Under the pieces are notes generated by a model, which did no database searches, was not told where the DNA came from, and saw only the letters and a program-made list of their open reading frames with translations. From Candidatus Fermentibacteraceae bacterium (GTDB lineage Bacteria; Fermentibacterota; Fermentibacteria; Fermentibacterales; JCC-6): a DNA stretch of 64,000 bases. Position numbers and translations under genes: made by a program. The DNA is taken from contig JAMOUX010000013.1 of NCBI GenBank assembly GCA_027067855.1, positions 62,001 to 126,000 of the forward strand, written 5' to 3'. Numbering within the stretch: the stretch's first letter is position 1; every line of letters starts with the position of its first letter. Shown here in pieces: positions 1-64,000 of the stretch.

Positions 1-642
1 GACGGCGACTCGATACCGGTGAACCTCGAGATGATCCCGGGAACCGCGACCCACGTGTCGGATCCTTTCCTGCTCAATAACGCCGACATCATCATGGAAG
101 TGTGCAGAAACCCCGTATTCATACTTTCCTCGGCGTCCGGCATGGAGTCTATGGAGCCGAAATCCGGGGAAGATCTCCGCTCGCTTCTCTCCAGGATGGG
201 AGGGGTGGGAGGCGACGTGGACCTTTCCCGAAGTATGATACTGAGGGATGGAGAAAGGTTCGGGGCCTGGTCCGATTCCCTGGGATTCAACACCATGTCG
301 CTCAGACCGGGAGACACTCTTCTGTTCGTTTCCCTCAGGGATTCGGTAACGGTGGGTGGCGCCGTGAAGCATCCGGGCCTGGTGCCCTACGATCCCGGAA
401 ACACCGTGGAAGATTACGTGGTGTACGCCGGGGGTAGACTGCATACATCGGGAAGCGGCATCTCCGTACGGAGGAACGGCAGGGACGTGGATTTCGAAGG
501 CGATCCCCGAACCGCCCGTCTGATGCCCGGCGACGTGGTGGAAGTGGGTTACGACTGGTTCGCCAGGAACGGTACCATGGTCAAGGTCCTGGTATCGGTG
601 GTGTCGCTGGGCATCACCATTTACAATGTTGCGACGAGGTGA
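1..642 (+). CDS. Wza-type polysaccharide export protein (SLBB domain), 5' truncated
   Basis: The window opens inside this gene: the frame is open from base 1 and ends at the TGA at 640-642, leaving 213 codons of the C-terminal part. An SLBB element (VTVGGAVKHPGLVPYDPGN, codons 116-134, followed by a YAGG turn) is clear, and the last 20 or so residues are one hydrophobic helix. Proteins of this family form the outer-membrane pore for capsule or exopolysaccharide; the C-terminal helix lines that pore in Wza. The Wzz-like gene that follows uses a ribosome site overlapping this stop codon, so the pair is an operon for polysaccharide export. The signal peptide and the N-terminal PES domain would lie upstream of the window. 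Confidence 0.82.
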   Translation, partial: DGDSIPVNLEMIPGTATHVSDPFLLNNADIIMEVCRNPVFILSSASGMESMEPKSGEDLRSLLSRMGGVGGDVDLSRSMILRDGERFGAWSDSLGFNTMSLRPGDTLLFVSLRDSVTVGGAVKHPGLVPYDPGNTVEDYVVYAGGRLHTSGSGISVRRNGRDVDFEGDPRTARLMPGDVVEVGYDWFARNGTMVKVLVSVVSLGITIYNVATR

Positions 643-647
643 TCCAG

Positions 648-1904
648 GTGAACGAAAAGAAACTTCCGGAGACTTTCGCCGGCAGATGGATACGGGCCGT
701 GGCCGGAAACCTGAGGAAACTGGTGCTGTTCTGCTTCCTGGTGGCTGTCGTTACTGCAGTCTTCGCTCTCACCAGGAAACAGCAGTGGACCGCTTACTCC
801 GTGGTATCCGTACCCGGCGGCAACCAGTCGCCCGCCATGGGTCTGGGCGCCCTGGGAGACATAGCCGGCAACCTCCTTGGGGGAGGGGTTTCCTCATTGC
901 CGGGAATGATGAACATGAACGGCGGGGAGACGCAGGACCTCGACATGGTATTCCAGGTGCTTACTTCGAGAGCGGTTTCCGAGCGGGTGATATTCAAGTA
1001 CGGCATGCTGGCGGAATTCAACGCTCCAAGCATGGACGTGGCCCTCAACAAGTTCAGCGAGCGGGCATCCGTGGTTCTGACCCCCGAGGGGTTCTTCGTT
1101 ATTTCAATGAAGGCGGACAGCAGGGAGAAATCTGCGGCCATAGTCAACGACATGATAGAATTCGCGAACCGGGAACTCTTCACCATCGTAACCAGCAGGG
1201 CCAGAAGAAGCAGGCTGGAGGCGGAGAAACTCCTGGAGGCCGCCGGAGAATCGCTGGAGATCGCCCAGGGGAATATGGAGAAGTTCCGTGAGAAAACGGG
1301 ACTTCTGTTTCCGGAGGAACAGGGGATTTCCACCGTGCAACTCATGGCCGATCTCGAGACCGAGTTGATACTCGCGGAATCTCGACTTGCCGGTGTGAGC
1401 GGTACCATTTCCTCCTCGAGTCCGGCCTACGTAGAAGTTGCGAGAACCGTTCGATACCTGCGGAAAGCTATGGAGGACAAGACTTACGGCGCTGACAGCC
1501 TGGGCGGGTTCTTCCCGAACCTGGACACCATGCCGGCACTCCTGAGAGAATACGAAAACCTTGTCCTGGACCTGGAGACCAGGCGGGCCCTGTACCTGCT
1601 GTTGCGCCAGGAACTCGAATCACTCAGGCTGGAAGAGGCCCGGGAGAGCCCTACCCTGGAGGTCGTGGTGCCCGCAGTGCCTGCGGCCCTTCGTTCCTAC
1701 CCGAAGAGAGCTAAGATGGTATTGAGCTATACCGCCGTGGCCTTGTTGCTGGCGCTGCTGTGGATCGCCGTGGTTACATATGCCAGGGGACTTCTTGAAA
1801 ACGAGGATACGGGTTCCTTCTGGAAGGAGATCATATCTACGGCGACCCGCCAGCTGTACCGCGGGAAACCCGGACCCGGGAATCGTTCCGGCATCGCCGG
1901 ATAG
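648..1904 (+). CDS. Wzz/GumC-like polysaccharide chain-length (co-polymerase) protein
   Basis: A 418-residue inner-membrane protein with the two-helix layout of polysaccharide co-polymerases: TM1 at about residues 22-41, a large periplasmic part with a long charged coiled coil (about 180-340), a Pro-rich stretch (VVPAVPAALRSYPKR) just before TM2 at about 356-381, and a short cytoplasmic tail. No Walker motifs or Tyr-rich tail follow, so the BY-kinase half found in some relatives is absent. The family sets polymer length and links the inner-membrane polymerase to the Wza-type exporter encoded just upstream. I chose the GTG at 648 because GAGGTGA at 636-642 is well spaced from it; the GTG at 639 has no such site. 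Confidence 0.8.
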   Translation: MNEKKLPETFAGRWIRAVAGNLRKLVLFCFLVAVVTAVFALTRKQQWTAYSVVSVPGGNQSPAMGLGALGDIAGNLLGGGVSSLPGMMNMNGGETQDLDMVFQVLTSRAVSERVIFKYGMLAEFNAPSMDVALNKFSERASVVLTPEGFFVISMKADSREKSAAIVNDMIEFANRELFTIVTSRARRSRLEAEKLLEAAGESLEIAQGNMEKFREKTGLLFPEEQGISTVQLMADLETELILAESRLAGVSGTISSSSPAYVEVARTVRYLRKAMEDKTYGADSLGGFFPNLDTMPALLREYENLVLDLETRRALYLLLRQELESLRLEEARESPTLEVVVPAVPAALRSYPKRAKMVLSYTAVALLLALLWIAVVTYARGLLENEDTGSFWKEIISTATRQLYRGKPGPGNRSGIAG

Positions 1905-1938
1905 GCGCATGTATATCGGGTTCGTCGGCGGATGTTCG

Positions 1939-2949
1939 TCAGTAAGAATCGTCGTCCCGGACGGAAACCGTTTCCTGGGATGACGTCTCCTTCACGTTAC
2001 GTTTGAAGAACACCCTGTAGAATGTTTCGTCGGAGATCGCATTCACCATGCCGACCATCAGTCTCATAACCATCCACGTAAACAGCATCCTGGCGAAGAA
2101 CACTCCCAGTATGCTTCCGCCGATGGATATCATGAGCAGGGTATCCTCGATGACGGCATGGAGGATACTCATGAGCGAAATCGAGAAGAAGACGTCGCGG
2201 TCGGAAAGTCTCCCGGACCGTACGTACTTTATTATCAATCCGCCTCCATAAGAGATACCCAACACCATTCCCAGGATGGTCACCATGGAAGCCGACTCGC
2301 TTATTCCCATGGACGAAAGCACGGGAGCTAAGAGGCGGTTCATGGCGCGGGTCACTCCCGCTTTGTCCAGGATCTTCATGAGCACGATGAGGAAGAGCAC
2401 TATCACGTAGATGGCGGCCAGGTTCCTTACCTGTTCGACGGCCCATTCCGGTATGCTACCTCCGCCGCCCGAGGCTTCCCACAGTATCCGGCTCTCTCCA
2501 CGCAGTATATCCGACAGATCGAAGGCCCTGTGGAGGAGGAAACCCAGGAGAATGGCGGACAGTAGACGGAAGGGTACCATGAATCCGGCACGGACCCCGC
2601 TTTTTCCGGCGATGGTGGTCTCCACGGCCATGGAGTGGGCTACGAGTATCATGCATGCCATAACGGTGGTCTGGGCCGTGGTCAGGTGGAGTTCCGGCGC
2701 CAGCGACGCAAAGGTCGCCATACCGCCGTACATGTTGGTGAGTACCGAGGTGGCCCACACGAGACCCATTTCACCGGGAAGTCCCACCAGGTTCATCAAC
2801 GGTTTGAATCCCGCGGCGATATACTTCACCGCTCCGAGTTCCTCCAGGAGTTTGACCGCTATCACTACGGGTACCATTATCCTGAAAAGGATCAGGCTTA
2901 CGGCACCGGCTTCCCTTACCTGGCGCAAGGCAGTGGAAAACAAGCTCAT
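1939..2949 (-). CDS. Gate-domain (nucleoside-recognition / spore-maturation type) membrane protein
   Basis: A 336-residue polytopic membrane protein with about eight hydrophobic segments in two similar halves, each with the glycine-rich loop typical of Gate/nucleoside-recognition domains (NMYGGMATFASLAPE in the first half, GISYGGGLIIKYVRSG in the second). The family includes SpmA/SpmB and FeoB-type gate segments; the transported substrate is not known. The first in-frame codon lies much further upstream (3240), but the extra sequence overlaps the divergent CCA-enzyme gene and does not look coding. The ATG at 2947-2949, preceded by AAAGGAA, is the likely start. It faces the neighbouring genes and appears to be a single-gene unit. 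Confidence 0.75.
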   Translation of the reverse strand: MSLFSTALRQVREAGAVSLILFRIMVPVVIAVKLLEELGAVKYIAAGFKPLMNLVGLPGEMGLVWATSVLTNMYGGMATFASLAPELHLTTAQTTVMACMILVAHSMAVETTIAGKSGVRAGFMVPFRLLSAILLGFLLHRAFDLSDILRGESRILWEASGGGGSIPEWAVEQVRNLAAIYVIVLFLIVLMKILDKAGVTRAMNRLLAPVLSSMGISESASMVTILGMVLGISYGGGLIIKYVRSGRLSDRDVFFSISLMSILHAVIEDTLLMISIGGSILGVFFARMLFTWMVMRLMVGMVNAISDETFYRVFFKRNVKETSSQETVSVRDDDSY

Positions 2950-3005
2950 GGGGTTCCTTTCGCATTGGGGATACCATACACATATTCCAATCGTCGGGGA
3001 AGAAG

Positions 3006-4418
3006 ATGAGGATTGAAATGAACCTGGATCGGCTGTTCGACCTGTGGGAGGGGAAAGGCTACCGGCTGTACATGGTGGGCGGGTGCGTCCGGGATCGTCT
3101 GCTGGGCAGGCCGGTACTGGATTACGACCTTTGTACCGATTCTTCTCCGGAAGAAACCATGGAATTGCTGAGAACGGCGGGGTGTCGGCCCCATCCGATA
3201 GGAATCGCCTACGGCACCGTGTCGACGGGCATTGATACACCCGTCGGGCATTCGGTTGTTCAGATCACCACTTTCAGGAACGAGGAACGGTATTTCCCCG
3301 GGTCCAGACATCCGGAAGTCAGGTTCGGGAAAGACCTGGAGGCTGATCTGGCACGGCGGGATTTCACGATAAACGCCATGGCGATGGATCGCCGCGGGCG
3401 TTTGATCGATCCGCTGGGAGGACGGGAAGACCTGGAGAGGCGGCTGGTGCGGACTCCGGGCCCGCCGGGTGAAACTTTCGCCGAAGATCCATTGAGAATG
3501 TTGAGAGCCTTCCGTTTCGCTTGCATATTGGGCTTCGGAATAGAGGAGTCGACGTTTCGCGCGATTTCGGACAGGCATGAACTCATCCTCGATATTTCCC
3601 GGGAACGTTGGAAAATGGAAATGGACCGTCTGCTCTCGGCCCGGGACGGCGGCAGGGTGGCCTACGTACTGGACCTCATGAAGCGGTCCGGCATGCTCTC
3701 GGACATGATACCCGAGTTGGAAGGGATGTTCGATTCGGACGGCCTGTCCCGGAGTCCGGCTCATCGATATGACGTGTGGAGGCACACCCTGGAGACGGTA
3801 TCCGGGGTCGCCAGGCCTTCGGCTGTACTGCGATGGGCCGCACTGCTTCACGATCTCGGCAAGCCGGGATGCATGATTACGGGAGAGGATGGAATTCCTC
3901 ATTTTTACGGTCATGAGAGGCTGGGGGCGGAATTGAGCGACCGGGTGGCCCGGCGCTTCAGGTTTTCCAGAAAGGAGAGACGAAGTCTGAAGTTCCTGGT
4001 CGGTAATCACATGAGACCGGTATTGTACTCCACGGAATGGTCCGACCGAGCGGTGGACAGGCTCGCCGCGGATGCCGGAGACAACCTGGAATTGCTGTTG
4101 GAACTGGCGAAATCCGATATTTCCGCCCACGATACGTCATACGCCGAAAAGGGACTCGAAAGACTGGAGGAACTCGCAAGGCGGCTGGAGAGATCCGACG
4201 CCGGGAAGAGACTCCTTCCCAGGAAACTGGGAAAGATCTTGGCCGAGAAAGGGTTGGAAGGCCGGCGGTTGGCCGGTGTTCTTGCGGAATTTAGGGAGCT
4301 GGTTTCCGGGGGAGTCCTTCCTGCGATGGCGCCGCCCCGGATCTACCTGGATTACCTGGAGGACCACCCGGAGATGGGGAAGGGCCGGATGACTCTTGAT
4401 GAGCCCTCCGACCCCTGA
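3006..4418 (+). CDS. cca: CCA tRNA nucleotidyltransferase with HD domain
   Basis: A 470-residue class II nucleotidyltransferase that adds or repairs the 3' CCA of tRNAs. The head carries GGCVRD (25-30) and the metal-binding DYD (D39, D41); RRDFTINAMAMD (118-129) and the ERW segment (200-202) match the nucleotide-selecting part. A C-terminal HD domain with LHDLGKP (H282-D283) is present, as in the bifunctional E. coli-type enzymes. Most tRNA genes in this window already encode CCA, so a repair role is likely. The ATG at 3006 follows GGGGA with 5 bases between; an in-frame ATG at 3018 is the alternative. Poly(A) polymerase is a close relative, but the domain set favours CCA addition. Confidence 0.88.
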   Translation: MRIEMNLDRLFDLWEGKGYRLYMVGGCVRDRLLGRPVLDYDLCTDSSPEETMELLRTAGCRPHPIGIAYGTVSTGIDTPVGHSVVQITTFRNEERYFPGSRHPEVRFGKDLEADLARRDFTINAMAMDRRGRLIDPLGGREDLERRLVRTPGPPGETFAEDPLRMLRAFRFACILGFGIEESTFRAISDRHELILDISRERWKMEMDRLLSARDGGRVAYVLDLMKRSGMLSDMIPELEGMFDSDGLSRSPAHRYDVWRHTLETVSGVARPSAVLRWAALLHDLGKPGCMITGEDGIPHFYGHERLGAELSDRVARRFRFSRKERRSLKFLVGNHMRPVLYSTEWSDRAVDRLAADAGDNLELLLELAKSDISAHDTSYAEKGLERLEELARRLERSDAGKRLLPRKLGKILAEKGLEGRRLAGVLAEFRELVSGGVLPAMAPPRIYLDYLEDHPEMGKGRMTLDEPSDP

Positions 4419-4450
4419 GAAGTTTAACCGGGGAAACCTTTCCGTTCTTT

Positions 4451-5260
4451 TCACTTCTCCTTGAGAAGGTGAACGTCGAGTTGCGGGAACGGAATGCTTA
4501 TGCCCTTGGCGTCGAAGGTCTTCTTTATCTTTTCGTTGGTGTCGAAGAAAACATCCCAATAATCCCCGGTACGGACCCAGGCTCTTACGACGAAGTTCAC
4601 GCTGCTGTCCGCCATCTCGGCGAGTCCCACGAAAGGAGGAGGATCCTCGAGGATACGCTGGTCGCTTTTCAGTATCTCCATCAAGGTGGCCTTGACCTCG
4701 TCGACGTCGGCGGAGTAGCCGGCGGAAACGGTGAGATCCACTCTACGGATGTCCATCAGGGTGTAATTCGTGATGTTGTCCGAGGTTATCTTCGAGTTTG
4801 GAACGATGATAACCTTGTTGTCCAGGGTTTTTATGATAGTGGTGAAGATGCCTATCTCGTCCACGGAGCCGGATGCTCCCCCGGCATCGACGTAATCACC
4901 TTTGCTGAAGGGCTTGAATATTATCATCAGGACGCCCGAGGCGAAGTTGGAGAGGGAACCCTGCAACGCCAGGCCGATGGCCAGTCCCGCCGCGCCCAGT
5001 ATGGCGACGAAAGATGCCGTCTGGATGCCCAGTTTGGCCAGTGCCGCTATCACTACGAAGGCAAGAATACCGGCATATAGAAGGTTGGTGACGAAGCCCA
5101 CCAGGGTTTCATCCACCTTTCTCTTCCTCATTATTTTGCGCACCACGTTCCTGACCAGTGACGCGGCGATCCTTCCCAGTACGAATATCGCCAGCGCCGC
5201 CACCACGTTGAGGCCGTAAAGGGCGACCAGTTCCCTTATACGTCCGATTATTCCTTCCAT
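4451..5260 (-). CDS. mscS: Small-conductance mechanosensitive channel (MscS family)
   Basis: 269 residues, close to the E. coli MscS length. Three membrane segments are visible; the pore-lining third one is Gly/Ala rich (AILGAAGLAIGLALQGSLSN), the family signature. It is followed by the beta domain (FSKGDYVDAGGASGSVDEIG, then VIIVPNSKITSDNITNYT) and the C-terminal alpha/beta domain. The channel opens under membrane tension to release solutes during osmotic downshock. GGAG lies 6 bases before the ATG at 5258-5260. The gene is only 15 bases downstream of the beta-barrel gene on the same strand, so the two are probably co-transcribed. Confidence 0.93.
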   Translation of the reverse strand: MEGIIGRIRELVALYGLNVVAALAIFVLGRIAASLVRNVVRKIMRKRKVDETLVGFVTNLLYAGILAFVVIAALAKLGIQTASFVAILGAAGLAIGLALQGSLSNFASGVLMIIFKPFSKGDYVDAGGASGSVDEIGIFTTIIKTLDNKVIIVPNSKITSDNITNYTLMDIRRVDLTVSAGYSADVDEVKATLMEILKSDQRILEDPPPFVGLAEMADSSVNFVVRAWVRTGDYWDVFFDTNEKIKKTFDAKGISIPFPQLDVHLLKEK

Positions 5261-5275
5261 AAGGGACTCCTTTCC

Positions 5276-6364
5276 CTAAAACTTCCAGGAAAACCCGAAT
5301 GACATCATCGCCATCGAGTCTTGCAACTCGTCGGGCTGACCCGGTGAAACCGATATGGAATCCCTGGACATGGCCGTCCATGAGAATCCCCCGTCTATCT
5401 CCGCGCTACCGAGATGAATGCCTGCACCCAGTGCCAACCCCATTTTCGGGCCGGTTTCCACCTTGTCGTATTTCACGGTACCGAAGCTTAAGCACCCCAT
5501 GAGTTCGAAGGAATCGTCAAGGAAGGCGGATCCGAATATTCTCGTATTCGTCGAATTACCGTCGCCGGGATCTTCCAGTTCCAGTTCCATCCCGAAGGTT
5601 CCGTCCCTGTTCTTTCCCGCGTACATCGATGCTCCCGCCGCCGCCCTGGCCGGATAATCATCGTCCCCGGAAGCCCATGAAAGGCCGAAAATCACCGTTT
5701 CCAGAGGTATTTCCAGGCCACCGTGCCAGCAGAAGGAACCGAAGCTCTTTTCCCGGGTGACCAGAGTGTCGTTATCGGGTTCTTCCACGTCCTTGTAAGT
5801 CGAATCACATCTTGCCGAGCCGAACCTGTACCCCGCGGACAACCCAAGGGTAAGCCCGGACAATACCGGGTACGACATGCCTCCGACTAACTCATACATC
5901 CCACCGGTGGATTTAACCTTGCGTATCTCCTTGAGACCCGACAGCTCTATTCCGAACTCGTAGGTGTAATGGGTCAGGTCGTACGAGAAGTTGCTGATTT
6001 CGGCCACGGCGGCACCAAGGGTCATATCGCCGGCGGGAAGTGAAGCTCCTCCGTAGAGCGTGGTGAGTCCCAGCCAGTTGGCATCATGTTGTCCGAGGCT
6101 GTCCAGCATGAGGGCCGAACCGATACCCGGGCCCACGGAAATACTCACGGATGTACCCTTCAGCCTGCCCAGTCCGGCAGGATTGGTAAGCACGGCGGAT
6201 TCATCCCCCAGTCCCAGGGACCTGATGCCTCCGAATGCCACGGAACGGGCGTTGACGCCGGGCAGAAGCGTACCCTCGCCGTTCAGAGTGAGATAACCGA
6301 AGCCCGACGCGGCAAAAGGAATCAACAGCAGAACGCACAAGAAGGTGAACAATTTCTTCATCAT
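5276..6364 (-). CDS. Outer-membrane beta-barrel protein (PorV/FadL/UPF0164-like)
   Basis: A 362-residue protein with a clear signal peptide (MMKKLFTFLCVLLLIPFAASG). The mature start resembles PorV/UPF0164-type barrels (GVNARSVAFGGI then an ESAVLTNPAGLG turn). Alternating hydrophobic strands run through the rest, and it ends in Phe (SFGFSWKF), as expected for BAM-assembled outer-membrane barrels. What it carries cannot be read from the sequence. The start is the first of two adjacent ATGs (6362-6364), with GGGGAG just upstream. A TATACT-like -10 lies 32 bases before it on this strand, but the -35 is poor. MscS follows 15 bases downstream. Confidence 0.7.
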   Translation of the reverse strand: MMKKLFTFLCVLLLIPFAASGFGYLTLNGEGTLLPGVNARSVAFGGIRSLGLGDESAVLTNPAGLGRLKGTSVSISVGPGIGSALMLDSLGQHDANWLGLTTLYGGASLPAGDMTLGAAVAEISNFSYDLTHYTYEFGIELSGLKEIRKVKSTGGMYELVGGMSYPVLSGLTLGLSAGYRFGSARCDSTYKDVEEPDNDTLVTREKSFGSFCWHGGLEIPLETVIFGLSWASGDDDYPARAAAGASMYAGKNRDGTFGMELELEDPGDGNSTNTRIFGSAFLDDSFELMGCLSFGTVKYDKVETGPKMGLALGAGIHLGSAEIDGGFSWTAMSRDSISVSPGQPDELQDSMAMMSFGFSWKF

Positions 6365-6395
6365 GGAACTCCCCGCTTTTTTATGAACCTGAAAT

Positions 6396-6461
6396 AGTAT
6401 ACACCAATTTCCCGTACCGGGGTACGTGCCTGTAACACCCGGCATTTTCCGGAAGTATACT
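6396..6461. promoter_or_regulatory. Divergent -10 elements with a central inverted repeat
   Basis: In the 132-base gap between the barrel gene (minus) and the glycosyltransferase (plus), TATACT occurs once on each strand: minus at 6396-6401 and plus at 6456-6461. Neither has a good -35 at 16-18 bases. Between them is an inverted repeat, CGTACC GG GGTACG at 6413-6426, that could be an operator. This is inference from motif shape only. Confidence 0.35.
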
Positions 6462-6496
6462 TACGCCTCGGGTTGCATATGCCGGAAAGGCGGCGG

Positions 6497-7588
6497 ATGA
6501 AAGGCAGGATAGTCTTCGTCATGCTTGGCAAGAAGGATTACCTGTCGGGGGGGTACGTCTTCAATTTCAGGATGGTCGAAGCCCTGGAATCCGCCGGTTA
6601 TGAGGTGGATATCGTACATTTCAGGACGGTTCCGCCGGATCTTCCCCTGAGTTGGCCGAGGGCTTCCCTCTACGTTTACCGCAGGATTATCGAAAAAAAC
6701 CCGGATCTGGTGGTGGTAAGCAAGAGTTACCAGTACTTGCCGTTGTTCAGAATTTCCGGGCTTTCCCGGAGAGTACCCGTATTATTCCTTATGCACCACC
6801 TGGAGTGGGTAGACAGGAAACGCCGCCCGGAGGCTACGGTATACAGGCGGTACGTAAAATGGCTCCTGGGTATGGCGGACCGGGTATGGACCAACAGTGC
6901 GAACTCCTCGGAGGCACTGGTTTCCATGGGTGTCCCACCGGACATGGTCAGAGTGATTCCCCCGGGTTTCGAAAAAACGGGAGGCCCGCCTCCCCGCCGC
7001 CGGGACAGGGAAGGCCCGGTCAGGTTGCTCTGCGTCGGGAGCGTTTCCCCCAGGAAGTCGCAACATATCCTGCTGCAGGCGTGTACCCGCCTGGAACCGG
7101 AAAGCTTCTTTCTCAATATCGTCGGCAGCCTCGATGCGGATCCGGAGTATGCCGGAATGGTGGAGAACCTGGTGGGAAAGTACGGATTGAAGAACGTGGT
7201 GAGGATGTCGGGAGTCCTGGAGGGAGAGGACCTGAGAAGGGCCTACGACCAGGCTGACTTGCTGGTGCATCCCGCCGTTTGGGAGGCTTTCGGGATGTCT
7301 ATCGTCGAAGGGATGTGGCGAGGGCTTCCCGTGGTGGCCTCGGACGTGGCTGCGGTGCCTGAACTGGTGCGGCACGGTGAAAACGGAGTGCTTGTAAGGC
7401 CGGGAGACGTAGAGGAACTCGCCGCGGCTATACGCAGCTTGGTGGGGGATGCTGACGCCAGGTTGAAAATGGGTGCGGCGGGCAGGCGGTTCGCCGAGAG
7501 CATGAACGACTGGAATGCTGTGAATCACGAGTTCCTGGAACTCGTGACCGAGACCATGGAAACGGGGAAGGGGTCCCCTTGGCTATGA
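6497..7588 (+). CDS. Glycosyltransferase, GT4 family
   Basis: A 363-residue GT-B fold glycosyltransferase. The acceptor half begins with a Gly-rich loop (LSGGYVFNFRMVEAL). The donor half has the GSVSPRKSQHILLQA segment, the EX7E motif in WEAFGMSIVEG, and GLPVVASDVAAVPELV followed by ENGVLVRPGD, all typical of GT4 enzymes that use nucleotide sugars. Substrate and product cannot be told; envelope polysaccharide or glycolipid is likely. AAAGG precedes the ATG at 6497 by six bases; TTG (6473) and ATG (6479) further up lack a site. The stop overlaps the aspartokinase start, and uppP follows, so this is a three-gene unit. Confidence 0.87.
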   Translation: MKGRIVFVMLGKKDYLSGGYVFNFRMVEALESAGYEVDIVHFRTVPPDLPLSWPRASLYVYRRIIEKNPDLVVVSKSYQYLPLFRISGLSRRVPVLFLMHHLEWVDRKRRPEATVYRRYVKWLLGMADRVWTNSANSSEALVSMGVPPDMVRVIPPGFEKTGGPPPRRRDREGPVRLLCVGSVSPRKSQHILLQACTRLEPESFFLNIVGSLDADPEYAGMVENLVGKYGLKNVVRMSGVLEGEDLRRAYDQADLLVHPAVWEAFGMSIVEGMWRGLPVVASDVAAVPELVRHGENGVLVRPGDVEELAAAIRSLVGDADARLKMGAAGRRFAESMNDWNAVNHEFLELVTETMETGKGSPWL

Positions 7589-8769
7589 GACTGTGCGTTT
7601 TGAAATTCGGAGGAACCTGTCTTGCAACGGAGCTGGACAGGGAGCGATCTGCGGATCTGTGTGCCTCGGAGCTGGAAAAGTTTGAGAAAGTGGTGGTGGT
7701 CGTCTCGGCCATGGGCAGGAAGGGTGATCCCTATTCGACGGACACTCTCCTGGAAATGGTCAGGAATCCCGAACCGGGCGAGAAATCCTGTCTCCTTGCC
7801 TGCGGCGAGATAATCTCTGCCGCCCTTTTTGCCGATATGTTGAGAGACAAGGGTATTCCCGCCGTTTCCATAACGGGATGGAACGCCGGAATCAGGACCG
7901 GGAACAAGAACTACGGCGCGGAACTGCAGAAGGTGGAGAAGGAGTACCTGGAGTCCGCACTGGCAGAGTTTCCGTGCGTAGTGGTGGCCGGTTTCCAGGG
8001 AATGAACGACAGCGGGAGGGTATCGGTTCTGGGCAGAGGGGGCAGCGATGTAACCGCTGCCGCGATAGCTGCCGCCATGGATGCGGACGAACTGGTGCTT
8101 TTCAAGAAGGTGGATTCCATCTTCACGGCGGATCCGGCGAGGGTTTCGGGCGCTGTCAAGGTGGAGAGGATATCCGTTGAGGACCTGAGGCAGATGGGAT
8201 GGGAAGGGGCAGGTGTCCTGCATCCCAGGGCTTCGGAGATAGCCGGCGCCGCCGGAATGCCCATGAAGATCAAGTCGCTCGATACGGGACACGTGGTGAC
8301 GAAGGTCGAACCGTACGTGATTCGCAGCGGCAGGTATATCACCGGGGTGGTGTCCGGTCCCGACGTGGCGCGTTTCCTTGTACTCGGGGACGGCGAAGAG
8401 CCCGGGAAGTTTTATTCCGGGGTCTTCGGGATGGTTGCGAGTGCCGGGGTGTCCATGGACATGTTCAGCGTGATGGAGGGAAGAATGATGTTTACGGTTT
8501 CCCTGGCTGATGTGGATACGACGGCTGGAGTGTTGGACGATTCCGGTCTGGAGTATTCGGTACTGTCGCCCTGCGTGAAGGTATCCATAGTGGGAGCCGG
8601 CATGCACGGCATGCACGGGGTCATGGCGCGTTTTTCGTCGGCATTGTACGGGGCCGGCATAGAAATGCTGCAGACCGTGGATTCCCATGCCACGATATCG
8701 GCGCTGGTCAGGCTTGAACGCAGGGACGATGCCCTCAGGGCGCTTCACAGGGAATTCCTGGAAACATGA
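7585..8769 (+). CDS. lysC: Aspartate kinase
   Basis: Catalyses ATP-dependent phosphorylation of L-aspartate, the first step toward Lys, Thr, Met and diaminopimelate. The 394-residue protein opens with KFGGT (residues 7-11) and has the GRGGSDVTAAAIAAAMDA segment and VDSIFTADP loop of the amino acid kinase domain. The C-terminal third is a tandem ACT region, where feedback by end-product amino acids normally acts. The ATG at 7585 overlaps the preceding stop as ATGA, which suggests translational coupling; a TTG at 7579 with AAGGGG five bases upstream is a real alternative. Its last codons overlap uppP in the same way. Confidence 0.92.
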   Translation: MRLCVLKFGGTCLATELDRERSADLCASELEKFEKVVVVVSAMGRKGDPYSTDTLLEMVRNPEPGEKSCLLACGEIISAALFADMLRDKGIPAVSITGWNAGIRTGNKNYGAELQKVEKEYLESALAEFPCVVVAGFQGMNDSGRVSVLGRGGSDVTAAAIAAAMDADELVLFKKVDSIFTADPARVSGAVKVERISVEDLRQMGWEGAGVLHPRASEIAGAAGMPMKIKSLDTGHVVTKVEPYVIRSGRYITGVVSGPDVARFLVLGDGEEPGKFYSGVFGMVASAGVSMDMFSVMEGRMMFTVSLADVDTTAGVLDDSGLEYSVLSPCVKVSIVGAGMHGMHGVMARFSSALYGAGIEMLQTVDSHATISALVRLERRDDALRALHREFLET

Positions 8770-9545
8770 CGATGACGGCAGTGATACTCCTGGCGCTGGT
8801 CCAGGGTTTGACGGAGTTCCTGCCGGTATCCAGCTCGGGTCACATGGCACTGGGAGGAATGCTGCTGGGAGTCGGCGGCGGGGACATCACTTTCGAGATC
8901 GTGGCTCATCTCGGCACGCTGGCCGCCGTGCTGGTTGTATACCGCAAAGATATCATGCACCTGTTTCCCGGCCTGGCGCGTCGTGAAGAAGAATCGATAC
9001 GTCTGACCACGGGCATCGTGATCGGGTCGATTCCGACAGCGGTGGCGGGTTTGTTTTTCAGGGAACGGATAGAAGGTTTCTTCGACGATCCCTTGCTGGT
9101 ATCGTCCATGCTCATGGTTACCGGAACGGTGCTCTTCCTCTCCAGGTTCGCACGGCGGGGCGGGAAAGGTGCCCCGGGGCTCCTGACCGCCCTTCTGATA
9201 GGCTTGGCCCAGGCAGTAGCCCTGATTCCGGGAATTTCGCGCTCGGGTTTCACGATATCCGCCGGATTGTTGCTGGGACTGACCAGGGAGGATGCAGCCA
9301 GATTTTCCTTCCTGCTTTCGATTCCGGCCGTGGCGGGGGCCGCCCTGCTGGAACTTGGAAGTGCCTTTCCCGGGGCGGAAGAACTTCCGGCCATGCTCAC
9401 CGGGTTCGCGATTTCCGCCGTAACCGGTTTTGTCGCGCTGAAAATCCTGTTGGGATTTCTGAAGAAGGGTAAATTCTCGATGTTCTCCTGGTATTGCTGG
9501 CTGCTGGGCCTGGCGGGCATCATCGTAACCCTGACGGGGTCTTGA
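8766..9545 (+). CDS. uppP: Undecaprenyl-diphosphatase (UppP/BacA)
   Basis: A 259-residue, highly hydrophobic membrane enzyme that dephosphorylates undecaprenyl diphosphate, recycling the lipid carrier of peptidoglycan and other glycans. Both signatures are present: QGLTEFLPVSSSGH (13-26) and the second active-site loop PGISRSGFTISAGLLLGL. About seven or eight membrane segments are visible. The ATG lies in an ATGA overlap with the aspartokinase stop. With the glycosyltransferase and aspartokinase (a diaminopimelate precursor source), the unit has a loose cell-wall theme. Confidence 0.94.
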   Translation: MTMTAVILLALVQGLTEFLPVSSSGHMALGGMLLGVGGGDITFEIVAHLGTLAAVLVVYRKDIMHLFPGLARREEESIRLTTGIVIGSIPTAVAGLFFRERIEGFFDDPLLVSSMLMVTGTVLFLSRFARRGGKGAPGLLTALLIGLAQAVALIPGISRSGFTISAGLLLGLTREDAARFSFLLSIPAVAGAALLELGSAFPGAEELPAMLTGFAISAVTGFVALKILLGFLKKGKFSMFSWYCWLLGLAGIIVTLTGS

Positions 9546-9546
9546 G

Positions 9547-10304
9547 ATGTTCCTGGCAGCCATGATCCTCCTGATGGCCGGTCCCCCCGGCCTGGAAAAA
9601 TGGCCCCTCCGGGTGTTACTGCTCCGGGAGGCCGGCAGACTGTACGAGATGACGGGTGATTATCCTATCGTGGAGATTTCCTACGTTAAGGCCGCGGGAG
9701 CGGATACATCCGGAACGGATGTTCTGGCGGACCTCGGCATGTTTTTCGAAAGACAGGGACGTTTTCCGGTCCGCACCGTAGCTTTCTCCCGGAAATCCGG
9801 CGGCGGAGAAAAGCCAGGGAATGGCCGGTAAAACGTATGAGCCTGCCTCAAGGCCGTTCCGTTCCTTCAACTGGCCTCGGGATGGGATAGGCGTGTAAAT
9901 GCGAACGATTTCCAGCACGGCCGCAGGAAAGGTTCTTGGAGAAGATCGAGTACGGCTCACGCCAGGGGCCGGTTTGGGTCTGGCGGATACGAAGTGGACG
10001 GAGGCCGGGGGAGACCTGCGGACCCGGGACTTGAGTCTCTTCGCAACTGCGAATTTTATTTTCGAGAGGGAGTTATATCCCCTACTGAGGATGTTTAACG
10101 TTTCCCGCGAGGTATTCTTCCCTGCGGAAGATCCCGGTGACGCCGTTTCCTGCGGAGACGTTTTCCTGGAAACGTGAGGTCCCGGATTCTCGAGGGTGAT
10201 CCTTGGGTTGGATATGGATTATACCGGGTTTCCGGAGGTGGAGTCCCGGAACAGATTGGATACCAAGTCGATTGCGTCGGTACGGATTTCAGTATTCCGA
10301 CCGG
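9547..10304 (+). pseudogene. Decayed gene: TPR-like lipid-envelope or secreted protein with barrel-like remnant
   Basis: No intact gene covers this stretch between uppP and the convergent permease. Three short frames follow one another: 9547-9831 begins with a signal-peptide-like start (MFLAAMILLMAGPPG) and a TPR-like stretch (REAGRLYEMTGDYPIVEIS, then FERQGRFPV); 9899-10177 has beta-rich sequence (DLSLFATANFIFERELYP); a third frame from 10174 adds GLYRVSGGGVPEQIGYQV and runs into the 3' end of the permease. The frames differ and none has a good ribosome site except the first. The simplest reading is one former exported protein with TPR repeats, possibly ending in a membrane-associated beta region, broken by frameshifts and stops. 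Separate tiny genes are less likely. Confidence 0.5.
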
Positions 10305-11594
10305 TTACGGCCTGAGAAGTTCGATCACCGGGGTATGCAGTATACGCTTGAAGAAGACGTAGGCGATACTCGAGGAAACCGCCAGCATCACGCCTGTCCC
10401 CACGGCGAGCCATCCCACCGGGAACACGACGAGGCTATCCACCGCCGCTCTCAATACGGGGCTGAGGGAAAGCAGGGCCTTGTCGGCTCCCCACGACAGC
10501 AGGCAGCCGGTGGCCGCCCCGAGAATCATGGAGACTGCGGACATGAAGAGGATCTGGAAGGCGAAAATGGTTGCCAGGCGTTTCTCCGGGGTTCCCAGAG
10601 CGACTAGGACACCCAAGGCGAAACGTCTGTTCTTAAGATCCATTACCAGGGTATGGATGGCGCTGGCGAGAGCGGAAAGCAGGATGGCCGCCGCCAGAGC
10701 GGAAAGAGCGGCGGTCACCGATCCCACCAGTATTTCGGCTTTCTGGGCGATCCCCCTGCGGGTCTCTGCTCTCAGTCCGTAACCTTCCGCCATTCTTACT
10801 ATTTCCGGAACGTCCTCCGCCCGCTTGGCGGTTATCACCAGGGCGCTGTACTTCGTAGGTTCTCCGGGAATGAACAGTTCATTAACCTGGTCCACGAATT
10901 CAAAAGGAGCTCCCAGGGCGAAGAGGTTCATGTTCCTGGAGGTGGCTTCTATTCTGGCCCTTACCGTTATGGGAGGCCTTTCCGTTTCCGCAATCGAACT
11001 CCTGCCCAAGGTTACGGTGCACTCGGTGCCGATTATCCCTTCGGGAGTCAAGCCCAGCAGGTCGTTCGATTCGGCGAATCCGGCGTTGTAAAGCAACAGG
11101 AGATTTTCACTGACCACCAGGGGCAGGAAACGTGACGAGGAATCTTCCAGGGTGTACGACCAGTCTATCTCCTCCAGCAAGGAATCTCCCAGGAAGCTGC
11201 CGGTCACGCCTTCCAGGGTGATGTCCGTGTAATACGGTCGTCCTCCCAGCCGTCCTTTAAGGTACGCCGGGACGCGGGCGTATATCTGGGGATCCACGCG
11301 CTCCACCAGGGGAGATTCCTCCAGTTTCCTCCTTATTTCTTCAGTTATCTCGGTACCGCCTGTTTCGGTTTGAAAGAATCCCGACTGGAGTCCGCGGGGC
11401 GTAACCCTTACCTGCTCGGCGGGAAGGTCGGCGGCCAGGAACCTGTCCAGCAGCCTCCGCACACCGAGACCTATGGATATGAAAAAGACCAGGAGCAGCG
11501 AGGCGACGAAAAGCATGCCCTGGCTGAACACGTAATCCTTCCAGTGGCCCCTATTCCATAGATGAAGCGCCGTTCTCGTTTCAGACCACTTCAT
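10305..11594 (-). CDS. ABC transporter permease, FtsX/MacB/LolC-like
   Basis: 429 residues with the layout of the FtsX/MacB family: one N-terminal membrane segment (about 24-45), a long extracytoplasmic domain (about 50-285), and three membrane segments in the C-terminal 140 residues, including the conserved KNRRFALGVLVALGTPEKRL loop. Relatives move lipoproteins, lipids, peptides or drugs, or transmit signals, rather than importing small solutes. The partner ATPase lies immediately upstream on the same strand and overlaps it by 14 bases. A lipoprotein gene lies further upstream. The cargo is unknown. Confidence 0.85.
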   Translation of the reverse strand: MKWSETRTALHLWNRGHWKDYVFSQGMLFVASLLLVFFISIGLGVRRLLDRFLAADLPAEQVRVTPRGLQSGFFQTETGGTEITEEIRRKLEESPLVERVDPQIYARVPAYLKGRLGGRPYYTDITLEGVTGSFLGDSLLEEIDWSYTLEDSSSRFLPLVVSENLLLLYNAGFAESNDLLGLTPEGIIGTECTVTLGRSSIAETERPPITVRARIEATSRNMNLFALGAPFEFVDQVNELFIPGEPTKYSALVITAKRAEDVPEIVRMAEGYGLRAETRRGIAQKAEILVGSVTAALSALAAAILLSALASAIHTLVMDLKNRRFALGVLVALGTPEKRLATIFAFQILFMSAVSMILGAATGCLLSWGADKALLSLSPVLRAAVDSLVVFPVGWLAVGTGVMLAVSSSIAYVFFKRILHTPVIELLRP

Positions 11595-12258
11595 GAAGCA
11601 TTCCGTCCCTGAGTTCCATGATCCTGTCCGCCCTGTTCAGCACCGCCTTGGAATGTATCACCGCTACCAGAGCGAACCCCTGGTCCTTCCTGAGATCGTC
11701 CAGCAGGTTGAAAAGGGATTGCTCGCTCTCCCTGTCCAGGCTGGCGCTGGGTTCGTCCGCCAGGAGGACCGATGGATAGTTGACCAGACCACGGGCCACG
11801 GCCACTCTCTGCCGCTCTCCCCTGGACAGCAGGCTCGTGGGGGTTTCGTCGGCCCTCACCGACAGTCCGGCCAGTATATGTCGCGCCGTGGTCCTCGCTT
11901 TCTCCGGGTTTTTACCCGAAAAGACGGCGGGCAGTATCACGTTTTCCTCGGCGGTGAGTCTGGGCAGCAGGTGGAAATCCTGGAATACGAATCCCAGGTA
12001 TTCTCTCCTGAGGGCGGCCAATCGGGAGCGCGACAGAGCGGAGACGGGTTTTCCGTCTACTTCCAACATTCCATCGTAGGCAAGATCGTGGGTTCCAAGG
12101 ATGGCAAGGAGGGTACTTTTCCCCACGCCGCTTCTCCCGACGATTGCCAGGAATTCCCCTTCTCGTATGTCGATATCCAGGTTTTTCAGGACCCGTATGC
12201 TGCCGAAACTTTTTTCTATTCCCCGGGCCCTGATTATGTTTTTCAAACCCGGTTCCAT
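11581..12258 (-). CDS. ABC transporter ATP-binding protein (MacB/LolD type)
   Basis: A 225-residue stand-alone ATPase. Walker A is GRSGVGKST (41-49) and Walker B with the catalytic Glu is VLLADEPSASLD. The signature region reads LLSRGERQRVAVARG, so the usual LSGGQ is altered to LSRGE; the QRVAVARG continuation is normal. It should power the permease encoded downstream, whose start lies inside this gene's 3' end. Size and order (ATPase then FtsX-like permease) match LolD-LolC and MacB-type exporters. Confidence 0.88.
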   Translation of the reverse strand: MEPGLKNIIRARGIEKSFGSIRVLKNLDIDIREGEFLAIVGRSGVGKSTLLAILGTHDLAYDGMLEVDGKPVSALSRSRLAALRREYLGFVFQDFHLLPRLTAEENVILPAVFSGKNPEKARTTARHILAGLSVRADETPTSLLSRGERQRVAVARGLVNYPSVLLADEPSASLDRESEQSLFNLLDDLRKDQGFALVAVIHSKAVLNRADRIMELRDGMLHEVV

Positions 12259-12332
12259 TCATTTGCGTCCGTCGAATCCCGGTGATTTTCCGGGGGCGGT
12301 CCCGGTGAGACGTTTTTCCGGACATGACCGTT

Positions 12333-12357
12333 GGTGCATTGCACCATGGAAATGGTG
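12333..12357. repeat. Overlapping inverted repeats in the lipoprotein-ABC gap
   Basis: Two inverted repeats share bases: GGTGCA T TGCACC (12333-12345) and CACCAT GGAA ATGGTG (12342-12357). They cannot pair at the same time, and they sit in the 123-base gap between the lipoprotein stop and the ABC ATPase start on the minus strand. No T-run follows on that strand, so this is not a clear terminator. It may be an operator or chance. Confidence 0.3.
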
Positions 12358-12381
12358 TTTTCCCTCGTTCTCACGGTATTA

Positions 12382-13224
12382 TTACCTCGGGATGTCCGGA
12401 TCGAGGAGATTTTCCAGGTATTCGACGAGAATGTCCGGCGGGATTTCCGAGTCACCGAATCCTACGGTGAGGCTTGTTCTGTTTCCTCCCCGCCTGACCA
12501 TCCGGAATTCCAGCAACAGGTATTCCGGCTCGTCGTCGCGGACGTCCATGCTTAACCTTACGGCCTTGATCCCAGCCCGGGAGATTATACCCCGGATTCG
12601 GTTGAAATATGAAGCCTGCCTTCGGTCCAGCATTCCCGTCGGAATCGCCGAGATGAAACCGATGAAATTCTCCGGTACCAGGATGCTCAGGTCATGGTCC
12701 GACTCGCATACGGATACCAGGTTACTATCCCCGGCAAGGGATTCTTCCCGTTTCATGGAGAGCCATCGGGTCGCCGTCCTGTCGGATCCGGATCCGGTGA
12801 ACAGTGACGTCCATCCGTCCCTTTCCGCCACCGCCCCGCGGATGCTTCCACGCTGATCCGTTATCAGGTAGCCGTTTTCCACCGTATCGGGACGACCGCC
12901 GAGCCGGGAAGCGCAAAGTTCGGCGAGTTCCGCGGGAGAGACGCTCCGTGACAGGAACAACAACCGGGGAGTGAAATCTCCGAGATTCATTCCCAGGAGA
13001 GTTACTCCGACGTCACCTTTCGAGAGCAGTGAATCCAGAAGCGGAATCGGTACGAATTCACCGACGAGCTCTGAAAAGAAGGAGAGGCGGGCTCCTTCTT
13101 CCAGGTGGACGTGCAGGAAACACAGATCGGGAACCTGCGCGAGTTCGGCTTCCATGCCTGCTCCGCCGCATCCCGCAAGTAAAATCGCGACCGCTGCGGT
13201 TACGACGTATGCCCGACCTTTCAT
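12382..13224 (-). CDS. Lipoprotein of unknown function
   Basis: 280 residues. The N-terminus is a lipoprotein signal peptide ending in the lipobox LLAGC, so the mature protein is lipid-anchored, probably in the outer membrane. I recognise no domain in the rest, which is soluble and mixed alpha/beta in character. The start is the ATG at 13222-13224, with AAGGAG five bases upstream; a GTG two codons earlier is less likely. It is followed, after 123 bases, by the ABC ATPase and permease on the same strand, and may be a partner or cargo of that transporter, though the gap means they need not be one transcript. Confidence 0.7.
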   Translation of the reverse strand: MKGRAYVVTAAVAILLAGCGGAGMEAELAQVPDLCFLHVHLEEGARLSFFSELVGEFVPIPLLDSLLSKGDVGVTLLGMNLGDFTPRLLFLSRSVSPAELAELCASRLGGRPDTVENGYLITDQRGSIRGAVAERDGWTSLFTGSGSDRTATRWLSMKREESLAGDSNLVSVCESDHDLSILVPENFIGFISAIPTGMLDRRQASYFNRIRGIISRAGIKAVRLSMDVRDDEPEYLLLEFRMVRRGGNRTSLTVGFGDSEIPPDILVEYLENLLDPDIPR

Positions 13225-13331
13225 TGACACTCCTTCGTCCGGTTGATAGCTTTCAGCCGCTCCAACGCTACAGGGTTTATTCGGTTCTCGTCAATATCGG
13301 AATGCAGGGAATCGGGCAAGGTAATGTGATA

Positions 13332-13360
13332 TTGACAGGGCAGACGGAATGAACTATGCT
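13332..13360 (+). promoter_or_regulatory. Sigma70-type promoter for the tRNA-tuf-ribosomal block
   Basis: TTGACA at 13332-13337 and TATGCT at 13355-13360 are separated by 17 bases, close to a textbook sigma70 promoter. Transcription should begin near 13367, a few bases before the first tRNA (13374). It is the best promoter I can see for the whole block to 45.8 kb. Confidence 0.85.
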
Positions 13361-13373
13361 CCAGGTTCGCTTC

Positions 13374-13449
13374 GCTGGCGTAGCTCAACTGGTAGAGCAG
13401 CTGATTTGTAATCAGCAGGTTATGGGTTCAAGTCCCTTCGCCAGCTCCA
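13374..13449 (+). tRNA. tRNA-Thr (TGT)
   Basis: A 76-base cloverleaf. Acceptor arms GCTGGCG and CGCCAGC pair fully. The anticodon stem GCTGA/TCAGC holds the loop TTTGTAA, giving anticodon TGT, which reads ACA. The discriminator is T and CCA is encoded (13447-13449). It is the first of four tRNAs before tuf. Confidence 0.95.
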
Positions 13450-13495
13450 TGGCGTTAAGAGGGTGTTTTAAACGTATAGATAACCGGTTGAACAT

Positions 13496-13581
13496 GGCGA
13501 GGTTCCCGAGCGGTCAAAGGGGGCAGACTGTAAATCTGTTGGCAATGGCCTTCGGTGGTTCGAATCCACCCCTCGCCACCA
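13496..13581 (+). tRNA. tRNA-Tyr (GTA)
   Basis: An 86-base tRNA with the long variable arm of bacterial tRNA-Tyr. Acceptor arms GGCGAGG and CCTCGCC pair; the anticodon loop CTGTAAA gives GTA. Discriminator A and encoded CCA end at 13581. Confidence 0.95.
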
Positions 13582-13629
13582 TGCCGGAGAATGTAGGTCC
13601 GGGGTACCCCGGTGGGAAAATGACGGTTG

Positions 13630-13705
13630 GCGGGAGTAGCTCAGCCGGCAGAGCATCAGCCTTCCAAGCTGAGGGTCGCGGGTTCGATCCCCGTCTCCCG
13701 CTCCA
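13630..13705 (+). tRNA. tRNA-Gly (TCC)
   Basis: A 76-base tRNA with acceptor arms GCGGGAG and CTCCCGC. The anticodon loop CTTCCAA gives TCC, reading GGA/GGG. Discriminator T; CCA is encoded at 13703-13705. Confidence 0.95.
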
Positions 13706-13757
13706 GCCGCAGAGTTCCGTGAGAACCGGGTGTTTCCGGTGGGATGGCGGAAGTCGG

Positions 13758-13833
<76 letters not shown>

Positions 13834-13897
13834 TCCGGACGTAGTGAAAGATTTGTAGACAGCTCGAGAGTACAGGGCAGAAAGAAAAGGAGACGAC

Positions 13898-15097
13898 ATG
13901 GCCAAGGAGAAGTTTGAGAGGACCAAACCTCACGTAAATGTGGGCACCATCGGGCATATCGACCATGGTAAGACCACTCTCACCGCAGCCATAACGAAGT
14001 GCCTGGCGACCCAGAATGAAAATGTCAAATTCGTGGAATTCGACCAGATCGACAACGCTCCCGAGGAGAAGAAGCGTGGAATAACCATCGCGACTTCCCA
14101 CCAGGAGTACGAGACCGCCAACAGGCATTACGCCCACGTGGACTGTCCGGGCCATGCGGACTACATCAAGAACATGATAACCGGTGCCGCGCAGATGGAT
14201 GGTGCGATTCTTGTTATCGCCGCGAACGATGGTGTCATGGAGCAGACCAAGGAGCACGTCCTCCTTGCCAGGCAGGTGAATGTGCCCAGGATAGTTGTCT
14301 TCCTCAACAAGGTCGACATGGTGGAGGACGAGGAACTCCTGGAACTGGTAGAGATGGAAGTCACCGAGCTTCTCGAGAAGTATGGTTTTGATCCCGAATC
14401 CCCCGTAATCAGGGGTAGCGCCCTCAAGGCCTTGAACTCGGACGGTCGTCCCGAGACCGAGGACGCCAAATGCATATACGAACTCATGGACGCGGTGGAC
14501 GAGTGGATACCCACTCCCCAGCGCGAGACCGACAAGCCTTTCCTCATGCCCGTCGAGGACGTGTTCTCCATCGAGGGCAGGGGTACCGTTGGTACCGGAA
14601 GGATAGAGCGTGGAATAATCCACACCGGAGACAAGGTCGAAATAGTCGGTATACGTGATACCATCGAAACGGTGTGCACCGGAGTGGAAATGTTCCGCAA
14701 AATACTCGACGAGGGTCAGGCCGGTGATAACGTCGGGTTGCTCCTCAGGGGAGTTAAGAAGGACAGACTCGAGAGAGGTATGGTTATAGCCAAGCCCGGT
14801 TCCGTGACTCCTCACACCGAGTTCATCGCCAATATCATAGTGCTCAGCGAGAAGGAAGGCGGCAGGAAGAAACATTTCAAGTCCGGTTACCGTCCCCAGT
14901 TTTACTTCAGGACCACGGACGTTACCGGTGAGATAGATCTTCCCGAAGGACGTGAAATGGCTCTTCCGGGAGACAATATCGACGGGGTAAAGATAACCCT
15001 CATAACTCCCATAGCCATGGAGGAGGGTCTCAGGTTCGCTATCCGTGAGGGCGGCAGGACCGTCGGTCACGGTGTCGTAGACAAGATATTGAAGTAG
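13898..15097 (+). CDS. tuf: Elongation factor Tu
   Basis: 399 residues, full length. EF-Tu delivers aminoacyl-tRNA to the ribosome as a GTP complex. GHIDHGKT (19-26), DCPGH and NKVD form the GTP site; the effector loop RGITIATSH and the beta-barrel domains II and III are intact. AAGGAG lies seven bases before the ATG. The str genes rpsL-rpsG-fusA, 12 kb downstream, lack the usual second tuf, so this may be the only copy. It sits in the tRNA-tuf-rpmG-tRNA-Trp-secE-nusG arrangement. Confidence 0.98.
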
Positions 15098-15117
15098 TAA
15101 CGAAGACGGGACCAGCA

Positions 15118-15267
15118 GTGAGGGTAATAGTCACATTGGCCTGCCAGGAGTGCAGAAGGCGGAACTACACCACTACCAAGAACCGTCGGACCACCACGGG
15201 CAGACTCGAGTTGAAGAAGTACTGTAGGTTTTGCGGTAAGCATACCCTTCACAGGGAAACCAAGTAG
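15118..15267 (+). CDS. rpmG: 50S ribosomal protein L33
   Basis: A 49-residue protein translated from the GTG at 15118. It begins [12 protein letters not shown] and ends HTLHRETK, with two Cys pairs (C9/C12 and C36/C39) that mark the zinc-binding form of L33. It lies between tuf and tRNA-Trp, the usual place. The ribosome site is weak, so it may depend on coupling to tuf translation. Confidence 0.95.
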
Positions 15268-15284
15268 TCGACGGGAAATTGCGC

Positions 15285-15360
15285 AGGGCAGTAGCACAAT
15301 TGGCAGTGCACCGGACTCCAAATCCGGCGGTTGAGGGTTCGAGTCCTTCCTGCCCTGCCA
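15285..15360 (+). tRNA. tRNA-Trp (CCA)
   Basis: A 76-base tRNA with acceptor arms AGGGCAG and CTGCCCT. The anticodon loop CTCCAAA gives CCA. Discriminator G; 3' CCA encoded at 15358-15360. It lies between rpmG and secE, as in many bacteria. Confidence 0.95.
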
Positions 15361-15387
15361 GGCTTCCCGGAGGCCGGTTGGATTTTC

Positions 15388-15645
15388 ATGGAAGAGGACG
15401 CGTGGAAAATGGGTTCTAAAAAGGATCGGGGCGGGAACGTTCTGGTCAGGTGGGTCAGGGCCGGAATCCAGTTCCTGGGAGAGGTCAAGGGTGAACTGGC
15501 CAAGGTGGCGTGGCCCACTAAACAGGAAGTGGTGGCATCCACCTGGGTGGTCATATTCGCTGTCGCCGTGACCGCCGTTTGGATTTTCGTGTCGGACCAG
15601 TTTGCTTCCCTGCTCATAAATGGTCTTGTGAGGCTCATACACTAG
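15388..15645 (+). CDS. secE: Preprotein translocase subunit SecE
   Basis: An 85-residue, single-helix SecE. The conserved amphipathic stretch (FLGEVKGELAKVAWPTKQEV) leads into one membrane segment (about residues 57-80). SecE clamps SecY in the SecYEG channel; secY and secG are also in this window. The ATG at 15388 is used because longer frames run into tRNA-Trp; an ATG at 15409 with GAGGA upstream is an alternative. Confidence 0.93.
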   Translation: MEEDAWKMGSKKDRGGNVLVRWVRAGIQFLGEVKGELAKVAWPTKQEVVASTWVVIFAVAVTAVWIFVSDQFASLLINGLVRLIH

Positions 15646-15676
15646 GATTGCTGCCGTCCCAGCTAGGAATGGGAAT

Positions 15677-16294
15677 ATGCCGGAAGACGTTAAGGTAGAA
15701 GAAAACGACGGACAGGTAGAGAACGGGGAAGTGGGAGCCGCCGAGCCGGAGGAGAAGGATGACGCCAGGTTTTCCTGGTACGTGGTGAACTCGTTTTCCG
15801 GGTACGAAGGCAGGGTGAAAGCGTTTCTCGAAGGCCCCCTGAGCAAGAAATATCCCGGGAGAGTGGGTGAAGTACTCATCCCTGTGCAGGAAGTCACCTC
15901 CAATGTTCGGGGAAGGAAGACTTCGAGAAAGAAGAAGCTGTACCCGGGTTATGTCTTCGCTCAGTTCGACCTTACCCAGGAGATGATCATGGACATAAGG
16001 GCCATGACCAACGTCAGCGGATTCCCGCCGATGAACCGCGGGAAACCGGAACCGCTGTCCGAAGAGGATATGAAGCGTATCAGGGGTCAGGTCGACGGTG
16101 CCGAAAAGAACAAGGTCGTCAGGGTACCCTATTCGGTGGGACAGACCGTCAGGGTGGTCGAGGGTCCTTTCAAGAATTTTACCGGCGTGGTGGAGGCTAT
16201 AAATCCGGAGCGGGGCAGGGTAAGGATAATCTTTACCATATTCGGTCGAAAGGCCCCGGTGGAAATAGACTTTTCGCAGGTTAGACCGGTCTAG
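15677..16294 (+). CDS. nusG: Transcription termination/antitermination factor NusG
   Basis: 205 residues. The NGN domain ([19 protein letters not shown] onward) binds the RNA polymerase clamp, and the C-terminal KOW domain ([20 protein letters not shown]) contacts Rho or ribosomal protein S10. An acidic extension of about 30 residues precedes the NGN domain, which is longer than the E. coli form. The site AGGAATGGGA leads the ATG. It is followed by a 98-base leader before rplK. Confidence 0.96.
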
Positions 16295-16310
16295 GAGACC
16301 GTTTAATAGA

Positions 16311-16328
16311 GGAAGGCCGGTGCCTTCC
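16311..16328 (+). promoter_or_regulatory. Hairpin in the nusG-rplK leader (possible L1 site)
   Basis: The 98 bases between nusG and rplK hold GGAAGG CCGGTG CCTTCC (16311-16328) plus further GC-rich sequence. In many bacteria L1 represses rplK-rplA by binding this leader. The position fits, but I could not match the L1 recognition loop, so this is inference. Confidence 0.3.
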
Positions 16329-16392
16329 GTTCGAAGGATGGCTTCCGCGGCCAGTATGGGGAGGCTGCGGTAGTCGGAAAGGAGTGCTTGCC

Positions 16393-16818
16393 ATGGCCAA
16401 AAAAGTGATTGGTATGGTAAAGCTTCAGTTACCCGCAGGGCAGGCTACGCCGGCGCCCCCCGTAGGTCCCGCGTTGGGACAGTACGGGATAAACCTCGCC
16501 GGCTTCTGCAAGGAGTTCAATGCCAGGACCCGTGGCAGTGAAGGATTGATTATCCCTGCAGTGGTAACGATCTATAAGGACAGAAGCTTTACCTTTATTC
16601 TGAAATCCCCTCCTGCTTCGGTGCTTTTGAAGAGGGCCGCCGGGTTGGCCAAGGGGTCCCCCGAGTCGAACCGCCAGAAGGTGGGAACCGTTACCAGGGC
16701 GCAACTCATGGAGATAGTGAAAATGAAGCAGAAGGATCTGAACGCTGCTTCGATGGAGAGCGCCATGTCCATGATAGCCGGCACGGCCAGGAGCATGGGC
16801 ATAGAGGTGGTGGACTGA
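16393..16818 (+). CDS. rplK: 50S ribosomal protein L11
   Basis: 141 residues, normal length. [20 protein letters not shown] and [19 protein letters not shown] form the Pro-rich N-terminal domain that contacts translation factors; the C-terminal domain binds 23S rRNA at the GTPase centre. AAAGGAG lies eight bases before the ATG at 16393. Confidence 0.97.
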
Positions 16819-16819
16819 C

Positions 16820-17524
16820 ATGGGTAGGACTAGCAAAAGATTTCGCCAGGTGCGGGAGAAGGTGGACAGGTCCAAGAGATATGATCTTGACGAGACGTGT
16901 CGGCTGGTTAAGGAACTGGCGACCGCTCATTTCGACGAGACGGTGGAAGTTGCGGTAAACCTGAACGTTAACCCCAAGCACGCCGATCAGATGATACGCG
17001 GTTCCTGCGTGTTGCCCAACGGTACCGGAAAGAATGTCAGGGTCGCCGTGTTCGCTACCGGCGAGAAAGCCGATCAGGCGCGGGAGGCGGGCGCCGACAT
17101 AGTAGGTGATGAAGACCTGGCCGAGAAGATCCGGGAGGGATGGCTGGAATTCGATGTGGTCATCGCGAGCCCGGACATGATGAGGATCGTGGGAAAACTG
17201 GGCAGGATCCTGGGTCCCAGGGGTCTCATGCCGAACCCCAAGACCGGAACTATAACCGACGATGTCGCCGGAGCGGTACGGGAGGCCAAGGCCGGAAAGA
17301 TCAACTTCAGGGTGGACAAGACGGGAAACCTGCACGTGCCTGTGGGCAAGGTGAGTTTTGACGAGAAGGCGCTGGCTGAGAATATCATGTCCTTTTATGA
17401 GAAGATCCTTCAACTCAGGCCTTCCACGGTCAAGGGGCAGTACATGAAGAACCTATCAGTTTCCTCCACTATGGGGCCCGGGATAAAGGTCGATCTGGCC
17501 GATCTCAGGTCCAGAATTCGATAG
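16820..17524 (+). CDS. rplA: 50S ribosomal protein L1
   Basis: 234 residues, full length. The family signature around [19 protein letters not shown] is intact. L1 forms the mobile stalk at the ribosomal E site and commonly represses its own operon. It starts two bases after the L11 stop, so the two are translationally coupled. Confidence 0.97.
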
Positions 17525-17537
17525 GTAGGTGATATAC

Positions 17538-18077
17538 ATGGCTGTTACCAGGATACAGAAAGAGAAAACGGTAGAGGTTCTGGTGGACGAACTCTCCAGG
17601 GCCGGATCGATCATCCTTACCGATTTCACCGGTATCAACGTGGCGGACATGACCGAACTCAGGTCCGGCATGAGGGAAAACGAAGTGACTTTCAAGGTGG
17701 TCAAGAACACTCTCCTCAGGAGGATTTTCCGGGAGATGGAAATTTCCGAGGACGAGGATGTCTACCGTTTGATGGAGGGCCCCACCGCCTTGGCGTACGC
17801 CGGCGACGAGGTCATACCCATTAAAATGATAAAGAAGTTCGCCGAGGCTCACAAAGGTCTCCCGATAGTGAAGGGGGGCCTGGTTTCAGGATCCTCCTAC
17901 GGGGTCGAGGAACTGATGAAACTTGCGGAGACTCCTTCGAGGGAGGAACTGCTGGCCAAATTCATGGGCTCGGCCATGTCTCCGCTGCAAGGTTTCGTGA
18001 CCGTGAGCAGCGGAATAATCAAGAAACTCCTGTACGCGCTCAATGCGGTCAAGGAAAGCAAAGAGAACCAGGCATGA
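17538..18077 (+). CDS. rplJ: 50S ribosomal protein L10
   Basis: 179 residues; anchors the L7/L12 stalk to the ribosome. [15 protein letters not shown] and [11 protein letters not shown] are the usual rRNA-binding segments; the C-terminal helix carries L7/L12 dimers. AGGTGA is five bases before the ATG at 17538. Only 13 bases separate it from rplA, so the long L10-binding leader found upstream of rplJ in many bacteria has no room here. Confidence 0.97.
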
Positions 18078-18123
18078 AAGCCGGCGGCCTCCGTGGTGCC
18101 GCAACAGTATGGAGGATGGAAAA

Positions 18124-18504
18124 ATGAGTGAACTGAAGAAGGCTGACATCATTGAGGCTATTTCCAAGATGACCGTTCTGGAACTGGCCGAGCTCGTCGA
18201 GGAAATGGAAGAGAAGTTCGGAGTGTCCGCCGCGGCTCCGGTAGCCGCCGTCGTAGCCGCACCCGCGGCAGATGCGGGTTCCGCCGAGGAAAAAACCGAG
18301 TTCGACGTGATACTCGAAGATTTCGGAGCGAAGAAGATTCCAGTCATCAAGATCGTAAAGGATGCTCTGGAACTTAACCTCAAGGAGGCTAAGGAACTCG
18401 TGGACAAGGCTCCTTCGACCCTTCGCGAAGGTATGGAGAAGGAAGAGGCGGAGGCTCTCAAGAAACAACTGGAGGAAGCCGGCGCCACGGTAACGCTCAA
18501 GTAA
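18124..18504 (+). CDS. rplL: 50S ribosomal protein L7/L12
   Basis: 126 residues. An N-terminal dimerisation helix, an Ala-rich hinge (about 38-55) and the factor-binding C-terminal domain ([20 protein letters not shown], then [14 protein letters not shown]) are all present. GGAGG is eight bases before the ATG at 18124. It is followed by a strong hairpin before rpoB. Confidence 0.97.
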
Positions 18505-18517
18505 GTCCCGGATCGTT

Positions 18518-18571
18518 GAACGGCGGGGGAAGGGTGGAGACTTCCCTCGCCGTTCGTGCCGCTGCTTTTTT
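18518..18571 (+). terminator. 15-bp hairpin with T-run between rplL and rpoB (attenuator or processing site)
   Basis: Arms at 18518-18532 and 18541-18555 pair over 15 positions (one G-T) around an 8-base loop. T-run 18565-18570 follows after a 9-base gap. In E. coli the same gap holds a partial terminator and RNase III site that lower rpoBC expression relative to the ribosomal proteins; the position and shape suggest the same job here. The gap before the T-run makes read-through likely. Confidence 0.7.
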
Positions 18572-18614
18572 GTAAATTCGACTTCACTTCCTAGCAAGGG
18601 TGAGGAGTGATCAG

Positions 18615-21600
18615 GTGAAGGTTAGCAAGCCTGTTAGAAACTATTCCAAGGTAGATCCGGTGATAGATATTCCGGATCTTTTGAAGATCCAGAGAGAATC
18701 TTTCAGCAGGTTCCTCCAGGACGAGGTCAAACCGGATGAAAGACTCCCCCAGGGGCTTCACAAGATTTTTCAGGATACGTTTCCCATAGAAAGCAGCAAC
18801 AGGGAATTTTCGCTGGAATACGTACACTATGAACTGGGCAAACCCAAGTACTCCGTAGAGGATGCGATGGACAAGGGATTGAGCTACGGCGCTCCCCTCA
18901 CCGCGACGCTCAGGCTCGTGTTCAGAAGTGTTTCCGGCGGCGAAGACGGCAAACCTTCCCCGGAATCCTGGAAAGTTTCCAGGATAATCGATCAGTCGGT
19001 TTTCCTCGGGGAGCTTCCATTGATGACGGAAACGGGCTCCTTCGTGATAAACGGTGCCGAAAGAGTCATAGTCAGCCAGTTGCACCGGAGTCCGGGTGTA
19101 TTCTTTGAGGAATCGGTGGTTCAGAGGGGCAACAGGATATACCAAGCCAGGGTCATACCCCAGAAAGGGTCCTGGTTGGATTTCAAGCTTGATCACAACG
19201 ACATCATTTACGTAACGATAGACAGTCGCAACAAGAGGATTCCGGTTACCATGCTGTTCAGGGCGCTGGGGCTTTCAACCGATGAAGAAATCCTCTCCGG
19301 TTTTTATCCCAGGGTTACCAAAGACCTGGAAGCCGCCCTGAAAAGCCGTTCGAAGGCCATCGAGCTGGTCATGAACTCGTTCGCTCATGACATAGTCGAT
19401 CCCGAAACCGGCGAATTGCTGGTGAAGTGTGACGAGCCGGTGGAAAGCATCGAGAAAATAGAGATGCTGGTGCAGCACGGGATCAAGAAAGCGGATTTCC
19501 TCACCGCCAGGATGGAGTCCAGCGACTTCGACGGAATAAGGAAGACCCTTATCAAAGAGGAAGCTTCCCTGGGTGCCGGAGCGACTAAGAACGAGGATTC
19601 GGCCACCCTTTGGATATATGAAACGTTAAGGGGAACCGAAGCGCCCAACCTGGAACATGCCAGGAGTTACCTTAGGTCCATGTTCTTCGATTCCAAGAGA
19701 TACAGCCTGAGCGAGGTGGGGCGTTACAAGCTCAACGAGAGGCTGAACATCTCGACTTCCATGGAGAAGCTCACCCTTACGGTTCCGGATCTGGTCGCCA
19801 TTGTGGAAAACCTCATAAGACTGAGAGAGGGGCGCAATACCTCCGACGACATCGACCACCTGGGCAACAGGAGGGTGAGAACCGTGGGCGAACTGTTGGG
19901 ATTCGAGTTCGCAAAGGGCCTCAGCCGGATGGCAAGGACCATAAGGGATAAGATGGGACAGCAGGATCGCGAGAAACTGACCCCCCACGATCTAGTCAAC
20001 TCCAGGACCCTGTCCAGCGTTATAAACACCTTTTTCCAGTCCAGCCAGTTGTCCCAGTTCATGGAACAGACCAACCCTCTTGCCGAGCTTACTCATAAAC
20101 GCAGGACCAGTGCCCTGGGGCAGGGAGGGCTTACCAGGGAGAGAGCGGGCTTCGAGGTTCGCGACGTCCATCATACCCATTACGGCAGGATGTGCCCGGT
20201 CGAAACTCCCGAGGGGCCGAACATAGGCCTCATAACCACCCTTGCGGTTTATGCCACCATAAACCGTTTCGGATTCCTGGAAACCCCGTACAGAAAGGTC
20301 ATTGACGGAAGAGTCACCGACGAGGTCGTCTACTTTTCGGCGGACAGGGAAGACAGGGCCACCATAGCGGAAGCGGATACCCCGGTGGACGAGAACGGTT
20401 ACCTCATGGGCAACCTGATTCGTGCACGCAGGGCGGGAACGTTTCCCATGGTATTGCCTAAAGAAGTGGAGTTCATAGACGTCAGCCCCAGGCAGCTCGT
20501 CGGGGTTTCCGCTTCCCTGATCCCGTTCCTGGAACATGATGACGCGAACAGGGCCCTCATGGGGTCGAACATGCAGAGACAGGCTGTTCCGCTGCTTCAT
20601 CCCCGGGCCCCTATAGTGGGTACCGGAATGGAAGCCCGGGCCGCTCTGGATTCCGGAACTCTCGTAACAGCGAAGAGATCCGGAGAGGTGGTCGAGGTGG
20701 ACGCGGCCCATATAGTCGTAAAGGCCGATTCCGAGGTGCACGATTTCAACAGGTTCGATGCCTACGAATTAAAGAGGTTCAGGCGGACCAACCAAGACAC
20801 CTGTTTCAACCAGAGACCGTTGGTTAAGGTGGGGGACAAGATCGGGAAAGGCGATATCCTGGCCGATGGCATGGCCACGGACAATGGAAGGCTGGCGCTG
20901 GGAGTGAACGCCGTGGTGGCATTCCTGCCGTGGAACGGGTACAACTTCGAAGATGCCATCGTGGTCAGCGAAAGGGTGGTCCAGGATGATATGTTCACCT
21001 CCATCCACGTGGTGGAGTTGGAGACCCAATTCAGGGAGACCAAGCTGGGCCCGGAGGAATTGACCAGGGAATTACCCAGTGTGGACAATCCGGAGGAGAT
21101 AGCCAACCTTGATGAGGACGGCATTATCAAGGTGGGCAGCCGGGTCCGGGAAAGGGATATCCTGGTTGGCAAGATAACCCCCAAGGGAGAGCAGGACCTG
21201 TCGCCTTCGGAACGGCTTATAAGGGCCATATTCGGACAAAAGGCCGGTGACGTGAAGGATGCTTCCCTCAGGGCGCCCACCGGCATGGACGGTATCGTCA
21301 TAGACGTCAAGGTTTTCTCTCGAAAAGACAAGACGGAGAGGACCAGGCGGGAAATAGAGGAAAAGAAAGATCTCCTGCGCAAGGAATTCGAGGACAAGGA
21401 GAAGAGACTGTTCAAGGAACGCGACAGTCTGGTCAAGGACATGATGCGGGGGCAGAAAGCCGTAAGTATAGTGGACAGGATGACCGGGGAAGTCCTGGTT
21501 CCCGCAGGGCGAAAACTTTCCGCTGCCCTGCTCAAGAAACTGGATGTATCGGATATCGATTACAATCAGCAACTTGTGGAAGACCTCCAAACCGATGACA

Positions 21601-22460
21601 GGTTGAGACAGGTGTTCCGCAGTGCCGACAGGGAGCACAAGAGGATTTCGGAAGAACTCGCGATAAACGAGGACAACCTGGTGCGGGGCGACGATCTTCC
21701 CGCCGGAGTCATAAAGATAGTCAAGGTTTACGTGGCCAAGCGCAGGAAGCTCCAGGCCGGTGACAAGATGGCGGGACGCCACGGCAATAAGGGCGTTGTG
21801 AGCATAGTCGTTCCGCAGGAAGACATGCCATACCTGCCTGACGGAACCCCGGTGGATATCTGTCTCAATCCCCTGGGGGTACCCAGCAGGATGAACGTGG
21901 GCCAGATAATGGAGACCAACCTGGGATGGGCCGCCAGGCAACTGGGTTACGACGTGATAACTCCCGTTTTCGATTCGGCCACCAACGAGGATATAGAGGA
22001 TTTCCTGGAGGAGGCCGGATTCGACAGGGACGGAAAAACCGTCCTTTACGACGGCAGAACCGGTGAGCCCTTCGACCAGAGGGTGACGGTGGGTTGTATG
22101 TATATGATGAAACTGGCTCACCAGGTGGAGGACAAGCTCCATGCGAGGGCGACGGGACCGTATGCCATGGTTACGCAGCAACCTCTGGGCGGGAAGGCCC
22201 AGAACGGAGGGCAGAGACTCGGTGAGATGGAAGTGTGGGCCCTGGAGGCTTACGGAGCGTCACACTGCCTCAGAGAGATGCTTACCATCAAGTCGGACGA
22301 CGTAGATGGCAGGGCGAGGGCTTATAGCGCCATGGTCAACGGTGAAAACATACCGGAACCGCTTACGCCGGAGGCTTTCAACGTGCTCCAGAACGAATTG
22401 AGGAGTCTGGCCCTGAACGTGGAACTCTTGCCCGACGAAGAAGGGGAGGAGGAGGAATAA
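18615..22460 (+). CDS. rpoB: DNA-directed RNA polymerase subunit beta
   Basis: 1281 residues. All main beta segments are present, including the rifampicin region ([20 protein letters not shown]), [11 protein letters not shown], the [12 protein letters not shown] active-centre motif, and the C-terminal [12 protein letters not shown] clamp part. A charged coiled-coil insertion (about residues 895-1010) corresponds to beta i9 of E. coli and many other Gram-negative lineages. Where E. coli has D516 and P564, this protein has E (residue 484) and H. I use the GTG at 18615, because GAGGAG lies seven bases before it; the GTG at 18600 has AAGG directly adjacent. The stop TAA overlaps the rpoC ATG. Confidence 0.97.
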
Positions 22461-25400
22461 TGCTGGAAAACGTTTCCCGAAGGGATGCGAAGGTCCTGCT
22501 CTCCAATTTCGGAGGAATGAAGATAAGCTTGGCCTCGCCCGAGACGATAAGAAAGTGGTCCCACGGTGAAGTGACCCAGGCGGAGACCATAAACTACAGG
22601 AGTTACAAGCCTGAGCCCGACGGTCTCTTTTGCGAGCGTATATTCGGACCGGTCCGGGATTGGGAATGCAGTTGCGGCAAGTACAAGAGGATACGCAACA
22701 AGGGCATCGTCTGCGACAGGTGCGGGGTGGAAGTGACCCATTCCAGGGTGCGTCGGGAACGGATGGGGCACATAGACCTGGCCGTACCGGTTGTGCACAT
22801 ATGGTACTTCAAAACCATGAAGGTCTCCAAGTTGCTGGACATAACCAATCTCAAGCTCGAAAGAGTCGTTTATTACGAGTCCCACGTGGTGACCAAATCA
22901 AATCATCCCGATCTGCCCGTGGGTACCGTGCTCACCGACGAAGAGTACAGGGAGGCCAGGAAGGAATACGGCGACGTGTTCAAGGTCGGCATGGGAGCCG
23001 AGGCCGTAATGACCATGCTGGCGAACCTCAACCTCGAAGAACTGGCCACCACCCTGAGAACCAGCATAGCCAACGAAACTACAAGCACCAGGCGCCAGAA
23101 GAACATCAAGCGACTTAAAATAGTGGAGGCTTTCAGGTTATCTTCGGACGACAACAAACCCGAGTGGATGGTTCTCAGAGTGCTTCCGGTGCTTCCTCCC
23201 GATCTCAGGCCGCTGGTGCCGTTGGACGGGGGAAGGTTCGCTTCCAGTGACCTGAACGATCTCTACCGGAGAGTGATAAACAGGAATAACAGGCTTAAGA
23301 GATTACTGGATCTCCAGGCTCCGGAAGTCATACTGAGAAATGAAAAAAGGATGCTCCAGGAGGCGGTGGATTCCGTTCTGGACAACGGTTCCAGGCGGAA
23401 ACCCGTCAGGGGTGCCGGTATGAGGGATCTCAGGTCACTTTCGGATCTCCTGAAGGGCAAAAGGGGCAGGTTCAGGCAGAATCTTCTGGGCAAGAGAGTC
23501 GATTATTCGGGTCGAAGCGTGATAGTAGTTGGACCGCACCTGAAACTTCATCAGTGCGGACTACCCAAGAGCATGGCCCTGGAGCTTTTCAAGCCGTTTA
23601 TCGTCGCCAGGATAAGTGAACTGTTGGACGAGTCGGTGAAGAAGGCCACGAAGAGATGGGAAGAAGCCGACGATATAGTCTGGCCGGTGCTGGAGGAAGT
23701 TATACAGAATCATCCGGTTCTGCTCAACAGGGCCCCGACTCTCCACAGGCTCGGTATCCAGGCGTTCGAACCCGTTTTGGTGGAAGGTAAGGCCATACAG
23801 CTTCATCCCCTGGCATGCGCAGCGTTCAACGCCGATTTCGACGGTGACCAGATGGCGGTTCATGTTCCATTGTCGGCGGAAGCCCAGGTCGAGGCCAGGA
23901 TGCTCATGCTGGGAAGCAAGAACATCCTCAGGCCCGCCAGCGGCGAGCCGGTGACCACTCCCAGCCATGATATGGTGATAGGCGTATATTATCTGACCAA
24001 GCCTCTTCCCGGCGCCAGGGGCGAGGGTATGATATTTTCCTCCATGGACGAGGTGAGGGGTGCGTTCGACGCGGGTAAGATCGATCTTCACGCGAAGATA
24101 AAAATCAGGGGGATCAACAGCATAGTTGAAACCAACCACAACGGTGATAATGTAACACCTCCTTTCTGGAAGGATTACACCACTGTCGGGCAGGTCCTCT
24201 TTAACGAGATAATACCCGAGGGTCTGGGTTACATAGCGGCCAATGCGATTACGCCTCACGACGAGGTTTTCAGCAAAAAAGGTTTGAATAAGCTCGTGGG
24301 AAGGTGTTACAACCGACTGGGTGCGGTGCGGACGGCGGTCTTCCTCGATAATCTGAAGGAATTGGGTTTCCACTACTCCACCGTGTCGGGTCTTACGGTG
24401 AGCATGAGAGACATGATCGTTCCGGAGGAAAAGGGGAATATCGTCGACAAGACTTCCAGGGAAATAGAGGAAATCGAGAAAAACTCCAAGATGGGGCAGC
24501 TCACGGAGGCGGAAAGATACAACAGAGTCATCGACGCATGGGCCAAGGCCACCGAGGAAGTCAAGAATGCCATGATGGAGACATTGAGCCACGACAACCA
24601 CGGTTTCAATCCCATATACATGATGGCTAATTCGGGAGCCAGGGGAAGCGTCGACCAGATGAAACAGCTGGCCGGCATGAGGGGACTGATGACGAAGCCC
24701 AGCAAGAAGCTTGTCGGTGAGATGGGCGAGACCATCGAGACTCCCATAGTCTCGTCCCTCAAGGAAGGCCTCTCGGTCATCGAGTATTCCATATCCACCC
24801 ACGGATCCAGGAAAGGACTGGCGGACACCGCTCTTAAGACTGCAGATGCCGGTTACCTTACCAGGAGACTGGTGGACGTGTGCCAGGACGTGATAATCAC
24901 CATGGAAGATTGCGGCACCATAGGCGGCAGGGTGGTGACTGCCCTCAAGGAGGGCGAGGAAGTCATCGAGCCTCTCAGGGACAGAATACTTGGGAGAGTC
25001 GCCGCTGAGACCATCTACAAACCCGGTACCGACGAGGTCGTGTGCGAGGTGGGCCAGGAGATAACGTGGGCGCTTGCTTCCGAGATAGACAAGATCGGCG
25101 TGGAATCCGTGAGGATAAGGAGTGTCCTCGCATGCGAAGCCGAACGCGGACTCTGCGCGAAATGTTACGGCTGGGACCTCTCCCGAAACAAGATGGTTAC
25201 CGAGGGAGAATCGGTGGGAGTCATAGCCGCCCAGAGCATAGGCGAACCGGGGACGCAGCTCACCCTCAGAACTTTCCACACGGGGGGTGTCGCAGGAAGA
25301 GAAACCCGCGAGTCCGAAGTAGTGGCGAGACATTCCGGTTACGTGAGTATAAGAATTCCCTATATCGTCAGGAGGACGGAGGAAAACGGCAGCGTGGTGA

Positions 25401-27232
25401 GGATAAGCACCCGCAACACGCAGTTGGACATTCTCGACGAATCCGGGGAAGTGCTCTCCACGTACGATATAGTGGTGGGTTCCCAAATGATGGTGGAAGA
25501 CGGGCAGCCCATAAAGAAGGGCGACGTGATCTGCAGGAGCGATCCCTTCATAATTCCTATTGTAGCGGAGCAGGACGGAAGCGTCCATTACGTTGACATC
25601 GAGGAGGATGCGACCCTTAAGGAAGACATAGACAGCGAGCAGCGGAAGCAGATGGTGATAGTCGAGGATCGGAGCAAGACGCTGCACCCCCACGTGTTCA
25701 TACTTCCCGAGGAGATAGTCGTACTCAGCGGTCGTGCCAGAAGGCGTGATGAGGAACTCTACCTCATGAACGATCTCAAGAAGGAGATGCTGGAAGGTCA
25801 CGGCAGGGTCGTCTACACCTACCAGGAATTCAGCGCCTACAAAACCGAGACCTTGGTGGAAGAATTCGCGACCAGACTGAAAAACGAGAAGATCCCCACC
25901 GTAACCATAAATTGCATGAAAGCGGGTACCGGAAGCCATGCCGCGTTCGTATGTGCCGCCAAGGAGATCATCGGATACTTCAAGGACAAGGCCGGGAAGG
26001 AAGTCAAGGCCCTGAAAGAGGCCGTTGATGAACTCGAGAAGATAGGCAGGCGCAAAGACCCGGTAGTGGAAGAGAACTTTGCGGAGCGTCTGGTTGACCT
26101 TAGTCGGAAGGGGCCTTTCGTCCTGGTCATAGAATCTCTCGACAGGGGACATCTGGGCACCAGGCGCCTGGTACGCATGATACAGGACAGGATAGCCGAA
26201 GGTAAGATGATGCTGATAGCGGACTTCACCACCAGGGGGATCCGCAGTCACATCGTTCAGCAGGGAAAGAAGAAGCTGGAGAAGGATCCGGTGGAGGAAT
26301 ACATCGCCGATGTGGTCAAGGGGAAATATCCCATTCCCAGCGGCGCCCACCTGAGGGTCAACGACGGCAGCCTGATCAAACCAGGTGAACATATAGCCAG
26401 GATAGAGCGGAAACTCGGACAGCAGAGGGATATCACCGGGGGGCTTCCCAGGGTGGATGAGCTTTTCGAGGCCAGGGTACCAAAGGAGGCGGCGGTCATC
26501 GCGGAGATCGACGGCGTCGTTTCCCTGAGCCCCATAAAAGCGGGAATGAGGACCGCTACCATAAGGGGAACCCACGGTCAGGAATTTTCCGTGAAGATAC
26601 CGGCGACCAAGCACATCAGGGTCAGGGAAGGAGACAGGGTCAAAGCCGGGGACAGGCTTACGGAAGGACCGCTCTCGCCCCACGACATACTGAGGATAAA
26701 GGGCACCGAGGCAGCCGAGCAATACCTCCTCAACGAGATACAGGAGGTGTACCGTCTCCAGGGAGTCCGAATCAACGATAAGCACATAAGCATAGTGGTG
26801 CGCCAGATGCTGTCGAAGGCGAAAATAGACGATCCGGGCGATACCCAGTTCCTTGAGGGGGCGCAAGTGGACAGGCTGGTGCTCCAGAGAGAAAACAGGA
26901 CCGTGATCATGCAGGGTAAGAAACCCGCGACTTCGGCGGTGTTGCTGCTTGGTATAACCAAGGCGTCGCTGGCTACGGAAAGTTTCCTGTCCGCGGCATC
27001 CTTCCAGGAGACCAACAAGGTACTCGCGGATGCCGCTACAGCGGCTAAGGTGGATTACCTCAAGGGGTTGAAAGAGAACGTTATAGTAGGTCATCTCATC
27101 CCCGCTGGCACTGGAATGAAGAAATACAGGAAAATCAGACTCACCCTGCCCGGGGGTGAGCCGGTTCCGGAACCCGTCCTTACGGATGGCAAGGACGAAT
27201 TCGATATTGACGAAACGGATTTCGATGTATAG
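22460..27232 (+). CDS. rpoC: DNA-directed RNA polymerase subunit beta-prime, with an extra nested domain
   Basis: 1590 residues, about 180 longer than the E. coli protein. Conserved landmarks are intact: zinc motif [20 protein letters not shown] near the N-terminus, catalytic NADFDGD (D459, D461, D463), bridge helix region, trigger loop TLRTFHTGG (935-943), second zinc site [15 protein letters not shown], and the conserved C-terminus. After the trigger-loop motif comes an SI3-like SBHM segment (about 950-1325) that rejoins the core at [17 protein letters not shown]. In E. coli this segment is about 190 residues; here it is about 375, because it holds a further 195-residue domain described separately. 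The gene overlaps rpoB by one base and is followed by rpsL. Confidence 0.97.
25733..26317 (+). other. Nested P-loop-like (AAA_16/STAND-like) domain inside beta-prime SI3, motifs degenerate
   Basis: Residues about 1092-1286 of RpoC lie between two halves of an SBHM fold (LHPHVFI before, [14 protein letters not shown] after) that are nearly adjacent in E. coli. By eye the inserted part follows the AAA_16 order: [20 protein letters not shown] like the GRexEl lead, then [20 protein letters not shown], which lines up with a VVLISGEPGIGKTRLLEEF-type Walker A but keeps only K1128-T1129. Next come [20 protein letters not shown], like the strand after the P-loop, and [20 protein letters not shown], like a Walker B/LDD-LHWAD segment with the acids changed. 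The Gly-rich loop and Asp pair are lost, so ATP hydrolysis is unlikely. Domain identity is inference; the insertion itself is seen directly. Confidence 0.65.
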
Positions 27233-27289
27233 AGTTATAGCCCCTTGCGCCGTGGGCGGCGCGGGGCGAACAGATTGAAAGGAGAAGGA

Positions 27290-27661
27290 TTGCCGACCAT
27301 TAATCAGCTAGTTCGTCACGGGCGGAAAAAACAGAAGGCGAAAACGAAAGCTCCCGCCCTGACAGGATGTCCCCAGAAGCGGGGAATCTGTACCAGGGTG
27401 TACACTTCCACTCCCAAGAAGCCCAATTCCGCCTTGCGCAAGGTGGCGAGGGTACGACTACGTAACGGCTTCGAAGTGACTGCGTACATACCCGGAATAG
27501 ATCACAATCTCAACGAGCACTCCGTGGTGCTCATAAGGGGTGGAAGGGTCAAGGACCTTCCCGGTGTCAGGTACCACATCATCAGGGGCGTGGAGGATGC
27601 ATCGGGAGTAGAGGGCAGGAAGAAGAGTCGTTCCAAGTACGGCACCAGGAAGGAAAAGTAG
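27290..27661 (+). CDS. rpsL: 30S ribosomal protein S12
   Basis: 123 residues from a TTG start at 27290 with AAGGAG five bases upstream ([14 protein letters not shown]). The decoding-site loops are intact: [17 protein letters not shown] with K43, and [13 protein letters not shown] with K88 and D89, the residues changed in streptomycin-resistant mutants and the Asp that is methylthiolated in other bacteria. First gene of the str set. Confidence 0.97.
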
Positions 27662-27724
27662 CGAAACACGATTTCGCCGTACCTGCGGATAATGCGGGGA
27701 ACGGATGGAAATCGGGGAGGACGA

Positions 27725-28198
27725 ATGGCTAGACGTTCAAGACCCAAGAGGCGGGAGATCAAGTCGGACAAGAAGTTCGGCAACCTGCTCATGGCGAAGT
27801 TCATAAATAAATTGATGAAGGACGGAAAAAAATCCGTGGCGGAAAGAATATTCTACGATGCCATGGATATAGTGACCGAGCGTACCGGGCAGGATCCCGT
27901 GACGGTTTTCAACAGGGCCATGGCCAACGTAAGACCACAGCTCAAGGTCAAGTCAAGAAGAGTGGGGGGATCCACATATCAGGTTCCCATGGAGGTCAGG
28001 CCTCATGAGAAGGATTCGCTGGCCATACGCTGGATAATCCAGTTCGCGGCTCAGCGGAAAGGCAAAGGCATGGCGGAAAAACTGGCCGCCGAACTGATAG
28101 ATGCTTCAAGGGGCGAGAACGCCGGAAGCGTCAAGAAAAAGGAAGATACCCACAAGATGGCGGAAGCCAACAAGGCCTTCGCCCATTACCGCTGGTAG
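27725..28198 (+). CDS. rpsG: 30S ribosomal protein S7
   Basis: 157 residues, normal length: MARRSRPKRREIKSDKKFGN, then the helical core with KSRRVGGSTYQVPMEVRP and the C-terminal segment ending AFAHYRW. S7 organises the 30S head and the E/P-site contact. GGGAGG is five bases before the ATG at 27725. Confidence 0.97.
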   Translation: MARRSRPKRREIKSDKKFGNLLMAKFINKLMKDGKKSVAERIFYDAMDIVTERTGQDPVTVFNRAMANVRPQLKVKSRRVGGSTYQVPMEVRPHEKDSLAIRWIIQFAAQRKGKGMAEKLAAELIDASRGENAGSVKKKEDTHKMAEANKAFAHYRW

Positions 28199-28265
28199 GA
28201 TCCCTGTTTTTTCGGTCCTTCCGGTGGTGCGTGGTGGGGGAGCGTGACTGGAAGGATCAACGGGG

Positions 28266-30338
28266 ATGACTGCCGAGTTTCCCGCCGAGAAGATACGAAA
28301 CATCGGCATAACGGCTCACATAGATGCGGGCAAGACCACCACTACCGAGCGCATCCTGTACTACTCCGGAAGAGTGCACAGGATGGGGGACGTGGATCAC
28401 GGCACCGCCACCATGGACTGGATGCCCCAGGAAAAAGAGCGGGGTATAACGATCCAGTCCGCGGCCACGACATGTATATGGAAGGGCCATCAGGTGAACA
28501 TCATCGATACCCCCGGCCACGTGGATTTCACTGCCGAGGTGGAGAGGAGCCTCAGGGTGCTCGATGGTGCGGTTGCCGTGTTTTGCGCCGTGGGAGGAGT
28601 GGAACCCCAATCGGAGACGGTCTGGCACCAGGCCGACCGGTACGGGGTGCCCAGAATAGCATTCGTCAACAAGATGGACCGCCAGGGCGCGGATTTTTCC
28701 AGGGTTCTGAGAATGATGAAGGACATGCTGGGAGCCAGGCCGGTTCCGGTTATCCTTCCCATGGGAAGCGCGGATGGTTTTTCAGGAATAATAGACATAA
28801 TAGCCGGCAAAGCGGTACGTTTCGATCAAGCTTCCTTCGGTGCCAGGTTCACCATGGAGAACGTTCCGGAAGAATTTGAGGAAGAGTACCTCGAAGCAAG
28901 GGATTCCCTTTGGGAGACGGCGGCCATGTTGGACGAGACCGCCATTGAAAAATACTTTGACGGATCCCTGGAGTCCGACGAGGTCAGGCGCCTGCTCAGG
29001 AAGGGGGTAATAGCTGGAGAACTGGTTCCCGTCCTCGCGGGAGCGGCCCTGAGGAACGTGGGTATACAACAGCTGATGGATGCCATCGTCGACTGGCTTC
29101 CTTCCCCGGTGGACCTGCCTCCGGTTACGGGTTTTCTCCAGGATGGCACGGAGGTCCGGGTGGGACGCAGCGAAGACGAACCCTTCACGGCGCTGGTATT
29201 TAAGATTCAGACCGATCCTCACCTCGGCAGGCTTGCCTTCATGAGAGTGTACTCCGGCTTGGTAAAGGACGGGGATTACGTATTGAACAACCGTACCGAC
29301 AGGAAGGACAGGCTTACCAGGTTGGTGCGGCTTCACGCCAACAAGAGGGACCACCTTGAGCACGTGAAGGCGGGAGACATAGCTGCGGCGGGATTGAAGG
29401 ACGCTGCTACGGGGGACACGCTGACCTTACCGGGCCGGCGCCTCACGCTGGAATCCATAAAATTTCCCGAGCCGGTCATGCAGGTGGCCATCGAACCGCT
29501 GAATACTTCAGATGAAAAAGCCCTGGAGAAGGCCCTGGCCGAACTCGTCAGCGAAGATCCGAGTTTCAGAGTCGGGGTGGACGAGGAATCCGGTCAGACG
29601 ATCATAATGGGCATGGGGGAGCTTCATCTTGAGATAATTGCCAGTAGGATACGCACGGAAAAAGGCGTAGAAGTGAGGACGGGGAGGCCTCAAGTTTCTT
29701 ACAGGGAGAGCGTATCGGTACCTGCGGAATGCGAGAGCGAGTTCGCCAGGCTCATCCAGGGAAGGGGGCATTACGGTCATGCCCGTCTGAGAGTCTCGCC
29801 GCTGGAATCCGGTTTTGAGTTCGTGAACGCCATGGAAACCGAAGAGTTTCCCGACCATTTCGTGGAAGCCGTGAAACGTGGCGTAAAGGGTTCTCTGGGA
29901 GCCGGACCGTTGGCCGGATATCCCGTGGACGGAGTCAGGGTGGAATTACTGTTCGCAAGATTGCACGAAACCGATTCCTCCGAAACCGGTTATGCTTATG
30001 CTGGCTCCATGGCGTTCAGGGAGTGCATGAATAAAGGTGTCCCTATCCTGAAGGAGCCTCTGATGCAACTGGAAATCATCTGCCCGTCTGATTACGTGGG
30101 CGAGGTGATAGGCGATGTAAATGCAAGACGGGGCAGCATATTGAGTATGGAACCGGTGGGAGAGGTACAGTCGATAAAAGCGAGGGTTCCCCTCGCAGAA
30201 CTTTTTGGTTATAGTAGTGCCCTGCGTTCCCTGACGCAGGGTCGCGCAGGGTTCTCCATGCAATTCAGTCGTTACGAAAGAATGGCTGACAACATAACAA
30301 AGAGGATCCTGGAACAAATGGGAATAACTAGGACCTGA
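28266..30338 (+). CDS. fusA: Elongation factor G
   Basis: 690 residues, the GTPase that drives translocation and, with RRF, ribosome recycling. AHIDAGKT (17-24), DTPGHVDF and NKMD form the GTP site; domain IV ([14 protein letters not shown]) and domain V ([20 protein letters not shown]) are complete. The switch I stretch [20 protein letters not shown] and some domain IV residues differ from E. coli FusA and may point to a specialised EF-G branch; I could not test that. No tuf follows, and rpsJ starts 29 bases after the stop. Confidence 0.95.
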
Positions 30339-30367
30339 TAGGGTGCTTGCAGGGAATGGAGACGTAA

Positions 30368-30679
30368 TTGAAGAACAACAGGTTGAGGATCAAGCTCAGG
30401 GCATATGACCACAGGCTTCTCGACCGTTCCGCTACTGCGATAGTGAGAAGTGTCGTAAAGACCGGGGCGAAGGTGTCGGGTCCGATTCCTCTTCCCACGA
30501 AGAGGTCGCTGGTTACTGTACTTAGGAGTCCGCACGTGGACAAGAAGTCCAGGGAACAGTTTGAAATGAAGGTTCATTCACGCCTGATAGAAATCGAGGA
30601 CCCCAACGAGGAAACCGCGGCCGCGCTGAGGTCACAGGACGTACCTGCAGGCGTGGACGTGGAAATGAACGAAATCTGA
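30368..30679 (+). CDS. rpsJ: 30S ribosomal protein S10
   Basis: 103 residues from a TTG start at 30368 ([20 protein letters not shown]), with GGAG seven bases upstream. [29 protein letters not shown] is the typical core, split here only by the variable loop residues. S10 (NusE) also joins the NusB/NusG antitermination complex. A long 149-base gap follows before rplC. Confidence 0.96.
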
Positions 30680-30704
30680 ATTTTTCGGTTGTTGTTCTGA
30701 CTGG

Positions 30705-30719
30705 CCCGGTATTACCGGG
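30705..30719 (+). repeat. Palindrome in the rpsJ-rplC spacer
   Basis: CCCGGTA T TACCGGG is a perfect 7-base inverted repeat around one base, near the start of the 149-base gap between rpsJ and rplC (30680-30828). As RNA it would form a tight hairpin extended by G-U pairs. This gap is normally a few bases; the rest has no gene that I can see. It could be a leader for L3-L4 control or an RNA processing point. Confidence 0.4.
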
Positions 30720-30828
30720 TTAAGAGAAATGTGGTTCTGACGGTTGATGGCGGTTGACCGGCAGGCCGGAATTCAAAAACGCTCGTCCCTCCGCCGGCGA
30801 AAGGGACTTCAGCGATGGGAAGTGGTCT

Positions 30829-31461
30829 ATGAGCGGAATAATGGCTCGTAAGGTAGGCATGACGCGTATCTTTTCCGATGACGGCAAGGTGATACCGGTC
30901 ACCGTGCTTGAGGCTAAACCCAATCCCGTGACCCAGGTCAAGACCATCGAAAACGATGGTTACAGAGCCGTGCAGATAGGGTACAGGAACCAGAAGAAGC
31001 AGCGGCTTAACAAGCCGATACTCGGTCACCTGGAGAAGAGCGGAGCTCCCCCGGTGGCCAGGTTTTGCGAGGTGCCCATGCCCTCCGGAGAGGTAAAGCC
31101 CGGAGATTTCCTTGACGTGTCGATGTTCACCCCCGGAGAGAAGGTAGACGTTACCGGTGTTTCCAAGGGCAAAGGTTTCCAGGGAGTGGTGAAGCGTCAC
31201 GGGTTCTCCGGCGGCGATACCACCCATGGATGCAAGTCCCACAGGGTGCCGGGATCCATCGGGCAGTGCGCCACGCCTTCCAGGGTATGGAAGAACAAGA
31301 AAATGCCGGGAAGGGACGGAGGCAGGAAGGTCACCGTCCGTAATCTGGAGGTAGTGAAGGTGGATGCCGAAAAGAACCTTCTTATCCTCAAGGGAGCGGT
31401 TCCCGGTTCGAGGAACGGTTTCCTCCTGGTGAAGAAACGTGGATCGGGGGGTGAGAGGTAG
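30829..31461 (+). CDS. rplC: 50S ribosomal protein L3
   Basis: 210 residues. MARKVGMTRIFSDDGKVIPV, KGKGFQGVVKRHGFSGGDTT and the GRDGGRKVTVRNLEV region mark L3, which reaches toward the peptidyl-transferase centre. The ATG at 30829 is taken; the in-frame ATG at 30841 (giving MARKVGM directly) is equally possible, as neither has an ideal ribosome site. Any longer frame upstream lies in the spacer and does not look coding. Confidence 0.95.
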   Translation: MSGIMARKVGMTRIFSDDGKVIPVTVLEAKPNPVTQVKTIENDGYRAVQIGYRNQKKQRLNKPILGHLEKSGAPPVARFCEVPMPSGEVKPGDFLDVSMFTPGEKVDVTGVSKGKGFQGVVKRHGFSGGDTTHGCKSHRVPGSIGQCATPSRVWKNKKMPGRDGGRKVTVRNLEVVKVDAEKNLLILKGAVPGSRNGFLLVKKRGSGGER

Positions 31462-31463
31462 TC

Positions 31464-32087
31464 ATGGCCGCTGTAAGAGTTTACACCATGGCGGGTGAAG
31501 AGATCGGAACCACCGATCTGCCCGAGGAATTGTTCGGCACCAGTGTTTCCACTCACATTCTGTGGGAGGTGGTAAGGGCCGAGAGGCTGAACCGCCGGCA
31601 GGGAACGGTGTCAACGCTGGGCCGCAGCGAAGTTAATGCTTCCGGTTCGAAACCCTGGCGCCAGAAAGGTACCGGAAATGCCAGGGCCGGTTCCCGCAAG
31701 TCTCCTATTTGGCGGGGCGGGGGAGTGGTTTTCGGGCCCAAGCCCAGAAAATGGAACGTTAGGATCAACAGGAAGGTTCGCAGGAAAGCGCTTGCCGGCA
31801 TACTCAGTGAAAGGCTGGCCGAGGGAAATCTCAAGGTCATGAGAGATCTCGAGTCCACCGGCAAGACCCGCGAGATGGCGAAGATGCTTGAGAACCACGA
31901 TTGTCGTGACAGGAAGACCATCCTGCTCGTGGGGAGGGGCGGTGACCTCTTGAAGAGGGCGTCGAGGAACATTCCCAATCTGAAGACGATGGATGCTTCC
32001 AGTGTCTCCATCTACGATCTGGTCGATTCCGAAGTGGTTCTTCTTTCCGAGGAAGCGATCGAACTGCTGAAGGAGAGAATGATATGA
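31464..32087 (+). CDS. rplD: 50S ribosomal protein L4
   Basis: 207 residues. The extended loop KPWRQKGTGNARAGSRKSP with WRGGGVVFGP lines the exit tunnel; flanking alpha/beta parts are normal. In E. coli L4 represses the S10 operon; no equivalent leader is seen upstream of rpsJ. Starts two bases after rplC and overlaps rplW by four. Confidence 0.96.
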   Translation: MAAVRVYTMAGEEIGTTDLPEELFGTSVSTHILWEVVRAERLNRRQGTVSTLGRSEVNASGSKPWRQKGTGNARAGSRKSPIWRGGGVVFGPKPRKWNVRINRKVRRKALAGILSERLAEGNLKVMRDLESTGKTREMAKMLENHDCRDRKTILLVGRGGDLLKRASRNIPNLKTMDASSVSIYDLVDSEVVLLSEEAIELLKERMI

Positions 32088-32374
32088 AAGACGCCAGGCA
32101 GATAGTCATAAGTCCCGTCGTCACAGAGAAGAGCACCTTGCTTCGCGAGGAATCCAATCAGTACGTCTTCAAGGTTGTCCCCAGGGCCACCAAGAAACAG
32201 ATAGCCCGGGCCATAGAAGAACTTTTCGATGTTCACGTCGAAGACGTCAAGACCATGAGGATGCGGGGAAAGGTCAAAAGACTCGGTCGGAACGTCGGTC
32301 GCAGGGCCACATGGAAAAAAGCGGTAGTTACCCTCGTCGATGGCGATACCGTCGACTTCTTCGAGGGGGTGTAG
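32084..32374 (+). CDS. rplW: 50S ribosomal protein L23
   Basis: 96 residues. [20 protein letters not shown] and the [12 protein letters not shown] end are characteristic. L23 sits at the tunnel exit and docks trigger factor and SRP; tig is in this window too. Start in an ATGA overlap with rplD. Confidence 0.96.
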
Positions 32375-32378
32375 CGGT

Positions 32379-33218
32379 ATGGCCATGAAACGTTGGAAGC
32401 CTATCACTCCCGGAACCCGGTTCAAGGTATCTCCGGGATTCGACGAGATCACCAGGGACCACGGCGAGAAATCCCTCATGGTTCCCCTGAAGAGCAAAGC
32501 CGGGCGGAATAACCTCGGCAGGGTGACCAGCAGGCACCGTGGGGGTGGTCATAAAAGAATCTACAGGAAGATAGACTTCAAGAGGAACAAGTTCGGAGTA
32601 CCGGGCAAGATCGTTTCCATAGAGTACGACCCCAACCGTTCCGCCAGGATAGCCCTGGTCAACTACGTGGATGGGGAGAAAAGGTACATCATCGCTCCCG
32701 AGGGACTGTACGTAGGACAGATCGTGGTATCCGGACCCGGTTCGCCTCCTGAGATAGGAAATCACCTTCCCCTCTCGAAGATTCCCATCGGGTCGATGAT
32801 ACACAACGTCGAACTCAAGCCCGGGAAGGGCGGCCAGCTTGCACGAAGCGCCGGTGCATCCATTCAGCTGATGGCCCGGGAAGGCGGTTACGCCACGCTC
32901 AAGATGCCTTCTAGGGAGACGAGAATGGTTCATGTGAGTTGCATGGCGACCATGGGTACCGTCGGTAACGCCGAGCATTCCCTGGTTGTTTCCGGAAAAG
33001 CGGGCAGAAGCCGCTGGCTGGGCAGGAGACCCAAGGTCAGGGGAGTTGCCATGAACCCCATCGATCATCCCATGGGAGGTGGTGAAGGCAAATCCAGCGG
33101 AGGCAGGCATCCGTGTTCACCTTGGGGTCAACTCGCCAAGGGATTGAGGACCCGTAGGAAGAAGCCTTCCGACAAGTTGATAATAAGGCGGAGACCTACA
33201 GGGAAGAGGAGGAAGTAG
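32379..33218 (+). CDS. rplB: 50S ribosomal protein L2
   Basis: 279 residues, normal length. [19 protein letters not shown], the SH3-like core and the C-terminal [20 protein letters not shown] with its essential His are intact. L2 joins the subunits and supports peptidyl transfer. The ATG at 32379 follows a GGGGGTG element. Confidence 0.97.
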
Positions 33219-33221
33219 GCC

Positions 33222-33497
33222 ATGCCCCGTTCATTGAAGAAGGGTCCGTACATCGAGCCCAAGCTGATGGAAAAAGTGATGAAGATGGAAGCTTCCGGGG
33301 AGAAGAGAATAATCAAAACCTGGTCCAGGAGATCCACCATTCCTCCCGAGTTCGTCGGGCATACCTTCGCCGTGCACAACGGGCGCAAGTTCGTGCCCGT
33401 GTTCGTGGTGGAGAACATGGTGGGGCACAAGCTGGGTGAATTCGCTCCCACGAGAACGTTCCGCGGACACCGCGAAACGAAGAAAAAGAGCAAGTAG
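33222..33497 (+). CDS. rpsS: 30S ribosomal protein S19
   Basis: 91 residues. [19 protein letters not shown], then [20 protein letters not shown], and the [16 protein letters not shown] segment are the standard S19 signatures. Binds the 30S head with S13. Starts three bases after rplB. Confidence 0.97.
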
Positions 33498-33509
33498 GGA
33501 GGAATTGAG

Positions 33510-33881
33510 ATGAAGGCAGTGGCAAGAGCCAGGTTCGTCAGGGTTCCACCCCGGAAGGCGAGATACGTGGCGGATCTCATCAGGGGCAAGACAGTGAACC
33601 AGGCCCTTTCCGTTCTCATGACGATACCCAGGAACGCTTCCCGGATAATGGAAAAGGTTCTGGATTCCGCCGTGGCCAACGCGATAGTGAAGGCTGAGGG
33701 ACGACGCCTGGACGTGGACGACCTGGTTGTGGAGAACGTGATAGTGGACGAAGGCCCGGTGCTGATGAGATGGAGGCCCAGGGCCAGAGGACGGGCCACG
33801 AGAATAAGACATAGAACGAGTCACATATCGGTGATGGTCGTCGACTCACAGGAGGCGGCCGGACAGGGACGAGAGGAATAG
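33510..33881 (+). CDS. rplV: 50S ribosomal protein L22
   Basis: 123 residues. ARFVRVPPRKARYVADLIRG at the N-terminus and the tunnel-lining beta hairpin GPVLMRWRPRARGRATRIRH, the site tied to macrolide resistance in other bacteria, are present. GGAGG precedes the ATG. Confidence 0.97.
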   Translation: MKAVARARFVRVPPRKARYVADLIRGKTVNQALSVLMTIPRNASRIMEKVLDSAVANAIVKAEGRRLDVDDLVVENVIVDEGPVLMRWRPRARGRATRIRHRTSHISVMVVDSQEAAGQGREE

Positions 33882-33882
33882 C

Positions 33883-34545
33883 ATGGGACAGAAGACCAAT
33901 CCTATCGGCCTCCGTCTTGGAATCAGCCGCGGTTGGGATTCCACCTGGTTCGCCAGGGGCAGGAAATACTCGGAGCACCTGAAGGAAGATGCCGACATAA
34001 GGCGCTACCTCAAGTCCAGGTTGGACAAGGCCAGGGTATCCAAGGTCGAGATCCTGAGGAAACCCCAAGAAGTCGAGGTGGTGATCTGGACGGCGAGACC
34101 CGGGCAGGTGATAGGAAGCAAGGGTTCCAACATCGACAGGATCACCAACGAGCTGAAGGTGATAGTCGGCGGAAAGATCGTCAGGACGAAGGTCGAGGAA
34201 GTAAGGAATGACAGGTGCGATGCTGTCCTGGTCGCTGACAAAGTGGCACGCCAGCTCGAGGGCAGGGTTTCCGTCAGGAGGGCCATGCGCATGGCTATAA
34301 GGGATGCCATGGCCGATGGGGCCAAGGGTATCAAGATTTCCTGCGCCGGGCGTCTGGGCGGCGCCGAGATGTCCAGGGTCAATACTTATCACGAAGGAAG
34401 GGTACCTCTGCATACCCTGCGGGCTCACATCGATTTCGCCAAGGATGTCGCAAAGACGACCTACGGGACCATCGGCGTCAAGGTGTGGATATACCACGGT
34501 GAGGTTCACGAACTTCCCGTGACCGGTTCTTCGGATGGCAGGTGA
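33883..34545 (+). CDS. rpsC: 30S ribosomal protein S3
   Basis: 220 residues. [20 protein letters not shown], a KH domain with [18 protein letters not shown], and the C-terminal [20 protein letters not shown] segment define S3, part of the mRNA entry helicase. Arg codons here are mostly AGG. Starts one base after rplV. Confidence 0.97.
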
Positions 34546-34550
34546 TACCG

Positions 34551-34973
34551 ATGTTGATGCCAAAGAGGACTAAGTACAGAAAACAGCATAGGGGCCGCAT
34601 GAGGGGTCGTGCCAAGGGAGGCGCGAAGATTTCCTTCGGAGAGTACGGTCTCCAGGCCCTGGAACCCGGTTGGATAACCAGCGCCCAGATAGAGGCCGCC
34701 AGGGTCGCTCTGACCAGGCACGTGAAAAGGGGCGGCAAGGTTTGGATAAGAATATTCCCCGATAAGCCGGTTACCTCCACTCCTGCCGAAACCAGGATGG
34801 GGAAGGGTAAAGGGAGCGTGGATCACTGGGTGGCTGTGGTCAAGCCGGGAAGGGTGATGTTCGAACTGGAGGGAGTGCCCGTGAAGTTGGCGAAGTCGGC
34901 GATGCGGCTTGCCGGGCACAAGCTTCCCATCAAAACAAGGTTCATGGTCAGGGACAAGGAGGAGCTCCAATGA
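34551..34973 (+). CDS. rplP: 50S ribosomal protein L16
   Basis: 140 residues from the ATG at 34551, with AGGTGA five bases upstream ([19 protein letters not shown]). The loop with R81 equivalent lies in [21 protein letters not shown]16 helps position tRNA in the A site. A GTG at 34542 is in frame but has no site. Confidence 0.97.
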
Positions 34974-35197
34974 AGGCTCACGAGCTTCGATCCTTGAGCA
35001 GGGAAGAGTTGGAAGAACATGCCAGGGAACTCAGACAGGAACTGTTCAACCTGAGGTTCCGCAGTTCGACCCAGCAACTCGACAACCCCTTGAGAAAGAG
35101 GATGGCCCGGAGGGAACTGGCCAGGACCCTGACGATACTCAGGGAGATGGACCTCGGGCTGGAACCCGGTTCCGGGAAAGGGAAAAAGAATGGCTGA
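34970..35197 (+). CDS. rpmC: 50S ribosomal protein L29
   Basis: 75 residues, two helices: [20 protein letters not shown] and the [20 protein letters not shown] half. Slightly longer than E. coli L29 because of a basic Gly/Lys tail. ATGA overlap with rplP and an 8-base overlap with rpsQ. Confidence 0.95.
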
Positions 35198-35453
35198 GAC
35201 TAGAGTAGGCAACAGGAGGGTCCTTACGGGGACCGTGGTCTCCGATGCCATGGACAAGACCGTGGTGGTGGAAGTGGTATCGGTAAAGCCACACCCGGTC
35301 TACAAGAAGCGTTACCGTACAACAAAGAAGTATTACGTTCACGATGAAGAGAACCGGTGCGGAGTGGGGGACAGGGTCACCATAGCCGAAACCAGGCCCA
35401 TCTCCAAAACAAAGCGTTGGCGCGTTCTCGAAATCGTGGAGCGGGCCCGATAG
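35190..35453 (+). CDS. rpsQ: 30S ribosomal protein S17
   Basis: 87 residues. The OB-fold signatures [18 protein letters not shown] and [20 protein letters not shown] are intact. A primary 16S rRNA binder. Its first codons overlap the end of rpmC. Confidence 0.96.
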
Positions 35454-35463
35454 GAGGTGCCGC

Positions 35464-35829
35464 ATGATACAAAGCGAAACCAAGCTGAAAGTCGCCGATA
35501 ATTCCGGAGCCAGAACCGTTCTGTGCATCAAGGTTCTTGGAGGAACCCGGCGCAGGTACGCCACCATTGGTGACGTGATTGTGGTTTCGGTGAAGGATGC
35601 CCTTCCCGATGGTGCGGTGAAGGCCAAGGAAGTAAGAAGGGCCGTCATAGTAAGGACCAGGAAGGAACTCAACCGGAAAGACGGGACGTCCGTAAGGTTC
35701 GGTGACAATGCCGTGGTTATACTGGACGACTCTTACCAGCCGGTGGCCACGAGGATTTTCGGCCCCGTGGGGCGCGAGTTGAGGGAGCACTTCATGAAGA
35801 TAGTCTCCTTGGCCCCGGAGGTAATATGA
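35464..35829 (+). CDS. rplN: 50S ribosomal protein L14
   Basis: 121 residues. [20 protein letters not shown], the [20 protein letters not shown] core and the C-terminal [13 protein letters not shown] are standard. L14 bridges to the 30S subunit and is the target of RsfS silencing in other bacteria. TAGGAGGTG precedes the ATG. Confidence 0.97.
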
Positions 35830-36146
35830 TGCACGTCCGCAAGGGTGACAGGGTCCTGGTCATAGCCGGCGACGAAAAGGGCAAGCAGGGGAAAATCCTG
35901 AAGGTTTTCAAGAAGAAGAACCGTGCCATCGTCGAGGGGCTCAACATGATCAAGAGGCACACGAGGCCATCCACGAAGAATCAGCAGGGTGGGATCGTGG
36001 AAAAGGAGGCGCCGATACACGTCTACAACCTCAGGGTCGTCTGTCCGGGTTGTGGAGAGGCTGCCGGAATCGCCAGGAAGAGGGACGAGGAAGGCAAGCT
36101 GCAGCGTCACTGCAAGGCCTGCAACGAAATAATCTCCACTGGATAG
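35826..36146 (+). CDS. rplX: 50S ribosomal protein L24, zinc-ribbon form
   Basis: 106 residues. The KOW domain ([20 protein letters not shown]) is followed by a Cys4 ribbon (CPGCG and CKAC), found in a subset of bacterial L24 proteins. L24 starts 50S assembly. Two adjacent ATGs (35826, 35829) overlap the rplN stop; GGAGG upstream serves either. Confidence 0.96.
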
Positions 36147-36157
36147 GAGGTGACCGG

Positions 36158-36718
36158 GTGAGGACGCTGCCAAGGTTGGAGAAAATTTACAGGGATGAAC
36201 TGCGTGGCAAGCTCCTGGAGCGGTTCGGCTACGAGAACGTCAACCAGATTCCCCGTTTGCTGAAGATCGTGGTCAACATGGGGCTCGGCAGGGAAGCCAT
36301 GGAAAATGCCAACAACATCAAGAACGCCACGGAACAGCTTGCCACTATAACCGGGCAGATGCCCGTGGTCGCCAAGGCCAAGAAATCGGTGGCGGGTTTC
36401 CGGTTGAGGCAAGGAATGCCCATAGGTGTATTCGTTACCCTGCGCGGGGATCGCATGTGGGAATTCCTGGACAGGCTCATTACCTTCTCGATTCCCCAGG
36501 TGAGGGATTTCAGGGGACTGTCGCTCAAGAGTTTCGACGGACGTGGGAACTACAACTTCGGAGTCGAGGAGCAGGCTATCTTTCCTGAAATAAACGTTGA
36601 CAGCATAGACAAGTTCAGAGGAATGAACATAACGATCGTAACCAGTGCAAAGACCGACGAGGAAGCCCTGGAACTGCTGAAGCTCCTGGGCATGCCGTTT
36701 CGCAGGAGCACGGGTTGA
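36158..36718 (+). CDS. rplE: 50S ribosomal protein L5
   Basis: 186 residues from the GTG at 36158, with AGGAGGTGA five bases upstream. [20 protein letters not shown], the P-loop-like [20 protein letters not shown], and [20 protein letters not shown] are diagnostic. L5 binds 5S rRNA and contacts P-site tRNA. Confidence 0.97.
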
Positions 36719-36734
36719 CAGGGGGTGAATGCAA

Positions 36735-36920
36735 GTGGCTAGAAAGGCTCTTATAGAGAAACAGAAGAGGCCCCCCAAGTTCAAGGTGCGGCAGTACAAC
36801 AGGTGTTCCATGTGCGGGCGCTCCAGGGGTTACCTCAGGAAATACGGTATATGCCGTATCTGTTTCAGGGACATGGTGAACAGGGGACTTCTCCCCGGTG
36901 TTCGCAAGGCCAGTTGGTGA
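36735..36920 (+). CDS. rpsN: 30S ribosomal protein S14, zinc-binding type
   Basis: 61 residues, the short zinc form with [21 protein letters not shown] providing Cys4, one residue over the core motif. The GTG at 36735 has GGTGA six bases upstream; the ATG at 36729 would sit on the ribosome site itself. S14 helps build the 30S head. Confidence 0.96.
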
Positions 36921-36936
36921 GAGGAGGCGGAAAGAG

Positions 36937-37332
36937 ATGTCGATGACGGACCCCATCGCCGATATGCTCACCCGGGTAAGGAATGCATCCAAGGCGGGAC
37001 ACAAGATAGTGGATATTCCATCCTCCAAGCTGAAGGTGTCAATAGCCAGGACCTTCTACAACAGGGGCTTCATCAGGGGATTCAGGATGATGGAAGACAA
37101 CAAGCAGGGAATACTCAGGATATACCTCGCTTACAGGAACGATCAACCCCTCATCGTGGGCCTCAAGAGGATATCCAAGCCCGGATGCAGGGTTTACACC
37201 AGCGTTGATGAGATACCGAAAGTCATGGGTGGAAAGGGCATGGCCGTGCTCACCACCCCCAAGGGTGTTCTGACCGACGCTGAGGCGAGGAAACAGCATG
37301 TGGGCGGTGAAATCCTCCTGCATGTCTGGTAA
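36937..37332 (+). CDS. rpsH: 30S ribosomal protein S8
   Basis: 131 residues. MTDPIADMLTRVRNASKAGH at the N-terminus and KGVLTDAEARKQHVGGEILL near the C-terminus are typical. In E. coli S8 represses the spc operon by binding the rplE message. A second ATG at 36943 is possible. Confidence 0.97.
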   Translation: MSMTDPIADMLTRVRNASKAGHKIVDIPSSKLKVSIARTFYNRGFIRGFRMMEDNKQGILRIYLAYRNDQPLIVGLKRISKPGCRVYTSVDEIPKVMGGKGMAVLTTPKGVLTDAEARKQHVGGEILLHVW

Positions 37333-37347
37333 GGAGAGGTAACCAGG

Positions 37348-37893
37348 ATGTCACGAATAGGAAGACTCCCCATTCCGCTGCCGGAAGGGGTCACCATGAC
37401 CAGGGAGGGCGATCTCCTGAGGGTGAAGGGTCCCAGGGGCGAGGTGGAACTGACCGTTCCCCCGGGAATCATCGTGGAGAAAATAGGTGACCAGATACTT
37501 GTTAAGAGGGAGAAGGACACCAAGGAACTGACCAGGCTGCACGGTACTACCAGGGCACATCTGGCAAACAGGATTCAGGGAGTGTCGCAGGGACACGGCA
37601 AAACCCTGCTGGTCCATGGAAAGGGCTATCAGGCCGAAGTCAAGGGAAATATCCTGGAGATGCAGGTAGGCTTTTCCCATAAGGTCCTCTTCGAGATACC
37701 CGAGGGGATCCTGGTCGAGGTGAAACCCGGTCAGAATTCCTTCTCGCTCACTGTCAGCGGAGTGGACAAACAGTTGGTTGGAGCCTTCAGCGCCGAGTTG
37801 TACAAGATAAAGCCGGTGGAGCCGTACAACCTTATAGGTTTCCGATACTCCGACCAGTATGTCAGGCGCAAGGCAGTGAAAACCATAACATAA
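37348..37893 (+). CDS. rplF: 50S ribosomal protein L6
   Basis: 181 residues in two similar domains. SRIGRLPIPLPEGVTMTREG begins it and the second domain ends with PEPYN-like KPVEPYNLIGFRYSDQYVRR. L6 lies near the sarcin-ricin loop. Confidence 0.97.
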   Translation: MSRIGRLPIPLPEGVTMTREGDLLRVKGPRGEVELTVPPGIIVEKIGDQILVKREKDTKELTRLHGTTRAHLANRIQGVSQGHGKTLLVHGKGYQAEVKGNILEMQVGFSHKVLFEIPEGILVEVKPGQNSFSLTVSGVDKQLVGAFSAELYKIKPVEPYNLIGFRYSDQYVRRKAVKTIT

Positions 37894-37911
37894 TGGCAGG
37901 AGGAGACTAGG

Positions 37912-38274
37912 ATGGCTAGACCGACCAGAAAGCAGCGTCTCCATCGCCGGCACTTCCATATCCGAAAAAAGGTGTTCGGAACCGAAGAGAGACCCAGACT
38001 GCTGGTCAGGAAGTCTCTCAAGCATACTGAAGCCAGTCTGATCGATGATCTTGCCGGTAGGACCCTGTTCACCCTGACCACCAAGGCCGCCAGCTTCGCC
38101 ACTGCTGAAAAGGAGACCAAAACGCAGCAGGCATCAAGGTTAGGGCGGCTCGTTGCCGAGAAGGCCAGGGAGAAAGGTATAGAGAAGGCTGTATTCGACC
38201 GAGGGGGACACCCCTACCACGGGCGGGTGAAGGCATTGGCCGAAAGTGCCCGTGAAGCGGGTCTCAGGTTCTAG
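37912..38274 (+). CDS. rplR: 50S ribosomal protein L18
   Basis: 120 residues. A basic N-terminal tail ([20 protein letters not shown]) precedes the 5S rRNA-binding fold; [20 protein letters not shown] closes it. AGGAG is upstream of the ATG. Confidence 0.97.
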
Positions 38275-38291
38275 AAGGGACAGGCTGGACA

Positions 38292-38846
38292 TTGGAAAGC
38301 AGGAATAGGGAAGGCAAAAGCGGTTCCTTCAGGAAACAGAGGGAATCGAAATTGGAAGAAGCCGGTCTCATCGACAGGTTGATATCCATAAACAGGGTGG
38401 CCAAGGTGACGAAGGGAGGCAGGAACTTCGGTTTCAACGCCATCGTCGCCGTGGGAGATGCGAACGGCATGGTGGGCGTGGGCCTGGGTAAGGCCACGGA
38501 GCTTCCCGAGGCCATAAGGAAAGCCCAGGAAGACGCGAGGAAGAGCATGATCCGAATTCCCTTGGTGGACGAGAGGACCATTCCTCACAAAATACTGGGA
38601 AGATTCGGTTCGGGGAAGGTTCTTCTTCGCCCGGCCAGCCCGGGTACGGGAGTAATAGCGGGTTCGGCGGTCAGGGCGGTAATGGAATGCGCCGGGATAA
38701 AGGACGTGCTTACCAAGTCCCAGGGTTCCAACAACCCGCACAATGTGGTGAAAGCCACCATGGAGGGGCTCAGGGACCTGGTTCTCATAGACAGGGTAAG
38801 CGGCTACCGGAGGGATACGGTGGCCAGGAGGAAGAGCGATGGCTGA
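38292..38846 (+). CDS. rpsE: 30S ribosomal protein S5
   Basis: 184 residues from a TTG at 38292. The double-stranded RNA-binding-like part ([20 protein letters not shown]) and the second domain ([20 protein letters not shown]) are present. S5 takes part in decoding fidelity and mRNA unwinding. The ribosome site is weak; coupling to rplR is likely. Confidence 0.95.
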
Positions 38847-39030
38847 CAGGAAATACAGGATCGTCCAGGTAAGGAGTGCCATCGGCAGGAAGGAAGTGCA
38901 GAAACGCACCCTAGAGGCCCTTGGAATCAAGAGGCTGAACCAGCCGGTGATTCATCGGGATACCCCACAGATACGCGGTATGATAAACAGGGTAGCGCAC
39001 CTGCTGGAAGTTGAGGAGGTGAACGAGTGA
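38839..39030 (+). CDS. rpmD: 50S ribosomal protein L30
   Basis: 63 residues. [20 protein letters not shown] and [20 protein letters not shown] match the single-domain bacterial L30. It overlaps rpsE by 8 bases and rplO by 4. Confidence 0.96.
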
Positions 39031-39470
39031 GACGTTTGCAGCATCTTCGACCAGCCAAGGGAGCCACCTCTAAACCGTCCAGGCTCGGTCGCGGAAGGGG
39101 TTCCGGCAAAGGAGGAACCAGCGGCAAGGGACACAAGGGCCAAAGGGCGAGGTCAAGCATACAGCCTTGGTTCGAAGGTGGGCAGATGCCCATCCAGAGG
39201 CGCATGAGCCACAAGGGATTCAACAACGCCCGCTTCGCCAGGCGTTACCAGGTGGTGAACGTTGGAAATCTGGGCAGGTTCGAGGCTGATACCGTGGTGA
39301 CGGTGGATCTGCTCAAGAACTCGGGACTGATATCTTCCCGCTTGAGACCGGTGAAGATCCTGGGAGAGGGTGAACTGGACAGGCCGCTGACGGTTTGCGC
39401 CCACGCTTTCAGCGTCGGAGCCGTGGAAGCGATAAAGGCGGCGGGCGGTATCGTAGAGGTGCTCGACTGA
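39027..39470 (+). CDS. rplO: 50S ribosomal protein L15
   Basis: 147 residues from the GTG at 39027, with GAGGAGGTG upstream. The Gly-rich N-terminal extension GRGRGSGKGGTSGKGHKGQR threads into 23S rRNA. The last base of its stop is the first base of secY. Confidence 0.96.
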   Translation: MRRLQHLRPAKGATSKPSRLGRGRGSGKGGTSGKGHKGQRARSSIQPWFEGGQMPIQRRMSHKGFNNARFARRYQVVNVGNLGRFEADTVVTVDLLKNSGLISSRLRPVKILGEGELDRPLTVCAHAFSVGAVEAIKAAGGIVEVLD

Positions 39471-40774
39471 TGCGTGGCTTCGAGAACATCCTGAAGATTC
39501 CGGAACTCAAGAAAAAGGTGTTCTATACTTTTCTCTTGCTGGCCGTCTACAGGGTGGGAGGACACATTCCGGTTCCGGGTATCGACGGGGATGCTCTGAA
39601 CCAGGCTTTCAGTCAGGGCGGCGGGTTGATGGGCATGTACGATCTCTTTGTGGGAGGCGCCCTGAGGAGGGCGTCGGTATTCGCCCTGGGTATAATGCCC
39701 TACATATCCGCATCCATCATAATACAGCTCCTGACATCCGTTTTCCCATACTTCGAGCGACTGAAGAAGGAAGGGGAAGCGGGAAGACAGAAGATGACCG
39801 AACTCACCAGGTACGGTACCGTGCTTCTTGCCATGATCCAAGGTCTGGGAATATCCCAGTACCTGGTGGGGCTTAACAACAGGGGACTCATGATAGTTCC
39901 CAATCCGGGACTGGGGTTCACCGTACAGACGGTGGTCACGCTGATAACAGGTACGATTTTCGTTATGTGGCTCGGGGAAAGGATCACGGAACGGGGAATC
40001 GGCAACGGTATAAGCCTGATAATTTTCGCCGGTATAGTCGGAAGAATTCCCGGCGCCCTGATCTCCATATACAGGGACGTGTTCGTATTACAGCAGACCG
40101 GTTTCGTGACTGCGTTGGCCCTGGGCGTGTTCATGTTCGCCGTGGTTGCCTTCGTGGTGCTGATGACCGAGGCCCAGAGACGAATTCCGGTAACCTATGC
40201 TAAACAGGTGAGAGGAAGGAAAGTCTACGGCGGCCAGAGCACGCACATTCCTCTCAGGCTCAATACCGCCGGTGTTATTCCGGTGATCTTCGCCCAGGCG
40301 TTCATGATGTTTCCCAGCAGCATCGCCATGTTTTTCCCCAATACAGGGATAGATACCTGGGTCAATCGCTACATGGCTCCGGGAAGCGGAATGTACATGA
40401 TAATTTACAGTTTTCTGATCATTCTGTTCGCGTACGTCTACACCGCCATCACCTTCAATCCCCAGGATCTGGCGGACAATATGAAGAAATACGGCGGTTT
40501 CATACCGGGAAGAAAACCCGGTAAAAGCACGGCGAAATACATTGAGAAGGTATTGGTGAGAGTCACGCTGCCCGGCTCAATCTTCCTGGCCGGGGTGGCG
40601 GTGATGCCCATGCTCATGACCAAGTACATGAACGTCAATTTCATGTTCGGAGGAACTAGCCTGCTCATAGTCGTGGGAGTCGCTCTGGAGACGCTCAGGC
40701 AGATCGAGACTCATTTGCTGATGAGGCACTACGACGGATTCCTGAGCAAGGGAAAGATCAGGGGCAGAAGGTAG
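39470..40774 (+). CDS. secY: Preprotein translocase subunit SecY
   Basis: 434 residues, ten membrane segments. VYRVGGHIPVPGIDGDAL, the plug-region ALGIMPYISASIIIQLL and the cytoplasmic loops TEAQRRIPVTYAKQVRGRKV and DNMKKYGGFIPGRKPGKST are characteristic. It forms the protein-conducting channel with SecE and SecG of this window. The start overlaps the rplO stop by one base. Confidence 0.97.
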   Translation: MRGFENILKIPELKKKVFYTFLLLAVYRVGGHIPVPGIDGDALNQAFSQGGGLMGMYDLFVGGALRRASVFALGIMPYISASIIIQLLTSVFPYFERLKKEGEAGRQKMTELTRYGTVLLAMIQGLGISQYLVGLNNRGLMIVPNPGLGFTVQTVVTLITGTIFVMWLGERITERGIGNGISLIIFAGIVGRIPGALISIYRDVFVLQQTGFVTALALGVFMFAVVAFVVLMTEAQRRIPVTYAKQVRGRKVYGGQSTHIPLRLNTAGVIPVIFAQAFMMFPSSIAMFFPNTGIDTWVNRYMAPGSGMYMIIYSFLIILFAYVYTAITFNPQDLADNMKKYGGFIPGRKPGKSTAKYIEKVLVRVTLPGSIFLAGVAVMPMLMTKYMNVNFMFGGTSLLIVVGVALETLRQIETHLLMRHYDGFLSKGKIRGRR

Positions 40775-40777
40775 CGA

Positions 40778-41407
40778 ATGAAGATCACGATTTTTGGACC
40801 GCCGGGATCGGGTAAAGGGACTCAGGCACGGAAGCTGTGCCAACATTACGGTATGGTCCACATATCCACCGGCATGCTTCTGAGGGAAGCCGTCGAAAGC
40901 GATTCCGAACTCGGACGCTTGGTCAGGCAGGTAATCGAAAACGGTGACCTGGTAAGCGACGAAATAGTGAACCAGGAGGTATTTCGCAGAATCTCCGGAT
41001 TGGATAGTTTCCTGCTGGACGGGTATCCGAGGAACGTTTCCCAGGCCGAGAAACTGGACGAGTTCCTGGAATCCCGGGGTACATGTCTTTCCGGCGCTCT
41101 GCTTATAGACGTGCCCGACGAGGAGGTCATCGCTAGACTAGCCGGCCGCCTCGAGTGTTCCTGCGGCAGGCCGGCCGACAAGGGAACGGCGGAAGGGGAT
41201 CTCTGCCCGGTTTGTGGTACTCCTTATACCAGGAGAAGCGATGATGACGTGGAAGTTATCAGGAAAAGGCTCGAGAACTACCACGAACAGACGGAAGGCC
41301 TGATCGGGTACTACGCCCGGGACGGACGCCTTGCAAGGGTGGACGGCGTGGGAACGGTGGAGTGTGTATACGAGAGGATACTGGAGGCCCTGAGAGAATG
41401 GGAATAG
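40778..41407 (+). CDS. adk: Adenylate kinase
   Basis: 209 residues; makes 2 ADP from ATP and AMP. P-loop GPPGSGKGT (7-15), STGMLLREAV, and the LLDGYPRN segment (in place of the common LDGFPR) are present. The long-lid form carries four Cys (ECSCG and CPVCG), so it probably binds zinc. It overlaps map by ten bases. Confidence 0.95.
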   Translation: MKITIFGPPGSGKGTQARKLCQHYGMVHISTGMLLREAVESDSELGRLVRQVIENGDLVSDEIVNQEVFRRISGLDSFLLDGYPRNVSQAEKLDEFLESRGTCLSGALLIDVPDEEVIARLAGRLECSCGRPADKGTAEGDLCPVCGTPYTRRSDDDVEVIRKRLENYHEQTEGLIGYYARDGRLARVDGVGTVECVYERILEALREWE

Positions 41408-42141
41408 TCAGGGATGGTGACCTTGAACTCATGAAGGAGCCCGGAAGGATAGTGCGCAAAGCCCTGAATGAGATGAAGGATTTCATCGAACCCGGCGTAA
41501 CCACCGAGGAAATCGAGATGGTGGGCAAGAGGGTGATAGAGTCCGAGGGAGGAGTTCCCTCTTTCCTGGGTTACAATGGCTATCCGGCTGCGGTGTGCGT
41601 ATCTATAAACGATGAGGTGGTCCACGGCATTCCTTCGACCGGGAAGGTTGTAAAAAGAGGGGATCTGGTGAGCATCGATGTCGGGGTTTTCAAGAACGGG
41701 TTCCATGGGGATGCTGCGGATACGGTTGCCGTAGGGGTGACCGATCCAAGGGCTATGCTCCTGGTGAAAACGGTGTACGAGGCCAGGGATCGAGGTATAG
41801 CCGCCGCCAGGGCCGGTGCGACCCTGGGTGATGTGGGCGCAGCCATCCAGGACACGGTGGAGGCGATGGGATTCAGCGTGGTAAGGGCGTTGGTGGGGCA
41901 TGGCATAGGACGTAGGCTCCACGAACCTCCCCAGGTACCGAATTTCGGAAGAGCCGGTAAAGGTATGAAGCTCACGGATGGTCTCGCTATAGCCATCGAA
42001 CCCATGGTGAACCAAGGGGATTACAGGGTATACACGTTGTCCGACAACTGGACGGTGGTGACGGCCGACGGCAGTATTTCCGCCCATGCCGAGCACACGA
42101 TAGTCGTACAGGGTTCGGAGCCACTGATACTCACCGCTTGA
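41398..42141 (+). CDS. map: Type I methionine aminopeptidase
   Basis: 247 residues; removes the initiator Met. The five metal ligands are in place at D94, D105, H168, E201 and E232, with the substrate-side H76 in NDEVVHGIP. The ATG at 41398 lies within the end of adk. No N-terminal zinc extension, as in most bacterial forms. Confidence 0.96.
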   Translation: MGIVRDGDLELMKEPGRIVRKALNEMKDFIEPGVTTEEIEMVGKRVIESEGGVPSFLGYNGYPAAVCVSINDEVVHGIPSTGKVVKRGDLVSIDVGVFKNGFHGDAADTVAVGVTDPRAMLLVKTVYEARDRGIAAARAGATLGDVGAAIQDTVEAMGFSVVRALVGHGIGRRLHEPPQVPNFGRAGKGMKLTDGLAIAIEPMVNQGDYRVYTLSDNWTVVTADGSISAHAEHTIVVQGSEPLILTA

Positions 42142-42155
42142 CAGGAAGGGGTGAT

Positions 42156-42182
42156 ATTGACGGCATGACGATATTTGTCAAT
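42156..42182 (+). repeat. Inverted repeat in the map-infA spacer
   Basis: ATTGAC (42156-42161) and GTCAAT (42177-42182) are inverted around 15 bases, inside the 78-base gap before infA. TTGACA and TTGACG also occur here, but no -10 stands at the right distance, so a promoter is not supported. Confidence 0.25.
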
Positions 42183-42219
42183 GATATACGGCCTGTGAAA
42201 GTACCGGAGAGGATGAACG

Positions 42220-42438
42220 TTGTCTAAGAATGTTCCTTTGGATGGTACCGTCATAGAGGCCCTGCCGAATTACCAGTGCCGGGTCGAAATAGACGGAATG
42301 AACGGACATGTCGCTCTCTGCTACATTTCTGGCAAGATGAGGATGAACAATATCCGGATCCTCGTGGGTGACAGGGTCACGGTGGAACTCTCTCCCTACG
42401 ACCTCAGCCGCGGCCGGATAACCTACAGGTACAAGTGA
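42220..42438 (+). CDS. infA: Translation initiation factor IF-1
   Basis: 72 residues from a TTG at 42220, with GAGAGGATG upstream. The OB fold shows [16 protein letters not shown], then [20 protein letters not shown] and [17 protein letters not shown] at the end. IF-1 blocks the A site during initiation. Confidence 0.96.
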
Positions 42439-42447
42439 GGTTTGAAA

Positions 42448-42564
42448 ATGAAGGTGAGGAGTTCGGTCAAGAGGATCTGCGAGTACTGCAGGATAGTCAG
42501 GAGACGCGGGAATGTACTGGTCATTTGTTCCCGCAACCCCAAGCACAAGCAGAGACAGGGATGA
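42448..42564 (+). CDS. rpmJ: 50S ribosomal protein L36
   Basis: 38 residues ([20 protein letters not shown], then [17 protein letters not shown]). Zinc ligands C11, C14, C27 and the His of KHKQ are present, so it is the zinc-binding form. It lies nine bases after infA. Confidence 0.96.
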
Positions 42565-42596
42565 CGGTTATTTCAATTTCAGTACGGAGGTAGTCG

Positions 42597-42962
42597 GTGG
42601 CAAGAATCGCAGGAGTGGATCTCCCGTCGAAGAAACACATTCTATACGCTTTGCCGTACATCTACGGAATCGGTCTCTCCACGGCAAGGGAGATTCTGGA
42701 GAAGGCGGGAATAGCCTTTGATGTGAAGACGGATGAATTGACGGAATCCGAGGTGGCAACCCTCAGGAAAATCATAGATTCCGAGTACAAGGTGGAAGGT
42801 GCCCTCAGGGCCGAGATAAACATGAACCGTAAGAGGCTCATGGACATACGTTGTTATCGCGGGATCAGGCATCGAAGGGGTCTTCCGGTTCGCGGCCAGA
42901 GGACCCGGACCAACGCCCGGACCCGCAAGGGACCCAAATTCGGGCGCAAGAAAACTCGATAG
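42597..42962 (+). CDS. rpsM: 30S ribosomal protein S13
   Basis: 121 residues from the GTG at 42597, with GGAGGT upstream. [40 protein letters not shown] and the basic tail [13 protein letters not shown] are standard. It contacts tRNA and the 50S subunit from the 30S head. Confidence 0.97.
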
Positions 42963-42971
42963 GAGGCTGAA

Positions 42972-43385
42972 GTGCCAAAGGGTGCAAAGTCCAAGGGCCG
43001 GAAGAGGGTTACGAGGAAGAAGACTCTGAAGGTTTCGGACGTACATGGTGTAGCACACGTGAAATCTTCGTTCAACAATACCATGATAACAATCACCGAC
43101 AGGAATGGAAACGTCATTACCTGGGCGAGCGGCGGGACCACCGGCGTGAAGGGTACCCGGAAGGGTACCGCCTTCGCTTCGGGACAGGCTGCGGTCCAGG
43201 CGGCGGAAAAGGCCCTGGAGGCCGGGCTCAGAAAGGTCGAAATCTGGGTCAGGGGTCCTGGATCCGGACGGGAGGCCGCTGTTCGGGCCCTTCAGTCCAC
43301 GGATCTGGAGATCACGGCCATAAAGGATCAGACCAGGATACCGCACAACGGGTGTCGTCCCCCGGGACGTCGCAGGCGGGGGTAG
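42972..43385 (+). CDS. rpsK: 30S ribosomal protein S11
   Basis: 137 residues from the GTG at 42972 with GGAGG upstream. [20 protein letters not shown] and the C-terminal [15 protein letters not shown] are diagnostic. A longer basic N-terminal tail than E. coli. rpsD, the usual next gene, is missing. Confidence 0.97.
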
Positions 43386-43397
43386 GCTTAAAACAGG

Positions 43398-43424
43398 AAA
43401 CGGGTTTCCTGGATTTCCCGTTTT
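43398..43424 (+). repeat. Hairpin in the rpsK-rpoA spacer
   Basis: AAACGGG (43398-43404) and CCCGTTT (43417-43423) pair around 12 bases and run into a short T-tract. GTCCG GGCT CGGAC follows immediately. Both lie in the 74-base gap where rpsD is normally found. They could limit or process the rpoA message. Confidence 0.4.
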
Positions 43425-43459
43425 GTCCGGGCTCGGACCCGGGGGGAGAGGATCATACG

Positions 43460-44416
43460 ATGTTCAAGAGTCTTTATCTTCCGGACGTGATAAAGTGGGA
43501 TGAAGAGTCCCTTACGGATACGTACGGCAGGCTTGAGATAGTACCTCTGGAGAGGGGTTTCGGAAGGACCATAGGCAACGCCCTGAGAAGGGTTATGCTT
43601 TCATCCCTGGAGGGTTATGCGCCGGTTTCCCTGGCTATAGACGGAGTGAAGCACGAGTTCTCCACGGTCCCCGGGGTCAGGGAGGACGTACCCGAGATAG
43701 TTTTGAACGTCAAATCCGTAATAGTCGATCTCCAGGGCGGGGAAAAAGGAATTCTGCGCCTTGACGTCAAGGGGACCGGAACCTATACCGCGGGACACTT
43801 GAAGGGCGACGATTTCGTGAGGATAGTGAACGAATCCCAGGAATTGGCGAACCTTGATGCCAACGGCGAGTTGTCCATGGAAATCGTCTTTGAAAAGGGT
43901 AAGGGCTTCATCCCTGCCGACGAGTGGATACTCCATGGGAAGAAAGACAAAATAGGCGTAATCTTACTGGATTCGTGGTTTTGTCCGGTAAAAAAGGTAA
44001 ATTTCCAGGTCCAGAGTGCCAGGGTGGGTGACAGGACCGATTACGATCACCTGATCATGGATGTGACCACCGACGGAAGCATATCTCCCGAAAAAGCCGT
44101 CAGTGAGGCGTGCGAAATACTCATAGAGCACTTCCGTATGATTCCCGGCGGGCTCGAACCTGCTCCCGGAGAGCCGGAAATCCCGGCGAAAAAAGAAGAT
44201 ACGAGCGACGAGGAGGACATCCTTTCCCTTGCCCTGGAGGATGCCGGTATCCCAAAGAGAATCGCCAACGTGCTTAGTGAGTCCGGAATAGAAACCCTGG
44301 AGGAACTCACCGCCAGGAGTACCAAGGAATTACTGAGCTTGAGCGGCTTCGGACCTTCTTCCCTGGACGTTATAAAAGACGTGTTGGAGGAAAAGGGACT
44401 GAAGCTCCAGGACTGA
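43460..44416 (+). CDS. rpoA: DNA-directed RNA polymerase subunit alpha
   Basis: 318 residues. The N-terminal domain (EIVPLERGFGRTIGNALRRV) dimerises and assembles the core; after a charged linker with several Glu/Asp, the C-terminal domain (PKRIANVLSESGIETLEELT and the GFGPSSLDVIKDVL end) should bind UP elements and activators. GAGAGGATC precedes the ATG at 43460. Longer frames reach back into rpsK. Confidence 0.97.
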   Translation: MFKSLYLPDVIKWDEESLTDTYGRLEIVPLERGFGRTIGNALRRVMLSSLEGYAPVSLAIDGVKHEFSTVPGVREDVPEIVLNVKSVIVDLQGGEKGILRLDVKGTGTYTAGHLKGDDFVRIVNESQELANLDANGELSMEIVFEKGKGFIPADEWILHGKKDKIGVILLDSWFCPVKKVNFQVQSARVGDRTDYDHLIMDVTTDGSISPEKAVSEACEILIEHFRMIPGGLEPAPGEPEIPAKKEDTSDEEDILSLALEDAGIPKRIANVLSESGIETLEELTARSTKELLSLSGFGPSSLDVIKDVLEEKGLKLQD

Positions 44417-44426
44417 GGAGAACCAA

Positions 44427-44807
44427 ATGCGGCATAGGAAGAAAGTCGCCAAGCTGGGAAGAAAGCCCGATGCCAGGAGGAGAATGCTCCGCAACCTGGT
44501 GACCTCTCTCATATTGGAGGAAAGGGTAAAGACCAGCCTGGCGAGGGCCAAGGCGGCAAGAAGCATGGCTGAGAAGATAATAACCAATGGCAAGAAGGAC
44601 ACCGTTCATTCGAGAAGGCTGGTGGCTGGCCGAGTCTACGGAAGCGAAGCCGTAAAAAAGGTCTTCGACGAACTGGGACCCAGGTACGCTGACAGGCCCG
44701 GGGGATATACCAGAATACTGAAGTTGGGCCCCAGGAGGGGTGACGCCGCCGAAGAAGTCATCCTCGAACTGGTGGATGCCCCGGCTCCTTCCCAACAGGA
44801 AAAGTAG
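44427..44807 (+). CDS. rplQ: 50S ribosomal protein L17
   Basis: 126 residues. MRHRKKVAKLGRKPDARRRM, then NLVTSLILEERVKTSLARAK, and GGYTRILKLGPRRGDAAEEV are diagnostic. It closes the ribosomal gene set; pfkA follows 12 bases later. Confidence 0.97.
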   Translation: MRHRKKVAKLGRKPDARRRMLRNLVTSLILEERVKTSLARAKAARSMAEKIITNGKKDTVHSRRLVAGRVYGSEAVKKVFDELGPRYADRPGGYTRILKLGPRRGDAAEEVILELVDAPAPSQQEK

Positions 44808-44819
44808 TCCAAGGATACG

Positions 44820-45782
44820 TTGAAAAAGATAGCTGTTCTCACCAGCGGGGGTGATGCCCCGGGCATGAATGCCTGCATAAGGGCAGTGGTGAGAAGGGCG
44901 TTGGGTCGCAACGTTTCCGTCCTGGGCGTGAGGAAGGGATACGAAGGGCTCATCGACGATATTTTCGTGGAGATGGGCTGGGATGATGTAAGTAATATCA
45001 TCCAGCGGGGGGGAACCGTACTGCATACGGCGAGGAGTGCCCGCTTCATGGAACCGGAAGGTCGTCGGAAAGCCGCCGACAATCTTTGCAGCCGTTCGGT
45101 GGAGGGCTTGGTGGTAATAGGCGGTGACGGAAGTTTTCGTGGTGCCCACGTTTTTCACCGGGAATACTTGATTCCTTTGGTGGGTATACCCGCCACCATA
45201 GATAACGACATCTGGGGAACCGATTTCACCATAGGTTATGATACGGCGGTCAACACTGCGCTTGAAGCGATCGACAAGATAAGGGACACCGCCGCGGCCC
45301 ACGACCGGATTTTCGTAGTGGAAGTCATGGGAAGATCGGCGGGGTTCATAGCCCTGGAAGTTGGAATAGGCGTAGGTGCCGAGGCGGTATTGATACCCGA
45401 GACCAGAACCGACCTGGAGAAGATATGCGAGGTGGTTCACGAGAGGATGGAGCAGGGAAGGACCTCCAGCATTCTCGTTGTCGCAGAGGGAGACGAAGAG
45501 GGTAACGCCTTTGAAATAGCTTCCAAGATGAAAAGGATGTCCGGGCTCGAAAGCAGAGTGACCGTTCTCGGACACGTTCAGAGGGGTGGTTCTCCCACCA
45601 CCCGTGACAGAGTGCTGGCGTCGAAACTGGGATGGGCCGCCGTCGATGCTTTGTTGGACGACGGATGGCCGTGCATGGTGGGGGAAGAGAATTACGGAGT
45701 CGTTCATCATCCGTTGCCGGATTCATGGACACGGAAGAAAGAACTGGACTCCCTGCTGGTACAACTGGCGGAAAATCTTTAG
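44820..45782 (+). CDS. pfkA: ATP-dependent 6-phosphofructokinase
   Basis: 320 residues, normal for bacterial PfkA. TSGGDAPGMNACIRAVVR, GGDGS (101-105, the Gly that marks ATP rather than pyrophosphate use), and PATIDNDI with catalytic D128 are present; HVQRGGSPTTRDRVLASKLG ends the substrate site. It commits fructose-6-phosphate to glycolysis. The start is TTG at 44820 with AAGGA upstream. Being the last gene of the ribosomal transcript, it may follow growth-rate control. Confidence 0.95.
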   Translation: MKKIAVLTSGGDAPGMNACIRAVVRRALGRNVSVLGVRKGYEGLIDDIFVEMGWDDVSNIIQRGGTVLHTARSARFMEPEGRRKAADNLCSRSVEGLVVIGGDGSFRGAHVFHREYLIPLVGIPATIDNDIWGTDFTIGYDTAVNTALEAIDKIRDTAAAHDRIFVVEVMGRSAGFIALEVGIGVGAEAVLIPETRTDLEKICEVVHERMEQGRTSSILVVAEGDEEGNAFEIASKMKRMSGLESRVTVLGHVQRGGSPTTRDRVLASKLGWAAVDALLDDGWPCMVGEENYGVVHHPLPDSWTRKKELDSLLVQLAENL

Positions 45783-45801
45783 AAAACCGGCGTCACCGGT
45801 T
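45783..45801 (-). terminator. Terminator for the small Cys-rich gene (possibly bidirectional)
   Basis: AACCGG and CCGGTT (45785-45790, 45796-45801) pair around a 5-base loop. On the minus strand a TTTT run follows, and the loop contains that gene's stop codon. On the plus strand it stands right after pfkA but lacks T residues. Confidence 0.55.
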
Positions 45802-45975
45802 CCTGTCCTCCACCAGCTTTCTGAAGGACCGGTCCCATGTTTTTTCCGCTTCCTTCGAGAACATACAGGCGGTGAATTCTCCCAGGTTCCTATGGTACGC
45901 GATACATTCCCTGCATATCCCGTGCCTGGGACAACCGGGATAGGTACACGGACATTCGGGATTGACGTTTCTCAT
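45793..45975 (-). CDS. Small Cys-rich protein (DUF6485-like)
   Basis: 60 residues: MRNVNPECPCTYPGCPRHGI, then CRECIAYHRNLGEFTACMFS and a charged helical end. Six Cys in CPC, YPGC, GICREC and AC positions plus His suggest metal binding. It resembles the small DUF6485 family, whose function is not known. It is encoded against its neighbours between pfkA and gph, and its stop lies in its own terminator hairpin. Confidence 0.75.
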   Translation of the reverse strand: MRNVNPECPCTYPGCPRHGICRECIAYHRNLGEFTACMFSKEAEKTWDRSFRKLVEDRNR

Positions 45976-46012
45976 TTATGCTTTCTTCCTTCCACGAAAA
46001 GCGGCTAGGAAT

Positions 46013-46018
46013 TATAAT
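46013..46018 (+). promoter_or_regulatory. -10 element upstream of gph
   Basis: A perfect TATAAT at 46013-46018, 42 bases before the gph start. No good -35 is seen 16-18 bases upstream, so an activator may be needed, or the match is chance. Confidence 0.45.
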
Positions 46019-46059
46019 CCAAATCGGGACGGAGAACACCGACCCGGAGAGGAGCGGGC

Positions 46060-46728
46060 ATGATCGCCTCGGTGATCTTCGATCTGGATGGTACGCTGCT
46101 GGACACCATGGATGATATCGTTGATGCCGTCAACAAGGTATTGACCGGGGAAGGACTGTCACCGAGAACCGTGGAAGAAGTGCGGGACGCAGTGGGACAT
46201 GGCGTGGAACATCTGGTGGCCCGGCTGGTAGGTGATTCCGTTACCAGTGACCGGGTATTGCGTCTTGCCGGAGCAGTTAGCCGGGCCTACGGAGAGGGAG
46301 GGGCGGTCAAGACCAGGCCTTACGAGGGGATACCGGTCATGCTTCGAAGACTTACGGCCATGGGCGTACCCATGGCCGTTCTCACCAACAAGCCCCATAA
46401 GTTCGCGAATGAATTGATAGGGAGGTTCTTCAGTGCGATCCCGTTCCGGATCGTGGCGGGAGCCGTTCCAGGGCGACCTCTGAAACCCGCGGCCGATGCG
46501 GTCGTTGCCGTGCTCCGCGTGCTCGGAACCGATGCCGGTTCCACGTTGATGGTGGGTGACAGCGACGTGGACATGGACACTGCGTCCAACGCAGGGTTGG
46601 TACCAGTGGGCGTATCGTGGGGGTTCAGAAACGTCGACGTGCTGTTGTCCCATGGAGCGACGAAAGTGGTGGATTTTCCGGAAGAGATACCGGACCTGCT
46701 TGCTCTTCCTGATACGGGAAAGAGATAG
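46060..46728 (+). CDS. gph: Phosphoglycolate phosphatase-like HAD hydrolase
   Basis: 222 residues. HAD motif I FDLDGTLLDT (8-17), motif II LTNKP, and motif III/IV MVGDSDVDMDTASNAG are all there, with an alpha-helical cap between motifs I and II. Gph/PGP-type enzymes dephosphorylate 2-phosphoglycolate; other small phosphates are possible. GGAG precedes the ATG, and the amidase gene starts five bases after the stop. Confidence 0.82.
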   Translation: MIASVIFDLDGTLLDTMDDIVDAVNKVLTGEGLSPRTVEEVRDAVGHGVEHLVARLVGDSVTSDRVLRLAGAVSRAYGEGGAVKTRPYEGIPVMLRRLTAMGVPMAVLTNKPHKFANELIGRFFSAIPFRIVAGAVPGRPLKPAADAVVAVLRVLGTDAGSTLMVGDSDVDMDTASNAGLVPVGVSWGFRNVDVLLSHGATKVVDFPEEIPDLLALPDTGKR

Positions 46729-46732
46729 TGGG

Positions 46733-47293
46733 ATGAACCTCGTTCTGCCCGGCGATAACGATTCCGAAACATGCTTTCGGTGGCTTAGGCGCTACTGTTC
46801 CGTGTTACCGCCGCTGGAGCCCCGGCAGTTCGAGGCGGCGGGAGAGCCGCCACCGCCCTCGGTGCACCGGCGCATGGAAAAGATACGCAGGATAGTGGTG
46901 CACCATTCGGCCACGGCCACCGGTTGCGCCAGGGTCTTCAGAGCGATGCACAGGGCCGTCAACGGTTGGCTGGACTTGGGTTACCACTACGTCATAGGTA
47001 ACGGCACTCTTTCCGGTGACGGGCAAGTGGAGTCCGGAAGACCCGAGTGGGCGGTGGGAGCGCATTCCAGAAAAAACAACGAGGATTCGATAGGGGTGTG
47101 TCTGGTGGGAAACTTCGATGATGCCCCTCCCACGGATCACCAGTTGGAAGCCTTGTCCGGTCTTTTGGCCCGACTCATTGACAGATACTCACTGACTCCG
47201 GACAATATTTTTCTGCACAGGGAACTACCGGAATGCCGCACCGGCTGTCCGGGCCGGTATTTCGACAGGCGGGCCCTGGAAAACCTGTCGTAA
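46733..47293 (+). CDS. N-acetylmuramoyl-L-alanine amidase (amidase_2/PGRP fold)
   Basis: 186 residues. VVHHSAT (H57/H58), GYHYVIGNGTL, and the HRE...GCPG part (H162, C172) supply the zinc ligands of this fold, which cuts the bond between N-acetylmuramic acid and the stem peptide. No signal peptide precedes the domain; the first 50 residues are polar. A cytosolic recycling role (as AmpD) or phage origin are both open. It follows gph by four bases. Confidence 0.82.
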   Translation: MNLVLPGDNDSETCFRWLRRYCSVLPPLEPRQFEAAGEPPPPSVHRRMEKIRRIVVHHSATATGCARVFRAMHRAVNGWLDLGYHYVIGNGTLSGDGQVESGRPEWAVGAHSRKNNEDSIGVCLVGNFDDAPPTDHQLEALSGLLARLIDRYSLTPDNIFLHRELPECRTGCPGRYFDRRALENLS

Positions 47294-47299
47294 CCGGAC

Positions 47300-47328
47300 T
47301 TGTCACGGAATCCCGGGTTTTGTATACT
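47300..47328 (+). promoter_or_regulatory. Sigma70-type promoter for secG and tRNA-Leu(AAG)
   Basis: TTGTCA (47300-47305), 17 bases, TATACT (47323-47328). The predicted start is near 47335, 17 bases before the secG start. secG and the tRNA are 14 bases apart with no terminator, so they share this transcript. Confidence 0.75.
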
Positions 47329-47351
47329 TCTGCACTCTCGGAAAGGACATG

Positions 47352-47576
47352 ATGATAACGATTCTTACGATAATACATTTTGTAGTATGTGTGTTGCTCG
47401 TCTCGATCGTACTGCTTCAAAAGTCCAAAGGCGACGGCTTGTCCGGAGCCTTCGGGGGAGGTGGTGCACTTACCGCTTCCTTCGGCAACAGGGGAGCGGC
47501 GACGATGCTGTCCAAGGCCACATCGGTGCTGGCCGTCCTGTTCATGGCGACTTCATTTCTTCTCGCCATATTCTGA
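47352..47576 (+). CDS. secG: Preprotein translocase subunit SecG
   Basis: 74 residues, two membrane helices linked by the Gly-rich loop QKSKGDGLSGAFGGGGALTA; the second ends with the protein. SecG assists SecYE. The second of two adjacent in-frame ATGs (47352) is better spaced from AAAGGA than the first (47349). Confidence 0.93.
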   Translation: MITILTIIHFVVCVLLVSIVLLQKSKGDGLSGAFGGGGALTASFGNRGAATMLSKATSVLAVLFMATSFLLAIF

Positions 47577-47590
47577 CGAGCTGAATACGA

Positions 47591-47677
47591 GCCGGGGTGG
47601 TGGAATTGGCAGACACGCTAGGTTAAGGACCTAGTGGGCATTGGCCTGTACGGGTTCAAGTCCCGTCCCCGGTACCA
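47591..47677 (+). tRNA. tRNA-Leu (AAG)
   Basis: An 87-base class II tRNA. Acceptor arms GCCGGGG and CCCCGGT pair; discriminator A; encoded CCA. The anticodon stem CTAGG/CCTAG closes the loop TTAAGGA, so the anticodon is AAG, where relatives such as E. coli leuU have GAG. Alignment with the other tRNA-Leu of this window (loop TTTAGGA, TAG) puts the anticodon in the same place. A34 would have to be edited to inosine to read CTC. Confidence 0.92.
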
Positions 47678-47680
47678 AGA

Positions 47681-47709
47681 ATGGGGGTGAATGTTTCGTT
47701 CACCCCCAT
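47681..47709 (+). terminator. Terminator after tRNA-Leu(AAG)
   Basis: Arms of 11 bases (47681-47691 and 47699-47709), fully paired around a 7-base loop. The tail after it is A/T-rich but not a pure T-run. It ends the secG-tRNA transcript. Confidence 0.7.
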
Positions 47710-47743
47710 ATTCATTACTGCACTGCGATGTCCTCCATATCTA

Positions 47744-47772
47744 TTGATCTTTTATTAAGATCATCTTATAAT
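47744..47772 (+). promoter_or_regulatory. Strong sigma70-type promoter for the glucosaminidase gene
   Basis: TTGATC (47744-47749), 17 bases, TATAAT (47767-47772). The -10 ends only six bases before the ATG at 47779, so the expected transcription start coincides with the start codon. Confidence 0.75.
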
Positions 47773-47778
47773 TTCTTC

Positions 47779-48402
47779 ATGCGTATTCTTTGCAGGTTGC
47801 TTCCCATCCCGGTTTTGCTTCTTCTCCCCGGAGGGGCCGAAACTGACGATTTCGAGGTTTATCCTTTCGACGGGACAGGAGAGATCGCCCCGATGGACTT
47901 CGGAATAATGGGGGAAGGACTTGCCACCGTGGAAGACCTGGTAGCCTTTTTCCTGAGAAACAATCCCCGGGCGGACGAGGCCGAGGTCCGGGAGATGGCA
48001 TCCGACTATATCGAGGAATGCGTACTGGAAGGTGTGAACTGGGACGTCGCATTCGTTCAGATGTGTCTGGAAACAGGCTTTCTCAGGTTCGGAGGCCTGG
48101 TGACCGAGGATATGAACAATTTCTGCGGTCTTGGTTCTGTAAGCGCCCGTCAGACCGGACTTCGGTTTCCCGACCGGCGCACCGGCATAGCGGCTCATGT
48201 TCAGCACCTGAAGGCTTACGGTTCCACGGAGCCCCTGGTCGGTGTCCCGGTGGATCCTCGGTTCGATTATGTGCAGCCCAGGGGGAAGGCACCGACGGTC
48301 TCGGGACTCTCGGGCACCTGGGCGGCGGACCTGTCTTACGGCGAGAAACTCTCGGTTCTCCTTGACAGCTTGTACGGATCGATAGTTCCACGGTTGCCGT
48401 GA
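47779..48402 (+). CDS. Secreted glucosaminidase (FlgJ/Bax/GH73-like)
   Basis: 207 residues. A signal-peptide-like start (MRILCRLLPIPVLLLLPGGA) is followed by a glucosaminidase domain: YIEECVLEGVNWDVAFVQMC, LETGFLRFGG with likely catalytic E98, DMNNFCGLGSVSARQTGLRF, FPDRRTGIAAHVQHLKAYGS and a C-terminal GTWAADLSYGEKLSVLLDSL. Enzymes of this family cleave peptidoglycan glycan strands. No ribosome site lies upstream; the promoter position suggests a leaderless message. It stands alone between the tRNA terminator and the sensor kinase region. Confidence 0.82.
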   Translation: MRILCRLLPIPVLLLLPGGAETDDFEVYPFDGTGEIAPMDFGIMGEGLATVEDLVAFFLRNNPRADEAEVREMASDYIEECVLEGVNWDVAFVQMCLETGFLRFGGLVTEDMNNFCGLGSVSARQTGLRFPDRRTGIAAHVQHLKAYGSTEPLVGVPVDPRFDYVQPRGKAPTVSGLSGTWAADLSYGEKLSVLLDSLYGSIVPRLP

Positions 48403-48445
48403 AATCTGAGTTGTCCCTTCCGATCCACGGCCCGATATTTGAGCT

Positions 48446-48769
48446 ATGAAACGAGAATGTACGCGGGGGAATGAGGACGGTCATCATTCCGGAGTACCGG
48501 TATACGTAATCCTTGGTCCCCTTTTCGTTATTGCGGTGTTTTTCCTGATGAACGGTTATCTCGGAAGCGGGAGGCCTGCCCGCATATGCCGTTTCAGCCG
48601 ACCGGAGATTTATGCCGCATCGGTCATCACGCGGTCGCAATTCCGTTTCGGCCTGATGCGCAGTACTCCTGGGGTGCCGAGCGGGATTCCCGAAGTGTTG
48701 AAGTCGGACGGGAACGTACCTCGCCTCGTGGAGGTACGCGCCGTGCTCATGGAGAAGAGGACGATGTGA
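48446..48769 (+). CDS. Doubtful small membrane protein
   Basis: A possible 107-residue protein with one clear hydrophobic helix (VYVILGPLFVIAVFFLMNGY, about residues 19-38) and a basic remainder without recognised features. No good ribosome site is seen before the ATG, and codon choice (CGA, CGG, ACG, CCG) is unlike neighbouring genes. It fills most of the 497-base gap between the glucosaminidase and the sensor kinase. It may be real, a decayed gene, or chance. Confidence 0.3.
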   Translation: MKRECTRGNEDGHHSGVPVYVILGPLFVIAVFFLMNGYLGSGRPARICRFSRPEIYAASVITRSQFRFGLMRSTPGVPSGIPEVLKSDGNVPRLVEVRAVLMEKRTM

Positions 48770-48899
48770 TGTGGAACGGAAGAATAAAGAACGCGAGCCC
48801 CCGGATTACCCGTTCCCCATGGGTTTGTCGGTTTCTCTCTTTGCGGATTCTCCGGCTCGGGCAACCCACTTCGTGATCATGGAAAGGGATGTGTCCGAC

Positions 48900-51596
48900 A
48901 TGGCGGAGGAAGCGACGATCCTGGCGGTGGATGACGAATACGTGGTGGTGACGGCGGTGGTGGAAATGCTCAGGGAGCTCGGATACGAGGCCGAAGCGGC
49001 TCCGGACGGACGCAGTGCTCTGGAACTGTTTTCCGGAAATCCCGGGAAGTTCGATGCGGTGATCCTGGATCTCTCCATGCCGGGAATGGATGGCATGGAG
49101 ACCTTTCGGAGGTTGCGGGAGATTGATCCGGAGATCAGGGTCGTATTGTCCACCGGGTACGGCAGGAACGGGCGAGTGCAGGAACTTCTGGACATGGGGG
49201 TGGATGGATTCCTGCGGAAGCCTTTCAGTCTCGGGGAACTGGCGGAGGTACTGGAGTCCGTGCTCGGTGCAGACCCGTCCGCTTCCTTCGACGAGGAGAA
49301 GGGAATGATAACCATGGAAAGGACGGAGGGCGGACCGGATGCCGAAAAGCTGTGCAACATACTGGACAGCATCGACGAAGAGATATACGTAACTGATCCC
49401 GACAGTTACGACCTGCTGTACATGAACAACCCGGCGGTCCGGATATGGGGAGATAGGGTGGGAGAGAAATGCTACCGGGTTTTCCGCCGCAGGAGCGCCC
49501 CGTGTCCGTTCTGCACCAACCCGCTCATCTTCGGCGATGATCCGAAGCCTTTTCATCCCTGGACCTTCCAGAACCCGGTGAACGGCAAGTGGTACAGGAC
49601 TACCGGCAAGGCCGTCGAATGGTCCGGGAATAAGATGGTCAGGCTGGATGTTGCCGTGGAAATCACGGACAAGGTTTTAACGGAGAAAGCCCTGAGAGAC
49701 AGCGAGGAGAGGTACCGGGTACTGGTGGAATCCTCTCTAGATGCGATTTTCCTGGAGACCCCGGACGGAAAAATACTGGAGTGCAACACCGCCGCCTGCG
49801 AGATGCTGGGTTATTCCAAGGAGGAACTCGTGGGAATGAGAGTGTCCGACCTGCTTCCCGCGGAAGACCGGACGATATTACCCGGGATACTCGAAGACCT
49901 GAAAATCAAGGGAAAATCCTTCGTGGAAAGTACGAATATCCGGAAGGACGGAACCACCATACCCGTGGAGTCCTGGTCCAGATTGATAGATACCCCGTTG
50001 GGCAAGCGGGTAGTAGTGTACGTCAGGGACGTGACCGAGCGCAAGAAGGCGAAGGAGGAACTTGCAAGGAGCGAGAAGAGATTCCGGTCCTTTATGGATC
50101 AGCTTCCGGCCGCCGCATTTCTCAAGGATGCCGGAAGAAGGTACATGTACGTGAATTCCTTCATGAGGGAAGTTTTAGGGGCGACGGATCATTGGCTGGG
50201 GAAAACCGTGTCGGAACTCTTCGATGAGAAAATATCTCCCTTTCTGACCGAAGATGACGTGAATGCTTTGCGGGAGGGGTACAGCCGGGCGATCCGGAAA
50301 CTCGTGGACGTTTCGGGGAATGAAAGATATTTCGAGATTCACAAATTCAGAATATCCGGCGGCGGCGAGGAAGTGATGCTTGGCGGTGTGGCCCTGGACG
50401 TGACGGAAAGGAAACGAGCCGAAGAGAAGAAGCGAAATCTCGAAGCACAGATGCGTCACACTCAGAAACTGGAGAGCCTGGGAGTCCTGGCTGGAGGCAT
50501 AGCCCACGATTTCAACAATATATTGATGGCCATCCTCGGGTACGCGGACCTGGCGCTCATGGATATACGGCCCGGCAGCCCCGCCAGGATTTCAATAGAG
50601 GAGATGAAGAAGGCCGCCTGCAACGCCGCCGACCTCACCAGGCAGATGTTGGCTTATTCGGGCAAGGGCAGTTTCCAGGTCATGAGATTGAACCTCAATG
50701 ACATAATCAGGGAGATGACTCACCTCCTCAAGATATCCATTTCCAAAAAGGCGGTGATAAAGTATGACCTCCTGGAAGACCTGCCGACCATAGAGGCCGA
50801 CCCTTCCCAGATGAAGCAAGTGATAATGAACCTTATTACCAACGCTTCTGATGCGATGGACAGGACCAGCGGGGTGATCACCATAACCACCAATGTCATG
50901 TGTTGTACCGCAGAGTACCTTAGAACCGCTTACACCGCCAGCGAGCTTCGTGAGGGGAATTACGTCTATCTCGAGGTATCCGACACCGGGTGCGGCATGG
51001 ACGAGGAAACCCTGAAAAGACTTTTCGATCCGTTCTTCTCCACGAAGTCTACGGGAAGGGGACTGGGATTGTCCGCGGTCATGGGCATCATCCGCGGTCA
51101 CGGCGGAGGGATAAAGGTGTACTCGGAGAAAGGCAAGGGATCCTCTTTCAAGATACTACTTCCGGCGGTGGAGGGTGAACCTCAGCAGGTACGTGCGGAA
51201 GAGCCGGCCTCCATCGACGGAACGGACTCGGGGACGATACTGGTGGTGGACGACGAGCCTTCGGTCAGGAACATCACCGCTGCGATGCTGCGGCGGAAGG
51301 GTTACAAGGTGATTCCGGCAAGTGACGGCAGGGAGGCCCTGGAGATATTCAGGGAGAGACACGGAGAAATAGACTGCGTAATACTGGATCTCACTATGCC
51401 CCACGTGGACGGCGAAGAAACGTTCAGGGAGATGAGACGCATGGACGGGAACGTGAAAGTCGTCATGACCAGCGGATATAACAAACAGGATGTTACCCGT
51501 AAGTTCGTGGGCAGGGGACTCGCCGGGTTCATACAGAAACCTTTCAGGTTAAACGAACTGCACGCCAAGATCCGGGAAGTTCTCGGAGAGCGGTGA
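48900..51596 (+). CDS. Hybrid histidine kinase with receivers at both ends and three PAS domains
   Basis: 898 residues, no membrane segments. Order: receiver 1 (about 5-120; D57 in AVILDLSMPG), PAS1 (about 149-260) with a CPFC pair (C202, C205), PAS2 (268-385), PAS3 (394-510), HisKA with H536 in GGIAHDFNN, ATPase domain (about 630-750; DTGCGMD and STGRGLGLSAV), and receiver 2 (about 775-895; D830 in VILDLTMPH). It is a cytosolic sensor; the CPFC pair in PAS1 may bind metal or sense redox. There is no DNA-binding output, so another protein must carry the signal. The start is uncertain: GTG 48771 and ATG 48879 are in frame, but the added residues look non-coding. Confidence 0.88.
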   Translation: MAEEATILAVDDEYVVVTAVVEMLRELGYEAEAAPDGRSALELFSGNPGKFDAVILDLSMPGMDGMETFRRLREIDPEIRVVLSTGYGRNGRVQELLDMGVDGFLRKPFSLGELAEVLESVLGADPSASFDEEKGMITMERTEGGPDAEKLCNILDSIDEEIYVTDPDSYDLLYMNNPAVRIWGDRVGEKCYRVFRRRSAPCPFCTNPLIFGDDPKPFHPWTFQNPVNGKWYRTTGKAVEWSGNKMVRLDVAVEITDKVLTEKALRDSEERYRVLVESSLDAIFLETPDGKILECNTAACEMLGYSKEELVGMRVSDLLPAEDRTILPGILEDLKIKGKSFVESTNIRKDGTTIPVESWSRLIDTPLGKRVVVYVRDVTERKKAKEELARSEKRFRSFMDQLPAAAFLKDAGRRYMYVNSFMREVLGATDHWLGKTVSELFDEKISPFLTEDDVNALREGYSRAIRKLVDVSGNERYFEIHKFRISGGGEEVMLGGVALDVTERKRAEEKKRNLEAQMRHTQKLESLGVLAGGIAHDFNNILMAILGYADLALMDIRPGSPARISIEEMKKAACNAADLTRQMLAYSGKGSFQVMRLNLNDIIREMTHLLKISISKKAVIKYDLLEDLPTIEADPSQMKQVIMNLITNASDAMDRTSGVITITTNVMCCTAEYLRTAYTASELREGNYVYLEVSDTGCGMDEETLKRLFDPFFSTKSTGRGLGLSAVMGIIRGHGGGIKVYSEKGKGSSFKILLPAVEGEPQQVRAEEPASIDGTDSGTILVVDDEPSVRNITAAMLRRKGYKVIPASDGREALEIFRERHGEIDCVILDLTMPHVDGEETFREMRRMDGNVKVVMTSGYNKQDVTRKFVGRGLAGFIQKPFRLNELHAKIREVLGER

Positions 51597-51618
51597 TCCG
51601 GGTCGTGGGTGTGGTACC

Positions 51619-52860
51619 ATGAGAGGAAAGATTGTTTACGTACTGGGATTCCTTCCCACTTACGTGTTGGCCGAGATACTGGAACTGGCTTCCCGGGGGT
51701 TGAGGATTCATGTGTTCCTGCCGGACTCGGAGAGCATTTCCTCCCATTGGCTGGAAATGGTGGATACCTGCGGACTGCCTGAAAATGTTATCGTGGAGAA
51801 AAGTATACCCGTCGAATTGTTCAGGTGCCCGATCCGGAAACTGTTGCCCTCGGCTGCGAGAATGTGCGCTCCGCTATTTCTGCGAAACCCCGTGAGGTTC
51901 ATAAGGAACCTGATGTCAGCCCTTCGGATGAGATCGTTCAGGTTTTTCGTGGTGGGATCGTTCCTGGCCGGAAGGATGACGGAGTACCCGGCATTATTCC
52001 ATTCCCATTTTGCCCGCACGGTGGCGTTTTCGGCTATGTGGGCGGCGAAGCTGCTGGGACGCCCGTTCACCGTTACCACTCACGCCGTGGACATATTCCT
52101 GCCACGCAGGGAACGCTTGGTTAAGCGCCTTCTCGAGAGGGCGGACGGCATATTCACCATTTCCGGTTTCAACGAGGATTACATGTACCGTCGTTTCGGC
52201 GAATCCCTTCGGGGAAAAGTGCGGATGATCCACCTGGGTATCGACCACGATTCCCTCCCGGAGCGGAATCCGACGGGCGGCGTTCCTCTCGTCATTTGTA
52301 CGGCCAGCGGCCTGGGGGAGAAGAAAGGTGTGCCGGTGCTCCTCGAGGCTTGCGGAATACTCAAGACCAGAGGAATTCGTTTCCGGTGCCGTGTGATAGG
52401 GGCCGACGCCGGGGGATTTCTGCTGGAAAAGTACAGGAGGGAAGTCCGTGAAGCGGGTCTGGCCGATGTCGTGGAATTCACCGGAGCCATGAAATCCGGT
52501 GACGTTCTGCGCGAAGTCGCTTCTGCTTCGGTCTTCGTGCTTCCGTCGATGGTTTCCGCCGCCGGAGATATGGACGGTATACCCGTAGCGCTGATGGAAT
52601 CCATGGCCATGGGGATTCCCACCGTTTCCACCCGTTTGTCCGGAATACCGGAGTTGGTGGATGACGGAAAGAACGGACTCCTGGTTACTCCGGGAGATTC
52701 GGAAGAACTGGCTGATGCACTGGAGCGCATGCTTACGGATGCGGATTTCGCCAGGGTTATGGGAGCGGCGGGGGCAGTGAAGGCCGGGCGTGAATTCGAG
52801 GTTTCCGGTTACGTATCCGGACTTCTTGACCATTGGTCCCGCTTGGCCTGCAGAGAATGA
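51619..52860 (+). CDS. Glycosyltransferase, GT4 family
   Basis: 413 residues, GT-B fold. HSHFARTVAFSAMWAAKLLG and FTVTTHAVDIF form the N-terminal half; the C-terminal half has SGLGEKKGVPVLLEACGIL, the DGIPVALMESMAMGIPTVST segment with the E-containing motif, and GIPELVDDGKNGLLVTPGD. Similar to EpsF/WcaL-type polysaccharide glycosyltransferases. Its stop overlaps the flippase start as ATGA, so the two are coupled, and together they suggest a lipid-linked oligosaccharide pathway. Confidence 0.88.
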   Translation: MRGKIVYVLGFLPTYVLAEILELASRGLRIHVFLPDSESISSHWLEMVDTCGLPENVIVEKSIPVELFRCPIRKLLPSAARMCAPLFLRNPVRFIRNLMSALRMRSFRFFVVGSFLAGRMTEYPALFHSHFARTVAFSAMWAAKLLGRPFTVTTHAVDIFLPRRERLVKRLLERADGIFTISGFNEDYMYRRFGESLRGKVRMIHLGIDHDSLPERNPTGGVPLVICTASGLGEKKGVPVLLEACGILKTRGIRFRCRVIGADAGGFLLEKYRREVREAGLADVVEFTGAMKSGDVLREVASASVFVLPSMVSAAGDMDGIPVALMESMAMGIPTVSTRLSGIPELVDDGKNGLLVTPGDSEELADALERMLTDADFARVMGAAGAVKAGREFEVSGYVSGLLDHWSRLACRE

Positions 52861-54140
52861 AGCTTTCCGCGCCCGCCGGACTTTACGAACTCAGGCACAG
52901 AATAGTGTCCGTGGGACTTCCCGCTCTGGTCAGTCGGGGCAGTATGGTCGCGTGGGGAATCCTGACCATACTTATCATCAGGAAACTCCCGGAGGAGGCG
53001 TATGCCGTATACGCCGTGGCCAGGAGCCTGGAAATGTTCGGTGTTCTTCTAGGCGGAGGATTCGTGCACCAGGCCGTAATGAAATTGGTGGCCGAGGGTG
53101 ATACGGAGCGAGAACGCCGTTTGGCCAACGCCGGGGTGCTGGTAGCCTTGGCCTTCGCCGCAATTTCGGCCTTTGCCCTGATCGCGGGAGAGGATTTACT
53201 GCGTTCCTTTTACGGTGCCCTGGACCTGGGGGGCATTCCGGCTTTGCTGGCCGGGGTCGTGGTGACCGGAACTCTGAGCGGTCTGCCCAGGAGCCTTCTC
53301 CTTGCAAAGCATAGAACGAAACACGTGATGCTTTCCGATCTCCTTCAATTTGCGGTGAAGGGTGGTGTGGTAGGCATTCTCCTGTTTTCCGGAGCGCTGA
53401 ATTCGGCTCACCAGATTTTCATCGCCACCATAGCGGCCAATCTCGCGGCCTGCATCGTGAGTTTATGGCTGGCCAGGGATCTCTTCTCGCCCCGGGTGGG
53501 GACGGGTACCGGCGAAATCGGTACGGTGATGGGATTTGCTGTTGTCACCCTGGGTACGTCTCTTGCGAACTTCGTTTACTCGAGAACCGATATTCTCATG
53601 CTTGGGAAGCTGAAGCCGGATGACGTGGCCGCTTACGGTGCATCGAGAACGCTTGCCGGCATGGTGCTGCCCGTAGTGGCCGCGGCCAACATGGTTCTGC
53701 TGCCGCTGGTGTCCAGAATGTGGAAGCAGGGCCGCAGGAGGGAGGTTCTGTCCAGGATCTGGGGCAGCGTTTTCCTGGCCGAGGTACTCATGGCCCCTGT
53801 GGTTTTCGCTTACGTGGTTTTTCCCGGAAGAATCATGAACCTGGTCTATGGGGGAAAGTATACGGAGGCCTGGCCGGTGATGATGGTGTTGGGTGGATTA
53901 TCCGTAGTAAGACCTCTGGGCAGCTTCTTCTCTACGGCCTCGGCGGCCGTGGGGAAACCCCAGTATTCTCTGTACAGCGTACTCATTTCCTCCATTTTCA
54001 ACGTTGCTCTCAACATCGTCCTGATTCCGGCGCTGGGAGGGCTTGGGGCGGCGCTGGCCACGGCTGCGGCGGTGGTGACCGGAACGGTCTGGGTGGTATG
54101 GGCGTCTATTCGTTACATGAGTTCGGAAGCGGAAGGATAG
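52857..54140 (+). CDS. Polysaccharide flippase (Wzx/RfbX-like, MOP superfamily)
   Basis: 427 residues with about twelve to fourteen membrane segments. The start (RHRIVSVGLPALVSRGSMVA) and the regular pairs of helices with polar loops fit the MOP superfamily members that flip lipid-linked oligosaccharides across the inner membrane. The segment SLANFVYSRTDILMLGKLKP is typical of this group. Translation is coupled to the glycosyltransferase just upstream. MurJ is a relative, but the pairing favours an exopolysaccharide or O-antigen role. Confidence 0.82.
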   Translation: MKLSAPAGLYELRHRIVSVGLPALVSRGSMVAWGILTILIIRKLPEEAYAVYAVARSLEMFGVLLGGGFVHQAVMKLVAEGDTERERRLANAGVLVALAFAAISAFALIAGEDLLRSFYGALDLGGIPALLAGVVVTGTLSGLPRSLLLAKHRTKHVMLSDLLQFAVKGGVVGILLFSGALNSAHQIFIATIAANLAACIVSLWLARDLFSPRVGTGTGEIGTVMGFAVVTLGTSLANFVYSRTDILMLGKLKPDDVAAYGASRTLAGMVLPVVAAANMVLLPLVSRMWKQGRRREVLSRIWGSVFLAEVLMAPVVFAYVVFPGRIMNLVYGGKYTEAWPVMMVLGGLSVVRPLGSFFSTASAAVGKPQYSLYSVLISSIFNVALNIVLIPALGGLGAALATAAAVVTGTVWVVWASIRYMSSEAEG

Positions 54141-54214
54141 GAAAGCCGGCGGGAACAGAATCTTCTTTCTGCGTGTATATCCTTTTGAATATGAAGACGT
54201 GGTGAAAGGGAAGC

Positions 54215-54582
54215 ATGATTATCGGGGTTGTTCCCGGCGATACGGCTCGGGAGCATGATAGCCGGGCAACGGCTTGCGGAGGGATCGTTTCCGTTTCGGG
54301 GCGACCGGGGCTCGAAAAGGGCTTGGAAACGCAGGTCGGAAGGATGCCCGTAAACGTTTGTAGGATCTTGAGAGAGTTGCGGGCGGGAGCCCCGGCAGCA
54401 TGATCGTGGTGAACCTGTATATTATCGAAGTGTCGGGATTTCGCCGAATGGAAGATGCCTGTTCCTTCGTGTCGGACAAGCATCGTTCCGCCGGGGTTGT
54501 AGTGGATGATTCTGTCCTTACCCGTGGAGCCGCAATGGAGTTCGGGACTTCGGCGTGCATAAAGGAGGACGGCAAGTGGTAG
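54215..54582 (+). other. Two doubtful overlapping small reading frames before tolQ
   Basis: The 435-base gap after the flippase (54141-54575) has two frames joined by an ATGA overlap: 54215-54403 (62 codons, AAAGGGAAG upstream) and 54400-54582 (60 codons, overlapping tolQ). Neither product resembles anything I know, and the tail of the second is simply the tolQ ribosome site read in frame. No clear promoter for the tol genes is visible, though one should be in this gap or further upstream. They may be small genes, decayed sequence or chance. Confidence 0.25.
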
Positions 54583-55244
54583 GTCAGGTTTTTGCGATAG
54601 TGGCCGGTTCGGACCCGGTCACGAAATTTATCCTGGTGGCCATCGCCCTGCTGTCCATAGGATCCTGGGCCGTGGCCGTGTCCAAAATAAGGGAGTTCAG
54701 GACTATACTCAACTCATCGAAGATTTTCATGGACGCGCTTCGCACTACGGGTCGTCCCCCGGGAGGCGATTTCTGGAACAGGAACGACGAAATAGGTCCC
54801 CTGGCCAGGATGTACGCCGAGGCCGGCAGGTTCTTGCAGCGAAGGAGGGAGAGGGGAGTGACCGCCCCGCTAACGCCGGAAGAAGTAAGCAGCCTGACCA
54901 GCGCTCTGGAGAGGGAAGCCGGGGAGGATCTGGCCCGGAGGGAAAGGAACATCGGTTTCCTGGCGACGGTCACCAGCGTTTCTCCGCTGTTGGGACTGCT
55001 GGGCACGGTATGGGGTATTCTTACCAGTTTCATCGGTATGAAGGAGATGGGAGTGGCTGATTTGAGCGCTGTGGGAGCCGGAATAGCAGCCGCCCTGACC
55101 ACGACGGTGGCGGGGTTGCTCGCGGCGATCCCGGCCAACGTCTTCCACAATTTCGTGGTGGGTAAGATAAATTTCCTGGCCGGTGACATGGACAGGTTCC
55201 TGTCCGAACTCGTGGATGTTTGCAGAAGGGGAAGCCTGGAATGA
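54576..55244 (+). CDS. tolQ: TolQ/ExbB-family proton channel subunit
   Basis: 222 residues, three membrane segments: one near the N-terminus (about 16-33) and a pair at about 125-190. The cytoplasmic part between them and the motif LGLLGTVWGILTSF with the helix GAGIAAALTTTVAGLLAAIP are the family signature. With TolR it forms a proton-driven motor that energises the envelope Tol-Pal system. The GTG at 54576 has AAAGGAGG seven bases upstream, the strongest ribosome site in the region. Confidence 0.92.
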   Translation: MVGQVFAIVAGSDPVTKFILVAIALLSIGSWAVAVSKIREFRTILNSSKIFMDALRTTGRPPGGDFWNRNDEIGPLARMYAEAGRFLQRRRERGVTAPLTPEEVSSLTSALEREAGEDLARRERNIGFLATVTSVSPLLGLLGTVWGILTSFIGMKEMGVADLSAVGAGIAAALTTTVAGLLAAIPANVFHNFVVGKINFLAGDMDRFLSELVDVCRRGSLE

Positions 55245-55663
55245 TAAAAACCAGGTACCAGCGCTTTTCCGGGATAAACATGACCAATCTTGTGGACGTG
55301 ACCCTGGTTCTTCTCGTGATATTCATGTTGACTTCCCCGGTCATGCAGAGAAGTACCGACGTTACTCCTCCCTCTTCCGACGGGGGCAGGGTGGTGAACA
55401 GGCTGGATCCCGACAAGACCCTGGTCCTGGAAATCGACGCCTACGGTAACCTTTCCATCGCCGGGGAGCCGGTGAGCATGGAAGATCTGGGCCCGATAGC
55501 GGAGGCTGCATACGGAGCCGGGAGGAAGGAAGCCTACGTGAGAGCGGACAGGGACGTCAGGTACGAAGTGGTAGCCGATGCGTTGACGAAGCTTGGAAGC
55601 GGCGGATACCTTAATGTCGGACTCATCCGGGAGAGCGGCGGCGGTGACCGGGAGACCCGGTGA
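55241..55663 (+). CDS. tolR: TolR/ExbD-family protein
   Basis: 140 residues. The single membrane helix contains the proton-path Asp (D19 in NMTNLVDVTLVLLVIFML), and the periplasmic domain follows (DKTLVLEIDAYGNLSIAGEP to LTKLGSGGYLNVGLI). Partner of TolQ. Starts in an ATGA overlap with tolQ and overlaps the next gene. Confidence 0.93.
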   Translation: MIKTRYQRFSGINMTNLVDVTLVLLVIFMLTSPVMQRSTDVTPPSSDGGRVVNRLDPDKTLVLEIDAYGNLSIAGEPVSMEDLGPIAEAAYGAGRKEAYVRADRDVRYEVVADALTKLGSGGYLNVGLIRESGGGDRETR

Positions 55664-56366
55664 CGGCGGCCGTTTACCGGGGAAGCTGGATTTCCTGGTT
55701 TCGGCTGTGGTGCACGTCTTGGTCCTTATCCTGGGAATATTCGCTTTCTCTACCGGCGCCGATCTTCCCCTGACCGGAGGAGATGAAGCCATATCGGTAC
55801 GCATGGTGACGCTGAAGGCCGGTACGGAACCTGAAGTTTCTACCGATGAACGGGACCGGCTTCCCGAGGAAGCGTCTCCGTCCGTCCTTCCCGAGGAGAT
55901 CGTACGGAAGGATGAACCACCTGCGGAACCTCTCCGGGAACCACTTCCTCCCGAGGAACGTGAGGAAGTGCGTCGGGATGTGCCGGATGAACCGGTGGAG
56001 TCTTCCGATCCGGTGGAAGCCGATCCTGTGGAGACGGAACCGCCTCCGGCGGACGATTTCGCGGCGGTGGGTGCCGCGGGTGATGCCGGTGCCGGGGCGC
56101 CGGGACCGGGAACCTACGAGGCGAGAGTATTCAACTCCGTAAGAAGGGAGTATAGGACTTCGGTTACGCCCGTTCGATCGTACAGGGTGGTGTTGACGGT
56201 GTTTCCCGACGGCGAAACCCGGGTGGAGGTGGTGAGGAAAAGCGGTACGCCGGCTTTCGACAGGGCGGTGGAGCACGCCCTGGGATCGGCCAAAATACCT
56301 CCGATGCCACCGGGAAGGAGCGCCCCTGCGGTGATCAATATAGAATTTTTCGGACCGGGGGAATGA
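55644..56366 (+). CDS. TonB/TolA-like energy-transducing protein
   Basis: 240 residues. One N-terminal membrane helix (FLVSAVVHVLVLILGIFAF), a long Pro/Glu-rich periplasmic spacer (about 60-150), and a C-terminal TonB-like domain (VRREYRTSVTPVRSYRVVLT, TRVEVVRKSGTPAFDRAVEH). Position between tolR and tolB argues for the TolA role; the C-terminal domain looks more like TonB. I use the GTG at 55644, with GGGAGA six bases upstream. Confidence 0.85.
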   Translation: MTGRPGDGGRLPGKLDFLVSAVVHVLVLILGIFAFSTGADLPLTGGDEAISVRMVTLKAGTEPEVSTDERDRLPEEASPSVLPEEIVRKDEPPAEPLREPLPPEEREEVRRDVPDEPVESSDPVEADPVETEPPPADDFAAVGAAGDAGAGAPGPGTYEARVFNSVRREYRTSVTPVRSYRVVLTVFPDGETRVEVVRKSGTPAFDRAVEHALGSAKIPPMPPGRSAPAVINIEFFGPGE

Positions 56367-56370
56367 TGGT

Positions 56371-57546
56371 ATGTTTTACGTGAGACTGTTCGTTTCCACA
56401 ATGCTGGCGGCGGGCTCCGGTTTCGTACCCATGACGCCTATCGGGGCGGAATGCATCCCGGTGATGCTGACCGTGGAAGGGGAGGATGAACTGGCGGAGT
56501 CCGCCTACGGACAATTGAAAAACGACATCGATTTTTCCGGGCTGCTGGTCACCGCCGATGACGGTTACGTCGAGGTTGATGTCTCCGTAGACAGAGATGT
56601 CGACGGATACCGTCTGACCGCCAGGGTGCTTTCCGGGGGTGAGCCTCTCATGGGCAGGGATTATACCGGCTCCAACTTCTATTCCATATGCCATGCCTTC
56701 GCGGACGACCTGGTATACGACCTCACCGGGGAACCGGGCATAGCCTCCTCCCTGCTTGCGTACGTGAACAGGAGCGATGACGGATATTCACTCATGGTGA
56801 AATCCCAGGATCCGAGGCCGCCCAGGACCATAATGTTCGACCGTGATGTGATAACCACTCCGGCTTGGTCTCCCGACGGGGACAGGATAGTGTTCACTTC
56901 ATACAGGTCGGGGAACGCGGATCTTTGGTGTTACGATTTCTCATCGGCCTCGGCGGTCAAGGTGCTCGACGTTCCAGGACTGAACTCCTCCCCGGCATGG
57001 AGTCCCGATGGAAGTATGGTGGTACTGACTCTTTCGAAGAACGGTAATTCGGACATTTACATGCTGGATATGCGGACCTCCGCCGTTACCAGGCTGACCA
57101 CCAGGGAGTCCATAGAGACATCACCCTGCTTCTCTCCCACGGGAAGGCAATTGGTTTTCACCAGTGACAGACTGGGGCATCCCCAGCTTTACGTGATGGA
57201 CAGCTCGGGGGGTACCGCCATGAGGGTAACCAGGTCTCACCGCTACTGCGACAGTCCGGCTTGGTCTCCCGACGGCGACAGGATAGCATACACGGCCCGG
57301 GTGGGCGGAGATTTCCACATATTTGTAATGAATGCCGACGGTTCCGACGTCAGGCAACTCACGTTCGAAGGCACGCTGAACGAGGACCCGGTATGGGGCC
57401 CTACCGGCAGGCACATAGCGTTCAGCAGCGACATGGGAGGTGGCAGGGATATATACGTTGTCGAGCTGAACGGTTTGACCATCAGGAGACTTACCGCGGG
57501 TGGCGACAATTATTGTCCCACGTGGGCGCCGTTGGGGTTCAGATGA
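56371..57546 (+). CDS. tolB: TolB periplasmic beta-propeller protein
   Basis: 391 residues. A weak signal-like start, the TolB N-terminal domain (about 30-135), then five to six PD40-type repeats, each with SPDG or SPTG (PAWSPDGDRIVFTSYRSGN, then PCFSPTGRQLVFTSDRLGHP and so on). TolB links TolA to Pal and outer-membrane proteins. It begins five bases after the tonB/tolA stop. Confidence 0.9.
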   Translation: MFYVRLFVSTMLAAGSGFVPMTPIGAECIPVMLTVEGEDELAESAYGQLKNDIDFSGLLVTADDGYVEVDVSVDRDVDGYRLTARVLSGGEPLMGRDYTGSNFYSICHAFADDLVYDLTGEPGIASSLLAYVNRSDDGYSLMVKSQDPRPPRTIMFDRDVITTPAWSPDGDRIVFTSYRSGNADLWCYDFSSASAVKVLDVPGLNSSPAWSPDGSMVVLTLSKNGNSDIYMLDMRTSAVTRLTTRESIETSPCFSPTGRQLVFTSDRLGHPQLYVMDSSGGTAMRVTRSHRYCDSPAWSPDGDRIAYTARVGGDFHIFVMNADGSDVRQLTFEGTLNEDPVWGPTGRHIAFSSDMGGGRDIYVVELNGLTIRRLTAGGDNYCPTWAPLGFR

Positions 57547-57572
57547 TCAGTGATTTCAAGGAGGACTGAATA

Positions 57573-58121
57573 GTGAAAAAATGGATATTGTGGTTCGTTA
57601 CGGTCACGATTATCATGACCGTTTTACTGCTTTCCGGTTCGGGATGCAGGCCTGATACCACCGTGCCCGCCGCCGATACGACCACGGTAGTGGTGGAGGA
57701 GGATGGCCTGTGCGATACCCTCACCGGTATATGGGAATCCGATACCCTGGAAACGACGGGAATGCTGCTCACCGTTCACCAGCAGAACCTGGAGGACGTG
57801 TTCTTCGAATACGACAGCTATGAACTGTCCGGGGAAGCCCTGGACGTACTTATGAAGAACGCTTCCTACATCATGGAAAACGAGGGATTCAGGGTTCTGG
57901 TGGAGGGACACTGCGACGAACGGGGCACCATAGACTATAACCTCTCTCTGGGAGAGAAAAGGGCGCTCGCCGTTTACGAATACCTCGTGAATTACGGAGT
58001 TCCCGCTGAAAGGCTGGAATACATAAGTTACGGTAAGGAAAGACCTTTTGATCCCGGGCACAACGAAAGAGCCTGGGCTGCGAACCGCCGGGTCCATTTC
58101 AGGGTCCTTCCCGGGAGGTAA
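57573..58121 (+). CDS. pal: Peptidoglycan-associated lipoprotein Pal
   Basis: 182 residues. A signal peptide runs to LLSGSGC; the residue three before the Cys is Gly, not the usual Leu/Val/Ile, so the lipobox is atypical. The OmpA-like domain (VFFEYDSYELSGEALDVLMK, VEGHCDERGTIDYNLSLGEK and the NRRVHF end) binds diaminopimelate in peptidoglycan. The GTG at 57573 follows AAGGAGG. Confidence 0.93.
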   Translation: MKKWILWFVTVTIIMTVLLLSGSGCRPDTTVPAADTTTVVVEEDGLCDTLTGIWESDTLETTGMLLTVHQQNLEDVFFEYDSYELSGEALDVLMKNASYIMENEGFRVLVEGHCDERGTIDYNLSLGEKRALAVYEYLVNYGVPAERLEYISYGKERPFDPGHNERAWAANRRVHFRVLPGR

Positions 58122-58123
58122 GC

Positions 58124-58801
58124 ATGAGAATGACGGGTGTCCTGACCGTTACAGGAGTGTTGTTACTTACAGGGTGCCTGGGTTTCTGGGTTCATACTCC
58201 GGAGGAAATAGAAGACATTTCTTCGAAACAGGAAACGATGAGGAACGACCTGGTCATGCTCAGGGAAGCCGTCGGCACCAACGAGAACCTGTTGAGAGGA
58301 CTGCAGGCCCAGTCCGGAACCAGGACCCTCGACCTGGTTGAGCGCCTGTCGGCGTTGGCCGATGAACTGGACCTTGCGCTTGCCCGCCTGGGCAATACGG
58401 GTGTCGTCAATTCCCGGGGGGATACGACCGCCTCGCCCGGGGCGCAGGTCATATTCGACGAGGCCTACGACCAGTTTCAACGGGGCGGCTTCGAGATAGC
58501 GGCCGAGGGATTCCGGGAACTGTACACCAAGTATCCCTCATCTCCCCTGGCGGACGACGCGTTCTACTACATGGCCATCTGCTGGGAGGAAACCGGTTCC
58601 CCGCACCGGGCGGTGGAGGACCTGGTGGCACTCAGCTATCTTTACCCCGATTCGGAATGGGCTCCGGGAGCACTTTTCAGGGCTGCCGACATTTATGGCT
58701 CCCATGGAGCTTCGAGCGACAGGGATCGTCTGTTCGACCTGCTGCTGGAAAGGTATCCCGAAAGCGATGAAGCCGCACTAGTGAGGGAATTACGAGGATA
58801 G
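58124..58801 (+). CDS. cpoB: CpoB/YbgF-like TPR lipoprotein of the Tol-Pal operon
   Basis: 225 residues. Lipobox LLLTGC at the N-terminus, a coiled-coil part (about 30-85) and C-terminal TPR repeats (FDEAYDQFQRGGFEIAAEGF, then DDAFYYMAICWEETGSPHRA). CpoB tunes TolA and penicillin-binding protein activity in E. coli, where it is periplasmic without a lipid; here it should be a lipoprotein. The stop overlaps a terminator hairpin. Confidence 0.85.
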   Translation: MRMTGVLTVTGVLLLTGCLGFWVHTPEEIEDISSKQETMRNDLVMLREAVGTNENLLRGLQAQSGTRTLDLVERLSALADELDLALARLGNTGVVNSRGDTTASPGAQVIFDEAYDQFQRGGFEIAAEGFRELYTKYPSSPLADDAFYYMAICWEETGSPHRAVEDLVALSYLYPDSEWAPGALFRAADIYGSHGASSDRDRLFDLLLERYPESDEAALVRELRG

Positions 58802-58815
58802 TACTCCTCTTTTTT
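58794..58815 (+). terminator. Short intrinsic terminator at the end of the tol-pal operon
   Basis: GAGGA (58794-58798) and TCCTC (58805-58809) pair around six bases, followed by six T. The cpoB stop lies in the loop. The -35 of the next promoter begins inside the T-run. Confidence 0.6.
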
Positions 58816-58842
58816 GACTTGGAAGGGCTCTCAAAGCATATT
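58814..58842 (+). promoter_or_regulatory. Probable promoter for tRNA-Leu(TAG) and tig-clpP-clpX
   Basis: TTGACT (58814-58819), 17 bases, CATATT (58837-58842). The -35 is strong and the -10 matches at four of six. The start should lie near 58849, 17 bases before the tRNA. Confidence 0.5.
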
Positions 58843-58865
58843 TCCTTGTTATTTCCTGGAAACAT

Positions 58866-58951
58866 GCGGGAGTGGCGGAATTGGCAGACGCGCCAGATTT
58901 AGGATCTGGTAAGCTATGCTTGTGGGGGTTCAAGTCCCCCCTCTCGCACCA
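58866..58951 (+). tRNA. tRNA-Leu (TAG)
   Basis: An 86-base class II tRNA with acceptor arms GCGGGAG and CTCTCGC (one G-T). The stem CCAGA/TCTGG closes the loop TTTAGGA, giving anticodon TAG. Discriminator A; encoded CCA ends at 58951, the first base of an in-frame ATG that is not the tig start. Confidence 0.95.
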
Positions 58952-58980
58952 TGTATCTGAAACGGCGGGAAGCATTCGTC

Positions 58981-60255
58981 ATGTATGAAATCGTGAAATC
59001 CGAGGGAAACGAAAGAACGGTCAGGTTCACCGAAACGGCGGAGCGGGTGAACGAACTGTTCGATAAGATCCGCAAGCAGATATCCAAGGATCTGGACCTC
59101 CCGGGGTTCAGACCGGGCAAGATTCCTAAATCCATCATCGACAAGCGTTACGGTAACATTATAAAGGCCGAGGTGGCTGATACCATAAGGCACGAGCTGA
59201 CTTCGAAGCTCCTCGACGAGCAGGATTGGATACTGGATGATTCGGAAAACCGGGGGGATCAGGAGATGCCCGTGGAGGACAGCCCTTACTCCTTTCACCT
59301 GACGTTTTCCCTCTTTGAAACTCCCGAGCCCTCCGAACTTGACGACATTACCGTGGAGGTGCCCCTTCCGGATCTGGAAAAGGAAGTGGACGAGGCCTTG
59401 GATTCCCTTCGCGAGAAGATGATAAGTTTCGAAACGGTGAACAGACCTTCCGAATCCGGGGATCTCGTGGTACTGGAAGTGGTGCGGGAAGGAACGAACG
59501 AAGCTCCTCAGGAGTTCAGCATCAGGGTAGGCGAGTCCCACCTGGGACCGGGCTTTGACGACCTGGTCAGTGGGGTGGAAGCGGGTCATACCTTTTCGGC
59601 GAGAATGCGGGACCGGGAAGACGGAGAAAATCCTATTCACCACTTCAGGGTCAAAGAAGTGAAACGACCCCTGTTGCCCGAACTGAACGATGAATTTGCG
59701 GAGAAGGTGGCGGGTCTGAAGAGCATGGAGGAACTGAGATCCGAACTGGAGAAGGCCGCCGAGAACAGGCACCGCCAGGAAGTGGATTACCTGAAGAAAC
59801 GGGCTCTTATAGACAAGCTATTGGAGACTAATCCCTTCGATCCTCCCAAGTACATGGTGGATAATCTCACCAGAGATTACCTTAACAGGTTGGGAGAGGA
59901 AACGCCCGGCGAGAATACCGTGTCTGCGGCCAGGGAATTGGCGAGAGACAAGGTAAGGGAGTTCCTGATCCTGAGAGCCTTCGCTGAGAAAGAAAATATC
60001 CAGGTGTCCCGGGAGGAGGTGGAGAAGGAGAAAGATCCCGCGGAATCCGCCGCCTCCGTTGCCGACAGGCTCCGGAATGCCAAGGTCATGGAACTTCTAC
60101 TGGGAAAAGTGAATATCGTAGAGAAGAAGAAGGATGACGGGAAAACCGGGAGCGATGGAGAGGATTCCCCGTCTTCCTCCTGGGAATGGGAACCGGTGAA
60201 CCGGGAAGCTTCCTGCGGGGAGGATGGCGGCCCCGGTGATGAAGGGGAGGCGTGA
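58981..60255 (+). CDS. tig: Trigger factor
   Basis: 424 residues. The ribosome-binding tail has the signature GFRPGKIP (usual GFRxGKxP), then the PPIase-like domain ([32 protein letters not shown]) and the helical C-terminal chaperone domain. The last 45 or so residues are low-complexity and acidic ([15 protein letters not shown] and beyond), longer than usual. I start at the ATG at 58981 with GGGAAG upstream; an ATG at 58951 is in frame but lies on the tRNA 3' end. Operon with clpP and clpX, as in many bacteria. Confidence 0.9.
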
Positions 60256-60839
60256 TGGCTTTCATTCCTTTCGTTGTGGAACGTGAGGGCAGCAGGGAAC
60301 GGTCCTACGACATCTATTCCCGCCTTCTCAAGGAACGTATAGTTTTCCTGGGGGATACCCTGAACAGTCAGGTGGCCAACCTGGTGGTGGCACAGTTGCT
60401 TTTCCTGGAGGGAGAGGATCCCAACAAGGATATCAACATGTACATAAACAGCCCGGGGGGCGTCGTATCCGCGGGACTTGCCATTTACGATACCATGCAG
60501 TTCATCAAGCCTCCGGTAGCCACTTTCTGCATGGGAACGGCGGCCAGTATGGCGGCCATGCTTCTGGCGGCGGGCGCCGAAGGCAAGCGTAACATCCTGC
60601 CGCACGCCAGGGTGATGATTCATCAACCAATGGGAGGAGTCCAGGGACAGGCCAGTGATATAGAGATAGAAGCCAAGGAGATCATGAAACTCAGAAAGAA
60701 TCTTAACGAGATCCTGGCCGAACATACGGGTCAACCCTTGGAACGGATCGAGAAGGATTCCGACAGGAACTTCTGGATGGCCCCCGGGGAAGCCATGGAA
60801 TACGGTATCGTGGACAACGTACTCTCCACCAGGAGTTGA
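60255..60839 (+). CDS. clpP: ATP-dependent Clp protease proteolytic subunit
   Basis: 194 residues. Catalytic triad S98 (GTAASMAAM), H123 (MIHQP) and D168 (EKDSDRN). The 14-mer serine protease works with ClpX, encoded next. The ATG at 60255 overlaps the tig stop and has GGGAGG four bases upstream. Confidence 0.96.
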
Positions 60840-60847
60840 CGGGACGA

Positions 60848-62098
60848 ATGGGCAAGGACAAGAGATGTTCGTTTTGCGGCAGACCCATAGATGAGGTGCG
60901 CCAGCTCATCCAGGGAGCCGGCGGAGTACACATCTGTGACGAGTGCGTAAGATACTGCAGTGAACTGGTGGACCTGGACGCAACCCCCGAGTTAACCTCT
61001 TCGGACTTCCTGGAGGAGAGGGATCTTCCCACTCCCCAGGAAATAAAAAGGCAGCTGGACGAGTACGTGGTTGGACAGGAACAGGCCAAAAAGGTCCTGG
61101 CCGTAGCAGTATACAACCACTATAAGAGGTTACGTACATCCGGGGAAGCTTCCGATGTTGAACTGGAAAAGAGCAATATCCTGCTGCTGGGACCTACCGG
61201 GGTAGGTAAGACCCTCCTGGCCAAGACCCTGGCCAGGATACTGGACGTTCCCTTCGCTATAGCCGACGCCACCACGTTGACCGAGGCGGGTTACGTGGGA
61301 GAAGACGTGGAAAACATTCTTCTCCGGCTGCTGCAGGTCACCGATCTGGATGTGGGCGCCGCCCAGCAGGGAATTATCTACATAGATGAGATAGACAAGA
61401 TATCCAGGAAATCGGAGAATCCTTCCATTACCCGCGACGTATCGGGGGAGGGAGTTCAACAGGCGCTCCTGAAGATTATAGAGGGAACCGTAGCCAGCGT
61501 ACCGCCCCAGGGCGGGAGAAAACATCCTTACCAGGAAAACATATTGGTGGACACCTCCAACATACTCTTCATATGCGGTGGAGCTTTCAACGGTCTGGAA
61601 AAGATAGTGGAAAGACGGATCAAAAAAAGTGCCCTGGGGTTCGGCGCATCTATTGAAGGAAGTACCCGACCCGCTGGAAAGATCCTTTCCAGGGTGGAGT
61701 CCCACGATCTCGTCAAGTTCGGATTAGTTCCGGAACTGGTGGGCAGATTGCCGGTACTGGTAACCCTGGAGGACCTGGAAGTCCGGGACCTGGTGAAGGT
61801 GCTCACCCAGCCGAAGAATGCTTTGGTTCGCCAGTACGAGTACCTATTCAGTCTGGAAGGCGTGGAACTGGTCTTTACTCCCGGTGCCTTGGAAGCGGTG
61901 GCCGCGAGGGCGAAGGAGGCCGGAAGCGGAGCCAGGGGGTTGCGGTCGGTCATGGAGGACGTTCTTCTGGAAACCATGTATGAACTTCCCGGTATGACCG
62001 AAGTCGATAAGGTGGAAATATCTCCCCGGGTGATCAGGGGAGAGGCCCCCCCCCGGATCATCAAGAACCAACGGGAGAAGACCGGCAGGACAGGATAG
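60848..62098 (+). CDS. clpX: ATP-dependent Clp protease ATPase subunit ClpX
   Basis: 416 residues. N-terminal zinc domain with C7, C10, C30 and C33; Walker A GPTGVGKT (115-122); Walker B with IIYIDEIDK (D180, E181); pore loop GYVG (148-151); and an LGF tripeptide in [10 protein letters not shown] where the ClpP-docking loop lies. It unfolds tagged proteins and feeds ClpP. The ATG at 60848 gives the usual start; a TTG at 60836 is in frame but sits on AGGAG. Confidence 0.97.
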
Positions 62099-62109
62099 GC
62101 GGGTGTTCC

Positions 62110-62676
62110 ATGCCACCTCTGGATGTCAGGTTCGTAAGGAGTTGTCCCGGTCCGGAACACCTTCCTTCCGACGGCAGGCCGGAAGTTTGTCTCGCGGGCC
62201 GGTCGAACGTGGGCAAGTCGTCCCTGCTCAACAGTCTTGCCGGCGGGCGCAAAATCGCCAGAACCAGCTCCAGGCCGGGGTGTACGCAATATCTTAACAT
62301 CTACTCCGTAGGTGAATCCTTTTACTTCGTGGACCTTCCGGGATACGGGTACGCCAAGGCTCCCGCGGGGATGCGTTCACGCTGGTCGGACTGGATAGCC
62401 GGGTACCTTTCCGGCAGGAGCGTGCTCAGGGGGACGGTGCTGCTGGTTGACGCCAGGCATCCCTGTTTGCCCAACGACATGGAGATGGTGGAATTCCTTA
62501 AGGATATAGGAAAACCTTACATCGTGGCTCTCACGAAATCCGACAAGCTGTCGGGCAACAAGCTTGCCTCGACCGTTCGAAAGGCACAGGATATGGGGCC
62601 GGTGATACCGGTATCGTCCGTTACCGGTCGGGGTATCGACCGGCTCAAGGGCTGGATTTTCCAGGCCGTGGGATGA
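62110..62676 (+). CDS. engB: Ribosome biogenesis GTPase EngB (YsxC/YihA)
   Basis: 188 residues. G1 GRSNVGKSSLLN (30-41), G3 DLPGYGYA (75-82), and TKSD (G4). EngB assists late 50S assembly. A short N-terminal segment precedes the G domain, as usual. The gene starts 11 bases after clpX. Confidence 0.94.
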   Translation: MPPLDVRFVRSCPGPEHLPSDGRPEVCLAGRSNVGKSSLLNSLAGGRKIARTSSRPGCTQYLNIYSVGESFYFVDLPGYGYAKAPAGMRSRWSDWIAGYLSGRSVLRGTVLLVDARHPCLPNDMEMVEFLKDIGKPYIVALTKSDKLSGNKLASTVRKAQDMGPVIPVSSVTGRGIDRLKGWIFQAVG

Positions 62677-62701
62677 CAGTGCCCTGCAGGGAGGATTTTT
62701 C

Positions 62702-63976
62702 ATGTCTCTGTCGATTCTGATTGGTATGCAGTGGGGGGATGAAGGCAAAGGCAAGATAGTCGACAAACTGGCGGATGGAGCTGCGGCCGTGGCCAGGTTC
62801 TCCGGAGGTGCCAACGCGGGGCATACCGTCGTGGCCGGAATGGATAGGATAGCATTGCACCAGCTTCCCAGCGGGATACTGAGACCGGGAGTGATCGGGA
62901 TAATAGGTGCATCGTGCGTCCTGGATCCCATCGCCCTGGCCCGGGAGGCGCGGGATCTCGAGGCGATGGGGATCAAGGTTGAGGACAGGTTGGTGATATC
63001 GGGCAAGGTCCATCTGGTGCACCCGGCGGCCAGGTATTTCGAGAGGGCCGCTGAAGAGGCGGCCGGCAACGTGGCTGTGGGAACCACCATGAGGGGGATA
63101 GGTCCCACCTACGTTTCCAAGTTTTCCCGCCGAGGTCTCAGGTTGGAAGATGCCGCCGTAGAGGCTGATTTCGTACGAAGATCCATGACCGTCGCCGAGG
63201 AGTGCATCGAAGAGCTGGGTCTCGAGGGCGGGAAGGCGAAAAGTCTCATGGAGGAAACCGGAGAATTCGAGGGCAATACCCTGAAACTGGTTTCCAGGGC
63301 CACGGATGTGTCCATGGTGATAGAAGATATACTGGATTCCGGGGGTACCGTCATAGCCGAGGGGGCCCAGGGGACGATGCTGGATCCCGATCACGGCACT
63401 TACCCGTTCGTGACCTGCGGCTCCTGCGTTTCCGGGGCGGCATGCGTCAGCTTGGGAGTGGGACCCACCATGGTCGACGAGATCGTGGGAGTGATGAAGG
63501 CCTACACCACCAGGGTGGGTAATGGTCCTTTCCCCACGGAACTGGACGACGATACGGGACAGGCGCTGCGGGAGAAGGGCAATGAATACGGTGCCACAAC
63601 CGGTAGACCCAGGAGGTGCGGATGGTTCGACGGCGTGCTGGCCAGGTATGCCGCCCGGCTGAACGGCTGTACTTGGACTGTGCTTACCCTCCTCGACGTG
63701 CTCAGCGGTTTCCCTGAATTGAAGATATGTACCAAGTACAGGCTTGATCCCGAGGTGGAGCTTTCGCTGTTCGAAACCGGCGCCAGGCTGGGAAAACATA
63801 TTCCGGTTTACGAAACACTGCCCGGATGGGAAGAGGACATAGCCGGGGAAACCCGCTGGGAATCTTTGCCGGAAAATGCCAGGAAGTACGTCCTGTTCAT
63901 AGAACACCTGACGGGAGTGCGCATCGGGGCGATTTCCACCGGGCCGGGCAGGGAGGACCTGATCTGGAGAACGTAG
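62702..63976 (+). CDS. purA: Adenylosuccinate synthetase
   Basis: 424 residues, complete at both ends. Makes adenylosuccinate from IMP, GTP and Asp in AMP synthesis. The N-terminal GMQWGDEGKGKIVDK, then NAGHTVV, GTTMRGIGPTY, EGAQGTMLDPDHGTYPFVT and the RPRRCGWFDGVLARYAARLN segment are all intact. GGGAGG precedes the ATG. Only 24 bases of the window follow the stop. Confidence 0.97.
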   Translation: MSLSILIGMQWGDEGKGKIVDKLADGAAAVARFSGGANAGHTVVAGMDRIALHQLPSGILRPGVIGIIGASCVLDPIALAREARDLEAMGIKVEDRLVISGKVHLVHPAARYFERAAEEAAGNVAVGTTMRGIGPTYVSKFSRRGLRLEDAAVEADFVRRSMTVAEECIEELGLEGGKAKSLMEETGEFEGNTLKLVSRATDVSMVIEDILDSGGTVIAEGAQGTMLDPDHGTYPFVTCGSCVSGAACVSLGVGPTMVDEIVGVMKAYTTRVGNGPFPTELDDDTGQALREKGNEYGATTGRPRRCGWFDGVLARYAARLNGCTWTVLTLLDVLSGFPELKICTKYRLDPEVELSLFETGARLGKHIPVYETLPGWEEDIAGETRWESLPENARKYVLFIEHLTGVRIGAISTGPGREDLIWRT

Positions 63977-64000
63977 GCCTTTTCGACACCCATTGCCACT

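Follow-up and report, generated by a model that had tools for sequence, protein, structure and literature searches.

A secG-linked tRNA-Leu(AAG) gene stands in for tRNA-Leu(GAG) in a family of Fermentibacterota and is a predicted second substrate of TadA

In the genome of a Candidatus Fermentibacteraceae bacterium, the sole tRNA found for the leucine codons CUU and CUC carries the anticodon AAG, and it stands in for tRNA-Leu(GAG). The gene lies in the 64,000-nucleotide stretch of DNA analysed here, which we call the window (Table 1). Taking the whole analysis together, we consider it very probable that this is a converted tRNA-Leu(GAG) gene whose A34 is edited by TadA, and that the resulting inosine decodes CUU and CUC. 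TadA's usual substrate is tRNA-Arg(ACG). In the pathway we propose, the wobble base of a secG-linked tRNA-Leu(GAG) gene would have become A34, with base 38 an A as well, and TadA would deaminate A34 to inosine. The tRNA-Leu(IAG) so formed would read CUU and CUC and could also read CUA, a codon covered by tRNA-Leu(UAG) too. We infer the G-to-A change in place, the editing of A34, the role of TadA as editor and the decoding by I34, and we infer strongly that TadA accepts tRNA-Leu(AAG) as a second substrate.

Table 1. Features of the window discussed in the text
Feature	Position	Strand	Source and remarks
secG	47349..47576	+	Pfam PF03840 SecG, 81 bits; stop codon 14 nt upstream of tRNA-Leu(AAG)
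tRNA-Leu(AAG), class II, CCA encoded	47591..47677	+	ARAGORN, Rfam; loop TTAAGGA = positions 32-38; predicted I34
Anticodon AAG	47625..47627	+	ARAGORN (tRNA position 35) and sequence; A34 = 47625, A38 = 47629
tRNA-Leu(TAG)	58866..58951	+	ARAGORN, Rfam; second tRNA-Leu of the window; loop TTTAGGA

The original prediction was of a tRNA-Leu with an AAG anticodon, in a TTAAGGA loop closed by the stem CTAGG/CCTAG, and both tRNA models bear it out. ARAGORN calls exactly this span, on the same strand, as tRNA-Leu with anticodon AAG, and Rfam RF00005 matches it with 52.5 bits (E 2.1e-8; gathering threshold 29), the lowest score among the window's seven tRNAs. Inspected by eye, the acceptor stem GCCGGGG/CCCCGGT contains a single terminal G-T pair, the discriminator base is A, CCA is encoded, the anticodon stem and loop are as predicted, and the stems are complete. 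Energy folding is ordinary (z -1.48; 14 of 200 shuffles fold as well or better), so the evidence comes from the tRNA models and from conservation. The gene is real and intact. A sequencing error at A34, the hazard named with the prediction, can be ruled out because 29 of the 36 genomes in the window's family share this base.

The assembly that holds the window (1.86 Mb, 44 contigs, 98.86% complete) contains 45 Rfam tRNA matches, all of which were typed for anticodon by ARAGORN. The leucine anticodons among them are AAG, TAG, CAG, TAA and CAA, and the only other A34 tRNA is tRNA-Arg(ACG). The genome-wide check proposed with the original prediction came out in its favour: tadA is present, and none of the 45 Rfam tRNA matches in this 98.86% complete assembly is a tRNA-Leu(GAG). 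The window's second leucine tRNA, tRNA-Leu(TAG), is expected to read CTA and CTG. Three CAT tRNAs are usual in a genome, and two were found here, one of them initiator-like by eye. The elongator Met or the Ile2 tRNA thus seems to be missing from the assembly, which makes an undetected further tRNA not unthinkable. Could a tRNA-Leu(GAG) be hidden in an assembly gap, leaving the AAG gene an extra or decaying copy? The 44 contigs and the missing CAT tRNA would allow for it, but pattern searches of 36 genomes of the family found no GAG tRNA and found AAG in 29, and the AAG gene has intact stems and CCA and sits at the GAG locus described below, so we find a hidden GAG gene barely credible and take AAG to replace GAG. 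Separately, a weak tRNA-like match lies at C29:7513-7583 (L042:113-185, minus strand; 27.7 bits, below gathering); ARAGORN types it as tRNA-Arg(CCG). An ordinary tRNA-Arg(CCG) is also found on contig C23, and the C29 match is possibly a remnant or due to chance.

The codons in question are common in the genes here, as had been claimed. In 31 long, non-overlapping open reading frames of the window, chosen mechanically, CTC accounts for 371 (26%) and CTT for 297 (21%) of 1,420 leucine codons. CTC makes up 17-44% of the leucine codons in 12 other genomes of the window's family (f1) and of f3, sampled at 61-95 leucine codons each and including one genome, G025, of unknown anticodon. Outside GC-rich boxes, A34 tRNAs that lack the modification are described as reading mostly codons that end in U (PMC11066159). 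With CTC at 26% of leucine codons, an unedited A34 would serve poorly; and given that no GAG was found in the assembly and that A34 is poor on C, CTC is most likely read through inosine at position 34.

We nevertheless weighed the possibility that A34 is left unmodified, CUU being read by A34 itself and CUC by a weak A34:C pair, by two-out-of-three reading or by superwobble of tRNA-Leu(UAG). There are precedents of this kind, as Oenococcus oeni has Thr and Ser A34 tRNAs in which I34 was not detected (PMC8072771), and in E. coli an orthogonal AAG tRNA with G37 showed no detectable editing, yet some codons ending in C were read by it (87:13; PMC11066159). Such decoding would have to cope with a codon that outnumbers CTT in the window and is well represented in the relatives sampled, and unmodified A34 is reported to be poor on C outside GC-rich codon boxes (PMC11066159). 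Moreover, wherever a bacterial tRNA-Leu(AAG) was tested in the literature we found, it is edited: in O. oeni and S. pyogenes (PMC11472039, PMC8072771) and in Streptococcus (PMC13249217). We therefore regard unmodified decoding as unlikely, and favour editing of A34 to inosine.

What is known of the reaction in other bacteria bears on this preference in both directions. The tRNA-Leu(AAG) of S. pyogenes is reported to be fully edited in vivo and to be edited by its own TadA in vitro, and the same source describes E. coli TadA as leaving this tRNA unedited in vitro (PMC11472039). For an orthogonal tRNA bearing AAG, editing in E. coli is put at about 15%, and it was undetectable when the tRNA carried G37 (PMC11066159). 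G37 is present in the tRNA-Leu(AAG) of the window, and also in the genome's tRNA-Arg(ACG).

The anticodon loop invites comparison with known substrates. UUAAGGA fits YUAMGRA, the consensus given for the editing sites of S. pyogenes TadA (PMC11472039), and it is A38 that makes the fit possible. The loop of this genome's tRNA-Arg(ACG), the canonical bacterial TadA substrate, which editing turns into tRNA-Arg(ICG), is CTACGGA; it has U33, A34, G36, G37 and A38 in common with tRNA-Leu(AAG), which differs in having U32 for C and A35 for C. The two presumed substrates thus share G37 and A38 and differ at positions 32 and 35. Among the distinct tRNA-Leu sequences compared, A38 accompanies AAG in 44 of 44 and G38 accompanies GAG in 8 of 8; one pattern used to collect AAG arms fixes A38, and the four genomes outside Fermentibacterota that it found were also matched by patterns that leave position 38 free. 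We rejected A38 as proof of adaptation to TadA, since 6 of 8 distinct TAG/CAG tRNAs share it. As the GAG tRNA in the E. coli record has T38, A38 appears to be a common leucine state and no private sign of TadA.

To see how widely the AAG form is distributed, we turned to a sample of 42 Fermentibacterota genomes, comprising the window's family (36), a sister family, f2 (five), and f3 (one). Anticodon-arm pattern searches found AAG in 29 of the 36 genomes of the window's family and in the single f3 genome, and GAG in none of the 36; the sister family yielded GAG in three of its five genomes and AAG in none. Nine of the 42 genomes, seven of them in the window's family, had no match in either search and are 61-90% complete. 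A GAG-like second match in G019 was dropped because it is not tRNA-like.

We also scanned a genome collection of 84,980 species with the AAG-arm pattern that fixes A38. Of the 32 stretches returned, 28 are titled Fermentibacteria, Fermentibacteraceae, Fermentibacterales, Aegiribacteria, Sabulitectum or Hyd24-12, two of the 28 coming from one isolate. The remaining four bear the titles 'Planctomycetales' (L120), Hydrogenedentes or Hydrogenedentota (L125 and L131) and 'Nitrospiraceae' (L134). In the grouping used here, the genome of L134 (G045) falls with Hydrogenedentota, and L120 (G042) belongs to a different phylum, represented by 10 genomes and referred to below as the third phylum; the titles 'Planctomycetales' and 'Nitrospiraceae' disagree with this grouping and look wrong or outdated. 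For Hydrogenedentota we used two patterns that also accept G34 and do not constrain position 38; each matched 47 of 68 genomes, with 49 matches that are all AAG and none GAG; GAG is possible in the 21 genomes without a match. A stricter pattern matched 14 of the 68, again all AAG. In the third phylum, a pattern search matched 8 of 10 genomes, two with AAG and six with GAG.

These counts bear on the statement, made with the original prediction, that tRNA-Leu(AAG) is known in a few lineages. That agrees with the literature we found, in which a GtRNAdb survey is reported to place nearly all bacterial tRNA-Leu(AAG) genes in the class Bacilli (PMC13249217), but it understates the matter, AAG being the sole form found both in Hydrogenedentota and in the window's family. 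No earlier report of tRNA-Leu(AAG) in Fermentibacterota or Hydrogenedentota was among the matches listed in the literature searched, and in the passages checked in PMC13092985, Hydrogenedentota appear for tRNA-Trp only. The kind of tRNA is known; Fermentibacterota, Hydrogenedentota and the third phylum are new for it, within the literature that could be searched.

The neighbourhood of the gene bears on its origin. In the window it follows secG, whose start was set by eye (47352 is an alternative). In all 31 of the f1, f2 and f3 genomes that have 423 nt or more upstream of the tRNA, a SecG-like frame stops 2-18 nt short of it, the anticodon being AAG in 28 and GAG in three; SecG was recognized by motif, the Pfam check being made on the window's own. 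From the 33 matched genomes this count leaves out G018, which has a 35-nt flank, and G008, where the tRNA is cut at a contig end. The arrangement extends to E. coli, where the window's tRNA finds a match in 5,375 of 5,426 genomes, at 83% identity over all 87 bases among the matches listed. One E. coli record has an annotated secG, then 14 nt, then a tRNA-Leu(GAG), which we take to be leuU. The E. coli gene thus resembles the window's in its upstream neighbour, spacing and full-length sequence, and the secG-linked tRNAs differ in the loop, which is G34/T38 in E. coli, G34/G38 in the sister family and A34/A38 in the window. Because AAG and GAG genes both lie directly behind secG, as does GAG in E. 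coli, the anticodon probably changed in place, and the tRNA-Leu(AAG) gene is most likely the old secG-linked GAG gene with an altered anticodon.

The same comparison allows a different origin to be judged, in which a duplicated tRNA-Leu(CAG) was remoulded from C34 to A34. The anticodon arm of the AAG gene is one base off that of the organism's CAG tRNA, and in the third phylum G042 has an AAG tRNA that shows 6 differences from this genome's CAG tRNA, against 14 and 16 from the GAG of two relatives. The window's tRNA-Leu(AAG), however, has 6, 6 and 9 aligned differences from the three GAG tRNAs of the sister family, against 19 from its own CAG tRNA, and it occupies the secG locus. For the window's gene a CAG origin is therefore highly improbable, although gene conversion may have carried the loop alone over from CAG; conversion of GAG in place remains our preferred reading. 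For the third phylum, the proximity of the G042 AAG tRNA to its own CAG suggests a remoulded CAG copy, and the AAG tRNA of G116 is nearest to that of G042 (8 differences). Neither Hydrogenedentota nor the third phylum showed a SecG motif ahead of their AAG or GAG tRNAs.

Trees give no firm answer on how f1, f2 and f3 branch deep in the phylum, and the outgroups in them themselves carry AAG. The tree accordingly allows one gain of AAG, two gains, or a gain followed by reversal in the sister family; we consider GAG the likelier ancestor because secG adjoins GAG in E. coli. On balance we lean towards a broader view, that wobble inosine in tRNA-Leu is no speciality of Bacilli, that the switch from G34 to A34 happened repeatedly and is now the norm across entire uncultured lineages, having followed two routes (a GAG gene converted in place in Fermentibacterota, a CAG copy remoulded in the third phylum) that each end in an A34/A38 loop fitting TadA, and that TadA may be broadly evolvable to two tRNAs.

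One clear TadA is encoded in the genome (P0001, C26:111118-111636). It matches NF008113 with 133.3 bits (E 7.1e-39), short of the NCBIfam equivalog cut-off of 150 bits; in 14 named control genomes the model matches 12 and the cut-off is reached in 5. Its best solved relative is 2b3j, described as S. aureus TadA with a tRNA substrate (PMC10586758). A second deaminase match in the genome, at C26:156619, is weak (34.5 bits). TadA matches were obtained in 37 of the 42 Fermentibacterota genomes and 30 were aligned: 24 from AAG genomes, five from the sister family, and G025. The 24 are drawn from the 29 AAG genomes of the family, the other five having no or a partial TadA match; G016, G017, G020, G023, G034 and G031 (anticodon unknown) and G008 (partial) were left out of the alignment. 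The zinc and catalytic motifs HAE and PCxxC are kept in 24 of 24 aligned AAG genomes, the window's included, as is R153 (E. coli numbering), a residue said to contact G36 (PMC10586758).

We asked whether the enzyme differs where it would meet base 35. In E. coli TadA, R26 and R152 have been suggested to narrow the base-35 pocket, while S. aureus TadA is described as lacking a base-specific contact there, and a preference for UACG is attributed to both enzymes (PMC10586758). At positions 26 and 152, the TadA of the window's genome has G/G, compared with A/G in 2nx8 and G/L in S. aureus (the last two by eye), and judged from sequence this G/G pair would suit acceptance of A35. As a marker of AAG enzymes the pair was rejected: R152 occurs in 8 of the 24 AAG genomes (once together with K26), and A or G at 26 is combined with L, T or V at 152 in all five sister-family enzymes. 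Eight TadA columns differ fully between the 24 AAG and five sister-family rows, and these were set aside as specificity candidates, since with one phylogenetic contrast none of the eight can be singled out. Chain 2nx8, which we take to be S. pyogenes TadA, differs by eye in having N at the place of E. coli D108, the position altered by D108N, the first mutation on the way to adenine base editors; the window genome's TadA keeps D. Fermentibacterota TadA keep D108, and F at place 111 is common to them and 2nx8.

The closest known parallel is the tRNA-Leu(IAG) of Lactobacillales (Streptococcus, Lactobacillaceae and O. oeni), where AAG likewise replaces GAG by family and related families are reported to keep GAG (PMC13249217), and whose S. 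pyogenes editing consensus the loop here fits (PMC11472039). The cases differ in that editing was measured there and is predicted from sequence here, and in that UUA is rare here, at 3% of the window's leucine codons and 0-4% in the family genomes sampled. This rarity leaves little room for the UUA-to-CUU/CUC recoding reported for Lactobacillales. A comparison of CUU/CUC with UUA between AAG and GAG relatives found UUA rare in both and is confounded by GC content, GC3 being 0.39-0.80 in 12 genomes of the window's family and 0.83-0.89 in four of the sister family. Eukaryotes follow the same anticodon strategy with a tRNA-Leu(IAG) made by ADAT2/3, unlike here a TadA-derived heterodimer that is described as acting on up to eight tRNAs (PMC8266599); one bacterial TadA gene was found in this genome.

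The phyla described here bear on how TadA, which serves a single tRNA in most bacteria, came to serve eight in eukaryotes. The bacterial cases with measured editing in the literature we found are all Lactobacillales, and these phyla would serve as independent replicates with a different base composition. As the AAG and GAG families of Fermentibacterota share a tRNA locus, changes in enzyme and tRNA can be compared there side by side.

Elsewhere in the window, positions 42590-45790 hold genes that we take, from their sequence, to encode S13, S11, rpoA and L17, followed directly by a 6-phosphofructokinase-like gene. Such a gene was found at the rpoA locus in 0 of 3 Hydrogenedentota and in 16 of 17 Fermentibacterota.
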